This document shows positions 1-64,000 of a stretch of DNA of 64,000 nt, piece after piece. Under the pieces are notes generated by a model. It made no database searches, was not told the DNA's origin, and was given only the letters and a program-made list of their open reading frames with translations. The first letter of the stretch is position 1; each line of letters opens with the position of its first letter. Origin of the DNA: Mayamaea pseudoterrestris (lineage: Eukaryota; Bacillariophyta; Bacillariophyceae; Sellaphorales; Sellaphoraceae). The DNA lies in assembly GCA_027923505.1 (NCBI GenBank), contig BROI01000001.1, positions 962,501-1,026,500 of the forward strand, given 5' to 3'. The position numbers and the translations under genes were made by a program.

Positions 1-1
1 C

Positions 2-1111
2 AAGCCTCTTTTGACTGAAACTCTTGAACCGACGGCGAGCCATGCGAGCAATCGAAACGTCATAGACTTTACGGACAATGTTGAATTCACTTTGACAACA
101 AAGTCTGGCCGCAAAAGCGTCAAGCCTAGCCGATTCAGCTACGATAATGCTGGCAATCAAAGCAGCATTGTTGTTGGGGCTGGAAAATTGCATGCATCCC
201 AGAAAATGAAGAAGAGTCTCGCCAAGACTCCGAAGGGCAGCAAGGACATTCTTGCGAACGCGGCGCCACCAGCCTCCATCGCCAAGGTACTCTTTACATC
301 AGATGTAGCAGTCAAAGAGGCCAATGAGAAGGAGCCTATCGATATGACGGAAAATTTGGTAGCGGCGCCAGCTGATGAAGCCAAGATCGACGAGCATATT
401 GCCAAGGTGGTTGGACCGACGAAGCTCGATAAGTACTCGACGGAAACGACGGTCACGCCAACGAAGGAAGAAAGCAAGGACAGCCACGCAGGCACGCAGG
501 AAACGGGTGCCGTCTTTGTTTTGTCGACCGACGAAGCTTTTGCGCCGGGCACGGAGGAAGGCAAGGATGACGAGCCCGTCAAGCCGGCGAATCTAGAGAA
601 GCGAGCTGCCGCGTCGACCAAAAATAGTGCCACATTGACGCCTGCGGTGGATGCCACGATGAACAAGCAGCAAGTCATGAATATGACGAACATGTCGCAC
701 GTCATTGGCGACGAAAGTTCAGGTGACGAAAGCATGATTGTTGGCAAGATGATAGTGTCGGGTACTGGCAAGAGTGGGTGGTCGCTTATTGTGGCAAACA
801 TTGCTCGTTTCTTCTTGGCCGTCACACTCTTGGCTATTATTGCTGTCGCGGCTCTTGTGGTACTAGGTGGGACCTTGGCATTCTTGTTCCCTGACGTCGA
901 TCATGTTTCCATTTTACAACGGCTTGTGCAACTGAACAAGGACCATTTCAAGGCGATGCAAGGGGTTGTCGAATCGGCTTATTTGGGTAGCACGATGGAT
1001 ACTGACGAGATTTTGTTGCCGGAGGAATCCGCCACCTATGTTGACACGGCTGCTACGAGTGTGTACGCTGTGATTGAACAAGGCCGGGCTGTCATGCAAG
1101 CTTTCTTTTAA
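2..1111 (+). CDS. Hypothetical membrane protein, 5' end outside the window
   Basis: The frame is open to the left edge, so the true start lies upstream. The visible part is about 370 residues. The first 260 or so are polar and rich in Lys, Glu, Thr and Ala, with no domain I recognise. One strongly hydrophobic stretch (roughly nt 800-895) then forms a single membrane helix, followed by a short tail of about 70 residues ending at TAA 1109-1111. This suggests a single-pass membrane protein with a long, probably disordered soluble part. Function unknown. The frame looks real from its codon use and from the clear membrane segment at the end of a long acidic and basic region. An antisense frame over the same stretch is a shadow. 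Confidence 0.65.
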   Translation, partial: KPLLTETLEPTASHASNRNVIDFTDNVEFTLTTKSGRKSVKPSRFSYDNAGNQSSIVVGAGKLHASQKMKKSLAKTPKGSKDILANAAPPASIAKVLFTSDVAVKEANEKEPIDMTENLVAAPADEAKIDEHIAKVVGPTKLDKYSTETTVTPTKEESKDSHAGTQETGAVFVLSTDEAFAPGTEEGKDDEPVKPANLEKRAAASTKNSATLTPAVDATMNKQQVMNMTNMSHVIGDESSGDESMIVGKMIVSGTGKSGWSLIVANIARFFLAVTLLAIIAVAALVVLGGTLAFLFPDVDHVSILQRLVQLNKDHFKAMQGVVESAYLGSTMDTDEILLPEESATYVDTAATSVYAVIEQGRAVMQAFF

Positions 1112-1534
1112 TGATAAATTGTTTAATGTTTCGAGCAGATTGCTGGAATCTAATGGGAAGTGATGATACATAGCGGTGATGCGCTAATAGACTTCCACTA
1201 ATCGTACGTCGTATTATTATGCACATAGCAGCATTACATCATAGCATTGTCGATGGCATCAGTCGTGCGTTGCAAAAACAATGCGGCAATCACTCAGTCG
1301 TACCGCGACTTGAGATGTCGTCCGCACCGTTCGATCCACCATGACAAGTTTGCGCCAGCGCCAACATCATCTTATCTCGGTGCAATATATTATAACCATG
1401 CTGCTTACTTTACAAAGCTACCGAGATATACTATCTTTGCTATTGCAATACTGGCCGCCAGTCCCCGCAGCATGAAAAAAAGCAACCAATATATTATAAC
1501 CACCCGAGATATACTATCTTTGCTATTGCAATAC
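1112..1534. other. Intergenic region between convergent genes, with a duplicated block
   Basis: No gene is supported here. A frame on the + strand from 1247 runs into the antisense of the SDR gene and has no coding character. The stretch carries two copies of a compound repeat (see the repeat entry), the second of which touches the SDR stop codon. It should hold the 3' ends and poly(A) signals of both flanking genes. Confidence 0.5.
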
Positions 1535-1535
1535 T
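1383..1535. repeat. Imperfect tandem duplication at the 3' end of the SDR gene
   Basis: Two motifs occur twice in the same order. A 16-base AT-rich motif lies at 1383-1398 and 1487-1502. A 32-base motif beginning CCGAGATATACTATCTTTGC lies at 1421-1452 and 1504-1535 and looks identical in both. The spacing between the two motifs differs (22 bases in copy 1, 1 base in copy 2), so copy 2 is a shortened duplicate. The last base of copy 2 is part of the SDR stop codon, so the repeat forms the start of the gene's 3' UTR. Confidence 0.85.
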
Positions 1536-2353
1536 CAAGAAGCGACGCAAGGTCCTTGAAATCCCTGTGCCGTCAGTCCTCCATCAATTCCGAGGCACTG
1601 ACCCGTCACATAGCTCGATGCAGGCATGCACAAAAAGACTATTGGCTGAGCAACTTCCTCTGGCTTGCCCAGACGACCCATCGGCGTCCACTCCTTGACC
1701 TTGATGAGCTGCCCCGAACAATCTTTTAATGCATCCTCCAGCATGGGTGTCATGGTCATCCAGGGCGTCACCGCATTCACGCGAATGTTCATTCGTGCCC
1801 ATTCGCAAGCCAGCGATCGCGTCATTTGGTTCATTGCAGCTTTGCTCATGCCGTAGGCACATCCAGTCCCCGAGCTCTGCACTCCAGCAGCAGAAGATAC
1901 GTTGACAATCGTCGCTCCCTTTTCCTTGTCCAACATGTCATAGAATGACTGACACAGAAAGTACGCCGCATCAATGTTGTTTCGCATAATGGTAAGATAC
2001 TCTTCCTCGGACTGTTCCAGCATGGATTTGCGAACGTTGATACCCATGTTATTAATGAGACCAGACACAAACTGAACATTCTTTTTTGTTTCGGCCACCA
2101 GGACTAGTCTTCCTTCCTGTGTACTCAGATCACATGGAATATGCACTACTTTAGACTTGTGCGGATTGAATGATTCTTTCAGATCCGCTACCAATTCAAA
2201 GCAAGGACTGCGAGAGCAGAAGATGACAGATTCTGCACCGTTTGCCAGCAAGGATTTGACGGTCGCCAGGCCAATGCCTTTAGATCCGCCGGTTACAACA
2301 AAGTTTTTGCCTTTCAGAGTCCATTGGGCCTGTATCTCTCCAATTGATGACAT
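1535..2353 (-). CDS. Short-chain dehydrogenase/reductase, tropinone reductase-like
   Basis: A 272-residue NAD(P)-dependent oxidoreductase of the classical SDR family. The Rossmann glycine motif TGGSKGIG is at residues 21-28, the NNMG structural motif at 101-104, and the catalytic Ser-Tyr-Lys at about S153/154, Y167 and K171 (YGMSK). The C-terminal GxxGxPEEVA and VTGQ..GIDGG segments are also typical. The overall pattern, including the Cys-Glu-Trp-Ala stretch after the active site, is closest to plant tropinone reductase-like proteins, a group acting on many carbonyl substrates, so the substrate cannot be told. Length is normal and no targeting signal is seen. Single exon, ATG at 2351-2353. 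Its stop codon lies inside the second copy of a tandem duplication. Confidence 0.92.
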
Positions 2354-2848
2354 GATAACAATAGTGCGACAATGTACTCGTTGAGAATAGGCAACGATCG
2401 TCGGTGGATGGTGGATGTCGAAAGATGATGCAGTGTGTGCGTCAATGGTGCGACATCAGCAGGGAAAATGGGCATAAGTAGTTTTATGACTCATTTTCAT
2501 ATTTACTGTAGTTCAGAATTCACGATTGAGTCATACGGTATGCACGACTCACAGTCAGTCAAAACCGACGCGGCACGATCATCTGCCCTTCACCTTGTTT
2601 TGAGAGCAAGGCAACGAGGATATCTATGCTAGTTGTATACCGTAATGGACGATCAATTTCACAATGTCAATGATGAAGTCATTTTGAACGTTATTTCAAG
2701 CCGTGGTCCAGCATCATCTGTTGCCCTTGACACGCATTCATCCCATCCTCCAAGACGTTCTCTGACAATCTGCCAATGTATGACTTGCTAGTTCTTTCGT
2801 CATGAGCCCCATTTGTGTGTCGCGGACCTGCTTGCCGCCTGACCAACT
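2354..2848. other. Intergenic, upstream of the SDR gene
   Basis: No supported gene. It holds the SDR promoter and, at its right, the 3' end of the next minus-strand gene. Short frames are present but lack coding character. Confidence 0.5.
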
Positions 2849-3691
2849 TCACCCGCAGCAGCCAAATCGGCCTTCCGGTCCGCCTGGGCTCTCGTTCTCG
2901 TCCTCGACGAAATCTCCAATTACCGAAGCAGGAGCGTCATCAGATGCTACGCCACCTTGCCCGCCTTGAACAAGGTCATCTTCGTCCGCCACAGCCAAAA
3001 TGCCAAGCGCAGCAGCAACTCCAGGTACAATATCAACGCCTTCCGGTACAGCTAGCACGACGGCAGGACTCAGAAGATCTTTAGGATTGGCCGTCGGAAC
3101 GTTTCGCATTCCTTGTGGTAACAAATTATCGACAACACGACTTTCCACTCGTACGCCTGCAGAGCCCAAATTGCGAGCACCCGAATTGGCGCTTATCGAG
3201 TCGTTTTCTGTGACAGCTGACGCTAATAGAGTTCCGCCGGGACGACCGCGGGCTAAAGCAGCTGGCGGTACAAAAGGAAAACCATGTGAGTCTGTCAAGT
3301 TCGATGCATCAACAGGATTCAAAAAATCCCCAGTTGAGGATGTATCATCAGGTAAATAGCTTGCTTTGTCTTTGTGGTCGCCGCCTCGAGCCTCGACAAT
3401 CGAAAGAGGCTGGGCGTCGTACTGTTGCAAAATACCCTTGGCACATGTCGACAAGAATCTCGCCAAAATCAGAGAGCCAGAGAAAGCCAATGTAGTTACA
3501 TTCTTCAAAACCTCCGCCATGGACAATTTAATGTTGTGTTTGTCAAAAAAATTCGTCACATAAGCAACGTCAGTTTTGCCCTTGGAGTGGTCACGAAAAA
3601 TGTCGACAAGTTCTATCCGCGCCTCCACGTCTTCCACGAAGCTGAGGGCCTCGAGCAAGCGAGCTTTGAAACAGGATAGGACAGCATTCAT
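2849..3691 (-). CDS. Hypothetical protein, 280 residues
   Basis: I do not recognise this protein. The first 100 or so residues look like a helical folded domain (alternating charged and hydrophobic, with an FFDKHNIKLSMAEVLKNV-like stretch). The rest is low-complexity, rich in Gly, Pro, Ala, Asp and Val, and ends in GCCG. There is no signal peptide and no clear membrane helix; a moderately hydrophobic stretch near residues 65-85 is too polar at its edges. The start is the first ATG (3689-3691). The low-complexity half could also be a chance frame, so the gene is only moderately supported. Confidence 0.5.
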   Translation of the reverse strand: MNAVLSCFKARLLEALSFVEDVEARIELVDIFRDHSKGKTDVAYVTNFFDKHNIKLSMAEVLKNVTTLAFSGSLILARFLSTCAKGILQQYDAQPLSIVEARGGDHKDKASYLPDDTSSTGDFLNPVDASNLTDSHGFPFVPPAALARGRPGGTLLASAVTENDSISANSGARNLGSAGVRVESRVVDNLLPQGMRNVPTANPKDLLSPAVVLAVPEGVDIVPGVAAALGILAVADEDDLVQGGQGGVASDDAPASVIGDFVEDENESPGGPEGRFGCCG

Positions 3692-4563
3692 AGTATGATT
3701 AGAATGTCATGCTAAAGGGGCATACGCGATATGCTCGGGATAAACATCTTCCTGCCGCTCGAGTATCCGTGCCACCATCGATCAAACAAGACACTCATTT
3801 CACAACGACCATCGACCCACAGTAGGCAAGCGCACTGCGGTGACAGATTACAAGAAAATAACCTTTAGCCTGGACAACTGTCTTTGAATCAGAAATCTTG
3901 TAGTATCAGTCGTAGTAGAAGAGGTAGTGTGAGACCAAGCGCATGTGCGGTTAGCGAAGGCAATCTCGTTCTAAATGTGACTCTCGACGAGTCGACGAGC
4001 GAAGAATGCGACAAACTTTAAAATCCAACGAACGCGACAAACGGGCTTTGGCCTGTGATGAATCAACCGGCACGAAAATGTTTCACCACAGATACCTACC
4101 CTGTTAGAAATCTTGACAGTCGCGGCAAAGGAGACATCATCGCGATGGCAGCTTTCCGATGTAGTACAGGGCCTGTCGGAATGGGAGCTATCGGCTGCGC
4201 TCATGAGGATCGTGTGGAACGTGAATAATGTTGACGATTTTGACGACGAGGAGCTGGATGAATTGTCGACTGCTCTTTCGCTTTCGCAGAAAATCGCCTT
4301 GCGCGCTAGCGAGGAGGTGGGATGATGTGTGCCGGTGTGACAGACGTGACTTGCGAAAGGCAACGCACCTTGCATCGCAGCGTCGCACTACTCTTGTTCT
4401 TCTTTCTGGATCTGATATCATTTAAGATTCCCAGACAATCCTTTCATCATGGGAAAGCGTCTCGCAACATAGCCTGCATTTTTAAACATATTTTCAACAG
4501 ATATTTTCCCTTTTATCATTTGTTTGCGACTACCGTGTTTGGTCCACACTCCACACAGTTGCA
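3692..4563. other. Intergenic with small overlapping frames
   Basis: No gene can be firmly called. A 70-codon + strand frame at 4113-4325 ends in an acidic, helix-like stretch that looks somewhat protein-like, but it has no family match that I know. Frames on the - strand over the same bases are equally long. The right part is the promoter of the membrane protein starting at 4564. Confidence 0.4.
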
Positions 4564-6000
4564 ATGCGGCTATTCACACTACTCCAATTTTGTCTCCTAC
4601 TTGTACAAACTCATGGCTTCGCAAGCTACCTGCTGACCAAGGGTGGCTGCTGGACGGAGCTATCGGCTGGCGAGGCCATCATGGGAGCTTCCGTCTTGGG
4701 CGTCGAGGAGCAAGACAAGACGCATGGCTTTCACATTTCCGTCGATGGAATCGCACAGCCAAACGACAATCAATTTGCTATGGACGAGTCGGAACTACCA
4801 AAGAAACTTTCACTACAATTAGTCTCTAGTCAAGACTTGCCTTCGCAATTGCAAGACTATCAGTGGGTCATGGATATAGTGGAGCCCGACGACGAGCATT
4901 CGCAGGAAGACCAACCAAGTGCATCCTTTGTCAATGGCGGCTGCGAAAACTCCAAGAGAATAGCCGGCCGAGCGATCAAAAAGGTTGAATTGACAATTCA
5001 CTCGCTTCCTGTTACTATTGTTGCTGGGTGGGCGCCCGGACATGAGGCCGTCAAGCTTGTTCCGACTCTGTCCTTTGTCGCCAAGTCAACTACGACGAGA
5101 GGAAGGGATAATAATGCTGTCGAGACGAACCAACATGACGCTACAGTAGCAACGGCTTTGAAAAATGGAGCTTTGGAACATCAGGAGTCTACTAAGCGAA
5201 TTGTGATTGCAGTTGACGAAGTCCAATCGAATGCAGACTCGACGACAGGTTGGGCGAATGCGCTCGTGTCGCCCGACGGTTGTCAGATGCAAGATTTTGA
5301 CGAGATGCATTCATTCCTGCAAAAGCATCAATTGACACTTGACTCAGATAAGGAGTATCCATTAGTACTGCAAAAGAAGGAAGGGTCTGTGCCAGCACAA
5401 GCAACGTTAAAGTTTAAAGACAATGCATCTAGCCTTGCGCTTCCAAAAGCATATCAACTGGTTCTACATACATCACTCGGCACATCCTTCGAGCAAGGAC
5501 TATGCAACGATCAACGTCGAATCCTTATACATAGAGATGCAAGCAATATACACGAGCCATGGCCAGCGCTTGTGATACATGAGACGTCAAATCCAATTAT
5601 TATTAGCGGCTTACTGAGCGATGCTGGTGACGATCCATCAATCAAGACGATTCATCGGATATCTACAACATTCGAGTGGAGTGATGACCCGCAAAGCATC
5701 GTCGACGGGAAAAATCGCGTCGAAACGACCTTGCAGCGTCAGATTCATCGACAGGCTGGCGTCAAGCGGAACATAGGTAACGAGCGTGCGGTTCCAGCGG
5801 ATATACGACATCATGCACATGGCGAATCCAGACAAAAGAAATATTATAATGATAAGGGTCACCGACATGGTTTTGTTGGTGGTACGAGCTGGTACCTTGG
5901 CATGCTTGTCCTTTTAGCTGGACCATGCTTTATTCTGCCGTTGTGTTTGCACTTTTCACAAACGTCGAGGCGAAAGGGCCGGATATCAAAAGCTAACTAA
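4564..6000 (+). CDS. Predicted secreted or type I membrane protein, unrecognised
   Basis: 478 residues in one exon. The N terminus is a clear signal peptide (MRLFTLLQFCLLLVQTHGFA). A lumenal or extracellular region of about 420 residues follows, with scattered cysteines and repeated stretches in which Leu-Val alternates with charged residues, suggesting beta-sheet domains. A single membrane helix lies near residues 440-462 (WYLGMLVLLAGPCFILPLCL), and the tail is short and basic (RRKGRISK). This is the topology of a type I membrane protein with a cytosolic tail of about 15 residues. The basic tail could serve in ER or Golgi sorting, but it is not a canonical KKXX. No family recognised. Confidence 0.8.
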   Translation: MRLFTLLQFCLLLVQTHGFASYLLTKGGCWTELSAGEAIMGASVLGVEEQDKTHGFHISVDGIAQPNDNQFAMDESELPKKLSLQLVSSQDLPSQLQDYQWVMDIVEPDDEHSQEDQPSASFVNGGCENSKRIAGRAIKKVELTIHSLPVTIVAGWAPGHEAVKLVPTLSFVAKSTTTRGRDNNAVETNQHDATVATALKNGALEHQESTKRIVIAVDEVQSNADSTTGWANALVSPDGCQMQDFDEMHSFLQKHQLTLDSDKEYPLVLQKKEGSVPAQATLKFKDNASSLALPKAYQLVLHTSLGTSFEQGLCNDQRRILIHRDASNIHEPWPALVIHETSNPIIISGLLSDAGDDPSIKTIHRISTTFEWSDDPQSIVDGKNRVETTLQRQIHRQAGVKRNIGNERAVPADIRHHAHGESRQKKYYNDKGHRHGFVGGTSWYLGMLVLLAGPCFILPLCLHFSQTSRRKGRISKAN

Positions 6001-6133
6001 TTGTTTATAATAGCTACCAGTATATTTGACGGACAGCTTTTTGTGGTAGACTAAAGTAGTTACTCAAAAGCCTCGATTAAGCTCAAACAGCATCCCACAA
6101 TACGTTGACCTATGATAGCGACGCCACGTTGCT

Positions 6134-7599
6134 CTACAAAAAGTCGTCTTCCTCTTCATCGTCCTCGCCTCCAATCGAAAAGTTGTTTATGCCAGCTGTC
6201 GCTGCTTGGATTTCTGTGCCAGTCCAGTCACTGTCGGATCCACTCGGTGAAGACGTCTTGTCAGCGTGTTTTACGTCATTTGAATCTTGGTCAGTGGACG
6301 GATTGGTGCTTGCTATATTCATTGCATCTAACGTATGCGACTCGACATGGGCTTGCATTGGTTGCGGCTGCTGCTGCGCGTGACTGTTAGTCTCTTGAAA
6401 CGTATTCATTAAATTTGGAGCCTGCTGCTTGAGTCGCTGAAACATGTTTCCAGCCATCTCCTGTGCGCCATGCGCCACTTGGTTTGCCTTTTGCAGGACC
6501 GCATGATGGTCAATTGGTAGCGACTTGGCCAATGGTGTTGCCGATGCAGGAACATTTCCAAGACGAACCTGCAATTCGTGCGCATACTTGGTCTTGATTT
6601 TCGCATAAATCTTGCGCAAACTGTCAACACTCTTGGGTCCTGCTCCAAGCAGGTCGTACTGGACGCGATGCTCCGTCGTTTCCAAAATGGCTGTAAAGTC
6701 AAAGACTGTCACAGGCGATCCATCACTTGCCGCTCGCTCCGCCTGCAGTTCCACTACAACATCGGCCAGCAAGTCCATGCTCAACTCTTGGCAGGCCAGT
6801 AGTGCGTTTGGGTCGGCAAACATTCGCCAAAACGTCTTTTGCGATAACAGTGCATCCATGCGATCCACTGCCTTGCTCAGCATCAAGAATCGACTAAGCA
6901 TGTCCGTCACGTTGATGGAAGTAATGGCAAAGGGAAGAACGGATGCATCACCCGTCGGTCTTATGAAGCGACTATACACAACATGGCAAGATTCGCACAA
7001 ATAAACCATCATGGCGAGCGACAATACTCCGCCCGACCTAAAGTCTGTGACTGGATCAGTCTGCTGGAATCCCAAGGCGTGCACCCAATCGTCGTGCGGA
7101 ATGGGTGGTTCCTCGTCAAGTGAATGATTCTGATTGGGACAACCATGTATCCAGAGTCGTTGAATAAGGTTGTCGTAGCTTATGACCATTTTCCGCGTCT
7201 CCTGACAGCCTTCCGACCACCATGGCATGTGTTGAACTGCGACTTGAGCGGGCGTTCCTTGGTAGTCTCGTGAAAGTTTCAAGCCAGGCCGACATTTTGT
7301 GTGGAGGAGCTGTAACGCAAGAATAAGAGCATACATGATTGGATATCGTATTAAGTGATACAGGAGTTTCTTTGTCTCGGTCAATCAATCATTCATTCTT
7401 TCTATCCTCTTCCGTTCTGTTCCATCCTTACCTGCCGATACATTAGCAACTGCGACGCAACGTTCTTGTCGGGCAGCGTATACTTGCGCGCCGTCATTTC
7501 CTGCAACCCAAGCTGAACATTTTGCGTCAGTTTCAAAGCCCAGTTTCGAGCTGGACTTGCATCTGGTAATGACGACGATTGCGGTGTTTGTGATGCCAT
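6134..7599 (-). CDS. ELMO/CED-12 domain protein
   Basis: Two exons, 7599-7432 and 7309-6134, joined in phase 0 across a 122-base intron (GTAAGG...TTACAG), give 447 residues. The ELMO core is visible at residues 131-150 (W..ALGFQ.TDP.TDFRSGG), followed by helical segments typical of the domain. ELMO-domain proteins in protists and plants act as GAPs for Arf-family GTPases or, in complexes, as Rac regulators. The order here (ELMO alone, then a Gln-rich tail of about 100 residues ending in acidic EDDEEEDDF) fits the ELMOD type. The start is the ATG at 7597-7599. An in-frame ATG at 7692 would add 31 residues and cannot be excluded. Substrate GTPase unknown. Confidence 0.85.
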
Positions 7600-8009
7600 G
7601 CTGCTTATGCTGATGACGAAGGACGAACTTGCTACTTGTTTTTTTCCTTGGAGGCAGATAGTCGACTGCCGTGATCGTTGGACCAAGCTCAATAATGCTT
7701 TGTATAACCACGTGATTTAATCCAGTCAACGTCGTAATACCGTATATACTACGTATGTACTAAAAATTTTGCGACCATGAAGAGCTTGCTTTGCGCTTGA
7801 TCGAGACGACCACACGCCATGGTCATCGCTTAACCGTTTGCTTGAAGTCTCATCGGTTTAGACCAGCGTGGTAAGAAAAGGTCGTACTGGTTATCGTCAC
7901 GCCGAGCACCGGTCCGACAAAAGTCTCGAGCAACGCAACGCACCGTCCATCGCACGCAGCACTGCTTGTTTCCATTTCTCCCCTTGCAATCCTTCTAGTA
8001 CACTCTGAC
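7600..8009. other. Divergent promoter region between ELMO and GRASP genes
   Basis: About 410 bases between two divergently transcribed genes, with no supported coding sequence. It presumably holds both promoters and 5' UTRs. I see no clear regulatory motif. Confidence 0.5.
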
Positions 8010-9356
8010 ATGGGAAATAGCAATAGCAGTAACAATATAGAAGACGATGACGCTGCAGACAATCTCGATCCATTTAATGGAATCGATACGCTCGGCTACC
8101 GCGTGCTGGGCGTACAACCAAACAGTCCGGCCAGCAAGGCTGGATTGGTTTCCTTTTTGGATTTTCTAGTGGGAGCCAACCAGCGCATGCTATTGGGAAG
8201 CGGAGAAGATTTGCAGGAGGGAGAGGAGTATGACGATATTGACTTGCCAGCGTTGTTGGAGGAACATAAGAATCAGCCGATTGAATTTTGTAAGTTTAAA
8301 ACGAAAATGAAGGAATCGTTTGTGTAGTCTGCCATGAATATTTACTCAAGATTCAACTCGATCACTTTTATATTACCAGTGGTATATAACATCAAGAGTC
8401 AGCAGTCTCGTTTGGTGGAATTGACGCCAAGCGATTCATGGGGCGGCGCTGGCCTGCTGGGTGTGACGATTCGCCTGGATAATTACGCTGGCGCCGAAAA
8501 TCGATTGGTTCGCGTCTTGACAGTCGCTCCAAAGAGTCCAGCTGATTTGGCAGGGTTGGTTCCATTGAAGGATTTTCTCCTTGGGACGACGCATCAAACC
8601 ATGGATTCGACGGAAACACTAGCGGCAGTCTTGCAGCAGTATCAAGACACTGTCGTGGAGATTTATGTTTACAATTGCGACGCCGACAAGGTTCGCGTCG
8701 TTGCACTAATGCCGACGTTCAACTGGGGAGGACGCGGATTGTTGGGAGCAGAAGTTGGAGTTGGCTACTTGCATCGACTACCGGCCAGTGTTTGCGCGAC
8801 GGAGGGTGCGAGCGTTGAACGCAAGGTCCGCTACGTTGGCGTTGGCAGCAACAATAGCAGCAACAAAACTGGCGCTAGTAATGGCAAGAGTCGTAGCTCA
8901 GATCGACTATTGCCGCAGCTTAGCAATAGTCAAGGAACTGAGCCGCTCATGGTGGAAGTGACGCCGCAGTTGGAAATGGAAGCGGAACCTTGCTCGCATA
9001 GCGACGATGAAGATGACTCCTCCGTCGAGGACATGACTTCGGTCTCGCTCCGCTCGCAGCGATCCACTGCATCGACTGAAGCTGCAGTGCATCAGGGTGA
9101 GGGTGACAGTGGCGAAAGAGACCATGCGAAGCAACAGACGCCATTGACACCCATGACGTCGATCAAGGCTGGCAAGGAACCGCAGGTTAGCTCTCCCATG
9201 ACACCTGCAACGCCCGCCATTGGAGCGACGATTGGAGCAGACACACCAGCACGCTCAATGGATGAACGACCACCGCCAGCTGATATTTTTGCAAAGCCGG
9301 CGCCCTCGGGCAACTTTGGTCTTCCTCCACCGCCGAAACGAACGGCAGCTACTTGA
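8010..9356 (+). CDS. GRASP55/65-family Golgi stacking protein
   Basis: Two exons, 8010-8289 and 8380-9356 (intron 90 bases, GTAAGT...TACCAG), give 418 residues. The N terminus MGNSNSS fits N-myristoylation at Gly2, as in metazoan GRASPs. Two PDZ-like GRASP domains follow. The first has GYRVLGVQPNSPASKAGL and continues across the intron into the LVYNIKS segment. The second has GLLGVTIRLDNY...VAPKSPADLAGLVPLKDFLLG and ends in the WGGRGLLGAEVGVGYLHRLP motif that marks this family. The C-terminal 150 residues are Ser, Thr and Pro-rich, like the phosphoregulated SPR region. Joining with the intron removed rebuilds the domain exactly, which supports the splice sites. Expected role: peripheral cis/medial Golgi tether and possible factor in unconventional secretion. 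Confidence 0.93.
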
Positions 9357-9466
9357 TTTTTGCGTGGGAGAGCTTGCTCTAAAAAACTTTTGTGTCTACA
9401 CGAGAAAAACTGTAATCATCTTAATCCCTTTCTTACTAGAATCTTTACCGATTACTTTCATCATTT

Positions 9467-12400
9467 TCAACGCAACTGCGTCTGCAAGTACATAGCCAAC
9501 GAACCGCACAAGGCAGCATCCGTTCCCTTGACGGTTGCGTCAATCTTGGCGCTTCCAGCGCCACTTACAATTACCTTGCCATGGATCAGCACCAAACTTG
9601 ACGCTCCCAACATGCCGGCGCAGATACCTTCGTTGGTTGCGGCAATCGCTTCAATCTTGTGCGCGCCCAGGCAAGCGCACGTATCCATGAATGCATCAAG
9701 ACTCGAAACTTTCGTTGAAGTTACTGAAATGGGCGATGTCGCTGCGCAAGTTCCCCATTTAGCACCAAACTGAGCCGTTGTAATGGGAAGTGGCGCCAAA
9801 GCTACACCATTGTACTCAAACCTAGAACTACTAGAAAGAGAGAATGATGGAAGCGTACTCTCTTGAACACTGCCCAATAATCCAGCGCTAGCAAATGGGT
9901 CATCATCCACAACGGGTGCAGGGCCCGGCTCCAGCGGTGGCTTTGTAGAAGTGGGTACAACATCATCTTGCACAGGCTCATAGCCATCATTTTCGTCGTC
10001 ACTAACTGTTTCAACTATAGCAGTCGATGACAAAGCCTCAGAGGTTTGCGTCACCACAGCGTCAAAGTCAGGTGCCGGTGCAGAAGCTGCTGCACGTGTT
10101 CCGGTCGAAGAATCTCCCCAAAAGCCCATGTCGAGTAAATCAACGTCGGATGCGGCACTCGGTGCTGAAGCAGGAACTGGCGGAGCCGGCACTGGTGCAG
10201 ACTTCGGTGGAGGAGGTGGAGCGGTTGGTGCGGATACTGGCGGCGGTGCACCAGGAATGATACCTCCGAACAAAGCTGCAGCTTGTCGTTCCTTCTCGAG
10301 CTGCTCTGCAGTTTTAACAACCGGCAGCTGTGCAGCCGGAGCTCCATATGCAGAGCTACCAGACCCACCATACGCCGAAGCGACACCCCCAAATCCAGCG
10401 CCAACATTGCGGGAGCGGTCCTCCCAAGCGCCAAGACCCCCAGGCGCAGGTGCCGATGCCGAAGGTGCTGCCGCCGTAGGCGATGGCTGTGGCGAAGGTT
10501 GTGCTTTCAAGCCACCCTTGCCCCATACGTTTGCCACGTTGTGAGTATTAAGAGCAAGACCACCGTTTGGAGGTACGGTTGCCTGCGATGCCATATGGCT
10601 TCCACCACGAACTGCACCAGGCGGCAAAGCAGCTGAAGCTTCAGTGCTGCGAATATTACTGCCCATGCCAGACATTGCCATGCGAGCAAGTGCGGGAGCT
10701 TGTGGCTTTTCATACGGAGTCATCTTAAACGCTGTCTTGGTCACACCATTGCCTCCTTCATAATCATCCTCGTCATCGTCGAAGTCCATAGCCGTGTACG
10801 GACGAGCACCGTTAGCCAGCGACTGCTGGACGAAACCGTCCAAAAATGACAAGTTCTGGTCCACCTCCAAATCTTCGGCACTAGCATCGACCGGCATGAT
10901 CTGTGGAAGCAACTGGGGACAATTAGTCAATATGCTCTGGAATTCCAAACAGCGCTGCTGCAGTTCAAAGTCACGAGAGCGAGTGTAGTCATCAATGACA
11001 GCTGCGGCATGTGCAGGGCAGTTTCCCGCCTGCGCAACCAGCTTCATAATTGCGGCCACGAGCATTCGACGTGTTGTTAATGCAAACTTGGACTTATGCG
11101 ACTTTGCAAAATCACAGAGTTGTCTCATGGTCTCATCCAGCGACTGTACTGCCGAAAGGTACGCATACTCGCCAAGGCACCAGGCCATGGTTTCAAGTAG
11201 AATCTTTGGAAGTTTTCCCAGCGGCTTGTCGCGCAAAATGGTGACGTAGATCTCTACAGCGTTTTGTCGCAACAGCATGTCCTCCTCCTCGCTGTCGCCC
11301 GTTCCTTCGGCAATCAACGACATGAGATTCTGTGCCACTTCCTGCTGCACCATGTCGCCCGACACTTCAAACAGCTGCGTGATGGTGCGAATGTACCAAA
11401 CGTTATTGGGTGCAAATCGCTCGGCAATGGTGCAGACACGCGTCGTCAAGACTCGCTTTAAAAACAGATCCGTCGTTCCCGACAAGAAGGCAACGAGCTT
11501 TTCCGTAATGAACTCGACATTGACCGGGTTAGTCATGCGGTACAGCAAATCAAGCGTCTTGCGCTGCAAGGTTTCATCCGTGTCTTCCAAGCAATCCATG
11601 ACCGCAAGCTGATGCTGGGCAGCATACTGAGGGTGTGTTTCGACGATCATGGCTAATCCAGTCACGCCAAGGTACTTGAGATTGTGCGAGCGACTGTCGA
11701 TAAACTGTTGCAATAATATTGAAAATAAATGATTGACAGTGAATGAGAAACACGATGATGACGAACCCAAGCAGCGACCAACACATAAGCGACCGATATG
11801 TACCCCATTTCACATAATGCAACTCACCCGACTAATGGCCTCTGCCGCTGCATCCAACAAGGCAGGATTCGGATAAATCGTGACAATCGTCTTGACGCAT
11901 TCATAGGCAATCGCGTAGCCCGCGTTAATGCCATTGTCAGCCTTCTTCATCGCCTCATGCACGATCTCATACATGCCCGAGCTTGCCTTCACGTCTGCCT
12001 TGCCCAATACTCGCAGAATGCGAATCAGCTGGAGCTGCATCCACGGCGCTGGCACGCGATGGTAGTCGTACTCGGAAGGCAATCGATGCTCACAAATTTG
12101 CTTCAAAATAGACACCAAACTTGGCACCAAGTCCTTAAAAGGCAACGGATTCATCAATGACATTGCATAAATGGCATTCAAAGACGATCCCATGACGGCG
12201 GGGTCCTTGTCACAAAGCATTTTGCGCAAGTGTTCTTGCATTTCCTCCTCCGTCACATCGTCCGGCGCCAATTGATGAAACCGATGCAACGTAAGAATAG
12301 CCTTTTTGCGAATGGTGGCACTCTCATGCGAAAGCAACTTGGAAACTTCAGTCTTGACGGCAGGCACCATGTCGCTAGTAATCAATTCACATGCCGCCAG

Positions 12401-13035
12401 CAAGCCGCCACTGCATTCCAGCACTGAACAAAAGAGGGTGCCAATGTCAAGAACAAGTTACTGTCAACAAAGTAACGGCTACAACACACAGCAAATGCTT
12501 ACCATTGACACTCTGCAGGTCGCGCTGCATTTGATTAACCAGCATGAAGCGAAACTCATGATCCGGTGGAAGGCAGGCCGCGCAAACCAAGTATCCAGTC
12601 CGCTTGTGAAACAAGCTGGCCGACGCTGCCATTTCCACTGCTTTAATGTAGCCAAAGCTAGCGTCGTGTCCAAGCATTTCAACATACAATAGTCTCACTA
12701 GAAATTCCTTAGCTCGCTTCTTGTTGGATAGCAGCGAGTTTTGCTGTGGCGCACCGCCTGGAATGCTGGAGGATGGAGTCTCCATTTTCTGCTTCAAGCG
12801 TTGGACTGCGAGAAATGAGAAAAGTTAAGTACGTGAGAGGATGGTAAGCATGAACGCCGGTGCGTACTTGTGCATACAAACTGCATTCTTTATATATTTG
12901 CTTGTGCATCAATTAAACAGATATCTTACTCTCGCGAATAATGATTCTATCCTCCTCCTGCTTGCTTTTGGATTCACCAATCTCCTTCAAGAGCGTAAAG
13001 AACTCCTTGGACAAGGACATGCCACCCGTCGACAT
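9467..13035 (-). CDS. AP4E1: AP-4 complex subunit epsilon
   Basis: Four exons (13035-12930, 12805-12503, 12423-11828, 11704-9467) join in frame with GT-AG introns of 124, 79 and 123 bases to give 1080 residues. The alpha-solenoid adaptin N domain includes EMLGHDASFGYI, the YHRVPAPWMQLQLIRILRVLG block and HNLKYLGVTGLAM...HQLAVMDCLEDTDETLQRKTLDLLYR. All of these match AP-4 epsilon better than AP-1 gamma. A long Pro/Ala/Ser hinge and a C-terminal ear-like domain follow. The length is close to human AP4E1 (about 1137). AP-4 sorts cargo at the trans-Golgi network without clathrin. Intron ends sit within conserved blocks (DLQSVN^V, AISR^FID), and joining them restores the family alignment, so the model is secure except perhaps for the start. 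Confidence 0.94.
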
Positions 13036-13442
13036 GATTGCTGCTGCTTGCTGCTTTTAATGATAAGAAAACTAGTGGACAAAATGTATATTGCCGTGTA
13101 TCAGTCAAGGTACGCCGCCGCTATCGGTAGTTGCTTGCTAATTTTCAAAATTTGGACGCAACGTGAATTGCCGTATAACAGTAAGAGGTACAAAGAGAGT
13201 AAATTGCAAGTAACAATCCTGAGTGTCGTGTCGCAATAATTAACTGCAGCACGAGAAAAAGACTCAGTTGCGTTTGAACGGTCGTGCGAGTGCGAGGATG
13301 GTCTCTCCATGGTGACGCTCGACGACGGATCCAGCCGTTGCGGTGCGACAGATTAGAGATGGAGTTTTCATGAAATGAATGAGTCAGTCGCGCTTCTTGA
13401 CGTCCATCCGGATCGCGACTTTTTCACTCATTCGGCATCACC
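13036..13442. other. Divergent promoter region, AP-4 epsilon / MsrA-like
   Basis: About 400 bases without a supported gene, separating two divergently transcribed genes. Nothing further seen. Confidence 0.5.
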
Positions 13443-14431
13443 ATGAGGATCTTTCGCTCCATTCCTTATCTTTTGGCAGGCGCTCCAGCGCTAGTCTTGT
13501 CGCTGAGTAGCTCGTCACTATCTCGACGAGACCTGCTGCAGACATTTGCATCCAGTGTACTTGGAGCTGGCGTCCTTGCCATTGCAGCAACTCCATCGTT
13601 TGCAGCCGACGAAGCATCAGCAACCTCGACTCCATTGTCATCTGAACTCCAGGACGTTTACTTTGGCGTCGGATGCTTTTGGCACATTCAGCATGAGTTC
13701 ATTCAAGCAGAAGAAAAGTTACTGGGACGCAATGAACACTCCTTTACGAGTGCCACTGGATATGCCGGTGGAACGAGTACTGGCAAGGTGCGTCTATTGA
13801 ATGGAAACGCGAGCCAGAAATATGTACTATAAGCTGACACCTAACATCACTCCAAATCATCACAGGACGGCAAGGTTTGCTACCATAATCTCCAAATGAC
13901 GGCCGACTACGGAAGGCTCGGTCATGGCGAAGTCGTTGGCATGAGTCTTCCAGTCGACAAGATTGCCGACTTTACCAAGCTCTACTTTACCTTGTTTAAT
14001 CCAAAGACATTGGACCGCGTTGATCCAGGCGACCAAGGAGGCGAATATCGAAGCTTGTTGGGCTTGCCTGGTGGAGTGAATCATCCCGTCTACCCCAAAA
14101 TGGAGGCGATTGCCAAGGAGGCGGGCTTCAAGCTAGTGCCGGGCAAGGGCAACGATCCAGATACCTTTCGCAAGCAAACTGTCTATGTTTACGACACTGC
14201 CAAGTTTCCCTTTTAGTAAGTGTACAGTCTTGTTGTGGGTGAGAGTAAATGAGGCGCAAAGTTGTACTAAATTTTCATTCGTCTCTCGTTTCACCCAGTC
14301 AAGCGGAAATCTACCATCAGTATCACAACGACTTTCAAGATAAACCCTACGGCCAGGCTTACAATCAACTGGCCGACTTGGCTCTAGAGGAGGGTCGTCT
14401 TCATACTACTGGATGCCCCGATCGGGTGTAG
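13443..14431 (+). CDS. MsrA-like peptide methionine sulfoxide reductase with thylakoid lumen targeting
   Basis: Three exons (13443-13787, 13866-14215, 14299-14431; introns 78 and 83 bases) give 275 residues. The MsrA active-site motif GCFW is at residues 77-80 with the catalytic Cys at 78, followed by GYAGG. Exon 2 holds GHGEVV, a relaxed form of the family's GHAE block, and GGEYRS (normally DxGxQYRS). Exon 3 supplies the YHQ.Y tail. The N terminus has three parts: a hydrophobic signal, SRRD (28-31) followed by a hydrophobic stretch, and an ...SFA|ADE cleavage site near residue 54. This pattern fits transport through the plastid and across the thylakoid membrane by the twin-arginine route. 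Substituted conserved positions mean that true methionine sulfoxide activity is likely but unproven. Confidence 0.85.
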
Positions 14432-14471
14432 AGTGTAGAGTAAACGGAGAAAGACGAAAGAGGTACAATCT

Positions 14472-14964
14472 TTACTTTTCTTCTAGATTGATGCTTTTAC
14501 CGAATCGATCATAGAGAATATTCTTCAACACGCCTTGTTCCTTGGCTATTGCTTGTAGTTCCGTTTCCAGTGCATCCAGCTTGGCTTGCGCTTGTTCCAC
14601 CAATTGTTCGCAAACTTGAGTGGCATAATCTTCCGACTCTTCGAAGAATGCTTCCCCAAGCATGAGCAGTACCTTGTCGCCACTGCCCATCATGAGTTCA
14701 GTACTCGCGTCGTCCAGATGTTCTAATTCTTTCTGAATTAGTATAGCAGGGTATGTTTTTGTATTGTAAGAATGATGCAGCGTGTGACAATGCTAGTCAC
14801 AATGTTTGTTCTTTCACACGACGCACCTTGTACTTGACGACATCCTCCTCAATCTCGTGTTTCCGAACATTCAAGCGAGCGAATCGATTGATTTGATCTT
14901 GATCGACTCGTCTGACTTCATTGTCATTCTCATCCTCATGGGAAGCAGCAGCCGAAGCGATCAT
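14472..14964 (-). CDS. PFDN4: Prefoldin subunit 4
   Basis: Two exons, 14964-14827 and 14732-14472, joined in phase 0 (intron 94 bases, GTGCGT...ATTCAG), give 132 residues, matching the usual length of about 134. The beta-class prefoldin pattern is complete: an N-terminal coiled-coil helix beginning DQDQINRFARLN, a beta-hairpin around LMLGEAFFEES, and a C-terminal coiled-coil helix ending LYDRFGKSINLEE. Prefoldin passes unfolded actin and tubulin to the cytosolic chaperonin CCT. The chosen start MIASAAASHED is the ATG nearest the conserved region. An upstream in-frame ATG would add about 20 poorly conserved residues. Confidence 0.93.
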
Positions 14965-15478
14965 GATGGTGGCGATGTAGTTGATGAATGGCACGCGAAG
15001 GTTGGAGGGTTTCAGCGGCACCGAAAGCGCGCGCCGGCCGTGCCGAATGAATACTCATGAGCGTTTGAATGCGCCAAAGCTAAGCTGTGAAGAACCCGCA
15101 TTACCGACCTCACGCGAGTAGGATCGAGTTGAACCATGCAACACACCAAGTCGTCGCGCAAAACAGAGAGGACCCTTCGCTGTCGACCCACCTTGACAGT
15201 GACATTCAAGACTACTTTCGAAACTACCGACTCGCGTATTGGTCTACTAGAGGCAAGTAGATTGGCTCATGAAGCGATTGTAGCATTTGCAGTCGTCTAA
15301 CTTTTTCTCCAATTTGTCACTCGACAGACGAGGAAGGCGTTTTCCAGATTCGACCAACTCACGTCCTTTCAAGCCACTTTTGTCGTCCTTGCGCATCAAC
15401 GATTGACTTTTTCGCAGTCAGCTACTTACTATAACAAGAGATTGTCAGCAGGGAGCTACCCAAGAAAAGGACTGGAGC
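14965..15478. other. Divergent promoter region, prefoldin 4 / SIN3
   Basis: About 510 bases with no supported gene. A 65-codon minus-strand frame at 15012-15209 probably lies in the prefoldin 5' leader and has no recognisable features. Confidence 0.45.
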
Positions 15479-18400
15479 ATGAATCCTTCGCCTCATGGTG
15501 GCGATCAGTCACCTCCTCCACAGCGTTCGATGCAAAACGTTGGCGCGGCGCAAAACGATGCCAGCAGTCACCAAGGTGCACCGGTTCATCACGGGAACGC
15601 AGACTCGACTAATGATGCTGCTGCTAACATCATGAGCCATTCATTCTCGAACATGACGCCGACAGAAAACATGACAATGGAGCAAGGAGGAGGAGCAGCA
15701 GCAGTAGCAAGTACTCTCGTCAGCGCGACTCCGACTGGTTCTGCTCCTCATGCGACGACCCTCATGCCGACGGCCGCAGTGTTAGAAAACACCAAGCCAG
15801 CCAATCTGCAAAGCATGATGCATCTACCGACGAATCATGCAACGAATAATCTTGCTTCGGAACCGGCTGCTGCTGCTACTGCAAATGTAGCGGAGTCAAT
15901 GCCAGTCCAACCAACCTTTGCTCCTGCTGATTCTGCAGTACCGACTGTGACGGCTGGAGCTGGTACAAGTACGATGGAAACGAACAGCTCGCCGTCTCCT
16001 CCAATCATGACGATGATGAACAATTCCGAGACGCAATCGGCAGCTCAAAGTCTTGCAGGTCCGTCGTCACTGCTACCAGCTCCTACATTGCTGACCATGC
16101 CGGCCCCGCCGTCAGCGCAGAATACTCCACTGCAACTGCCGCCTCGCACCAATGTCAAAAAGCCAGACGCAGCGGCAAAGAAGCCATCGGCGCCATTGAT
16201 CTTGCCTCATCTCAAGGTGCAGCATCAAGCTGGCAGTACTGCTGGAGCTACGACTGCTGCTGCAACAAACACTGCTCCACCAAAGACCAATCCAGGCCCT
16301 CCACAGCCGCCATTGCCTCCTCACTTTCAGCAAGCGTTTGCTGGACGCCATCCTAATGCTCCGCCTGGATCGCATCATCACCATCCACCGCCGCCGCCCT
16401 TTGGAATGCACATGAGCTTTCCGCCGCATCCTCACCATGGACCGCCGCCACCGCATCATGCGCATTTCAACAAGGGACCGCCGCCCCACTTGGCAGCAGC
16501 AGCGAATCGGCCGTTTGCCATGCATCACAACAAGGAAGGAGCTGCAGCAGCAACGGGAATGATGAGGCAGTCGCCCATTCCACCAATGGCAGTGGCAGTG
16601 AGGGAGCAGCAGCAGCAACAGCAGCAACAGCAGCAGCAGCAGCAGCAGCAACAACCACTAACAGGTGCAGCAGTGGCAAATGCTCGCGACGGACCATCAC
16701 CTGCGAATACAAATGTTGCGGCAACTGGACCAGCGCCCATGGATATTGACGAAGCACCAAAGCCGCCAGAAACGAATACTTCGCCTCCTGCTGGTGGCCC
16801 TGTAAACGCCATGATGATTGGCGAGCGTGCCCGAAACCATAATGCTCCAAACTTCTCGGCGACGAGCGATCATGCGGCAGCTCCGGGAGAAGCTCGAGCA
16901 GTTCCATCATCATCAGCAGCTGTGCACCGCAGCGCGCCAGCTCTGGCTGATGCTTCGGTAGCACCACCGCCGTTGCCGCACCGACCAAGTGTGCAGCCAC
17001 AGCCGCAGCCACAAGATGCTCATCAGCAAGCCAATAACAACAATAACAATGCAAACGGTGGTCAGTGGCGTGAGCTGCGCGTGGAGGACGCTCTCAACTA
17101 TTTGGATCATGTCAAGATGGAGTTTAAAGATCGCCCCAAGGTTTACAATCAATTCTTGGCTATTATGAAGAATTTCAAGTCGCAGGAAGTGGATACGCCA
17201 GGTGTTATCCGCATGGTGAGCAAGCTCTTTCGGGGATATAACAATCTGATTCTTGGTTTCAATACCTTTTTGCCGGATGGATATAAGATTAGTTTAGCCG
17301 ACTTGGAGCGTCAAGAGGAGGAGGAACGACAGCGCGAGGCCAATGAGGCTGCTGCGGCGGCAGGTGTTGTTCCTCCTGTGGCAAAGCCTGCTCACAACAT
17401 TCCACGAGGTCCGCCGCGACCACAACCCGCGTATGCAGCAGCTAACGCTGCGCGACAGCCGTATGAACAGCAAGCAGGATCAATGCAGTTACACCAAAAG
17501 CAATCTCAAGTTCCGATGGATAATCGCAAACCTGCGCCGCAAGCTGGGCCTCAGCCAAAGGAAGCGCATGGACAAGTCGCAATGCAGCAACATCAACCGC
17601 AACGCTCACCGCCTCAACAGCAACCGCAGCATCAAGCCGTTGAGTTTGACCATGCTATTTCTTATGTTACCAAGATTAAGCGTCGATTTGCAAATGACCC
17701 GAGCACATACCACAAGTTTCTCGAAATTTTGCACACCTACCAAAAGGAGCAGCGTGGCATTAAAGAGGTTCTTGAACAAGTTGCTCACTTGTTTCAAGAT
17801 CATCCAGATTTGCTAAAGGAGTTTACATTCTTTCTGCCGGACGCTGTTCAGGAACAGGCCAAGGAGAGATTGCATCGAGCTGCAGCAGAGTCTGAATCGC
17901 GTATCGCCAAGGCGCAGCAGGACTATCACAATCTGCATGGAGCGCGCCCAGCGCAAGTACCTCATCCACCGTCCCACAATCAGCTTATTGACATGACGAG
18001 GAGCCAACAGCTTACTTTGACGGAGGGGACGCGAAAGCGGTCGTTTGACGCAGCCGCAGGGAATGAGACGGTTGTTTACAACTCGGCAGTGGAGCGCCAA
18101 TTTTTCGACGCGGCGCGCGAAGCGCTTACTTCCTATTCTCGCGACGGTGGGCAAGCATGGGCCGAGTTTATCAAGTGTCTTGATATGTACGCACAGGATA
18201 TACTGTCGAGGAAGGAAATGCTTGATTTTGTGGAACCGTTGCTTGGCAAGCGAAACACAAAGCTCTTTGAAGAATTCAAGCGAATTTTGAATGCAGCTGG
18301 CTCGCCAACACATCCCTTGCCTTTTATGGAAGACTCTTGGCACTCTGTCCCACTGTCAGAGATTGACTTTAGTCGCTGCCGCCGTTGTAGTCCGTCATAC

Positions 18401-20443
18401 CGCGCGTTGCCTCGAGACTATCCTGCTCCGCCATGCGGCGATCGGAGCGAGGAGGAACGAATGGTTTTGAATGACATTTGGGTTTCATTGCCTGTTGGAA
18501 GTGAAGAGAGCTACACGTTTCGTCACATGCGCCGCAATACTTACGAGGAGACATTGTTCCGCGTTGAAGATGAGCGATTTGAGATTGACATGGCTATTGA
18601 CACGAACGCGGCGACTTTACATCGACTGGAGCCAATTGCAGAGGAGATTGCATTGTTGTCGCAGGAAGATCCAACAATCAGCGACTTGGGGTCAAAGGTA
18701 GACGGTACAGGGCTGGGCGGCAAGCGTTTCCAATACTCCTTTGACAGGAGTATCTTGGGCGTAATTCATCGTAATTCGATTACTCGCATATATGGCGATG
18801 GCGGGGCCGAAGTGTTGGAGCTCATGTACAAGAACCCAACTGTCGCTATCCCACTCGTTGTTGAGCGTTTGCGCCAAAAGGCGGTCGAGTGGCGCGCCGT
18901 CAGGGATCGTTTAAATCGCAATTGGAAGGAGCTAGCTCAGTTAAATTACTACAAGAGTCTTGACCACCGCGGCTTGACATGGCGAGCCGTTGATAAACGC
19001 ATCACCAGTGCTCGGGCAATTGTTCTTGAAATTAAGGACCGTGCACTACATGGAGGCAAGGAAGGACCTGAAGCGCTCAAGCAGAAGCTCGACAAGGCAA
19101 AGGAAGAGCACGGTGCTTTTTATGAAGTAACAATGAAAGGAGAGCTGTCCAAGAGCTTGGATCTTACGTTTCTACCGAGACCTGACAGGCGGCTGTTCAC
19201 TCCCCACCTTAGTGTCATGTACGAAAACAACTCATGGGCACAGCGAGACGCTTACCGGATACTAGCATTTGCCCTTGAGCGTGGACCAACCACTCCTGGC
19301 GACAAGGAACGGTGTCATCGTTTGTGGATCGAGTTCTTTGGACCATTCTTCGGACTCGATCTGAGCTGGATGGAGCGTCCTGCAGTGACCTACATGGAGT
19401 CGCATACTGCACCCAACAGTGATGCTCCAGTTACTAAGGCAACCGTTGTAAGCGACAATGACGACGACGAAATAATGCAAGACGCCAATGGCAAAGGCAT
19501 TACTGTTGTCACGGAGGAACTACGCCAGAATGGAGGTGCGGATGCTAGCGGACGCGATTTTACGGATTATCATCCACTACCGCCGGGTGCTCATGTCTCG
19601 ACATTATATGGTCAAGGAAGGGTTATTGAATTTCGCCGCTCGGATCACATTTATGTTGTGCAACTACAGTTTGGCGCCGTTGGTTACCTACGCCCTGCGA
19701 CGGTTCTATGCAGCATCCTCCCAGTTGAAAAGTCTGCGTACACGAGGGAGCTTTGCAGCAGCGACTTTTCAAAGTTAGCTAGACCAGGCGACCAGCTGGC
19801 GATGGGTACGCAGAGTCTATATCTTTTCTTCTATCTGCACCAAATACTGATTCGTCGATTAAATATTGCGAAACGTTTAGCGTACGAGGTTGGCGAGGAC
19901 GAGTCTCTAAAGACGCTTGTCGAACAGATGCCGAATTCAAACAAGAATGCGGTTGGACGTCGTCGCTACGAGGCTTTCTTATCTCTTGTGTATGGCTTGC
20001 TTGATGGTGGAGTGGGTGGTCCATCGGAGGGAGAAAAGTACGAAGATCGTCTTCGCGGGCTGCTTGGCCATGGGTCCTACGAGCTTGCCACTATTGATAA
20101 ATTGGTAGCGCATATTTGGAAAAACATACAACAAATGGCTGGAGATGAGACAATGTGGAATTTGGTTCAGCTCTACCGTCGACACTTGAAAAGTACCACT
20201 GGATTTCAACCGGAAGCATTCCGACAAGAGGCTGCTTATCAGAGCGAAGGCGAACCAATGTACGCATTTCAGTATTGTGCTATGACTGGACAAGACAAGG
20301 CTGTACTGCATATGGAGTATGTTGGTGTTATGGAAGACGAAAATGATGAATCCGACGAGGACGAAGATTCCGCTTCGGTTGACGGACGACTACAAGAACC
20401 TGTTGTCCTAGTGGAGCCGACGAATAAGCGACCCAGGCGCTAA
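15479..20443 (+). CDS. SIN3: SIN3-family transcriptional co-repressor
   Basis: A single intronless frame of 1654 residues. The first 520 or so are disordered and rich in Pro, Ala, His and Gln, with a polyglutamine run near residues 376-392. Three paired amphipathic helix (PAH) domains follow: about 529-606 (RVEDALNYLDHVKMEF), 720-790 (FDHAISYVTKIKRRF) and 874-945. The third is the most diverged. The HDAC-interaction domain is near 960-1060 (IDFSRCRRCSPSYRALP), and the Sin3a C-terminal domain runs to an acidic tail and a basic RRPR-like end. The order matches animal and yeast Sin3, which scaffolds class I histone deacetylases to repress transcription in the nucleus. A polyQ run next to PAH1 is common in this family. 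Confidence 0.95.
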   Translation: MNPSPHGGDQSPPPQRSMQNVGAAQNDASSHQGAPVHHGNADSTNDAAANIMSHSFSNMTPTENMTMEQGGGAAAVASTLVSATPTGSAPHATTLMPTAAVLENTKPANLQSMMHLPTNHATNNLASEPAAAATANVAESMPVQPTFAPADSAVPTVTAGAGTSTMETNSSPSPPIMTMMNNSETQSAAQSLAGPSSLLPAPTLLTMPAPPSAQNTPLQLPPRTNVKKPDAAAKKPSAPLILPHLKVQHQAGSTAGATTAAATNTAPPKTNPGPPQPPLPPHFQQAFAGRHPNAPPGSHHHHPPPPPFGMHMSFPPHPHHGPPPPHHAHFNKGPPPHLAAAANRPFAMHHNKEGAAAATGMMRQSPIPPMAVAVREQQQQQQQQQQQQQQQQPLTGAAVANARDGPSPANTNVAATGPAPMDIDEAPKPPETNTSPPAGGPVNAMMIGERARNHNAPNFSATSDHAAAPGEARAVPSSSAAVHRSAPALADASVAPPPLPHRPSVQPQPQPQDAHQQANNNNNNANGGQWRELRVEDALNYLDHVKMEFKDRPKVYNQFLAIMKNFKSQEVDTPGVIRMVSKLFRGYNNLILGFNTFLPDGYKISLADLERQEEEERQREANEAAAAAGVVPPVAKPAHNIPRGPPRPQPAYAAANAARQPYEQQAGSMQLHQKQSQVPMDNRKPAPQAGPQPKEAHGQVAMQQHQPQRSPPQQQPQHQAVEFDHAISYVTKIKRRFANDPSTYHKFLEILHTYQKEQRGIKEVLEQVAHLFQDHPDLLKEFTFFLPDAVQEQAKERLHRAAAESESRIAKAQQDYHNLHGARPAQVPHPPSHNQLIDMTRSQQLTLTEGTRKRSFDAAAGNETVVYNSAVERQFFDAAREALTSYSRDGGQAWAEFIKCLDMYAQDILSRKEMLDFVEPLLGKRNTKLFEEFKRILNAAGSPTHPLPFMEDSWHSVPLSEIDFSRCRRCSPSYRALPRDYPAPPCGDRSEEERMVLNDIWVSLPVGSEESYTFRHMRRNTYEETLFRVEDERFEIDMAIDTNAATLHRLEPIAEEIALLSQEDPTISDLGSKVDGTGLGGKRFQYSFDRSILGVIHRNSITRIYGDGGAEVLELMYKNPTVAIPLVVERLRQKAVEWRAVRDRLNRNWKELAQLNYYKSLDHRGLTWRAVDKRITSARAIVLEIKDRALHGGKEGPEALKQKLDKAKEEHGAFYEVTMKGELSKSLDLTFLPRPDRRLFTPHLSVMYENNSWAQRDAYRILAFALERGPTTPGDKERCHRLWIEFFGPFFGLDLSWMERPAVTYMESHTAPNSDAPVTKATVVSDNDDDEIMQDANGKGITVVTEELRQNGGADASGRDFTDYHPLPPGAHVSTLYGQGRVIEFRRSDHIYVVQLQFGAVGYLRPATVLCSILPVEKSAYTRELCSSDFSKLARPGDQLAMGTQSLYLFFYLHQILIRRLNIAKRLAYEVGEDESLKTLVEQMPNSNKNAVGRRRYEAFLSLVYGLLDGGVGGPSEGEKYEDRLRGLLGHGSYELATIDKLVAHIWKNIQQMAGDETMWNLVQLYRRHLKSTTGFQPEAFRQEAAYQSEGEPMYAFQYCAMTGQDKAVLHMEYVGVMEDENDESDEDEDSASVDGRLQEPVVLVEPTNKRPRR
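16604..16652. repeat. CAG-type triplet repeat encoding polyglutamine in SIN3
   Basis: A run of about 16 CAG/CAA codons codes the polyGln tract. CAA interruptions are present, which usually stabilise such repeats. Confidence 0.85.
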
Positions 20444-20492
20444 ACTTTATCTATAGCTTACAGCTTACTTTACATTGATGTACTACATGCGT

Positions 20493-22397
20493 TTACCAAA
20501 ACGAACTTCGTCCGTTATCGATAGGTGGCTTGTCCCTGCATGGGATCTTGGATGGTTTGTCACGGTAATGACATGCAACCAGCGGCTCCGATGAACAACA
20601 ATGGCTAAAAACATCGTCCACGCCACCACCAATCTCATCCGCTCTCTTGCCATTGCATTGCTCATTCAGATGCCAGTGTCCAAGTTGTTGCATAAACTTC
20701 AATTTGTTATCCTTGTTCTTGGTCCAACTCATGTGAAAGATGAAGGGGTTTACCGAGCCATCGCCTTGTAGCATCTGCTTCATGTAAGCGTGATTACGAT
20801 GAAAGTGATAGCCACCGGGGAACAAACCGCCTTCCTCTTGATGAACCCCAAACACCTTGACCTTTAAACCTCTCCAGTTCGCATGCTCCACCAACACGGA
20901 AGTCAAAACACCTTGATGACTCCCGCTCGCTAATATTAGATCGCCCATGCGTAAAAACACACTGAAAAAGTACTGCGTCCTCGGATTGTTTCGGACGAAG
21001 TAAAAACCACTGTTGGGACTGAACGGCGCGTATCGAGCTGATCGCGCGCCGTCGTCTTGAAAATACATGTCAAAGTCGCCTGCCGCGTCTGAATGAAAAA
21101 AGTCCAGCGGATTGCGGTACCAGTAAATGTCCAAATCCTGAAATAGTAGGTCGTAACCCAGTAGATTGATCAAATGAACGCAATATACCTTGCTCATCAT
21201 CATGCTGGCAAAATGCTTGTCGCCATAGACGCGAGCAGCCACCTTGGGCATTTCTCCAAAGGCTTGGTCAACAAAAAACGAATGAATCCCCAGTGAGACT
21301 GCCAAGTCATGCGTTTCTATATCAGTGGCGAATAGTAAAACGTGGCTAATGTCCAAATGACGCGACCGGGCGGCGCAAACGAAATTGGCGAGAAGACTTG
21401 CCTGTCCCCAGTTGCTGGTCATGACAATAACAGTATTTCCGCCAACCCCAGCAGCTTTTGCAGCAATTGGTTTAAGGCGTGCAATAGTGTCATCCAACGA
21501 CGCCAAGTATTTTGTCAAAACATCCCAATAGTTAGTCACTTGCTTTGCAGTCGGCAATTTGGCCACTTTTCCATTGTTCTTTTGGCCGCGAGGCACCAAT
21601 CGCAGCGCCTCTTCATCAGACGCCCCCTTGTTTCCCTTTTCGGGTAGACGCATGTACTTGTCAACGGTATAACTCTCCCACTGACCTAATATTGCAAGAC
21701 ATTCTTTATCCTTTTTTGGTTGCTGAAGAATCAAGCGTACAGTGTGGCAGTGGGCCGTGGCATCAGATGCTGAATACAGTGGAACGGTTGATGTAGTTGA
21801 TTCGTTCTTCCATGGTTTGGCAGTCGGCAAAGCAGCCTTGTTGCTGTAAAGCACGAGTACGTCTTGGTTGCTTGACGTGGTCTTGTCCAGCGGAACGCCA
21901 AGATTTAAGAGTTGGGTAAAGGCATCGCGCTTGACGCGAGCCATGCCGTTTAGAAATAGACCAACCGTGTCAATTGGTAGCGAGTCTTGCAAATTGCTTC
22001 GTATAGTCGACGCTGCACCCACTTTGCTGGAGAACAAGCCCAATGGACCGTTCCTTGAACCTTGTGTATCAATGGATTGGACGGATCGAGCAGTTGATGC
22101 TGACGTTTCCAGCATGGCATGAGGTGAGAGCATAAGTGATTCGTCGTGTCCCGAAGTTGTATGATGATACAAATAACCAAGATTAAAGGCCACCAGGGCT
22201 ATTGACAAATGCGACAAGACTGATAGTATGCTGCATGGCAAAGAGCGATTTGCTGAAGATTGCTGTCGCCGAGGTGACATGCTTGTAGGTTGTTGAGGAT
22301 GGCTTGCTGCACCATTGCTCGAAAGGAGGTGTTGCGGTCGTGAGGAGCTGCTGCCCGGATGATGCGCAGAAGAAGCGTTTACTGGAGACACCATCAT
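20493..22397 (-). CDS. GT77-type nucleotide-diphospho-sugar transferase, type II membrane protein
   Basis: 634 residues in one exon. A Ser/Pro-rich cytosolic tail is followed by one membrane helix at about residues 53-76, the layout of a Golgi glycosyltransferase. The catalytic domain (about 310-620) has a TSNWGQASLLANFVC strand, a LLFATD..THDLA block and the DLD motif at 421-423 in LLFQDLDIYWYRNP, which binds the metal and sugar nucleotide. This arrangement matches the PF03407 family, including plant RRA, XEG113 and RGXT arabinosyl and xylosyltransferases. It is likely to act on a cell-wall or secreted glycan, but the sugar donor cannot be read from sequence. The stem (80-300) shows no homology that I recognise. 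Confidence 0.85.
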   Translation of the reverse strand: MMVSPVNASSAHHPGSSSSRPQHLLSSNGAASHPQQPTSMSPRRQQSSANRSLPCSILSVLSHLSIALVAFNLGYLYHHTTSGHDESLMLSPHAMLETSASTARSVQSIDTQGSRNGPLGLFSSKVGAASTIRSNLQDSLPIDTVGLFLNGMARVKRDAFTQLLNLGVPLDKTTSSNQDVLVLYSNKAALPTAKPWKNESTTSTVPLYSASDATAHCHTVRLILQQPKKDKECLAILGQWESYTVDKYMRLPEKGNKGASDEEALRLVPRGQKNNGKVAKLPTAKQVTNYWDVLTKYLASLDDTIARLKPIAAKAAGVGGNTVIVMTSNWGQASLLANFVCAARSRHLDISHVLLFATDIETHDLAVSLGIHSFFVDQAFGEMPKVAARVYGDKHFASMMMSKVYCVHLINLLGYDLLFQDLDIYWYRNPLDFFHSDAAGDFDMYFQDDGARSARYAPFSPNSGFYFVRNNPRTQYFFSVFLRMGDLILASGSHQGVLTSVLVEHANWRGLKVKVFGVHQEEGGLFPGGYHFHRNHAYMKQMLQGDGSVNPFIFHMSWTKNKDNKLKFMQQLGHWHLNEQCNGKRADEIGGGVDDVFSHCCSSEPLVACHYRDKPSKIPCRDKPPIDNGRSSFW

Positions 22398-22855
22398 TAA
22401 TCTTTACTATATACGAGTCTCTATCAGCAGTGATGGGCTTCTAAATATGCATTTTTCTTGCAGTGGGCCTTCATTTTTGTTTGGCCATGGTGAAGGCGAG
22501 GCGTTGAGAATTTCCTACCGTTTGATAACCGGAGCGACAAAGAGTGACACTAGAGGAGAAGGAACGCGGGGTTCCGTAGTTTGGCCATCCACCATGGCGC
22601 TTACGATGCCACAATGAACGATACACTTAATCGAATAGCAAGCTATATTAAACGCGACATGCAGCAATGTGTTAATATCCATGAACTACACTCAGCTTAA
22701 TAATTATAACGCGTATGCATTATGCTAGCATGTACAATAAGCAGGAACAATGAAATAGAAGTGGCATGACCACTAGCTGATTGGCAACATCATAGTTGCT
22801 GCGACCTATATTGAGCGTAGCGCCAAAAATGTACCGCAACTAGACCGACAATTGA
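22398..22855. other. Intergenic
   Basis: About 460 AT-richer bases between two minus-strand genes, holding the GT77 promoter and the 3' end of the CRAL-TRIO-bZIP gene. No gene or repeat seen. Confidence 0.5.
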
Positions 22856-25800
22856 TCATCTTGGTTGTTGCTGCTGGGGTCCTTGCCCGTTGTACCATGA
22901 TCCATTTACCAAGTTGGAAATGAAGTTTTGCTGCTGTTGCTGCGCCTGTTGTTGCTGCTGCTGTCTTTGCTGATGATGCTGGTAGTCCAAAGTGTTGGCA
23001 GGATACGCACCAGACGACGAATATGCTGGTGGGGGATGGCGCAGACCCAACTGCTGTTGGCCAAGGGCCAGCAAGTGGCGCTCTTGAGCTTGCTGCAAAG
23101 CAAGGGTGCTGGCCAGCTGCTGTCGATTCTCGAGCGACAAGGAAAAAGAATTAGGCTCGACCAATCCAGTGGCATTTTCAAAATTGCTGTTAGAAGGTGC
23201 CAATAAAAAGTTCTGCAGGTTAATGTGCTGGCCGTTCGATCGCGAGTTCTTGTTCAGAAGCAACTGCAAGCCCCAATTGCTCGACCCGTCGTAATCGTTG
23301 CCCTGCGGTGAAGCATTCATTCGAGCTGCACCACCTTCAGAGATTGCGTCCAATGGAGTCTCGACTTTCGCTTCAATCTTGGCCACTTCCAGCTTGGCCG
23401 ATGACAACAATCCGTCAAGTCGCGTATTCTGCGAACGCAATCTAGCATTTTCATCCTGCAGTTCGGCAACTTGCTCGGCAAAAACTTCCATTTCAATCTT
23501 TTCGCGCTCGCGACGACGTCGGGCATGTAGTACATTCATACGTCGCTTCCTTTCAGTCTTTTCCTCGTCCACCATTTCCGACAATGCCTTGGCATGGTAA
23601 TTCGGAATATTTGGATTATCGTGATCCTTAGACGCAGGCGGCAAATCCCATTCGTAACGAAGCCTCGCTTCCTGCCATTTTGAGAACTCTTCAAAACCCC
23701 AAGTTCCACCGAGACACTTGGGAACTATATTACTAGGAATGTCATACATCAGTAGTTTCTTCACAATGTCTTCCTTCGTCTCACCCACATGGACGTGCGA
23801 CCGCTTCTTCAATCCTCCAATAAGCCTGAACAAGACAGGAAGCATTGTCTCCATAAAAGACTTTTTCTCCGAGACGGTAGGCACGTTGCAAATGTGCATT
23901 GCGTAGGTACGTGTTGGCATGGCTTCCGCTATAAGTCGTTCAGCGTCAGAAACGACCGTGTCCAAAACAGGTTTACCCATTGCCGTTATAAGTTGGTAGC
24001 CATCCAACTGCGAATTCTCATTCTCTGATAGCATGGTCCAGAAATAAAACAAAGCGCGAAGACGTGGGTCACGCAAATGACTTGTTCGTCGCGATGAGTC
24101 GTGGTAAATAACTGAACGCCCTTGTAGATCCAGTCCCAAAAGCGCAAAGAATCCTGAATTGATAAAAGCCACGTCGTCGCGCGACAAAGCTCCTTCTCCG
24201 GTTTGATTCAGTGGCAAAAAGGCACTCTCGCCGAACACGTTTTTGCGTTCCTTCCAATAAAGGGCTAACCGCTTGGCTGCTGCCCAAGCATTATATCTCT
24301 CAACGCGTAGAAACCGAATCAAAGGCGTCTCCTTCTCTACAAGCTCCGGAATCTCGAGTCTGGCTTGAAGCAATACTGCTTTATCGTCGTCGGGGAGCAA
24401 GTCAATGGCTGCTTCCATTTCCTCAAGTCCCCTCTTAATTATTGAGGGTGTCTCGACCCAAGCACCGGATTCTTCGTACTCGTAGAGCACCGCGTTTGAT
24501 GGAGCATTGTCCCTGCGTGGCCGCTTATTAGAGCCCTCACCATTTCCGCTTGGGCTGTCGCGCTTCCTATCCTCTTGTCGGTTGTTCTCAGCTTGCAGCT
24601 CCGACACAAATTCGCTATCGATGATTCGTCGCTCGTCCTTAAACTTGCGAAAGTACTCATCGTCAAGACTACCTCCAATGGAATCTGGAAGTTTCTCCTT
24701 CCAAAATCCATACATACGAAGGCGTGAAAGCATTTCTTGTGGCGAATTTGTGACATGAATCATAAGCTGCGGTCCATTGACTTGCGTGATAAACTTAATG
24801 AGGATTTGAAAAATGGACACAAAGAAATTATTCGAGTCTTCAGTCTCGGCGGGCTTGATACAAACAAAATGAGCCTTATTCCACCGCAAGGGGAAGACGT
24901 GGACAAGCATGTGCAATCCGCGAGACATGCTCCCAGACAAATGTTCACTGCCGACCATTGGATGAATGGTAACCAGACTGTCGGTCTGACTTTTCGGATT
25001 CTCCAAAGCAATGCGTATAACGTAGAAAAAAGCCGCTAGTCGATCTTCCTCGGCAACGTTTGCCCACCCTTCCCCATAACCGACCGCCGAGTTGATACAG
25101 ACGACTGACCGTCCCTCATCATCAACGGGAAGGGATTCAAAACATCGCACATCAATTAGCTTTTGTGCATTTTTCGGCAAAGTGTCATATGTCAGTGGAA
25201 CAAAAGCTTTGTCTCCAAAAATCGACTTTCGCTCCTTCCAGTAAGCAACAAGCCGACGAGCTGCTGCCCATGGATTGTACTTTTCAGTCCGCAAAAACAA
25301 AATCGGATTCGATTCGGCGGCAACCAATGCAGGGCTCAGCGCCTTAGCATTGTAATAATCTACCTTGTCTATGTCAGGAATGACACTCAAAGCATCTTCA
25401 AGCTGCAAAAGTGCTTCCTTCTCGACTGCTTCGTTGACGCTAACCCCATTGTTGCGACTTATCCTACCCGACATCGCCTCTCCCAGCTTCATTAATGCGG
25501 CTGTATTCTGTCGAGCTCTGTCCCGATCATTTTCGCTAGAGCTAGACATCGAGGATGAACGTTTGCGAATATCCTCCGGCGTTGCTATAAGGCCATGCGT
25601 TTGCAAAAAGCCGTGCGAATCCCACAAACCTCCACATGACGGCGGACATGCCTCCTTTCGCATTCCATACTTTTGCAATTGAGCAAGAATCTCTTCCTTT
25701 GATTCACCAAAGATTGGTATCGACGCTTTTCCGAAAAAGGTTGATGTCACCTGAACCGCACTGGGCATGACACTGTGAATAAAATCATACTTCGAGTCGT

Positions 25801-26561
25801 CATCAATCGCCTGCACTGAATACACAGACTTGATCTTAAGCGGACAAGCCTTGACAAAAATTTCAAATGGCAGAGGAGAGAATCGATTTACATCTCGCTC
25901 TCGCATCATCAAAAGTATGACCACGCCATTCGTTTGCGCCTTGACATTGCGGCAAAGAATGTGTGAAAGAAAAAAGGACGACCGCATACGGTGCGGCAAC
26001 AAAAAGTCCTTGGCGTCGGATAGCTCGGCAATCTTGGCCGCGTCGGAGAACAAAACCTGAAAGAGAGCAGAGATAATTGGTTGAGTCACGCGAAAAATGC
26101 ATGTGAGTCGTTCCAGTTGATACAATATCATGTCAACTTACCGGACAGCCTTGTTCATCCTCCGGCAAAACGACACGAAAACCCGACTGTAGCAAATGCA
26201 CATCGTCCATATCAAGCGCGTAGTTTCCATCGGTTGCTGTAATTGCAAGAAACGCTCGTTCCTCAAAACATTCCTTTCTCATTTTCCAGTAAAGCGCCAG
26301 CCGAAAGGCTGCAGGCCAGGGCGAAAAGTCTTCGCACCGCAAAAATTGAATTGGATCACTCTCAGACTGAACCAAGTCAGGACATTTGCGCCAAGCTTCA
26401 ATCAGTGCTGATTTTATTTCCGGAGGTATCTGATCAATCGCATCCTTCAATCCAAAGTAGGCTGCTCGATGCTGCTCCAAGCTCTCGCCGTCGTGAAGTT
26501 GGGTCGTGCTCGCAAGGCGACTTTCGATCCATTCCGGATTCATAAACGACGAGAGCGGCAT
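22856..26561 (-). CDS. Triple CRAL-TRIO (Sec14-like) protein fused to a bZIP domain
   Basis: Two exons, 26561-26142 and 26056-22856, joined in phase 0 (intron 85 bases, GTAAGT...TTTCAG), give 1206 residues. Three tandem units each start with FLR.E.(Y/F)..W.AA.RL..YWK.R (about residues 73, 394 and 722) and end with a P-x-x-x/GG motif like the end of the Sec14 lipid-binding fold. The intron lies inside unit 1, and splicing is needed to complete it. After unit 3 comes a basic region RRMNVLHARRRRERE (N981, R989 in the bZIP spacing N-x7-R). Heptads follow with F999, L1006, L1013 and L1020 and Asn at an 'a' position. The last 160 or so residues are Gln-rich. This suggests a transcription factor with lipid- or ligand-binding modules. 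No membrane helix or targeting peptide is seen. The function is inferred; domains are seen by motif only. Confidence 0.85.
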
Positions 26562-27092
26562 GACGATAGTTTCGGCTCAAACTGCTACAAGTACAATCCC
26601 TTGACAGGAAGTCTCCTTCCTTGATTTTGCAAGGAGGCAAGCAAACGAGAAATGGTTAATAAATGAGCAGCCGCGGTCTAGTGCGAAACTGACTGGTGAT
26701 GATGGAATGGGCGGAGCAATCGCGAACACTCTTTACCCGTTCCATAACTGTCGAGAGGTCTGCGCATAAATTGCCGCATGTCCATCACGTGTCAAAAGGG
26801 CCATGGCCGGCCAGCTCGATTACTCAGCAATTTCATGATTAGTGTGGTGTGAATAGTACACATTAGCTACCCAGATGTTACGAGGTCACAGTATATCTAC
26901 CGGCATTTTTATGCGTCGCTATGAACAGCGAGTATCTTGTTCTATCACAGCAGAAGAACGAATTCCATCGGCATGTAACTCAGTCGGAACGTTCACCGCC
27001 AAGTAGTTATTGGAGCTATCGGTAATAATGCCGACGAGAAGGGATGCAGACTAGCAAGCCCACCGGTAGACTTTTGCAGTGTCGCGCTTGAT
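26562..27092. other. Intergenic
   Basis: About 530 bases between two minus-strand genes. I see no coding region, RNA gene or repeat. Confidence 0.5.
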
Positions 27093-29614
27093 CTACGCGA
27101 CTGGGTCAGCATTTTCAAGCTCTTCCGCCAGCTCCATCCATCGAAGCTCCTTTGCTTTAATTTCAATGTTTAAAGTCGCTAGCTCTTCTGTCAAATCCGC
27201 CAAAACGGACCAACCTTCCGCACTACTGTCGTCAATCTTCTTCTGCACCTTGGCAGCCTTTATCATAAGCCTGGCAACTTGCTTTTCCAAATTGTCAACT
27301 TCCTTCTTGGCCTGTCGAAGAGCGTTACGTTGCTGGTTGCGTGCCGCCTTGTCGTCGCGATAGTCAGCGGACTTGTCCGTCGTCAAATCAGCTTGATCGC
27401 TAGCGACGCCAGACTGCCGCGATATACTGTCATTTTCAATGTCAATCAAAGTGGACGCATACTCTGATAGCGTGCCGATAAAGTCCTTAATTTCGCCAGC
27501 TCCTTCAAAAATGAACAAGTGATCCGTCACCTTGTCGGCAAATGCGCGATCATGACTTACCAGCAAAAGGACGCCATCAAATTCCTGGAGAAAGGATTCA
27601 AGCGCCGAAAGCGTGTCTAAATCGCAATCGACACTGGGTTCGTCCATGATAAAAAAATTTGGCTTCTTGCTAAAGACTGACAGCATTTGCAGTCGCCGTT
27701 TCTCTCCGCCTAAAACCGTCATATATACATATGAGAACAGACGACGCAGCAAACACATATGTACTGTACCGTGTCACGAGCATGCGACTTACCAGAGAGG
27801 ACCGATACTCGATCATTCCACCGTTGGCGCGAGAACTCAAAACGTTGAAGTAGCTTTCTTGCATCATCAGCGGCGGTGGCCGTGTAACTATCCGTCGCCG
27901 ACTGTACCTTCTCCATGACGAACTCTAGCACAGTCTGCTGAGGATGATCGATTGAAATGCCCATTTGATCGTAGAGACCCAGCACAACTGTATCACCCAT
28001 TTCGATTGCTCCACTATCAGGTGGTTGTTGACCTGTTATGACCCTCACAAGTGTCGTCTTTCCTAGATTGTAAACCGATAATCATGAACACTTCCGATGA
28101 GAACCTTTTTATCTTGAACGCAATGCGATGACGCGCAAAGACACACTTTAAGACATCGTAATTGCCGCATATCACGTACCTACACCATTCGCTCCGCTTA
28201 GACAAATGCGATCTCCTCTGCAGAAGTCATACGAAAAGTCATTCAACATTGCACGATCACCAAACGTCAGATTGACATTCCGCATCGACAATATTTTGCT
28301 ACCAAGTCGTTGCTTGCCATTGCTGTCGATGCTTAATGATGGATCCAGTGGTTTTGGTTTCGTGGCTTGCTGTAGTTTGTAAAATGCATCAATCCGAGCT
28401 TTCGCCTTGGTTTGTCGAGCCTGTGGCTGGCGTCGCATCCAATCGAGCTCTACCCTGTATTTGGCCTTGACAGCCTGCGCTGCCGCAGACTCTAGAGCGA
28501 GTCGATCCTGTTTGCCCTGCAAATAGTCGGCATACTTGCCCATGTACTCGTATACCTGTCCGTTGTCCAACTCCAAAATGCGATCACAGACTTCATCCAA
28601 AAAGATGCGGTCATGAGTGACCATGAGAATCGTCAGTTTCTTTTGTTCCGACGTGAGCAAATCCGACAACCATTGGACACCTGCCAAACTGAGAAAATTG
28701 GTCGGCTCATCTAACGCCAAAACGTCAGGATCTTGTACCAAAGCCGCGGCAAGAGCCACTCGCTTCACTTCGCCGCCAGAAAGCTGTGACAACTTTGAAT
28801 CACGCAAATACCAGACTCGTAGCTTGTCAGCAACCATTTCAGCGCGCGTCAAAACTTGCCAGCCATTGCACCGATCCATGTCAGCGCAAGCTTCGGTAAA
28901 GCTAGTAGGGTCCAACTCGGCATGGGCCGATGCAAGCCTGTAGCGACGCACGACGGAAAATACATTGTTGCTGTTGCCGCCATTTCTGTCAGCTGCAGCG
29001 TCATCTATAAGACTTCCCGTCATTCCAAAGAGGGCATCACCAACAGTGAGGTCAGCAGCGTGCACCAATGGCTCTTGCTCCACATAGGCAACACGCGCTG
29101 TCCGTGACAAACTGACAGTCCCCGCGTACGGAACATCGAATGGCGCATGCCCTCCATCTTTCACACATTGATCAGCCAGTATCTTCAAAAAAGTGCTTTT
29201 TCCCGCGCCATTGCGACCAACCAACGCGACCTTGGCGCCTCGTTGCAAAACGTAGGAAACGTCCTTGAGTTGCCAATTTTCGCCGCCGTCGTGAGAGCAA
29301 GAGAGATTCTCGATACTCAAGACAGGAGGCTGAGATGATGGCAGAGTGGATGAAGATATAGATGATGGTGACGAGGAAGAAGAGGCTGCTGATAGAATAG
29401 TAGAAGTTGATGAATGTGTAGGAGTCAATGAAGAATGTGATCCTGCCGATCGAACAGTTGGTGATAGATGATGGCGTCGTTTTCTAGCCAGCGAAAATGA
29501 CGGAAAGACAGTAAATGCTGAGACAGACAAGTCATTTCGTTGTATCAGTAGCGAATTGATCAAACCGATGGCTGAAATAAGCAGCCATCTTGTACGTCGA
29601 AGGGGCAGTCTCAT
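27093..29614 (-). CDS. Plastid-targeted ABC-F ATPase, Uup-like
   Basis: Three exons (29614-28180, 28062-27793, 27709-27093; introns 117 and 83 bases) give 773 residues. The N terminus has a signal-like helix and VSAFTV at 31-36, a variant of the diatom plastid motif. Two ATPase domains follow with no membrane domain. The first has Walker A GRNGAGKST (133-141), signature LSGGE and Walker B DEPTNFLS (usually DEPTNHLD). The second has GANGVGKTT, LSGGEKRR and MDEPSVDCDLDTL, then LLLVSHDRAF. The linker between domains is basic and helical, and the C-terminal 90 residues form a coiled coil as in Uup. ABC-F proteins act on ribosomes. Uup-like members help ribosome assembly or rescue, here probably in the plastid. 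Intron 1 splits the second Walker A and intron 2 splits the second signature motif. Confidence 0.9.
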
Positions 29615-29833
29615 GGTGCAGAATGTGAATGAACGAGAGATTACACTTTGATGGTGGCGCGCCTGCGCGGTTATTGACGTCATCATCGTCGCTCCGTTAC
29701 TGCGGCTAGCCCCTGCTATCTACCGGTAGTTCACGGGTTCAATCTGCTTGATACTTGTAGGAAGAATTGGTGTAGATATAGCTATTCGCGCTACTGGATA
29801 TTGCTCCTACCTGCTTTCCTGACCGCTTGTTCG

Positions 29834-31537
29834 TTACAGGTTTGCCAACTTTGTAATAACCAGCACCCAAGCGTGTTGGCAAGGAATATCGCTTGGAGTC
29901 AGCAGTGGCAGCGCAATGTCCATGCCAGATAATGGATCGAAAACTCCTTGATTGCGAAGCTGATAAGATATAGCCTTAATTCGACGGTTAATCTTCGCTG
30001 ATGTAGCATTTCCTGTCGTCTGAATATCGCCTCTCGCGTTGCCCCACCCCATGAGTCGAACCTTCGTTTCACTCGTCGGCACCGGACACTCCAATCGTAA
30101 AATATTGTCCTGCGGCCACTTGGTCATGATGACATGAAGCTGCTTGCGGTCCTTGCTCGTCGTATAGTAGGCGACGGTTTCGTTGCTGCCCCCGTCGATA
30201 CTGTGATCCGTTTCATTTTGGCAAACTTTCCACGGACGGCTCTTGTAAATGGCGTCACCATTTACCTTGAGCCACTCGCCCATGCCAAGTAGACGATCCG
30301 CAAAGATTGGCGCAATTGTTCCGTCGGCGCTGGGTCCTACGTTGAGCAGCAAGTTTCCATTTTTGCTTACGACTTGAGCAAGACTATCAACGAGCTCCTT
30401 GGTCGTCATGTAGTCACTAATTGAAGCCTTACGATTGAAGCCCCAGCTGTTCTTGTCAATGGTCATGGCCTGTGTAATGAGCGGAATAACCAAAAATGAG
30501 CGAAACCGGACAATGGAGCCGCCATTCACCCAGCAACGTGATAGCCTTTCAACATAAATACTGTATACGTACATCCTCCCACTTGGTTTGCATTAATGCG
30601 TCCGGCTGGTACCGATCCGTACAAGTCAAGAAACCTCCATGTTTACATAAGGTGTTGTTGCCCCAGCGATCGTTCCAAATCACCTTATCTCGCACGCTAC
30701 TCTTGGTCGACAACCACGTTAAGAACTCGCGAGCCTTCCAGTAGGTACTGGTCGTCTCCCACTCCCCGTCGCTCCAAATGACGGATGGCTCATAGCGATT
30801 GACAATGTCATAGAGCTCCTTCATTGACTTGCTCGTGACAAAATCGTCTGTTTGATAGTCGTTTTCCTTGTCCTGCAGGTACATTGGATTGAACCACTCA
30901 TACAAGGAGTGATATATTCCAAACTCGATTGGCTTGTTGGTATGCGGCGACGTTGCATTTTTGACTGCGACTGCCAATTCTCCGAGCAAGTCACGACGCG
31001 GTCCAACGTCCACCGAGTTCCAGTTCCACGTGGTTGGCACGGAAGCGCTCGAGTTCCAATTGCAAAAGCCTTCGTGGTGCTTGCTGGTGAAAACAACGTA
31101 CTGGGCGCCGGCTTGAGCAAATAGCGAGGCCCAGTCTTGGGGATTGTAGAATTCTGCTTTGAAGCGATGAACATAGTTTTGGTATACGAATCCAGGTGGC
31201 TCAGTGGCGTTGATAAAGTCATCAAATTCCTGTGATCAAAAATGAAGTGAAGTGAAATGAGCAACTGGCAACATGGACATGGACATGACTAATATATACT
31301 CGCCTTCCAATGCCATCCGTGCCAATACTCCCAAAACCATTCCGTTTTGAAGGCTGGAACACTAAAGACGCCCCAGTGAATGAAAATGCCAAACTTGGCG
31401 TCGTCGTACCATTCCGGAAGTGGACGGGCGTCGAGTTCAGCCCAAGACAAGACGTCGTCTTTGCTGGTGGCTTTCAAGGATGCAGCTGCAGCAATAGACG
31501 CAAGAGCTGCGAGTGCAGTCAAGTATCGTTTAGTCAT
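29834..31537 (-). CDS. Alpha-L-fucosidase, glycoside hydrolase family 29
   Basis: Three exons (31537-31304, 31229-30573, 30469-29834) join in phase 0 to give 508 residues. The chosen start ([12 protein letters not shown]) opens a signal peptide. The GH29 core is easily followed: [50 protein letters not shown], then VIWSDGEWE, whose Asp is the family's catalytic nucleophile, and [18 protein letters not shown] and a C-terminal beta domain follow. Length and order match animal lysosomal fucosidase. It removes terminal alpha-fucose from glycans in a lysosome-like compartment or outside the cell. The first intron begins with GC rather than GT (AAG|GCGAGT), and family alignment requires this junction. 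Confidence 0.94.
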
Positions 31538-31792
31538 GGTGCTTGGAACGGGTCTTGTTGCACTGAGAGCCAAATCGATTCATCATGGAGATGATCAGTG
31601 ACGAGGAAAGATCTTGATCTCGTTCCAACAAAATGTCTGTCCGGTACTCATTTAAAACCGGTACGACGTACGATTCAGACGACCGAACGCCGAGCTTCAT
31701 TTTGATGATCGTCACCATGGCTGATGAAGGAGTCGCTCCATGACTATAGTACATACATTAGCTCTCTCCAGACATTGAAAATTCTATAAAGC

Positions 31793-33079
31793 ATGAGCTG
31801 CCAAGTTATGCAGCATTGCTCGATGCTTATGAGAATAATGCCGCGCAATGTATCTCATTCACCCATTTACGGACGACTGAGAATCGGTCGAAAACGATCA
31901 TGTGCGTCAAACTCGAGCGATAAGCAATCAAACCAGCAAGAGGATTCACTCAAGAGACTTATAAACCAACGAAAGAAGGTAATTTCTGCATTTATTGCGG
32001 CAACTTCTTTCGTTGCCATTTGCCTTGCAGTGAATCAAAAGTCGAAGCACGAACGACGAGTCAAAATTCAAGAGCTTCCATTGGCGACTTCAGAAACACT
32101 TTCTGCAGCGTTCAATTCTTCGCATGACAGCAGCAACAACCACTATCTGAATCTACCCAAAATTTGGCAATTGGTGCAGCGAACGGCGCTCATGGGGAAG
32201 CACCAGCGCATGCGTGACGACTTGGTTAACATTCGAAAGTGGCATTTAGAGCATGGCTTCAAGGGAGGCCTCGTATTGAGAGACTTGACCAAGCCAGCCT
32301 TTGGCATGGACCTTGTTGCTGACGGACAAGTCAGCGATAACATTGACAATCTAAATGACAACGACGACTGGACCTTGCAGGAGATTATTGACGATCCAAC
32401 GAGACTGGCTCGACGAGAGTGCTACTACATGTATTATGAGATTCGTGAGGATGGTCAAGTCATTCAGCAAATATTCTGTCGAGGAACGACACTCAAGGCT
32501 GATATATTGACCTGTCTCGAGGCATGGATGGTATACGACGAAGACCTTGGCTGTCGATTGCATCGCGGCTTTCGCAATCAAGCTGACCGCATTCTTCATG
32601 ATGTACTTCCCTTACTATCACCACAGTCAAATAGACGCAGCACCGTTGAACTATGTGGACATTCCTTGGGCGGAGCTGTTGCCATGATTCTGGCCGCCAA
32701 GTTGCGCAAGCGTGGCTATCGAAACGTAGTTTCCGTCCTGACGATTGGCGAACCTCGGTTCTGCTGGAGCGACAAGGATGCAAGCATTTTAGCGGCGCAG
32801 CTACCCAAGAATACATTGCGCATGGAAGGGGACTTGGACTTTGTCACGTTTCTGCCACCATTTGGGTCGCATCCAATGGTCAACAAACTTTGGTTGGCAA
32901 GTTGCGATGGTGGCGCAGTTGAAGGTGAAGCGTTGCAGTCTCTGCGGATTGTCAATGTGCACACGCACTCTTGGACCGATCGCGTCTGGATGAATCTGCA
33001 AATTTGGAAGTTGTTACAACTTCGCGGAAAGCCCCATCGGCTTCCATACTATGTGGAGGCCTTGCAGCGCGAGAATTAA
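31793..33079 (+). CDS. Class 3 lipase with an N-terminal membrane anchor
   Basis: 428 residues in one exon. A basic N terminus is followed by one membrane helix at about 62-80 (VISAFIAATSFVAICLAV). The alpha/beta-hydrolase lipase_3 domain covers about 215-400: an IFCRGT oxyanion segment, a LHRGFRNQADRIL stretch, the nucleophile elbow CGHSLGGA with Ser291, then LTIGEPRFCW and DFVTFLPP...H. The Asp and His of the triad are expected in the last two blocks. This type includes diacylglycerol and plastid galactolipid lipases. Substrate and membrane are unknown. A TATA-like TATAAAG lies just before the ATG. The gene is divergent from the fucosidase gene, with 255 bases between their starts. Confidence 0.88.
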   Translation: MSCQVMQHCSMLMRIMPRNVSHSPIYGRLRIGRKRSCASNSSDKQSNQQEDSLKRLINQRKKVISAFIAATSFVAICLAVNQKSKHERRVKIQELPLATSETLSAAFNSSHDSSNNHYLNLPKIWQLVQRTALMGKHQRMRDDLVNIRKWHLEHGFKGGLVLRDLTKPAFGMDLVADGQVSDNIDNLNDNDDWTLQEIIDDPTRLARRECYYMYYEIREDGQVIQQIFCRGTTLKADILTCLEAWMVYDEDLGCRLHRGFRNQADRILHDVLPLLSPQSNRRSTVELCGHSLGGAVAMILAAKLRKRGYRNVVSVLTIGEPRFCWSDKDASILAAQLPKNTLRMEGDLDFVTFLPPFGSHPMVNKLWLASCDGGAVEGEALQSLRIVNVHTHSWTDRVWMNLQIWKLLQLRGKPHRLPYYVEALQREN

Positions 33080-33220
33080 TGCGCCTTAGTTGTTGCCACG
33101 CGTCAATATACATTTAGTTATAGAGCAAGCGGGTTGACTCGCAGTCGGCATCACAATATTGTAAACAAGCAAGTGCACATTCAAATCAAATAATTATTAT
33201 AAAGCGATATATGCATTCGT

Positions 33221-34171
33221 CTATGCGTACGCGTTTGGCTTTTCCTCGTCCCAAAGATGCTCATATGTATACGCACTACTTTTGGCAAAGAACACCTCGC
33301 CACTGACAAAGCGATGTCCGCATTCCAATGCTTTCATTTGATCTAGATCCGCCTTGGAAAGCTTGAGATTCCTCGCATCAAAGTTTTCCTGCAGACGCTC
33401 CGGCGATGACGACTTGCAGATTGCCGAGTGGCCATGGGCCAGCGCCCATGCCAACAAAACTTGAGCAGGCGTTACACTCAGCTTCGAGGCGATTGACTTG
33501 ATAATGACATTATCCAACAGCGTCGTATGGCCAGCTCCAAGCGGACCATAAGCTGTCACGTGTACGCCATGCTTGTCGCAGTATTGCTTGAGCTTTTCCT
33601 GCTGAAGATACGGGTGACACTCGACTTGGTTTACCGCCGGCGGAATGCGAACCTTGGTAAGCAAGTCGGAGAGTTTTAAGATACTAAAGTTGGAGACGCC
33701 AATGCTTCGAACAAGCCCGTCGTCCACGGCCTTCTCCATCTCTGTCCACGTCGCTTCGATCGGGCATTTGTCCAATGGTATGATTTGATCGGGCGCCGGC
33801 GGCATATCGTGGCCCTTCTTCAACGCCACGGGCCAATGAATCAAGTACAGATCCAGATACCCGAGCTGCAAGTCTCGAAGGGTACTTTCCAAAGCAGGGC
33901 GCACATCGTCCGTCGCATGAGCATCGTTCCATAGTTTCGAAGTGACAAAAAGCTCTTCGCGCTTGACGAGTTTTTCATCGATAACATTTTTGAGCTCCTG
34001 ACCAATCTCCTTTTCGTTTCCATACATTTTGGCACAGTCGATGTGGCGATAACCAATGCGAATTGCTTCCTTGATGGTCGCGACTCGGCCGCCATCCTTG
34101 GCCAGTTTCCATGTTCCTAGTCCAAGTGCTGGGATCTCGTAGCCTGAATTCAGCTTGAAAGTTTTGATCAT
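33221..34171 (-). CDS. Aldo-keto reductase
   Basis: 316 residues in one exon with the full AKR pattern. The N-terminal hairpin IPALGLGTWK is followed by the catalytic tetrad D45 (GYRHIDCA), Y50, K79 (VTSKLWN) and H112 (LYLIHWP). Later landmarks are IGVSNF, VNQVECHPYLQQ and the NADPH-binding CKSSSPERLQENF. Length is typical. It reduces aldehydes or ketones using NADPH in the cytosol, since no targeting signal is seen. It is closest in pattern to plant and animal aldose and aldehyde reductases. Natural substrate unknown. Confidence 0.95.
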   Translation of the reverse strand: MIKTFKLNSGYEIPALGLGTWKLAKDGGRVATIKEAIRIGYRHIDCAKMYGNEKEIGQELKNVIDEKLVKREELFVTSKLWNDAHATDDVRPALESTLRDLQLGYLDLYLIHWPVALKKGHDMPPAPDQIIPLDKCPIEATWTEMEKAVDDGLVRSIGVSNFSILKLSDLLTKVRIPPAVNQVECHPYLQQEKLKQYCDKHGVHVTAYGPLGAGHTTLLDNVIIKSIASKLSVTPAQVLLAWALAHGHSAICKSSSPERLQENFDARNLKLSKADLDQMKALECGHRFVSGEVFFAKSSAYTYEHLWDEEKPNAYA

Positions 34172-34732
34172 GGTATAAAAAGTTTTGCTTGCTATTGCGG
34201 TGAAGCAGGACGATGATTCCGCTCACTCTACATCCGCCGTCGAGTGTTCGCAAGCAAATATTGCGAACCTGCGAAGCGAAGGCGAACGCCGAACGCGTCA
34301 TGGAAACTCTTCGCGAAACCACGAGTCAAACAATCGACTGACAGTTATTCATCGTATCGATCGCATAATGACTAGCGCTTTTCTTCACAGCGTAATTACA
34401 TGTAACAATTCCCAGATACACAAGACAAGATTGTCAGTGCCAAATCGAAATAGCCGACAGCAAAGCGATAAGCGACGTGGACGCGGCTATCTTCATCAGT
34501 TCTATCGTTGATTCTCTCGTGAAAAGGATATTTTCAGTCTCTCAACATCTATTAAATGTATCAAGTAAGTCATCCGTCGTACGCCGAAAGCGGTCGAAGA
34601 ATTGATCCTTCCCACCATGGTCGTCGTCCCTTTCCTGCAGGTCGCACGATTGACACATCGTCAACCACGTTTCCATGTGTCGTAACGGTATTCGACCTTG
34701 GAGGATCTTCGTCACATTTTTTCGCCTCCATC
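34172..34732. other. Divergent promoter region
   Basis: About 560 bases between the aldo-keto reductase and the small secreted protein. Short frames only, and the frame of the next gene stays open upstream to 34556. Confidence 0.45.
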
Positions 34733-35155
34733 ATGCTCCATTTTCGCTTCACCATCATTACAACGCTGTGTTTCTTTGGTATCGCCAGCGCCTCGAGCCG
34801 CGAAAGAATGGGAACGAGAGGAAGCAGCCGTCATCGGATTAACCAGGTTTTTGTCAAAGCGCCCGAAATTCCGATGACAATGACGGACGCTCCGACAGCT
34901 GCGACTTTGATTGCTCCTACAACTATGGTGGAAGATTACCCAACCGTTAAGCCTACGTATATTGTGGTAGAAACTCCTGCGTTTGTTGCACAAGCACCGT
35001 CCAGTGCTCCTTCTTCTATTCATACCGTATCACCGATAGTTGCCACTGCTCTGCCGCTGCCCACAGCCAATGCTGTCACGAGCCCGTCCGTGGCGATAAC
35101 GTTGGACATTCCGAGTGCGGTACCGACAGTTGCTCCTTCAACTGACTTGATTTGA
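34733..35155 (+). CDS. Small predicted secreted Ser/Thr/Pro-rich protein
   Basis: About 140 residues from the ATG at 34733, which opens a good signal peptide (MLHFRFTIITTLCFFGIASA). An in-frame ATG at 34556 would place 59 residues before it and spoil the signal. The mature part has no cysteine pattern and is rich in Pro, Thr, Ser, Ala and Val (PTVKPT, APSSAPSS), as in O-glycosylated wall or mucin-like proteins of diatoms. No family recognised. It resembles, in composition only, the PS-rich segment of the protein at 52662. Confidence 0.55.
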   Translation: MLHFRFTIITTLCFFGIASASSRERMGTRGSSRHRINQVFVKAPEIPMTMTDAPTAATLIAPTTMVEDYPTVKPTYIVVETPAFVAQAPSSAPSSIHTVSPIVATALPLPTANAVTSPSVAITLDIPSAVPTVAPSTDLI

Positions 35156-35515
35156 AAGTATAGGTAGCTCTTTCGATAGATGCGTGCGAATTGGGAAGTG
35201 GTTAGACCTGCGACCTGTGACGGTGAGTTGCTCGGCAATCCGATTCCTGCGCTTTTACAGATAGATACATAAATTTAGAGATTAGAGACTTAAACCTTAT
35301 ACATTTACATAAGGTAACATTTTCTGCGTTCCTTAGCACGCCTCGATGAGCATTAAATCAGCGCTTGCCTGACATACAAACTCGTAACATTCATGCCTCG
35401 TTGATTAAACGACGTTTCACTTCCAGCTAATGGAGCGGATACGACCGGAAATGCGGCTTTGTAATTGATACTTTTGTAGCAGGGTAAAAGATAATTATCT
35501 TGAATTCGGTTAATG
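35156..35515. other. Intergenic between convergent genes
   Basis: About 360 bases, no gene seen. It holds the 3' ends of the small secreted protein and the GH36 gene. Confidence 0.5.
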
Positions 35516-38500
35516 TCAAAACTCAAGGTCAACATGACCATCTTTCGGACTATTGTCTGCTCGAACTGTCACCATGATGGAGATGATACGACCCAAAAGG
35601 GAATGCGGATGTCCTTGCATATTGCTCTTGGGCGTGTTGCCCACGGTGTTCCAGCGACCTGGTTCTCCAGCGAGCAACACGCGCACATTCTTGTCAATGT
35701 GTACGCGCGGAACAAAGACAAAGATGCGGCCCGAACGTTGCAACTCCGTACTAATACGAAGATGCAGTCGATTGTTTGACGGCTTGAATAAGACAAGTTC
35801 TTGGCCACAGGAAAAATGAAAATCAGATCCAATGTACTGCGGCCATTCTGGTGAGACGGGCTTGATGTGGAATATCTCTGTAGCGTGCGCGTTCAAATAC
35901 TTGCTGATTGTCTGGTCGGAGCTACGTATCTGGCCATCGCCTGATATTTTCATCTGAGGAAGCCAACTGTACTTGCTGGACCAAAAGGCAAACACATGGT
36001 AACCATGTTCCGCAAGCTGAGTATCCTCCGAATCTTCACTAGTTCCCCACCCGTGAGCTGGAGGTGGTAGCAGAGCAAAAGGCGGAATGTGGATAACATC
36101 AGGGCGATCCAGCCAGTTGCTTATACTCACGACCGTCCAAGAACCAAGTCCTGATGTTACATGGAGACAGCTCCGCTTACGCTCAATGGGAGCGGTCGCC
36201 GCAGTCGTGCCGTTTGGGTAAAAGGAGGCTTGCCTTGCAAAATACGTAGCAGCGGCATTATAATCACGCTCCCCGGCAGGGACAGATACAACATATTCAT
36301 CATTTCGAAAACGATCCAAAACGCCGTACTTGTCCGTACACCAAAGGCGTAGTAGACTTGGAATGCCGCCGTTCGTACTGTGCAGATCTAGCACCACAGC
36401 AGTCACACCAGTTAACGGAAATATTTTGCTCAATATGCGCATACGGTGGTCCGGTACCTTGGGTAAGTCGTCCGACAGTAAAAGCATGCCACAAGTCATG
36501 GCGACAACTGACGCTGCGCTCGCAACCTCGTCATCGGACAACCGTGTATGTTCCCCAAACATGAGACAGTCTGGATCATTATGCCACCAACGATGGCCCA
36601 ATGGCGCACGAGCCACCGAATTCCGAAGCATGGCGCGTAACGACGGCAGTGTTCCGTTGTCCCAATACGGCAAAGGCCTCGCCGGATACCAAGTTGGCCC
36701 CGTGTCAGCGGAAACTCTCATAGCGTCCACGAAACCAATCCCCGTCGCAATCGGACAGCCGCAACCAATCAGATAAACGTCGGGGCCAGCAGCATGACGA
36801 ATTGTCTGCAAGGCGAGATCCATTGCTTCGGCACGAGACATGGACGGATCATACTTGCCATTTCCCTCCAAACATGCGGCGTACAAAAAGTCAATTTTAA
36901 GAACATTAAATCCCCATTGCTTTACAGCTCGTTGTACCGACGTATGCACATGGTGCCGAACTGCCGGATTCGTAGCATCCAAGCCATAAAACCACTTGCC
37001 GCAGTTTGAAGAGTTAGCAGGCGCTCCAGCATGGTTGCGAATGATCCAATCAGGATGATTCTTTGCGAGTTTACTGTGCTTGTCGGCTGCAAAAGGAGCC
37101 ATCCATACACCAGGTCGCATGCCAAACCTCGAAATATCTCTGGAAACTGCCTCCATCCCCTGAGGAAACTCCTTAAGCTTAATCGAATCCCAGTCTCCCC
37201 AGGCCGTCATGTAGCCATCATCAACAACTGACACATTTGTTGGCACAGTTGTCCGTAGACCTGCCATTTTACTAAAATTGTCGCGAAGCATTTGCGCCGA
37301 AATGCGTTCATAAGCAAAGTACCAGCTGCACCAGCCCGTCAATAGGCTTCCATTTTGTAAAGGCCTGGCTGCGTTGTGGGCAGCTACATGCTGCAAGTAG
37401 TGCACCATGGGTTCTTCGTCGTATGAATGTGGAGCAACGAGTTGCGCATACGCCCAATCCGTGCAGTGCCTGGCCGACGAGTCGTCGTCCGCCAAAAAGA
37501 CTTGTCCGTGACCTGACAGGTGCATTTGCAGCCGCTCCAGCTCCTGATCAACAGCAATGACGCCAAAGTGCCGTCGATTCGACAGCCACCCAAGGAGTAG
37601 TGCTGGACCACCAGTTTCGTCAAGTTGCTGATACGGCACACTATTGTCAGCTTTGGTCGACGCCGTCGTCTTGGTCGTAAAGTCCGTGGTAAGATTTTCG
37701 TCTTGTGACGGGAGTCGCGACATGCTAGCCGGATGATTGGCACGCGAAAAGCTGCCTCGGATTGTTCCAAGGTTGGCCTGCGACAAGGTCTCCTTGATCG
37801 TTTGTAGACTCTGCGTCTTGAGCGTCTCTTGCACCATTGTCCGAAACTCGCGCTTCTTTGGCACTGGAACGTCACTGGTGATACACGTAAAGAACTCTGA
37901 CTGGTAAAACTGGGTAAAGGGAGGCCTAACCGGCAAGACTGTCGCGGAGAAGAGGTCATCGGAAACAATTGGCGCGTTTGGCGGACAGCTCGCCCCATAG
38001 TTGAACGCGCGCGAAAAGACATTCGGGAGTGCCGACGTTGGTTGCGGATGACCTCTTGGAATGCTTCCCGCAAAGCTCCAAGACTGATAGCCGTTGATGT
38101 AGATATGAGTCGCGTCAACTACAGTAGCTTGTAGCAGATTATTTGGCGCCGGCTTGGTCGACAAGTATCCATCAAGGACCGTCAAACTTTCCAACGCGTA
38201 GTCTTGCAGTGCCGGAAACTCGACACGCCACAACAAAGGAGGATCATTGTCTTTAATTTTAGGTAGCGCAAATACCAGACATATTGCTGAACTCAAGGTA
38301 TCATCATCAATATCGCTTACACCCGAAACATCGTCATCAAGTGATGCGGTTGTGGTCGTCTGGTTTGTTCGACTCGCTGCATTCGCACTCATTCGTTCCT
38401 TCGCTTGCTGCCAAGCTGCCGCCAAATGAGGTGGAACACGAGTCTGATCATCGTCCAAAAGTGGCAAGTTCGGCAGATAAACCTTCAATGCGGAGCAACT

Positions 38501-39133
38501 GCCCATGTCGGAGATTTCAGGGTAGTCAGTCACAACTTGCACTGCCAAGACGTCGCGCGTCGTGTACTTGCGGCAAACATAATCAACTATCTCCTCTGCG
38601 GCTCCACAGCAAGAACCACAGCAAATGGACGATTTCGAGTAGCAGCATGCGCAGGAGCGTTTTGTAAATTCTGCCAAGGCTTGCCAGGCTGGAAAGTATG
38701 TCACGCTGAGCAAGACGTCGCTTTCTAGTGTCCAGTAGGGAGACGCAAATGACCAGCCAGTACTTGTATATGCAGCAGGGCTCATGTTAGCTGCATTCTG
38801 AGTGTCTGTCGCTGTCATTTGTCGCGTTTCTACAAGAGAATCCGATTCCTTGGGTGATGGGGGTCCATCGAATTCGTCAGCTGCAGCAGCAACTCCAATA
38901 TCCGAAGTGGATTCCGTATCGGACGTTCCTTGTCGCTGCATTGGCAACCCTTCCATCATGGGAGCGCTCCAAGCACCATCTTGAGAGCTCAGTGAATGAA
39001 TCATCATGGAGTTGTTTGTGTCATTCTCCGCGCCGCTGCCGATTGGAATCTGAAGCGAAAAGATCCAATCATCCGAGCGGCTGTCGCTTCGGTTGCGATT
39101 CGTCTTAAATTTCATGAGTTCTCGTTTACTCAT
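35516..39133 (-). CDS. GH36-family alpha-galactosidase-like enzyme
   Basis: 1205 residues from the first true ATG (39131-39133). The frame is open to 39175 but only through a TTG. The N-terminal 550 or so residues include a Cys-rich stretch (CACCYSKSSICCGSCC) and an acidic Ser/Thr-rich stretch, ahead of the beta-supersandwich region (INGYQSWSFAGSIP). The catalytic barrel begins near 600 (GWCSWYFAYE). It has VVDDGY, GVWMAPF, the nucleophile D748 in VLKIDFLYAA, and SADTGPTW with the expected acid/base Asp, followed by DPDCLM and a C-terminal beta domain. GH36 enzymes hydrolyse or transfer alpha-galactosyl groups. At about 1200 residues it is well above the usual 700, mainly from insertions in the N-terminal half. 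No clear signal peptide is seen with this start. Confidence 0.88.
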   Translation of the reverse strand: MSKRELMKFKTNRNRSDSRSDDWIFSLQIPIGSGAENDTNNSMMIHSLSSQDGAWSAPMMEGLPMQRQGTSDTESTSDIGVAAAADEFDGPPSPKESDSLVETRQMTATDTQNAANMSPAAYTSTGWSFASPYWTLESDVLLSVTYFPAWQALAEFTKRSCACCYSKSSICCGSCCGAAEEIVDYVCRKYTTRDVLAVQVVTDYPEISDMGSCSALKVYLPNLPLLDDDQTRVPPHLAAAWQQAKERMSANAASRTNQTTTTASLDDDVSGVSDIDDDTLSSAICLVFALPKIKDNDPPLLWRVEFPALQDYALESLTVLDGYLSTKPAPNNLLQATVVDATHIYINGYQSWSFAGSIPRGHPQPTSALPNVFSRAFNYGASCPPNAPIVSDDLFSATVLPVRPPFTQFYQSEFFTCITSDVPVPKKREFRTMVQETLKTQSLQTIKETLSQANLGTIRGSFSRANHPASMSRLPSQDENLTTDFTTKTTASTKADNSVPYQQLDETGGPALLLGWLSNRRHFGVIAVDQELERLQMHLSGHGQVFLADDDSSARHCTDWAYAQLVAPHSYDEEPMVHYLQHVAAHNAARPLQNGSLLTGWCSWYFAYERISAQMLRDNFSKMAGLRTTVPTNVSVVDDGYMTAWGDWDSIKLKEFPQGMEAVSRDISRFGMRPGVWMAPFAADKHSKLAKNHPDWIIRNHAGAPANSSNCGKWFYGLDATNPAVRHHVHTSVQRAVKQWGFNVLKIDFLYAACLEGNGKYDPSMSRAEAMDLALQTIRHAAGPDVYLIGCGCPIATGIGFVDAMRVSADTGPTWYPARPLPYWDNGTLPSLRAMLRNSVARAPLGHRWWHNDPDCLMFGEHTRLSDDEVASAASVVAMTCGMLLLSDDLPKVPDHRMRILSKIFPLTGVTAVVLDLHSTNGGIPSLLRLWCTDKYGVLDRFRNDEYVVSVPAGERDYNAAATYFARQASFYPNGTTAATAPIERKRSCLHVTSGLGSWTVVSISNWLDRPDVIHIPPFALLPPPAHGWGTSEDSEDTQLAEHGYHVFAFWSSKYSWLPQMKISGDGQIRSSDQTISKYLNAHATEIFHIKPVSPEWPQYIGSDFHFSCGQELVLFKPSNNRLHLRISTELQRSGRIFVFVPRVHIDKNVRVLLAGEPGRWNTVGNTPKSNMQGHPHSLLGRIISIMVTVRADNSPKDGHVDLEF

Positions 39134-39427
39134 CGCGATAGGCAATGTAAATGTCCGGATAAAGGCGATGCTCAATCAATGAAGTCTGTTTTCGTCGTGA
39201 TCTTCCGTAATCTTCCTACTGTAGATTGTTCGATAGCATGAACCTTTCGAATGGAGGGACCCGATATCAGCGATGCGGAAAAGACACGTCATGAGAAACG
39301 CAGCGACACGTTAACCTCCGTGTGCGTGTTGCGCGGCTTGGCATGCCAAAAGAACAATAAATAGTTACTTTCGTCGTAAATCATGCTACAGCTAAACAAA
39401 TAATACTATTAAACAATATTTACTTAC

Positions 39428-39458
39428 CTGGAGCTTCGGTGGCAAGATGGAAAGCCAT
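39428..39458 (-). other. Possible leader exon or spliced upstream ORF before the GH36 gene
   Basis: On the minus strand, ATG at 39458 opens ten codons (MAFHLATEAP) that run into a perfect donor, CAG|GTAAGTAAAT, at 39428/39427. A good acceptor (CTACAG) follows at 39220-39219. Spliced there, the frame continues only to a stop just before the GH36 frame, giving a 25-codon upstream ORF. A weaker acceptor inside the GH36 frame could instead fuse it to the enzyme. Speculative. Confidence 0.35.
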
Positions 39459-39611
39459 ACCGACAGCTAAAATCTAATCTAACTGAAAACCCAGTTTAGC
39501 TATCGCATTCAAATTTTGGCGCCATGCGCGCCAGCCGTCATGTCGCAGGATACCCTTGCTCCAACGAAGTGAGGGCCTCTCGCATTGCGTCGAGACTTCA
39601 TTGGATGCACC

Positions 39612-40741
39612 ATGGAGCGGTAAGTGCAAGCCGAAAGAGACATGTAGAGAGAGTCTACGAGCATGAGACTGTTGCAGATAGGATAGTCATGTCTTGTGAA
39701 AAAGGATTGCCGGAAAGGAATAATATTCGTTCGTCGTCATTGGACTTCATCAGCTCCACGAATTAGTCGACTGCAAGCTGCTTCACGCGAAGCGGAGTTT
39801 TCACAGTCTTGATGCATCCTCTCATCATTTCGCACTCTCCCATTCACCAAAGTTACGTCAAAATTGAAAAGCCGGGGTCAAACCTTGGAGAAGGGACGTA
39901 CGGAGTTGTCTACAAGGCTCGTGACGTGCAGACAGATGAGATTGTTGCCTTGAAGCGCATCCGTCTCGAGGTGGAGGATGAGGGTATTCCCTCGACGGCT
40001 TTGCGCGAAATTAGCTTGCTTCGAGAGCTCACGCATGAGAATATTGTAGATTTGAAGGACTGCATTCAGGAGGATGGTCGTTTGTACTTGGTCTTTGAGT
40101 TTCTCGAAAAGGATCTCAAAAAGTACATGGAGAGTTGCAGTGGACTTCTTGATACGGCGCTAGTTCGCTCGTATCTCTACCAGCTCACTCGCGGGCTTGC
40201 ATTTTGTCACGCTCGCGGTGTCATGCATCGCGACCTCAAGCCACAGAACCTCTTGGTGGATCGCAATGGCCGTCTCAAGATTGCCGACTTTGGATTGGCG
40301 CGCGCCTTTTGTCCTCCGATTCGTCCATTGACGCATGAAGTCGTGACGCTCTGGTACCGTCCTCCAGAGATTCTGCTCGGATGTCAGACGTATGCGCCGC
40401 CCATGGATATTTGGGCCGTCGGAACCATCTTTGTCGAGTTGGTTACCAAGCGACCGCTTTTTCCAGGAGACTCGGAGATTGATCAGCTCTACAAGATTTT
40501 CCGACAGCTTGGAACTCCCAATGAAGCTGTCTGGCCCAACGTAACGGCACTGACGGACTGGAACGCGGCTTTTCCGATCTGGCACAAGACGCCGTACCAT
40601 CAGGTCGTTCGCGAGAATTTGGATAACGATGGCATGGAGCTTCTCGAACTGTTCCTCATGTATGACCCCAAGGACCGCATCACAGCCAAGAACGCTCTCA
40701 CCCACCCCTACTTTGACGAGTTGTCCAAGGAGAACATTTAG
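39612..40741 (+). CDS. Cyclin-dependent kinase, PSTALRE type
   Basis: Two exons. Exon 1 is only 8 coding bases (39612-39619, ATG GAG CG) and ends at a strong donor GTAAGT. Exon 2 is 39853-40741. Joined, the protein starts MERYVKIEK, the normal start of CDK1/CDKA, and is 298 residues, against 297 in CDK1. The Gly-rich loop is [12 protein letters not shown], the ATP lysine is K37, and the cyclin-binding helix is PSTALRE at 49-55. HRDLKPQN (128), DFG (148-150) and the T-loop Thr163 in [10 protein letters not shown] complete the kinase. PSTALRE, rather than PSTAIRE, is the form known from a second A-type CDK of diatoms. Four residues (PGSN) sit between KIEK and LGEG, which is unusual. Expected role: cell-cycle control with a cyclin partner. 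Confidence 0.93.
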
Positions 40742-41144
40742 AGAAGCTTCTACATTTGAAATATTGGTTGGATGGACTGTGGAAGGAGTTGAACGCTAGC
40801 AGCTTGTCAATGGGAGAAGGCGCGCGGACAAGCTGGCGAGACGAATATGATTTAAGCTTGCTTGTGTAGCAATATATTTACTCTTGACCTACTACTTTTA
40901 TTGTAGTCCGTAGTGCATTGCTAGCTTTAGCGCATGTCACTCTTATTTGATACGCCGCTGGCCAGAGCCCAAGAAAGATGGGGGTCGCTACGTCGTAAAT
41001 ACAACGCGATAACGGCAGTCCTTCTAGTGACAACAGTAATGATACAAAGCGCTATGGCGTCATAATTACATGTAATGCTGAGAGTCGCCGTAATCGCTCT
41101 TGCTGTATGTATGTGTATAATTTAGAGTGCAGTTGTTTGCGAGA
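40742..41144. other. Intergenic between convergent genes
   Basis: About 400 bases between the CDK and GPI 3' ends. No gene seen. Confidence 0.5.
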
Positions 41145-43595
41145 TTATTCTAGCTTCTTGAGTAGTGGTGATGATGGCGATGTAAGCCATGGTGGGTTCA
41201 TGTGTTCCCGATGCGTCGTTCGCGTCACCTTTGTGGTTGGGTTGCAGTGCTTTTCACCCTCACTTGTTATCTCCTGTTTGCTATGTTGCAAATAGTAGTT
41301 AAGTAGTCTTGTCGTTGCAGGATTGCCCGTGACTACCTTCTTGCCTTGCCGGCCGTCGACCAGATGATTCTTCACGTCAAGCGCAAGCTTCTTGCCGAGC
41401 TCAACTCCCCACTGGTCAAAGGAGTTAATGTCCCACATAAATCCTTGAACAGCCGTTCGATGCTCGTAAATGGCAAGCAGCTGACCGCATGTATACGCCG
41501 TCAACTTGGGGAACAAGAGAGAGAGGCTTGGTCGGTTGCCCTTAAAGACGCGATGGGCAATGAGATCCTCAGGCACTCCTTCCGCTCGGACCTCTTCGAT
41601 AGTCTTGCCAGAAGCAAGGGCGTCAGGCTGCGCGAAAAAGTTGGCCATGAGCTCGTCATGCGAGGAAAGCTTCTCCCCGTCAAGAATGTAGTCGTGCTGT
41701 GACGTGACGAAGCCGATAAAGTCGCAAGGTACAGTCTGTCCCATGTGCAAGAGCTGGTAGAACGAGTGCTGTCCATTGGTCCCAGCTTCGCCAAAATCAA
41801 TCTCGCCAACTGGATAGTCAACCTCAAGGCCTTGTTTGGTCATGCACTTGCCGTTCGATTCCATATCAAGCTGTTGAATGTGCGCCGGCAGCTTCAACAA
41901 TGCTTCCGAGTAAGGCAGGCAAGTCCGCGTCTTGTACTTCAGAAATGAATGGTTCCAAACGCCGAGCAATCCCATGAGCACAGGAATGTTTCGTTCCAGC
42001 GGCGCCGTCGTAAAATGTTCGTCAATGGACTTGGCACCTCGAAGAAACTTTTCAAAAATATCAAATCCATAGACAAGACTTATCGGAATGCCACCAACGG
42101 CGCTCGAAACACTGTAGCGTCCACCAACCCAGTCCCAAAAGCGGAAAAAGTATTGATCAGTGTCAATTCCAAACTCCTCAACCTTGTCAAGTGCAGATAT
42201 GGACGCGCAGGCGATCACGTGCTTGCGCACAACCTCGGGATCATTGCCCATGAAATCCCACAGCCACTGCCGCATTGTCCGCGCGTTGAGCATGGTTTCA
42301 GCCGTCGTAAACGTCTTGCTGACAATGACAATCATTGTCTCCTCTGGATCCAAGTCGGCGCATGTTCGTTCCACATCGACCGGATCAACGTTGCTCAAGA
42401 AACGTAGCGTATATCCGAGTGCGGCTTGGTGACCTTCCGGCTCTGTCTTCAAACACTCGTGCAGAAACTCTGTTCCAAGGTAAGAGCCACCAATTCCTAC
42501 CGAAACAATGTTTCGAATATGCTTGCCCGTGTAGCCTATAATGCTACCGTTGCGAACGCCGTCGGTAAACTCCTTGATTTGATCCAAAACGTCATGCACT
42601 TCGGCAACAACGTCCACGCCATCGACAACAATCGATCCAACCTCTGTTTTACTCGCTCGCAGTGCCGTATGCAAGACTGCACGCTGCTCCGTAAAGTTAA
42701 TCTTTTGCCCAGTCACCATGGCCTTGATTTTATCAACCAGCTGCTGCTTTTCTGCCAGCGCAAACAAGAATTTCATAGTCTCCAGACTCACGCGCTGCCG
42801 CGAGTAGTCCAAGTACACGCCGTCATGCTGTGCGTACAGCGTACTGGCGCGAACGGGATCCTGCAGCAAGTCGCGCAAATGCGTCGTGGTCAAGTATTCG
42901 GCGTGCTTTTCGAGTCTCTTCCAGTCCTGGCAGTTGGAGACGAGCTGCGGGCGGTTCATGAAGGCGCTAATGAAATTGGAAACGGGGTTGTTATTGTTGC
43001 GATTCGTGGTATCCTTGTCCGAGTCATTGTCTGATGGCGGTGGAGTAGGCGTTGGTGGTTCATTCTCGTCTTCTGGTGGCTTGTTGCCATTGTTATTTTG
43101 TTGCTGATTGCGCTTGCTTCCCCTCACGAGCTTGATGGTTGCTCGATGATGATAGTTCCATCCCTTGGTTGGCTCGACGAGTCCTCGTGGCAATGAAATC
43201 TTGGGGACAAAGGCTTCGTCCCGATATTGCACGACGGATGACGGATGATAATACTTCTTCAAGTCGTCCTTCATGTTGACAAAGGCTTCATCGGACTCAT
43301 CGTCATGATGCTTGTGATTGAGTATCGAGTAATCTTCCGTCTGAATAAGATAGTCTGACTCTTCCTCCGCCTCGAAATCAACGCCAACGCTTGTAGCAAC
43401 TCCGAGGGGATTTATTATAGATCGTTGTCTCTGCTCGTGTATATTTTTGCTGTATTGAAATTGAAAGTGACTGTCGGTAGTCGTAATTGTTCTTGATCGG
43501 CTCGTCGGAACGACTGGAGCAAAGGCATGTGATTGACTGATAGCAGCAAAGGCAGCGAGTAAACAAGTAGCAGCGTGTGAGTTTCGAGTCTTCAT
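41145..43595 (-). CDS. GPI: Glucose-6-phosphate isomerase, plastid-targeted
   Basis: 816 residues in one exon. The N terminus is a signal peptide ending SQSHAFAPV, a form of the ASAFAP motif, so import into the secondary plastid is expected. The catalytic part (about 225-780) shows the eukaryotic PGI landmarks: INFTEQRAVLHTALR, GYTGKHIRNIVSVGIGGSYLG, VSKTFTTAETMLNA, FRFWDWVGGRYSVSSAVG, LMGLLGVWNHSF, the catalytic ESNGK block, GEAGTNGQHSFYQLLHMG, and INSFDQWGVELGKKLA. It interconverts glucose-6-phosphate and fructose-6-phosphate. Between transit signal and enzyme is an extra segment of roughly 150 residues, ending in an Asn/Pro/Asp-rich low-complexity run, which is not part of ordinary PGI (about 550 residues). 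Confidence 0.96.
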   Translation of the reverse strand: MKTRNSHAATCLLAAFAAISQSHAFAPVVPTSRSRTITTTDSHFQFQYSKNIHEQRQRSIINPLGVATSVGVDFEAEEESDYLIQTEDYSILNHKHHDDESDEAFVNMKDDLKKYYHPSSVVQYRDEAFVPKISLPRGLVEPTKGWNYHHRATIKLVRGSKRNQQQNNNGNKPPEDENEPPTPTPPPSDNDSDKDTTNRNNNNPVSNFISAFMNRPQLVSNCQDWKRLEKHAEYLTTTHLRDLLQDPVRASTLYAQHDGVYLDYSRQRVSLETMKFLFALAEKQQLVDKIKAMVTGQKINFTEQRAVLHTALRASKTEVGSIVVDGVDVVAEVHDVLDQIKEFTDGVRNGSIIGYTGKHIRNIVSVGIGGSYLGTEFLHECLKTEPEGHQAALGYTLRFLSNVDPVDVERTCADLDPEETMIVIVSKTFTTAETMLNARTMRQWLWDFMGNDPEVVRKHVIACASISALDKVEEFGIDTDQYFFRFWDWVGGRYSVSSAVGGIPISLVYGFDIFEKFLRGAKSIDEHFTTAPLERNIPVLMGLLGVWNHSFLKYKTRTCLPYSEALLKLPAHIQQLDMESNGKCMTKQGLEVDYPVGEIDFGEAGTNGQHSFYQLLHMGQTVPCDFIGFVTSQHDYILDGEKLSSHDELMANFFAQPDALASGKTIEEVRAEGVPEDLIAHRVFKGNRPSLSLLFPKLTAYTCGQLLAIYEHRTAVQGFMWDINSFDQWGVELGKKLALDVKNHLVDGRQGKKVVTGNPATTRLLNYYLQHSKQEITSEGEKHCNPTTKVTRTTHREHMNPPWLTSPSSPLLKKLE

Positions 43596-44015
43596 TTTTA
43601 TTTCAATGGCAGGTAGATTATAGAAATATTCGGGTTAATGATGCAGCGGAGAAACTGAGCTGATCGTGTCGAACTCGGTGGAAGATGAGGTACTCGTACG
43701 ACTCGGAACGATTGACTCGCAAAATGCTTTTCGGCAGCGTCACCCAAGTCTATTGAAATGACTTTTTCAAGCAAGAAGCTCTCGTTCGCAGTCGCTGAAG
43801 CCGATAGACAAAAAGACAAACGGCTAAATTGGCATACGCATCAAGTCCATGGTGTCAAGGCAGTGCGTTGCGCCGTCGAAGCGCAACAGCCTCTCTTCGA
43901 CGGCCGAAAACGAACCCTCTATGAGTCTAGCCATTGCACTCTGAGTTCGTCAATCCTCTCTTTGCTTGAACGCCGTCATTGTGACTGTGTATTGTCGCAT
44001 ATTGCTTGCATAAAC
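43596..44015. other. Divergent region upstream of GPI
   Basis: About 420 bases. A + strand frame opens at 43758 and runs on into the next entry, but its first 85 codons show no protein-like character. Confidence 0.4.
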
Positions 44016-44228
44016 ATGCCGAAAAAGGGTCATGCGAGGCCTCCATCCAATGATTGGTACACTTTCTACGCAACTCTACGTGAAGAGGTCCCAAAGAAGG
44101 ACGACTCACTTGCACGACGAAATATCGACGAATGCGAGCAAGCTTACCTTGATATAACTCCTATTATCAGTGCAAATTGTATATATATCCTCCGTCGCAT
44201 GTCTATGAAGCAAATTCCTTGTTGTTGA
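44016..44228 (+). CDS. Uncertain small gene or first exon
   Basis: ATG at 44016 opens 70 codons (MPKKGHARPPSNDWYTFYAT...) with a mix of charged and aromatic residues that looks protein-like up to about DITPI. It then passes into an AT-rich stretch with a possible donor (GTATAT near 44180). If an intron is removed there, the frame could continue for another 40 or so codons, but I cannot fix the acceptor. No family recognised. Confidence 0.25.
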   Translation: MPKKGHARPPSNDWYTFYATLREEVPKKDDSLARRNIDECEQAYLDITPIISANCIYILRRMSMKQIPCC

Positions 44229-44485
44229 CTATTGTAATTCGCCATGGTCGTGCCCGATGGTGCTCCGTGCGACTGCGCCTACCGGCATTGGATGGAAGAA
44301 CAACCCTATCCCTACTCGGGAATCTTTATTGGTTCGGCTGATTCAACTTGCGAACGGTGAAACCACTGCGACGGTACCAAAGAATTTGTGAGGGTTTTGA
44401 TATCGGCTGGCTCGCAAGACACGCCTCAAGTCGCGCTCGCCAAAATTTCCTTCGTCGTCGTCTTGGGCACACACACAAGTCGACC

Positions 44486-45067
44486 ATGGAGGAGACACAC
44501 GAGTCCACCAGCCAGTCTCCTTTCTCTCGGTCGTCTCCTCTTGTAAAGCGCTTGCGCTTTAGTTCTTCGGGATCGGATATCCATTGGTCTCCCAAATTTG
44601 ACTTGTCACTGCTCGAGCTGCCGAACTCAGGAGGGTTTCAAACACCGCCGCAGTCTCCTCGCATTCTCGTTGCACCCGGTGCCCCATGCCGCGGCGGCCG
44701 GAACATGATTGTTGATGAACCGGATGTTGGAGATGCCGACTATGCTCGGTTTCGTCATCATTCATTGCATCGGACGGGGACTATGAAAACGTATGAGCGC
44801 GTGCTTGAGCGAGTTCGGCAGGAGCTTGGTGGAAAGGAACGCGGAAAGATGTCGCCTCACTCCAAATGCAGCGGGCAAACTGTAAACAGTGTTTTTGAAT
44901 TGGAGCACCAAGACGACTGGCGCAACGAATGGTTTCCTGACGATGCCTCCGAGCAAGACCAGCATGGCCGAGAGGAGCTCTGTCGCAATCAAGTCGTCAA
45001 GAATTCGACGAATGGCGGGTCACGCGAGCTCGGACATTATCAAGACAAGCATGAGCTCCTTGGGTAG
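44486..45067 (+). CDS. Hypothetical protein, about 193 residues
   Basis: The start is taken at ATG 44486. The frame is open upstream to 44348, but that part is basic and looks like a leader. The protein is Ser/Pro-rich at first (SPFSRSSPLVKRLRF, TPPQSPRI), with several SP/TP sites that could be phosphorylated by proline-directed kinases. A central charged helix follows (TYERVLERVRQELGGKERGK), then an acidic stretch with EWFPDD. It looks like a small nuclear or regulatory protein. No domain recognised. Confidence 0.5.
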   Translation: MEETHESTSQSPFSRSSPLVKRLRFSSSGSDIHWSPKFDLSLLELPNSGGFQTPPQSPRILVAPGAPCRGGRNMIVDEPDVGDADYARFRHHSLHRTGTMKTYERVLERVRQELGGKERGKMSPHSKCSGQTVNSVFELEHQDDWRNEWFPDDASEQDQHGREELCRNQVVKNSTNGGSRELGHYQDKHELLG

Positions 45068-45770
45068 CTCCGTCACCTTGACGTTGGATGCTTTTGCGCT
45101 TTGGCAAGCCTTCGCATAAGTGTGTGACATAGTCACATGTGCTGCGGAAAGGGATGACATGTTGAACGAATGAAGAAGTAATAATATCGTGTGCGTGGCG
45201 GCGTAAATATTCACTAGAATAACGACATTCATAATAGAAAAAGTGGAAGATAGAGTACTTTTGCCGCCTCCAGCCAGCGTGTATATTATTGTGGTTGTGG
45301 TAGGATATATCCGGATACGACTTACGTACCGGTATGCTTCACGACATTAATTGGTGCACACCCACTGCGACGCAGATGACGTCAATCGCACAATGACCCC
45401 TCACATTGACCGTGCTACATAGCTATCCCAAAGCACAATGTTTTACAGTAGGAGTATGCTCTCAAAGAGTCATTGATTCCCATTTGAATTCTGCAATTTG
45501 TTCCATATACCAGTAGTTAAAAGTTGTTGTTATAACCCATCAAATCTTGCTTTGAAGGCCAGTGTCAATTTTACTGTCTACTGCTTGGCAGTGTTTGTTA
45601 GCTATCCCAGACACATTGCTATGCTTTAGGAGTATGCTCTCAGAGAGCCATCAAATACCACTCAATTACTGCAATCTCTAGCCTCTTCGTCTGTTCCATA
45701 TAGACTAAAATTGTTGGCACCACTGTTTGACAGTCTTTCTTTGCGTGCGCGGAGCGCGTAAAAGGCTTTG
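45068..45770. other. Intergenic, AT-rich, repeat-bearing
   Basis: No gene is seen. Its right half holds a diverged tandem repeat of about 180 bases, described separately, next to the copia fossil. Confidence 0.55.
45421..45720. repeat. Diverged tandem repeat, two copies about 180 bases apart
   Basis: Copy 1 begins AGCTATCCCA at 45421 and copy 2 with the same ten bases at 45600. Both then carry TAGGAGTATGCTCTCA (45449 and 45627; copy 1 has GTAGGAG) followed by A/GAGAG and CAT, and later TGTTCCATATA. About two thirds of positions agree overall. It may be an old element fragment or a duplicated non-coding block. No frame is open through it. Confidence 0.7.
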
Positions 45771-45810
45771 TGAAACCATTGTATCCTGCCACCCTCAAGG
45801 GGGATAAATT

Positions 45811-45935
45811 TTCTCAAAGGGTGCATCGTCACTCGTCCACTCCTTCGGTTAGCGCCCCTTCACCACGCTTCTTAAATCTTGCCGTCTTCGCGTCCGCCCT
45901 CTTGGTTTGGGTTCTCATCGATGCTCCAACCACAC
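45811..45935 (-). repeat. LTR-like end repeat of the copia fossil (low-coordinate copy)
   Basis: Shares, in the same order and orientation, CCACTCCTTCGGTT, a CTTAAA block, a GTCTTCG block and GGTTTGG.TTCTCATC.ATGCTC with the stretch 49769-49900. Direct repeats at both ends of an element coded on the minus strand fit LTRs or their fragments. Confidence 0.7.
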
Positions 45936-46133
45936 TCCTTTGGGCAGTGTGCTCGAGGCCAGATTCATAACCAGGTTGCGGCTTGCCAAACTGGGCTGCA
46001 ATGGTTTCGTGAAGGAAATCCGCGACCATGTCTCCGCTGCTTCAACCACGCTGTCGCTGCGTCAAGTACCGAACATTCATGTGTCGCGTGCGCTTTGTTG
46101 AGCTTCTGCCATTCTTTTCCAACAGCATTGAAC

Positions 46134-47636
46134 TCATATTGTCTTGGTACAATTTTCTGTCTTGCCCCGGACTTGCGCCTTCAGAGTACCATCGCTGTAA
46201 TTCAGGTGCAACTGCGGTAGCACATCATGAACTCCCACGACTTCACTCTCCGTCGAGCTTCTTGTTACCAACTTCTGTTTAGCCGACGTACTGTACACTG
46301 ATCCTTGACCAAGTGTCATTGTTCCACCAGTGTGACCCTTCATGTCTGGGTGTACCGCGTACGACGCATCCACCCACCACTGGACTATCCCGGACTGGTC
46401 CGCCTTCAGCGTCAACACCATGTCCACGCTTCCGCGTAAATATTTAATCACTCTTGCAGCCTTCTTATAGTCGTCTTCGTCAGGCTGCTGCAGCCTCGTG
46501 CTCAAGAAAGAAATCGCTGTGCGAATATCCGGTCGCGCTCGCTGACTCAGATACAGACACTGCATCACAATCGTCACAAAAATCTGCTTCTTTGCTTCGC
46601 TCAACATGACTGGATTTTCCGAGATCTGAAACAAGTGACTGGCGGCCGGAGTAGCTGCCGTTCCATCCATGTCGTCCGGCGCATGATGAAGGATGTTCTT
46701 CACATAGTCAACCATGTTGATTGCTACTTCTCCAGGCTTAGTATAGTCCAATACCATGCCGAGGTAGTCGTGCACTTTTCCGCGTGACTTATTCATTGGA
46801 GTCTCCTTGCCGAACTCCTCATCCATCTGCGCGATGAACTCATTCACTACGCTCACGTCGACGTGTGAAATCTTCAAATCGTCCACGTGCCATCCCACGG
46901 TGATTTGCTTTCCATTGACAATCTTGTTACACACACACGGATCGTACGGGTTCTTCTCGAAGCCCCACTCAAGCAATTTTGCAGACAGCTTCTCCCAGAA
47001 TAGTCGTGCTGCTCGAAGCGTACCATAAAGCGCCATGAGTAATTCGACGTACATGACTTTCTCGCCATTCTCCATTGTGACGCAAGGCTCGTACATCTCG
47101 CGATCAATTTCCAACAGTAGCTCCACCATCTTCCCAGTGAAACGTACGTGCACCAACTCATCCATTTCCGCTTGCATGAAAGCGCCTGGTACATCAACTA
47201 CAGCAACCTCGCGCCCTTCCATAGCGTCAATGATAGCCGTCAGAAATATGGCCTCTGTCGCTATCGTTGGAGATGCTGCGTCTTCCTTTGCAGTGTATGC
47301 TCGTTGCTTGCGTCCATCCGCGCAACCGCGTCCCTTCACTGTCCCGCATCGCTTGCGCTTGAGAAACATCAAATACGCCAGCGCGTCCTTGCGCTGCTGC
47401 GGAGTCAGAGTGCACTGGGGGACTGCCTTCATGACGTGCCTGTCGTGTAGCTGCTGCATTTCCTTGCGCACTGCCTCCACTCCAGCATCGCCGAAAGCCT
47501 TTAAACCTTGTCGCATGTTCATCTGTGCCGTGACGAGTGGCTCCGACACTTCCTCTGCAGCGTCGAGCGTGAACAAATGAGCGAACGATCGAGGTTTGCG
47601 CGCACGCAGGCCATACCGACCCAGTGCGTGGGCCAA
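46134..47636 (-). pseudogene. Copia reverse transcriptase/RNase H region (fossil)
   Basis: Shows RVT_2-type motifs: AFMQAEMDELVHVR, YGTLRAARLFWEKL, NPYDPCVCNK, the catalytic-box WHVDDLK, and an RNase H stretch with WWVDASYAVH and STAKQKL.TRSSTESE-like sequence. Part of the decayed element, not a host gene. Confidence 0.88.
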
Positions 47637-47899
47637 CGCGCATCGAAATCCTCTTCGTCTGCAGCAGCTGGCACTCCTTCAATTTCGCCTTCATCGGGCA
47701 CTCCTTCAATTCGCCATCATCCCACGGCTGGCGCGTCGTCGAGTTCGCCGTCAATGGCCTCACATCACCAGCCTCGTCGCCCGGCACTCCTTCGATTGCG
47801 CCGTCACACCATCGTCGTCGTCGCTGTCATCGTCATCGGTCGCATTCACTCCTTCGCTTCCGCCGGCAGATCGTCGTCGCCGCGAAGCGTCGTCATCGT

Positions 47900-48470
47900 A
47901 ATCAGAGTCATCATCATCCTCGTCGTCATCATCGTGCGCATGACCGGCTCAGCAGCCTCCGCAACACGGTGGCGGTCCATGAACACGATGCCGGATTGGC
48001 CTTTTGTTGACGAGCGAGACGATGCACGCGCTCAATGACATCATCAGGCATGGGCAAAGGCGTAGCGTGGCTACGATTCAGGATTTTTCCCGAAGACAAA
48101 CTGAGGGAAATAAAACCCGCCCTGCACATTACCAGTCGGGCGCAGAGCCAGCGCACCAATCGTGCGCGCCTGCATGTCATTACTGTGTGACTCATGCGTT
48201 TGCACATACTGACCAAATTCATACTTGCAATGCCGATTAAAGTCAACTGTCTGACCAGTCACAATGGTGCGTGGACTGAGATCCTTCGAAATGCCACGCT
48301 CGTTCGGAAACGCATTCAACCAAAACACGGCAGACTTCGTCATCTCGATAACCAATCGTGCCGGCACGTGCTTAAACGGCAGCGTGTTGTATGTCGCGCG
48401 CACCCGTTCCTTCACGACACGGATAAAACGTTCAATTTCACCAACATGCTCTCACGTCGCATGAGAAGCA
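47900..48470 (-). pseudogene. Copia integrase C-terminal region (fossil)
   Basis: A stretch reading FWLNAFPNERGISKDLSPRT and then QYVQTHESHSNDM resembles the region after the integrase core in diatom copia elements. Boundaries are approximate. Part of the decayed element. Confidence 0.65.
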
Positions 48471-48488
48471 TTGGGCAACTCCCATCCA

Positions 48489-49655
48489 TCAGAGCCGCGA
48501 CGACACGGAACCCACCGCTGCGTAAATCTTCAACACAGACTCAATTGCCTTCACAAACATAACCGGAAGCGTACGGTTTTGAATCACCTCGATCGTAGCA
48601 AAACGAAATTGCTGCGGGAGAACGTCACCAACATGGGCATGCTTGCCACGACGCTGCATGATGTTGTATGCATCGTGGATTGTCAACGGGAAGTTGTCGT
48701 GCCCGTCGAGGTAGCAGTTGCGCAAGTGCTTGCAATACCCAGCGTATTCGCCCGTTGCGCCACGCACGAAAAGCATCGCAAGCTCGAGCTCTTCGGCGGC
48801 CTTGATATCCTCCTTGTTCGCCTTGTTACGATTGTCATCCTTGGCAATGTTCAGTGCCACGATCTCGTTGTGCATCGTGACGCCAACCGCCTTCGCCACG
48901 TCTGCCAGCGTGACCATGCTTTCATAATATTTCTGCAGGCTTTCGCGCGCTCCTTGAGTACGTCCGAACAACTCAGCTTGAATGTCCACGACTTGATCCA
49001 CAAGTTTGCAGCGCCCTTCGTACGTATGCGAGATCTCCTTGATAATCGCCAGCAACTTAATTCCGTCCGTGTCCTCCTCGGCGTCTCGGAACTTGGCGTG
49101 CGACTTGACACGATCCTTCATACGCTCCGTGCATTGTCCATACAACACGGCGTAGAGACCAGCGAGGAAGTCGGAGTACACACGCACGCGCTCGACATGC
49201 TCTTTCTTGTCGGCCTTGTATTCCTCGAGCATTATGGACCAGTCCGAGTCCGTCGTGTCGGCATCCTTCGTTGGACGCGCAGGCTCGTCAGGAATCTCCA
49301 GTTCCACGTTGCGCATGCCCTTGAGCAGCTCCTTGGTATATTTCTTGTAGGAGCGCCCGACGAAAGTGATGATCTCGTTCGTCGTGCGGATGAATCCATC
49401 GGGATCGCGCGAACCGTTGTAGTCGTAGATGAATCCAGCGAGCGTCGGCTCGCTTCCTTGGAAATTTCCACTCGGCGCACGACTCGGTCCGTTGAGTCTG
49501 CTACCATTGCCTTGATTCCCGGAACGATTCCCAGCACGATTCCCACGACGATAATGACGGTTGCGTCGGTTTCCTTCGCTTGCTGGCGGAGCGGGAGGCG
49601 CACCTCCACCGCTCGACGCCGCTCCTGTCGTCGGAGTATTGCTCGTCGAAGACAT
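48489..49655 (-). pseudogene. Copia Gag-like region (fossil)
   Basis: A Gly/Asn/Arg-rich N terminus is followed by a helical region rich in Lys, Glu and Asp. The position just inside the 5' end repeat and before the integrase and RT regions is that of gag. I see no strong sequence signature beyond position and composition. Confidence 0.65.
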
Positions 49656-49768
49656 GTCTTTTCACTCGCTTCTTGGAGAAAATGTTGGATCTAGAATATA
49701 TCTTGCGCGCCCTTGAAGCGACACTAATGATTAAGCAGAACAGAGTCAATAAAACCACTTTACTTATT

Positions 49769-49900
49769 TTCTCCAAGAAGTGATCGTCCTCGATCCACTC
49801 CTTCGGTTGCCGCTTACCGCGCTTACTTAAACGTGACCGTCTTCGTGACGTCACCGCTGTCGCTTCGGTTTGGTTTCTCATCCATGCTCAACACTCTTCA
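49769..49900 (-). repeat. LTR-like end repeat of the copia fossil (high-coordinate copy)
   Basis: Direct-repeat partner of 45811-45935. It lies just upstream of the Gag-like region, where a 5' LTR is expected. Confidence 0.7.
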
Positions 49901-49936
49901 TCCGTTTCAGAGTACCATCGCTGTAATTCAGGTGCA

Positions 49937-50768
49937 TTGCAAGTGCTTTTTCCTTCATTTAAAACATGACAATGGCTGCATGACGCATCCTCAACCTACA
50001 CTATCAAAGTATATGACCTTGGGACGTAAACGTTTTTATAGAAAGAGTCATAAACTTGATCCCAGATGCTTCAATGTGCCATCAATGTCTGGCTCCTGCC
50101 ATGTCGTACGAATAGAAATTGTAACAATAATAATCGTTTTGAAACAATCGGCACATCAGATACCAATAATTGAGGAAACACATGCGTAGTAGGCCATGGG
50201 AATGGTTGTTATAGTGTGCTTTTGCGTTGTCCGTCAAGGCAATTCTTCCACGTGTGTGGGGTACGATACATGACCTCAAAACTAAAAGCTGGCCTATTTT
50301 AACTTGACAGTAATGCTTTCACTAGCATATAATGACTGTTTGCAAAGTTATAGATCAAACAAAGGCTTAAAAAGGTGAATTTGAAGGGATCCTTTTACGT
50401 TCTTTATCGCGGTGCTATCGACGGCAGTTCCTCGACTTGTGTAGAATTTTGCAAAAGTCTTAGCGGTACAGCGTTTCAATCCGGTACCCAATGGTCGCTA
50501 CATAGTATTCAAGATCGTCAAACCCTAACAGTTTGTACAGTTAAAATTCACAGTAAATTTGTGGCGCCAACTTCGATGCACACCCTGTAAATTTATCCCC
50601 CTTGGCCACCCTCCCCGCCCCGCGAATGTTTTTTTTTTGTTATTTGTCGTAGCAGCACTCATGTTGAAGTCGCAGATCGGAGAAACGAAACGCGACGATC
50701 CATCAGCACTATTCGCACGACGCTCCATTCTTGTTTGTTCCCGCACAGCAAGCACGAGACAAGAAAGG
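49937..50768. other. Intergenic between the copia fossil and PPOX
   Basis: About 830 bases with no supported gene. It contains one half of a perfect 16-base inverted pair (50589-50604, partner 45796-45811), a short T run at 50632-50639 and, at its right, the PPOX promoter and leader. The PPOX frame stays open upstream to 50559 without adding a sensible N terminus. Confidence 0.5.
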
Positions 50769-52439
50769 ATGGTGCGGTCATCGATACATCACTTGATCGT
50801 GCTGCTTCATGCAGCGTCGGCGTTTGCTCCGCTGCGGCAGTCAGGAGGAGTGAGAATCACTCGACAAGCACATGCATCCCTCTCGAGTTCGCTCGCTGCA
50901 ACAACCAAGCAAGTTGATGTTCTCGTCGTTGGATCTGGTATATCGGGGAGTTCACTTGCCTTTAACCTATGGAAGCATCATGATAAGGACGTTCTGCTGG
51001 TAGAAAGCAATTCTGTCGTTGGCGGCAATTTAATTTCAAAATCGAATGACGAAGGATTTGTATGGGAGGAAGGTCCAAACAGTTTCCAGCCAACGCCCTA
51101 CATTAGTCGCCTTATTTATGAACTTGGACTGACAGACGACTTGGTCTTGGCAGACGGTTCGCTGCCGCGATTCGTGTACTGGAAAGGCGGAGGTGCGGGT
51201 GACAAGCTGGCCAATCTGCACGCGCTTCCGACCAATCTTCCAAAAGATTTGCTCGATTTTTTTCTCCTGACTTGGCCCGGCAAGATTCGAGCGGGTCTCG
51301 GTGCAATTGGTTTGATCGAGCCGGAACCGACGGATCGAGAGGAGTCCATTCGAGAATTTGTGACGCGACATTTAGGAAAGGAAACCTTTGAGCGAGTCAT
51401 TGATCCGTTTGTTAGCGGAGTGTACGCTGGAGATCCGGATGAATTGTCCATGAAGGCAGCTTTGAAAAAGATCCATCGACTGGAAGGACTCGGAGACTTT
51501 GGTCCTGGCTTGGTTTCAGGAGCAATTGCTCGATTCGCTGAGATTGCAGAAGAAAAGAAGAGCAATCCACCGGATCCAAAGTGGCCGACGTACCAGGGAG
51601 GTCAGTTGGGTAGTTTGCGAAAGGGCCTGATGGGAATGCCTGTCAAAATTGCAGAAGCTTTGGGGAAGGATCGTATTTGGACGAACTCGCCGGTCGACAA
51701 GATTGTCAAGAACAGTGACGGCACGTACAAAGTAACCATGACCAAGGATGGCGAGGAGACCATTGTTGAGGCTCGATCAGTTTGCCTTACAAGTCCTACG
51801 AGAGTGACATGCAAACTTGCCGCTGACTTGATTCCGGCGGCAGCCAAGTTGTCAGAAGTATACGCGCCACCTGTTGCTGCTGTGACCATGGGCTATCCGA
51901 GATCTTCGTTCAAGAAACTACCTGGAGGCACAGCGGAGAAGCCATTGGTCGGTTTTGGGCACTTGCTGCCTCGCGCCATGGGTGTGCGATCGCTTGGAAC
52001 AATATGGAGTTCTAGTCTTTTTCCTGGCCGAGCGCCGGAGGGTTGGGAGTTGCTTTTGACCTACATTGGCGGAGCACGAGATCGTGGAATTGCCGACATG
52101 ACGGAGGAGGAGATTTACCAACAAGTTGACAAAGATAATCACCACATTCTACTCAAAAATGATGCGCCTGCTGGAAAACGTATCGGCATGCGGGTATGGA
52201 AGTTTGCTATTCCGCAATACCGAAAGGGCCATCTTGACATCTTGGCGGCTCTGGAGGAGGATGAAGCTAAATGTCCAGGGTTCTTTGTTGGCGGCAACTA
52301 CCGGTCGGGTGTTGCTTTTGGTGATTGTGTTCAGTTTGGCTGGCAAGAGGCTGAGCGAGTCGTAAAGTACTTGGAGTCTGCACCCCCTCTTTCAATAACG
52401 AACGCTACGACAAAGGCGCAACCAGCAGCAGCTGCATAA
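50769..52439 (+). CDS. PPOX: Protoporphyrinogen IX oxidase, plastid-targeted
   Basis: 556 residues in one exon from ATG 50769. This start places a signal peptide directly before the exact motif ASAFAP at residues 16-21, the hallmark of plastid import in diatoms. The FAD-binding Rossmann motif GSGISG is at 55-60 with the acidic strand end at E79. WEEGPNSFQP, FVTRHLGKETFERVIDPFVSGVYAGDP, the YQGGQLGSLRKGLMGMP block and the C-terminal FVGGNYRSGVAFGDCVQFG dinucleotide-binding end complete the HemG/HemY-type oxidase. It oxidises protoporphyrinogen IX to protoporphyrin IX, the last step shared by heme and chlorophyll synthesis. Longer upstream starts would bury the targeting signal, so they are unlikely. 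Confidence 0.96.
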   Translation: MVRSSIHHLIVLLHAASAFAPLRQSGGVRITRQAHASLSSSLAATTKQVDVLVVGSGISGSSLAFNLWKHHDKDVLLVESNSVVGGNLISKSNDEGFVWEEGPNSFQPTPYISRLIYELGLTDDLVLADGSLPRFVYWKGGGAGDKLANLHALPTNLPKDLLDFFLLTWPGKIRAGLGAIGLIEPEPTDREESIREFVTRHLGKETFERVIDPFVSGVYAGDPDELSMKAALKKIHRLEGLGDFGPGLVSGAIARFAEIAEEKKSNPPDPKWPTYQGGQLGSLRKGLMGMPVKIAEALGKDRIWTNSPVDKIVKNSDGTYKVTMTKDGEETIVEARSVCLTSPTRVTCKLAADLIPAAAKLSEVYAPPVAAVTMGYPRSSFKKLPGGTAEKPLVGFGHLLPRAMGVRSLGTIWSSSLFPGRAPEGWELLLTYIGGARDRGIADMTEEEIYQQVDKDNHHILLKNDAPAGKRIGMRVWKFAIPQYRKGHLDILAALEEDEAKCPGFFVGGNYRSGVAFGDCVQFGWQEAERVVKYLESAPPLSITNATTKAQPAAAA

Positions 52440-52661
52440 ATTAGTAGTCAAGTTACTACGACTCTAGTCCAGGGATTGAATACAATATTATGAAAGCGCT
52501 TGATTGTAATGGATGCTGTTGAGGTGCACCATCGTGGAAGCGTAATCATATCAAGTCGTATCGGATCGAGGTATGTCAGCAGATGCACCTCGCAGCGTGG
52601 ATCTGTAACGTGGCTTCATTGTGGCGGTGGTAATTTGCAACTTCATATAATCTTGTTGAGT

Positions 52662-53607
52662 ATGTCTCTTAGATCCAATCAACTAATCGCACTCGCTGCG
52701 GCTGTTGCGGCTGCTACGATTGCCGCGGTGGGCATTGGTGTGGCGCTTGCTCCATCAAGACAGGCTAGCTCCGGGACCTCAAGCCTCAACAGTGTCAGTG
52801 TCGATGATGACCTTCATATAGATCCATCCGATGTTCCTTCCTTCACGCCTTCATTTCACCCGACGTTTGTTCCCAGTCCCGCGCCATCAGTGCAGCCAAC
52901 AAACCTCCCGTCAGCGATCCCTTCCATGTGGCCGACCACTACACCTCCCGCGCCAAGTGACGCCCCAAGCTCTTCTCCCACCCGTCAGCCGATTGATCCA
53001 AACTTTTATTTCCGCCTTCGGATGCACTGGGAGCTCGAGTACATGTGGCAAGAAGGTAAGCCGAAGAAATTGATTAATTTATATTGTCACGTTGCTGTCA
53101 GCGGTTCAGTTCGTTGACTGACATTTATTCCAACCTACAGAAACCACGGAACGACAATGGTGCTTGGCATGTGTCCGCTGTGATCCCATTTCCACCACTG
53201 AGTTTGGTCCGCAAGATGGCTGCGTGGACGACGAACCGGATGTCGCGGACTGCTACGTGAATGACCAGTTATGGTTGAATAATTGTGGGGATAATGTTGG
53301 AAATGCAGAGTTTCGTATAGTACCAGGTGCGGACGTTGGCCTAGGAGACCAACTTCAAGTCAAAGATACAGACCTTTGCGTCGAGCTTACTGGCACTCGT
53401 CTGATGGTTCTCGGAATTTGCAACGCAACTGACACTGCCCAAAAGTGGACTGGTTTCGACTTGACCGCTCCCTTTGATTGGAGCCCAAGCGGTCGGGATG
53501 AGCAATGTGTCACTCAGCATCATCACCCAAAGGCGTACGAAGTTATCTATGCAGAAACTTGCTATCTTGCTTGGTTATATAACACTGCGCTGTGGGAGGC
53601 TATTTGA
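52662..53607 (+). CDS. PS-rich type II membrane protein with a ricin-B-like tail
   Basis: Two exons, 52662-53055 and 53141-53607 (intron 85 bases, GTAAGC...CTACAG), give 286 residues. A short N terminus and an Ala/Val membrane helix at about 7-31 (signal anchor or uncleaved signal) precede a segment of PS and PT repeats (VPSFTPSFHPTFVPSPAPS), common in diatom surface proteins. The C-terminal domain has eight or more cysteines. It also contains LCVELTGTRLMVLGICNAT...QKW, which resembles one repeat of a ricin-B beta-trefoil with its closing QxW. This suggests carbohydrate binding at the cell surface or in the secretory system. Only one clear QxW unit is visible, so the fold is inferred. Confidence 0.75.
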
Positions 53608-53795
53608 AAAGGTAAAGACATTCAAAATATTGATTTATTATTATGCACAAACCGTTTTTAAAAAGCCATTTACCTGTGCCGCAAGTCATGAACGACAAAG
53701 AGCAGCCAAGCGACAGCACTTGTAAGATGCAGTCGTCGACAACCAGTCTGAGCTTACCGTCGGCGCAGATGACTTTTGCTTCATCATAATCGTCA

Positions 53796-54839
53796 TCACT
53801 TTCGCAACGAATAGTCACCCCGTAGCGTTCGCTCCTTCAAATCGGCATCTAATTTCCACGCGTTACTTTCCACTCCGTTCCATTTGTAGATTGCATGCTC
53901 CATTCTCCGAAAAAAGCCCGACTCGTCCAACACGTCATTGCAAGCACCACTCACAATGCAGTAGTTGCCTTCGTACGGAGCCAGGTGATGCTGCGCATGC
54001 GGCACGCGACCAACGGTTACCCCAGCCTCCTGCAACCAATTGACCCAACTTGGTACTTCACTCTTGCGCTGGTGGCTCCACTTGTGAAGCTCTTGCGACA
54101 TTATTTCCAGTACGCAAAAGACTGTCAGGAACCAAACTGCTGCTGGAAACCTGTCATTGAGTAGCAAATACAAGGCACCCATGCTGACTGGACCGAAAGG
54201 TATGCATAGTTTGTATACATTGTTGCAGAAACCTCGCTCACAAATGGTCCATGGGGCCGAGTGATGACCCTGAAAGGCGGCAATCATGCTGCCCATGACT
54301 GGCGTCTTGCCATTGCCGTAGTTGTCGACGCTCCAGTGAAAGACACCCGAACCAAAGTCGGCAAACAGCCAGCTTGCTACTGTCAATAGTAACGTGTATA
54401 GTACAGTCAGTGTAACGTTACTGTCGTGTAGTTGCAGCATGTGAGCAAAGGCGCTGGATGCAAAGAAGGCGTGACATGCAAAGGTTGCCTGCACCATGGC
54501 GACTTGGTACGGCTTTGTTTCGAGTGAATCGTCTTCAACCACCAAACTGGCGACTCGTCCCTTTGGTCGCTCCAATCCGGAGCCTTCTAGACCAAAGACG
54601 AAACCGTCGTCTGTCCATGATTTTGCGTTGGTGGGAATGGATTGCTGATTCGCGTCGTTACAAGTAGATGGTTCAAGAGAGGATGATGAAGCTGAAGATG
54701 ATGACGCAGCCTCATCAATGGCAATTGCAAACAATGGTTGTATTACTTGTCGTTGCCGATGCTTGAATATAGCAGTAGGTGTGAATGCATTGGAAGGAAT
54801 GACAGCAAGTGCTGCTAGAGTAGTGAGCGCGAATCTCAT
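53796..54839 (-). CDS. FAD4/Kua-type lipid desaturase, plastid-targeted
   Basis: 347 residues in one exon. The start at 54837-54839 gives a signal peptide ending SNAFTP (16-21), a plastid import motif; an ATG 13 codons upstream would spoil it. The lipid desaturase domain (PF10520 type) fills about 120-330: two membrane stretches, FHWSVDNYG, QGHHSAPWTI, then EIMSQELHKWSH and VPHAQHHLAPYEGNYCIVSG. These His residues form the di-iron site expected for the family. Plant FAD4 makes the trans-3-hexadecenoic acid of phosphatidylglycerol in the chloroplast, and TMEM189 homologues make plasmalogens. The plastid signal favours an FAD4-like role. The pairing with PPOX nearby is probably chance. Confidence 0.9.
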   Translation of the reverse strand: MRFALTTLAALAVIPSNAFTPTAIFKHRQRQVIQPLFAIAIDEAASSSSASSSSLEPSTCNDANQQSIPTNAKSWTDDGFVFGLEGSGLERPKGRVASLVVEDDSLETKPYQVAMVQATFACHAFFASSAFAHMLQLHDSNVTLTVLYTLLLTVASWLFADFGSGVFHWSVDNYGNGKTPVMGSMIAAFQGHHSAPWTICERGFCNNVYKLCIPFGPVSMGALYLLLNDRFPAAVWFLTVFCVLEIMSQELHKWSHQRKSEVPSWVNWLQEAGVTVGRVPHAQHHLAPYEGNYCIVSGACNDVLDESGFFRRMEHAIYKWNGVESNAWKLDADLKERTLRGDYSLRK

Positions 54840-55226
54840 GTTGCTGGTTGTACCGGTATGTGATCGAAGGCACCTCATCGATTAGAAGTAGAAACGTGAT
54901 TTGGACAGTTATGATTGCACTGCACCTTTTCTATTGATCAAGACTGCGTGGCCCTTTCTTCTCGCGTCGTGGTGTTGATGCAAGATGCAAGTTGACGACG
55001 GGCATCGTCATCGTCGGGTGGTTCTTTTTCGCCTTGGAATGAGTCAGCCGAAATTCTCAAAACGTCATCTCGTCTCACTCGTAGCGGTATTCACTGCGAT
55101 GACATTCAACTACGTACAATACGTACTACACGTAGCATTCATAACGACTCTGCTCAGATTTACTCGAACTTGACTACGAGTATAGCTGAACTAAGGCAAC
55201 TATAACAAGATTCAATAACAGGTCAC
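54840..55226. other. Intergenic
   Basis: About 390 bases between two minus-strand genes; no gene seen. Confidence 0.5.
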
Positions 55227-56400
55227 TCATTCATCCAGATCCACAGGTTCGATCAAAAGCTCCGAAAAGGACTTGAGCTTCTCGACACCACGAACTTCGT
55301 AATCAAGCAAGGGCATGAGCACCACGTGAAAGTCATCACCATAGAGGTCAAAGCACTGGCCAATATACTTGTCTTGCATGCGCTTGCGCGCCAGCATCTT
55401 GGTGCAGATCTCTTGGGCTTCCGACGGAAGTGATTTGCCGTTTGCCTCGTACCACTCGGATAATTCTTCGGCGTCCTTTTCCGGAAAAAGGACTTGGTTG
55501 ACAACAATGTTGTGTGAGTCAATGCCATACTTTGATAGCTCCTGCACCAGTCTCTCCGTTTCGTATATGGACAAGAACTCTGGAATGCAGACGCAAACAA
55601 ACGTCGTCTTGGCTGGATCGCGGAACGCTTGGTTGACCTTGTTAATGACGGCGCGCGTCTCCTCCAATTTTCCAAGCAGCTGCTCCTGCGCTTGTGCAGG
55701 ATTGTTTCCTCCGCTTAACAGGGCAGTTGCCTGGCCAATCAAGCCACCGAACCTATCCTTGAGCTCCCATACCTTGGCAAACGCCTTCTCCAAGATGGTC
55801 GGGAAGGACAAGAGACGAAGCGTATGACCTGTCGGGGCAGTGTCGAAAACAACAACGTCGAAATCAAGTTGCTGCACCTGCTTCATGAGCTCACTGAAAC
55901 TCATAGCTTCGTCAATGCCCGGAATGCTGTTTTGCAAGTCGTTGAACATTTGTCCAAATATATCATTCTCTTCGTCAGCGTCTGCTTCAATCTGAGACTG
56001 CGTCTCCTGTGACGGATCAATCTCCATGGCGGAAAGGTTGTCAAATCCGTTGATCGGCGTCGGTTCGCGGCCAATCTTTTGGCAAAAGGCGTCGGACAGA
56101 TTGTGTGCAGGGTCTGTTGACACAAGGAGGACCTGGATGGAAAAAATGTTAGATTAGAAACATTAAACCACCTAGAGTAGCAAAACCTTTTTTCCCGATG
56201 CATTGATCGCGCTGTGAGCTTACATTCTTCCTCGACTTGGCGAGCTGCGCTGCTAGGCAACATGAAGACGTCGTCTTTCCCACGCCTCCCTTTCCACCGA
56301 CAAAAATCCACTGCAATGTCGTTTGGTCAATGATGTTCTTAAGACTTGGATCCAAAAAATCCGCATCGTCAAACTCGTCCTTGTTGCTGCTGCTTGCCAT
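55227..56400 (-). CDS. GET3: GET3/ArsA-type ATPase
   Basis: Two exons, 56400-56224 and 56132-55227, joined in phase 0 (intron 91 bases, GTAAGC...ATCCAG), give 360 residues. The deviant P-loop [10 protein letters not shown] is at 35-44, switch I is [12 protein letters not shown], switch II is [15 protein letters not shown], and the methionine- and helix-rich client-binding insert follows. The A-loop NQVLFPE and the [10 protein letters not shown]-like end are present. GET3 (TRC40) delivers tail-anchored proteins to the ER membrane. The zinc CxxC that joins the dimer in animal and yeast GET3 appears as C-T-K-M here, preceded by about ten extra residues. No targeting peptide is seen, so a cytosolic site is likely. 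The GT donor lies between the P-loop and switch I. Confidence 0.93.
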
Positions 56401-56876
56401 GGTTTCTAATGCTGCTGTATTTATACCAAACTGCGCGAAAAGGAAATGAAAGGCAACGGTGAATGTCGTTCGATGTGGCTCGTAATCTTCCAAACGTCTC
56501 CTCTTGACGACGGATGCACTACAGGGCTACAGGGGTCGCGCAACCGCTTGATCACGGCTGGCCCAGCAGCGATAGTCACGATAAACTTCCCGTATAATAA
56601 TACGTATTCTTCAATAAACTCCTTTTTGCTTACATTACACCACAAGCTACTCCTCATGTACGTACACCCACGACAGGAAGGAACGACGACGATTTTGCAA
56701 TGAGGTGCTTTCGCGACGACGACGCGCTGATCCGCACCACACGTTCCGGTGTGAAAACTCGCCCCTAAAAATTAGTGGTTCTCTACAGCAAGTTGCGGGG
56801 GCACCATGCTGGGCAATGCTGGGCATGAAGGTTATCTTACCAGGCAGCACTCTTTTGACTCACCATTCCAGTAGAC
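56401..56876. other. Divergent promoter region, GET3 / BUD13
   Basis: About 475 bases with no supported gene. Confidence 0.5.
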
Positions 56877-58265
56877 ATGCCGTCCAGCAGCAATAAGCTC
56901 GCCTATCTTTCTAGCAAGTATTTGGAGGATCCGAAGCAAAAGAAGAAGAAAAAGAAACACAAGAAGGGTTCCCGTCGTCGTCATGACAATGATGACGACT
57001 CGAATGACACGAACCATGATTTTGAAATCGCTTTTTTGAATGAGCCAGAGGAGCCAGACGACTTTGGAGATGACTACGAGGAGGAAGGTCCCGTCGTCGT
57101 TGATACGAGCGAGATTGCAAATACTCTTCCAACGGCAGCAGGACCAGTGCAAACTACAAGCAGCAATCCGCCTTTTCGCCGGCAGCGACATGACTCGTCA
57201 GATTCGGATCAGTCTGCAATTGTTCAAAAGCAACCTTCTACCATGGCAAAGCGACGGCAGCGACATGACTCGGATTCGGATCAAGCGGAGAGCAATCAAG
57301 GTGCAGTTCACAAACGACAACGTCACGACTCGTCCTCGGATGAAGGCGACGTAAACAGTGGCAATATACAACGTCGACGCTATGATTCCTCGAGTGACAA
57401 TGGAGAAGACGAAGACGATGAGAAGATTGTCGTTAATCAGCCTGCAAAGGCTCGCAAGCGCCATGATTCATTTTCGTCCGATGCGAGCGGAGAGAGGCGG
57501 TCGAAAAAGGCGCGTCGTCGCCATGATTCAAACTCGAGCAGCGAGGACCATTCCGAAGCAGCTCGCCGCGTTAGTCACAGCCGTCGTCAACGACACGACT
57601 CGGATGATTCAAGCGATGATAGCTCCAACGGTAAAAGCAACGATTCACGAGACCGCCTTTCGACGGGTCACAAGGCTGGTTTGCAAACATCCGACGATTT
57701 TGCCAAGCAGCAAGCCAAAACAATGAAGCGAACGAAGCGCGAAGCGCAAGCCACCGTTGACAAGCACGGCATGGGTGAAACTGTATATCGCGACAAGCAC
57801 GGTTGTCGGCAGACGCAGAGCGATGCATTGGATGCGCAACATGAGGCGCGCCGACTGGCGTTGCAGAAGCAGCAAGACCAACTCGCACTCAACATGGGAA
57901 CGAAGCAAAAGCAAGCACTACAGCAGCAACAAGAGGAAATTACAAAGTTGGCGTCGGCTGGTTTTGCTCGGCACGCTGACGATGATGAATTGGAGTCGTT
58001 GCGCAAGTCGGCGATTCGCGAGGGAGACCCAATGGCGCCGCAAGCCGCGCGGCAATCAAAAAAGCAATTTAGCGGTGGAGGCGGGCCAAGCAAGCGACTG
58101 TACTCGGGTCCGCCACCAAAGCCAAACCGCTTCAACATTCGACCAGGTTTCCGATGGGACGGCATTGATCGAGGCAATGGGTTTGAGGATAAACTGCTTG
58201 CGCGGCAGTACATGAAGCAGCATCAAGCCGAGCAGGCGCACATGTGGAGCACGAGGGACATGTAG
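56877..58265 (+). CDS. BUD13: BUD13 (CWC26), RES complex splicing factor
   Basis: 462 residues in one exon. The start LAYLSSKYLEDPKQKKKKKK is the usual BUD13 N terminus. A middle region holds about seven RHDS(D/S) repeats (residues 100-260), the phosphorylatable Arg/Asp/Ser repeats known from this protein. The conserved C-terminal domain runs from GETVYRDKHG through a coiled-coil Gln-rich helix to NRFNIRPGFRWDGIDRGNGFE and the end. BUD13 works with SNU17/RBMX2 and PML1 in the RES complex of the activated spliceosome and aids splicing of introns with weak donor sites. Confidence 0.95.
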   Translation: MPSSSNKLAYLSSKYLEDPKQKKKKKKHKKGSRRRHDNDDDSNDTNHDFEIAFLNEPEEPDDFGDDYEEEGPVVVDTSEIANTLPTAAGPVQTTSSNPPFRRQRHDSSDSDQSAIVQKQPSTMAKRRQRHDSDSDQAESNQGAVHKRQRHDSSSDEGDVNSGNIQRRRYDSSSDNGEDEDDEKIVVNQPAKARKRHDSFSSDASGERRSKKARRRHDSNSSSEDHSEAARRVSHSRRQRHDSDDSSDDSSNGKSNDSRDRLSTGHKAGLQTSDDFAKQQAKTMKRTKREAQATVDKHGMGETVYRDKHGCRQTQSDALDAQHEARRLALQKQQDQLALNMGTKQKQALQQQQEEITKLASAGFARHADDDELESLRKSAIREGDPMAPQAARQSKKQFSGGGGPSKRLYSGPPPKPNRFNIRPGFRWDGIDRGNGFEDKLLARQYMKQHQAEQAHMWSTRDM

Positions 58266-58431
58266 TTGGCAAGTCTTTCTGCATGAAACCCATAATTTGG
58301 ATAACTGCAATAATTAAGCAATACTCATTTAAATAGAGAGAAGTTATAGCGAACGTACTACTCTGAGATACCCAGCGAACATGCACAATCATTCATAATT
58401 TTCAATGCATTCAATCGACTTTCTGCCCACT

Positions 58432-59613
58432 TTACGTCTGTTCCCACTTTCCCGACTTGGCCGATTCGTAAATGGCAAGTGCAACACGCACATCGTCAGC
58501 TTCGTAAAGTACATTTTCATGAGCAATATCGTGACGTCCTTCCAGGCAGAGTCGATTGATATTGCTCCAAAGGTGGACAAAGCCGCGGTAGAACCAATCT
58601 TTGTGTGGCTGCCCGATGATCACTTTGCCATGCGGGTTCTCCTCGTTGTAGACGCGCAATCCGCCATCGCCATGAATCACAATCTCTCCATCCGTCCCAG
58701 TGATGCGGAAGTATGGGCACGAGTCGTGAGCCATGGGAGCGGTTGCCAGCATATTGCACGAAAACGTGCCCACGAGGCAGCCCGACCCCGAAGGCTGTGT
58801 CAAATATCCTTCCGTCTCGGCGGGAGCAAATTTGAGCAGGGCATGCGACAAAGTTTCTCCCTCCATCTCGAGATCCGGCGTCAATCCCGTGCGGGTGACG
58901 CCAAACACCTCGTCAATGCGGCCGAGCATTTCGCGCAACGGACGGATCCAATGAAGTCCACCATCAATGGTAATGCCACCTCCCATTTGTCCCTTTTGCG
59001 AACGCCAGCCCAAGCCTCCCGTAAGATCGTAGCTTCCCTTGGCCGTCTGATAGTAATAGGACGCAGCCGTAATGACATGGCCAATGGCTCCTTCCTTGAT
59101 CAATCGCTTCGCTTCATCCACCTCCTCAAAGTGTGGCGACTGCTCCGTGATAACCATCATCATCTTGTTGTTCGCCCACGCATCCTGCGAGGCCTGCACC
59201 AAGCTGTCGAGCGCCATGCGGGATGTTGCCATGGGTTTTTCCAACACCAACAGCTTGTCATGGCAGTGCGTCAAAACTTGGAGCGCCAATGGTTCATGCT
59301 GGTCGTGCGGGACAGCGAGAAAGACAATGTGAACGCGGTCCATGAGATCCTTGTCGGCGAGCAAATCCGCGACGGAGGAAAACTCGGCGAGCGACTCTTC
59401 GGGCGCTTCCGTTTCCTGAACGTTTTTCATGAGTTGTTTCGTCGCATCCAAGTCCTTGATTTCCTCGCGCTGTTCCGGGTCGGGGTCGACGATGGCGCGC
59501 AGAACGATGTTCGTCTGGTTCTCAGCAATGGCACGAAGGTGGCATGGCATGATCTTGCCGCATCCGACGACGGCTAGGCCCATGGACGAGTTGGGAGAGA
59601 TTGTAGATAGCAT
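58432..59613 (-). CDS. Gfo/Idh/MocA-family oxidoreductase
   Basis: 393 residues in one exon. The Rossmann motif GLAVVGCGKIMPCHLRAI is at residues 12-29, and the family's EKP motif with its catalytic lysine is in LLVLEKPMATS near 130. The C-terminal alpha/beta domain has GGGITIDGGLHWIRPLREMLG, where the second conserved acidic/His pair lies, and TDGEIVIHGDGGL. These enzymes oxidise or reduce sugars, inositols and related compounds with NAD(P); the substrate is unknown. No targeting signal. An in-frame ATG ten codons later (59583) would also give a complete protein. The + strand carries a long antisense frame over the gene, judged a shadow. Confidence 0.92.
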   Translation of the reverse strand: MLSTISPNSSMGLAVVGCGKIMPCHLRAIAENQTNIVLRAIVDPDPEQREEIKDLDATKQLMKNVQETEAPEESLAEFSSVADLLADKDLMDRVHIVFLAVPHDQHEPLALQVLTHCHDKLLVLEKPMATSRMALDSLVQASQDAWANNKMMMVITEQSPHFEEVDEAKRLIKEGAIGHVITAASYYYQTAKGSYDLTGGLGWRSQKGQMGGGITIDGGLHWIRPLREMLGRIDEVFGVTRTGLTPDLEMEGETLSHALLKFAPAETEGYLTQPSGSGCLVGTFSCNMLATAPMAHDSCPYFRITGTDGEIVIHGDGGLRVYNEENPHGKVIIGQPHKDWFYRGFVHLWSNINRLCLEGRHDIAHENVLYEADDVRVALAIYESAKSGKWEQT

Positions 59614-60037
59614 ATTTCAAGATAAAGTAGGCGGCAATGATGCAGTGCAGATGGTTGTGCAGTTTTGTTTTATTTTGCTCAGCCAATTGCCGCAGGTTCT
59701 CTTGATACTTTGCGAAGGTTCGCTATGGCCACTTTAAGTCTCGACGAACATTGTTGGATACTCACAGTGCATCTCGAGAACTGCAAAATCATTCCGACTC
59801 AGTCTTCTCACTCATAAAATGCTAAATAATCCTAGGTGATCACCAAAACACAGTACTAATGATGAGTGGCGAGAAAGTGGAAATATAATTGACCTAACGC
59901 CAGGGATCGTATTGAATGTCGCTAGCAATCCGAGAAAAGGAGAATACCGCCAAGGGCAATTTGAGTCACTAACAGTTGTATGAACAAAATTATGCATCAT
60001 TGTGAGCATTAGCATGCTCCAATGCTTGCTTTGCTTG
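59614..60037. other. Intergenic
   Basis: About 420 bases between two minus-strand genes. No gene or repeat seen. Confidence 0.5.
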
Positions 60038-60925
60038 TCATCCTTGAAAAAATAGTGGCTGCTGCAGTATCGCTTGCATGCGCATGGCGTTGAATTGCAA
60101 CTGAGCCACGACAAAGTCCATTGCCAGTAAATTGTGCTTTAACGAGGAACGCCTCGACAAGTTGCTACTCAAAAATGAAACCAATCGCTCGCATCCAATA
60201 ATGCTAATTTCGCCAGATCGCTCTAAATCGGCCGTCGCCAAGATCAAGTCCTTGCATCCGCGTGCATCTACAATGACATTGACAGCAGCATTCTTCCAGT
60301 CCACGTCAACAGTATGTAAAGGTAAATGTCCAAAATTGGTGATATTCGTCCCGGAAGCATTCAGGTGAAAATTGTTTTGATGCTCGTGCGGATATAATAG
60401 ATTGGTAAGAAGAATGACGAGTGGAACCGCGAGAACATAGCTGGAATGTTGCGTTGCTGTGAGTACGACTCGGGCAAGCACGGCTTCAGCCATGGCGGGT
60501 CGCAGCATGGACTTGTCATGAGCAGCCGTCTTTAGTACTGAAAACAACTTCTTCATTAACATTGTGTTCATGGAATAGTATTGCATGTACTCGTTAAGCT
60601 CTTGGAACAATCCATTGACTCGTCGCGTCACGCGACTTCCAGTCATCGCATCAAAAGTTTCGCCAATTAGATCAAGCCTCTCGTCAATTCGAATAGCCAG
60701 CAAATCCTTGTAGTAGCCGACAATCATTCGAGAAAGTCCCTGCTCGCGTAGCAGGCGATTCGTGCATAGCATGGTTGCTTCTAAATTCTGCAAAACGTGG
60801 ATTGCATCGTTGTCAGGTGTGCTAGCAGGAAGCAGCGGCTGGCGACGACGCGACGTGGCATGCTTTTTGGTTTTCTTGCTCGGCGTTTCGTGCTGCAAGT
60901 CTGTCTTATTCTTTCGTAACGACAT
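60038..60925 (-). CDS. Hypothetical helical protein, 295 residues
   Basis: The start is taken at MSLRKNK (60923-60925), 29 codons inside the open frame. The first 35 residues are basic (KKTKKHATSRRRQP) and look like a nuclear localisation signal. The rest is a continuous helical domain with leucine-rich segments and one stretch near 190-205 (VLAVPLVILLTNLLYP) that could be a buried or membrane helix. No family recognised. It is divergent from the STK19-like gene with 258 bases between starts. Confidence 0.7.
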   Translation of the reverse strand: MSLRKNKTDLQHETPSKKTKKHATSRRRQPLLPASTPDNDAIHVLQNLEATMLCTNRLLREQGLSRMIVGYYKDLLAIRIDERLDLIGETFDAMTGSRVTRRVNGLFQELNEYMQYYSMNTMLMKKLFSVLKTAAHDKSMLRPAMAEAVLARVVLTATQHSSYVLAVPLVILLTNLLYPHEHQNNFHLNASGTNITNFGHLPLHTVDVDWKNAAVNVIVDARGCKDLILATADLERSGEISIIGCERLVSFLSSNLSRRSSLKHNLLAMDFVVAQLQFNAMRMQAILQQPLFFQG

Positions 60926-61183
60926 GGTGATGATGTAGTCAATGCTACAGGTACATGCGGTGGCAGAAGAGCGGCAAGCAGTTCGATGATGCTGGGGACG
61001 CCGGCGTTCCATGGCCTTCGCTGGATGGATTCGAGCTAATCGGTCATGAATCTGATTGGTTGTCAGGTCATGAAAACGAATTGTTGAAAACTGGTGCGAC
61101 TAACACGACTGACAGCAGTGGAGCGACGATGGACGGCAATCACTCAAATCACTCAAACATTGGCGGAGTGAGCGAAACTGATA
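60926..61183. other. Short divergent region with an overlapping frame
   Basis: A + strand frame at 60955-61209 (84 codons) precedes the STK19-like start in another phase. It may be leader sequence or an unrecognised first exon. Confidence 0.35.
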
Positions 61184-62179
61184 ATGCCAACACCAGCAGT
61201 ACCTTCTAAATCCAAAGCCGTGCTGGTAGTCAGGAGACGCAGTAAATTTGTCAAGGCTGTTGTAGCTTCAACTCGATCAAGAGGTATTCCTTCTTTTCCA
61301 GGTGCAGCCTCTGCTAGAAACAAGTCTGGTGCAGTGAACTTTCAACGACAAGAGGCAGATGAAGCAAACGAAGTAGACGATCATGGCGATGATTCAATAT
61401 TTCAAAATGTCGAATGCGAAACGCTCTTGGTGATTCAGTCGCTCGTGCAGAATCCAGCCACTAGCATTTCCATTCCATTTTCAAGCAATGGCAGTCGTTC
61501 CGTTTACGCTGCCTTGCCCTGTCAACTGTACAATGCGCTGCATTCACAAAAGGCTGCAGCCGATGTAGTCGTGAGTCGCGAACTGCAGCAGCTTTTGCAT
61601 GGCAACAGAAAGGCTTTGGTGCAGCTTTCGGCGGCTGGCAAGGCGGATGCCGATGATTCCGTCAAGGTGCTTTTGCTTGCGCAAGACTATGCAAGCATTG
61701 CTAGGGATTCAACAGGCAATGAAACTACAATGGAGGCAGTTGAATGGTTTATCAAGCACTTGAAAGATTGGAAAGGGGGCTCGGTGATTGGATATGACAA
61801 TTTTCGTCGCGTACATTCTACAGACCCCTTGCTAAAAACATGCTCGCTTGATGGCACGCTGGCGGCTCTGTCTCAAGCTCAAGTTCTCATGCCATGTCGA
61901 CGAAGCATTCATTCGAGTTCCAGCAGTAGCGGTCAGTCCTATCAATACTGGCTGCCAACATGGGGCGTGGTTTTGCAGGCGTGGACTAAGGCCGTGAAAC
62001 AAGTACTGGCGCTTTTGAAACGATCCCACTACAAGGAGCGAATGGAGCAAGCATTGCAGCAGCCGCATTGTCCAATTCCAATACGATTGGTGTTGGATTG
62101 GCTAGTTGATCAAGGACAAGTTGAGCGTGTCGAGCGAGCTTCTGGAACCATGATTCGGTTGGTTTCCAACGTCGAGTAA
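61184..62179 (+). CDS. STK19-like winged-helix protein
   Basis: 331 residues in one exon. The C-terminal half follows human STK19 closely in order. It has a Q.Y.ALH..... first winged helix with ELQQL and VQLS, then LAQDY, then DPLLKTCSLDGTLAALSQAQVLM. YWLPTWG, VKQVLALLKRSHYKERM, PIPIRLVLDWLVDQGQVERV and the closing SGTMIRLVSN follow. The N terminus is basic and disordered. STK19, despite its name, is not a kinase but a DNA-binding protein of tandem winged helices that acts in transcription-coupled nucleotide excision repair. The assignment rests on remembered family alignment, so I rate it likely. The start could lie further upstream if a first exon exists. Confidence 0.8.
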   Translation: MPTPAVPSKSKAVLVVRRRSKFVKAVVASTRSRGIPSFPGAASARNKSGAVNFQRQEADEANEVDDHGDDSIFQNVECETLLVIQSLVQNPATSISIPFSSNGSRSVYAALPCQLYNALHSQKAAADVVVSRELQQLLHGNRKALVQLSAAGKADADDSVKVLLLAQDYASIARDSTGNETTMEAVEWFIKHLKDWKGGSVIGYDNFRRVHSTDPLLKTCSLDGTLAALSQAQVLMPCRRSIHSSSSSSGQSYQYWLPTWGVVLQAWTKAVKQVLALLKRSHYKERMEQALQQPHCPIPIRLVLDWLVDQGQVERVERASGTMIRLVSNVE

Positions 62180-62365
62180 GATACACGAGGCTGCACAGCA
62201 GGTAGTTGGTTTTACTATATAAATATTTATAGAAGTTTCAATACTCCCATAGCATGTGGCTTGCTCTTAATCGGTATATGCATCGCCAGTGGCCGAGCAA
62301 ATGCACGTCGGAAGTCAAATGCTACCGGTAGATTGATTGGTACACTCATCACACGTTTCAGGCAT

Positions 62366-63178
62366 TCATCGCGTCAAAATAAATACAGAGCCCTTGTTTC
62401 CTCTTGTAATGCGTAAGTCGTTGTCAATGTAATCGGTTTGCAGCCATCCAGTCGGTCCAATGGGTCCCAGCGGAATGAGAAAGTTGATTGGCGTTTGCGC
62501 AATGGCAACTCGACAGGATTGAAACTTGACATTGATGCGACGAGCCTTCAAAGCATCGGGAGTAAAGCTAACCGTCACGGTCAAGGTCGCTCGTCGCTTT
62601 GCATCATTTCCAAGCACGATGCTGACAACGTTGATGACTTGTTGCTTCCTGATGTCGATCGTCTGCGTGGATTTAATAGGTGCATCAATAACAGACTGGC
62701 TATTGTCGCTTTGTATAAGTCCAATTTCTTCGAGTCGATCCTGGATGTTTCTTGGCAAAACTGGATTTGCTCGTCCATTTGGATTGTTGCTGTAGGATTG
62801 GTTTTCAAGTGGATTGATAAAAGCGAAAGGATTCTTGGCTTCAGTGCGTGTCCTGTCCTGCGTCGTCCATTGCAAGGTCCAGGTGCCTGCTAGCTTGTCG
62901 AGAACGTCAGACGAGTCTGTCGGACAATACGTTTCTAAATTCTGTACAGTAGCTAGGATTTCCGATGTCAGAGATGCTGGAGTGGAAGCCCCTCGTGGCG
63001 CTTGCTGCAAAAGATCCAGTAAGAGTTCCTTCGTGTTGATGAAAGTTGTTGCGGCGGATGCAGATCGATGACTGGAGAGCTGACACACGTCAATCCTCCT
63101 TGTAAGAGAAGGATATGCGAAGGAGTGAACGTTATAGCAAAATGCTATCGAAGCCACTAAAGGAAAGAAAGGTAACAT
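62366..63178 (-). CDS. Plastid lipid-associated protein (fibrillin/PAP family)
   Basis: 270 residues in one exon. The N terminus is a signal peptide followed by HSFAYP (18-23), fitting secondary-plastid import. The fibrillin lipocalin-like domain has KLAGTWTLQWTT near 95-108, a central TIDI..QQVINVV strand pair, RRATLTVTVSFTP, and the family's closing DNDLRITRGNKGSVFIL. Fibrillins bind lipids in plastoglobules and thylakoids, aiding photoprotection and isoprenoid or quinone metabolism. Length and layout are typical. Confidence 0.92.
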   Translation of the reverse strand: MLPFFPLVASIAFCYNVHSFAYPSLTRRIDVCQLSSHRSASAATTFINTKELLLDLLQQAPRGASTPASLTSEILATVQNLETYCPTDSSDVLDKLAGTWTLQWTTQDRTRTEAKNPFAFINPLENQSYSNNPNGRANPVLPRNIQDRLEEIGLIQSDNSQSVIDAPIKSTQTIDIRKQQVINVVSIVLGNDAKRRATLTVTVSFTPDALKARRINVKFQSCRVAIAQTPINFLIPLGPIGPTGWLQTDYIDNDLRITRGNKGSVFILTR

Positions 63179-64000
63179 GGTGGATTGGCCGATCAGGTGT
63201 GCGGCTACCGGTGTCGCTGCGATCCAGCGCCATTTCGAAGAAAATTGTCAATGTCGCACCACGATCATTTTTTACGCACGACTCAATTAGGCGTCATTGT
63301 TTACACGAGGCGACGCTATCGATCGTCGGCAGCACGTGCACGAAAATTATTAGCTGATGGTGAGATCCCGCTGGACAGATAACATTGGTAGATTTACTTC
63401 CACAAGTAGTACTCGTAGTGTAGGCAGCTTAAGAAACTGTTTGTTTAAGATGGAGAATAGCGATTTATCCAGGGAGAACTTGGTTCGACCTGTCGACCGT
63501 CACCAATCAGGTTGCTGAATGCGAAACTACGAGTATAATTCAGTCTTCACCTATGTATATAAGTCTACATGATAGAATAAGATAACAGTCGGCTTTCATT
63601 CAGTACATATTGATATGGCGACACACTACAGTAATGTCCAGGACATCCAAAGTCCAAGGTCCAAGGGGCAAAGAGGTCGAGGAATTTGCGATGGTCGTCG
63701 CCGAAAATATGCGATGACGAGTACTCTATTCAATAGCTCGACTGTCGGAACTCGTACACGTACTGACCGGCGCCATTCGCTTTTCAAAGCTCACAATTAC
63801 AGTACTCGATTGTCTTGGCCAATGTTTTAGAGCGACAGTGGTGGTATGGCGAAGTTTAGGCATCTCTTGGATGCTGCCGGCAAATATGGCGACGAGTCGC
63901 GAAGCTGTCGTCAATGAAATGAAGCGATCAGTGTCAGTTCGAACCTTGTCTGCAGATGTATTCTAAAACATTGAAAGGCACGGCATCTGCTGTTAGATAT
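63179..64000. other. Right end of the window, no gene seen
   Basis: Over 800 bases beyond the fibrillin start. Only short frames occur, and none has coding character or splice sites that I can join. It holds the fibrillin promoter and possibly the flank of a gene outside the window. Confidence 0.5.

Follow-up and report, generated by a model that had tools for sequence, protein, structure and literature searches.

A predicted diatom protein with three CRAL-TRIO-type units and a bZIP segment belongs to a family that may respond to lipids

Main finding

The present study reveals that a gene of the diatom Mayamaea pseudoterrestris carries, in one predicted product of 1206 amino acids, three related CRAL-TRIO-type units, a bZIP segment (residues 966-1038) and a Gln-rich tail, in this order. 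The gene lies in a window, i.e., the whole stretch of DNA analysed, of 64,000 nucleotides (GenBank assembly GCA_027923505.1, contig BROI01000001.1, positions 962,501 to 1,026,500). At the level of sequence, the fusion of the three units with the bZIP is confirmed as real. Other, related genes are built alike, which points to a family of gene switches with a possible response to lipids. That the window gene is a member of a CRAL-TRIO-bZIP family coupling the level of a hydrophobic ligand to gene expression is, in our judgment, slightly favored over its not being so. An earlier note, made from the letters alone, had proposed a lipid-sensing transcription factor here, and its interpretation as a whole is partly supported.

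Gene model

The features of the gene are listed in Table 1. Exon 2 is a single open frame of 1093 codons. There are 17 splice combinations that stay open. The chosen model is favored because its joint in unit 1 (QGCPV/LFSD) coincides with a site at which unit 3 is uninterrupted (QGRSV/IYHD), and because exon 1 alone shows 45% identity to unit 3. Frame and splice analysis found the coordinates, the intron, the length of 1206 residues and the residues named in the earlier note to be correct. Its reading of three CRAL-TRIO-type units and a bZIP in one protein was borne out by the family profiles and by the recurrence of the fusion in homologs. The Gln-rich tail, which it had placed after the bZIP, is also present (31 Q and 18 N among 168 residues).

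Table 1. Predicted features of the CRAL-TRIO-bZIP gene, with positions in the window
Feature	Positions	Strand	Residues	Remarks
Predicted exon 1	26142..26561	(-)	1-140	Protein start and first half of unit 1
Predicted intron	26057..26141	(-)		85 bases, GT..AG, phase 0; joint at a site where unit 3 is continuous
Predicted exon 2	22856..26056	(-)	141-1206	Includes stop
CRAL-TRIO-type unit 1	25601..26420	(-)	48-292	Split by the intron; family profile 202.6 bits
CRAL-TRIO-type unit 2	24629..25375	(-)	368-616	Family profile 224.8 bits; PF13716 31.1 bits
KRPRR, candidate nuclear localisation signal	24512..24526	(-)	651-655	Between units 2 and 3
CRAL-TRIO-type unit 3	23660..24394	(-)	695-939	Family profile 300.4 bits; PF13716 42.8 bits
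Linker from unit 3 to bZIP	23582..23659	(-)	940-965	
bZIP segment	23363..23581	(-)	966-1038	Family profile 94.3 bits
Basic region	23498..23563	(-)	972-993	Contains N981 and R989
Leucine zipper heptads	23375..23482	(-)	999-1034	Register from gapless GCN4 alignment
Gln/Asn-rich C-terminal tail, candidate activation region	22859..23362	(-)	1039-1206	

CRAL-TRIO-type units and their relation to ligand carriers

For the family unit profile, the training set consisted solely of 24 units, taken from 12 database homologs (P0002-P0013). Unit 3, which adjoins the bZIP, is the most conserved of the window protein's three units. In the Pfam scans, units 2 and 3 passed the cut-off of PF13716 (divergent CRAL-TRIO, CRAL-TRIO_2; 23 bits), and spliced unit 1 gave no Pfam match, being recognised by the family profile only. 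PF13716 was above its cut-off in all eight homologs scanned. It was under the cut-off or missing in the C7 paralog, the C15 protein, P0015 and P0016, which counts against our preferred reading.

The earlier note had proposed a search with PF00650 and PF03765 (CRAL_TRIO_N), and neither profile passes: PF00650 scored unit 3 at 14.3 bits, below its cut-off of 22.6, and no PF03765 match was listed for the window protein in the Pfam scans of its exons and units. PF00650 was passed by two of the eight homologs scanned, P0002 (29.3) and P0011 (28.3), and by paralog C6 (24.0). The label Sec14 in that note is too specific, since the units match PF13716 and, among solved structures, CRALBP and alpha-TTP. 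Its description of the unit ends as P..GG holds for the Pro and the GG but not for the spacing, which is P-x3-GG in all three units.

A profile of six of the genome's eight units (unit 1 of the window protein and unit 1 of C6 excluded) matched CRALBP (E 3.3e-7) and alpha-TTP (E 6.7e-6) in the PDB. The match of the whole-alignment profile A1 was weaker (CRALBP 2.6e-5, alpha-TTP 0.14). From the PF13716 cut-off and this relation to solved carriers, the units are assigned by sequence to the CRAL-TRIO superfamily, whose carriers transport hydrophobic compounds, among them vitamin E and retinal.

PF13716, however, also includes domains acting through protein contacts, and BCH domains, relatives in the divergent CRAL-TRIO group, serve as protein-interaction or dimerisation modules. 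The units could thus bind no ligand and serve as such modules, giving an otherwise ordinary bZIP a multi-unit scaffold. The matched Pfam family being this divergent one would suit such a scaffold, as would the tandem repetition of the units and the faster divergence of the upstream ones; against homolog P0002, identity is 76% for unit 3, 57% for unit 1 (part) and 55% for unit 2. In contrast, all 10 PDB sequences matched by the six-unit profile at E <= 0.001 are ligand carriers, either CRALBP or alpha-TTP. Furthermore, the Pro and His columns that are invariant in the six units align with the alpha-TTP domain. We consider a scaffold without ligand unlikely.

The last unit and its link with the bZIP

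The distance from the GG to the basic Asn is 58 residues in the window protein and 55-60 residues in 20 of the 25 proteins with both parts. The number of units per protein ranges across the family from one to at least three. The last complete unit scores best in 16/18 multi-unit proteins, most of which belong to the profile's training set. In a tree of 47 units, the last units cluster: the labels change 4 times, compared with 15.6 times on average after shuffling. The first linker and the tail are 36% and 43% identical to those of P0002, respectively. Considering the carrier-type kinship of the units and this conserved coupling of the last one to the bZIP, it is reasonable to infer that the window protein may sense a lipid.

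CRAL-TRIO proteins also bind membranes and phosphoinositides. The units may instead hold the factor at membranes or phosphoinositides, in which case control would come from release and nuclear entry rather than on DNA, and the C7 branch (MGNxxS) may be N-myristoylated too. The C7 paralog starts with MGNQVS, and P0015 and P0016 with MGNRAS and MGNSIS. Besides, the separate KRPRR stretch, a candidate nuclear localisation signal whose counterpart in P0002 is KRARK, could serve nuclear entry. The window protein, on the other hand, starts with MPLSSF and lacks MGNxxS, and the C7 paralog (P0014), as modelled by NCBI, begins ten residues upstream of MGN. The kept spacing of 55-60 residues also suggests more than a loose tether, but in the C7 branch the distance is 101-113. 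Such tethering appears unlikely.

bZIP segment and its basic region

The family bZIP profile was built from the same homologs (P0002-P0013, n=12). The zipper has F999, L1006, L1013 and L1020 at its d positions, and V1003, N1010 and N1017 at its a positions. The earlier note was right about N981 and R989, the F-L-L-L heptads and the a-position Asn (1010), and a further a-position Asn is found at 1017. Of its term "canonical bZIP", the N-x7-R spacing and the heptads stand, but "canonical" does not, as N+1 and N+7 are unusual and the Pfam scores lie near or below the cut-offs. For bZIP_2 (cut-off 22.3), the scores were 19.4 bits in exon 2, 25.1 bits for the isolated segment and 25.8 bits in the genome scan. 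For bZIP_1, the window protein gave 16.5 and 21.9 bits, both under the cut-off of 27.6. Because of such scores, domain-based lists of transcription factors may have missed this protein.

In the window basic region, N+1 is occupied by V and N+7 by R; in all 13 other bZIP loci read in the genome, these positions hold R and one of S, T or C, respectively. The His at its N+3 is common to 6 of these 13 loci. GCN4 likewise differs, with T at N+1, S at N+7 and Ala at N+3. From the unusual basic region we predict that the DNA site differs from those usually bound by bZIPs.

The segment could instead be a positively charged coiled coil that only dimerises and binds no DNA. The non-classical N+7 and N+1 would fit a coil of this kind, and none of the 14 homologs and paralogs scanned passed a Pfam bZIP cut-off, P0013 and the 264 aa C15 protein showing no bZIP family match at all in the Pfam scan. 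Also, the key Asn is lost in P0024, which has Val, and in the PDB list for profile A4 (12 of 26 family bZIP segments) general coiled coils come after GCN4. Yet that key Asn is kept in 25/26 family segments and the Arg at N+8 in 22/26, with Tyr instead of Arg in C7, the 264 aa C15 protein, P0015 and P0016. GCN4 leads the A4 list at E 3.6e-5 (its PDB chains range from 3.6e-5 to 4.4e-5), and the match is gapless over the basic region and zipper, with N-x7-R shared, Asn on Asn, including the a-position Asn, and the heptads in register. The whole-alignment profile A1 gave 0.43 for ATF4 and 0.9 for GCN4 among PDB bZIPs. The isolated window segment is above the bZIP_2 cut-off, and the basic region is 86% identical to that of P0002 (19/22 residues), the highest among the stretches compared. 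A coil without DNA binding is therefore very improbable.

Recurrence of the fusion

The earlier note had proposed to look for the same architecture elsewhere, and unit(s) and bZIP were found in one frame in 21/22 non-self homologs among the matches listed, as well as in three paralogs: C6 (three units and a bZIP) and C7 and C15 (one unit and a bZIP each). These homolog lists are lower bounds, as the protein searches scored ~8000 candidates sharing most words. Several homologs are closely similar copies of one another, so the 22 are not independent cases. Homolog P0020 has units but no bZIP in its frame, and one further paralog has a bZIP without units. The sequences indicate that the order from tandem units to bZIP is conserved across distant homologs. 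By tblastn, no prokaryotic or viral relatives were found among 19 viral_contigs and 36 genome_contigs stretches matching a peptide pattern. Of 1000 shuffled sequences, 200 for the window protein and 200 for each of four paralogs, none matched the unit or the bZIP family profile at E <= 10. That two adjoining genes or a misassembly were taken as one, or that chance produced the match, was rejected as scarcely conceivable, given the 1093-codon frame, the shuffles and the recurring fusion.

Among the papers listed from the open-access literature, we found no description of a CRAL-TRIO-bZIP combination in algae; it might still appear in a diatom factor list of earlier date. At least three of the papers listed, on a dandelion, a Trichoderma and a mosquito, contain the terms CRAL-TRIO, bZIP and leucine zipper.

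Proposed mechanism and meaning

If the window protein couples a hydrophobic ligand to transcription, it would be nuclear and function as a dimer through its bZIP. The ligand, which could be a lipid, sterol, tocopherol, carotenoid or retinoid-like molecule, would bind the unit beside the bZIP. This binding would alter dimerisation, access to DNA or the stay in the nucleus, and gene expression would thereby track the level of the ligand. The upstream units may be accessory, providing avidity, partner binding or additional ligands, and the Gln-rich tail would bring in the transcription machinery.

A broader reading, which we put forward only tentatively, is that diatoms may possess a family of one-protein lipid-responsive regulators, each made of a CRAL-TRIO pocket, a fixed linker and a bZIP with its own class of DNA site. 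A further branch might be held at membranes via an N-terminal myristoyl until a signal releases it. Such regulators would resemble nuclear receptors in logic.

In our judgment, the sensing of lipid, sterol or pigment state by diatoms is a gap in knowledge, and one of importance to oil production and to stress physiology. A conserved family whose proteins join a carrier-type domain with a DNA-binding domain is a concrete candidate for that sensing. If true, it would constitute a second sensor type beside LOV among stramenopile sensor-bZIP fusions.

Comparison with known systems

The alignment of the units with alpha-TTP takes in the N-terminal FLR segment and extends into the domain. CRALBP and alpha-TTP are not known to have a DNA-binding domain beside the carrier domain, whereas here as many as three units come before a bZIP. 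Conversely, the window bZIP differs from conventional bZIPs (GCN4, AP-1, ATF4) in being fused to CRAL-TRIO units.

Combinations of bHLH with PAS and of bZIP with LOV have been described for stramenopiles in a survey that covers P. tricornutum and N. gaditana, the main text of which does not mention CRAL or Sec14 (PMC4827209). The window protein is like these combinations in that a sensor-type domain is paired with a DNA-binding domain in a lineage-specific manner.

A close parallel is with the aureochromes, LOV-bZIP blue-light receptors of stramenopile algae, which likewise have a sensor domain and a bZIP in one polypeptide and in the same lineage. The M. pseudoterrestris genome itself has adjacent LOV and bZIP matches, an arrangement like that of aureochromes. 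One LOV stretch of this genome is 99.1% identical over 113 residues to its top PDB match. No PAS/LOV (PAS_9) match was found in the window gene, either in exon 1, in exon 2 or in the genome scan at the locus. The sensor of aureochromes is LOV; that of the window protein would be CRAL-TRIO, present in the family in up to three or more units. Furthermore, where the two LOV-bZIP frames read in the genome have the bZIP first, the CRAL-TRIO units of the window protein are N-terminal to its bZIP. The basic regions also differ, NVLHARRRR in the window protein against NREHAKRSR and NRILARRTR in the LOV-bZIP frames, but the His at N+3 is shared with 3 of the 4 loci where LOV and bZIP lie together.

Results

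The earlier note had read three tandem units followed by a bZIP in one protein, and family profiles recover exactly this arrangement in the window protein. The unit profile was trained on 24 units from 12 database homologs (P0002-P0013), leaving out the window gene and its paralogs. At E <= 10, neither the unit profile nor the bZIP profile matched any of 1000 shuffled sequences, made as 200 from each of five proteins. Among 17 open splice combinations, the listed one is favoured as likeliest because of homology between units 1 and 3: its joint, QGCPV / LFSD, falls in unit 1 where unit 3 runs on as QGRSVIYHD, and exon 1 is 45% identical to unit 3.

Features of the CRAL-TRIO-bZIP gene, its protein, its relatives in the genome and its neighbourhood
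Feature	Position	Strand	Remarks
Two-exon gene	26561-22856	-	1206 residues
Exon 1	26561-26142	-	
Intron	26141-26057	-	GT..AG
Exon 2	26056-22856	-	
Unit 1	residues 48-292		unit profile, 202.6 bits
Unit 2	residues 368-616		unit profile, 224.8 bits
Unit 3	residues 695-939		unit profile, 300.4 bits
bZIP	residues 966-1038		bZIP profile (same 12 proteins), 94.3 bits
Paralog, contig C6			1016 aa; three units, bZIP
Paralog, contig C7	L041 1402-3669	-	755 aa; one unit, bZIP
Paralog, contig C15			777 aa; one unit, bZIP
Short bZIP protein, contig C15	L043 1356-2150	-	264 aa
Sin3-type co-repressor	15407-20443	+	PAH repeats, Sin3_corepress, Sin3a_C; ~2.4 kb from the gene's low-coordinate end
PF03407 nucleotide-diphospho-sugar transferase	20493-22403	-	direct neighbour
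ABC_tran and ABC_tran_Xtn open frames	27093-29719	-	direct neighbour; look like one intron-split ABC ATPase gene
Class 3 lipase	31790-33079	+	nearby
RVT_2 reverse transcriptase piece	46134-47678	-	presumably copia type

The CRAL-TRIO identity claimed for the units held with Pfam CRAL_TRIO_2 (PF13716, cut-off 23) for unit 2 (31.1 bits) and unit 3 (42.8 bits), but PF00650 stayed under its cut-off on unit 3 and the Pfam scan of unit 1 gave no match. A profile of six units (window and C6 units 2 and 3, and the C7 and C15 units, without the first units of the window protein and C6) matched CRALBP (E 3.3e-7) and alpha-tocopherol transfer protein (alpha-TTP; E 6.7e-6) among PDB sequences, the latter aligning from the FLR segment into the domain. 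All ten distinct sequences at E <= 0.001 were CRALBP or alpha-TTP; the profile of the larger family alignment, A1, matched them more weakly (2.6e-5 and 0.14). In sequence, then, the units lie nearest to the carrier side of the CRAL-TRIO superfamily, a cavity being conjectural.

Protein searches scoring about 8000 candidates each found the same architecture elsewhere. At least 22 homologs (P0002-P0013, P0015-P0017, P0018-P0024) exist besides the window gene and the C7 paralog (MPSEU_000458500 [Mayamaea pseudoterrestris], Bacillariophyta), and 21 of the 22 carry one or more units and then a bZIP in one frame; that of P0020 stops directly after the last unit. Since several are close copies (P0003, P0004, P0006, P0008 and P0009, P0010), independent cases number fewer than 22. 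PF13716 was passed by 8/8 homologs in one Pfam scan and by the C6 paralog. It was weak in the C7 paralog (17.1 bits) and P0016 (15.0) and absent from the Pfam scan of the C15 protein and P0015, so that the unit in these four rests on the family profile (122.0, 150.5, 110.3 and 113.9 bits, respectively). No relative was confirmed in viral and prokaryotic sequence collections. The short C15 protein has a bZIP of the same type (NALYARRKY) and no CRAL-TRIO unit in frame, either having lost the sensor or representing a pre-fusion form.

Pfam bZIP_2 (cut-off 22.3) scored 19.4 in exon 2, 25.1 on the isolated segment and 25.8 in a genome scan, and bZIP_1 was under cut-off on exon 2 and the isolated segment. 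Not one of the 14 scanned homologs and paralogs reached a Pfam bZIP cut-off, so that it is the family profile and the alignment that place a bZIP in them. When 12 of the 26 bZIP segments were made into a profile and run against the PDB, it found GCN4 chains (E 3.6e-5 to 4.4e-5), then other bZIPs and general coiled coils; the A1 profile found GCN4 at 0.9 only. The proposed N-x7-R spacing (N981, R989) and F-L-L-L heptads (F999, L1006, L1013, L1020 at d) are present. In the gapless alignment to GCN4, the a positions are V1003, N1010 and N1017, which gives two a-position Asn where the earlier note had seen one. The label "canonical" fits these features but not the basic region, NVLHARRRR, which by sequence is non-classical. 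A genome scan gave 14 other bZIP loci, 13 readable with Asn (L039 showed none, and L035 was read once only). Counted from that Asn, position N+1 is R and position N+7 is S, T or C in every one of the 13, and 6/13 share His at N+3. A different DNA site is therefore predicted.

In 20/25 proteins with both parts, the basic-region Asn follows the last unit's GG at a distance of 55-60 residues; the distance is 71 in P0013, 37 in the C15 paralog, and 105, 101 and 113 in the C7 branch. Of 18 multi-unit proteins, 16 have their highest score in the last complete unit; most of the 18, though not the window protein, helped to train the unit profile. Between the window protein and P0002, unit 3 is 76% identical, unit 1 57% (residues 166-292 only) and unit 2 55%; the first linker, the second and that to the bZIP are 36%, 50% and 69% identical, and the bZIP, basic region and tail 70%, 86% and 43%. 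In a tree of 47 units, last units cluster (4 label changes, where shuffled labels average 15.6 and 0/500 shuffles go as low), with near-copies favouring clustering, bootstrap not settled and 14/44 inner branches weak. Units therefore seem to have duplicated before many of these lineages parted. On these comparisons, the unit adjoining the bZIP is the most constrained.

Discussion

The present study finds architecture, conservation, spacing and kinship to ligand carriers and GCN4 in the sequences themselves. The simplest reading is a sensor-bZIP, in which a hydrophobic ligand held in the last unit would control dimerisation, DNA access or nuclear residence; ligand, pocket, nuclear action and DNA site are what we infer. 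Alternatively, the units could be a membrane tether, and the C7 branch adds weight to this reading. MGNxxS-type starts are typical of N-myristoylation, and the C7 branch (C7 paralog, P0015, P0016) has them: MGNQVS lies within the C7 paralog, and MGNRAS and MGNSIS open its homologs. These single-unit proteins are thus N-myristoylation candidates. P0014, the NCBI model of the C7 paralog, starts ten residues upstream of MGN. The basic region of this branch has Tyr instead of Arg at N+8. The units might also form a ligand-free interaction scaffold.

No description of a CRAL-TRIO and bZIP combination in an alga was found among the papers listed in a literature search, and one may exist outside that list. 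The domain associations reported as common to two stramenopiles are bHLH-PAS and bZIP-LOV (PMC4827209), and the Seminavis robusta paper, where it treats signature genes of centric and pennate diatoms, mentions 40 CRAL-TRIO superfamily genes (PMC7335047). Oomycetes have bZIP classes with altered basic regions (PMC4046829), and the M. pseudoterrestris assembly is listed in PMC12159174. In the passages of these papers that were searched, CRAL or Sec14 does not occur in PMC4827209 or PMC4046829, nor bZIP in PMC7335047.

Adjacent LOV and bZIP matches on contigs C36, C3, C1 and C13 show, in the genome profile scan, the pairing expected of aureochromes.
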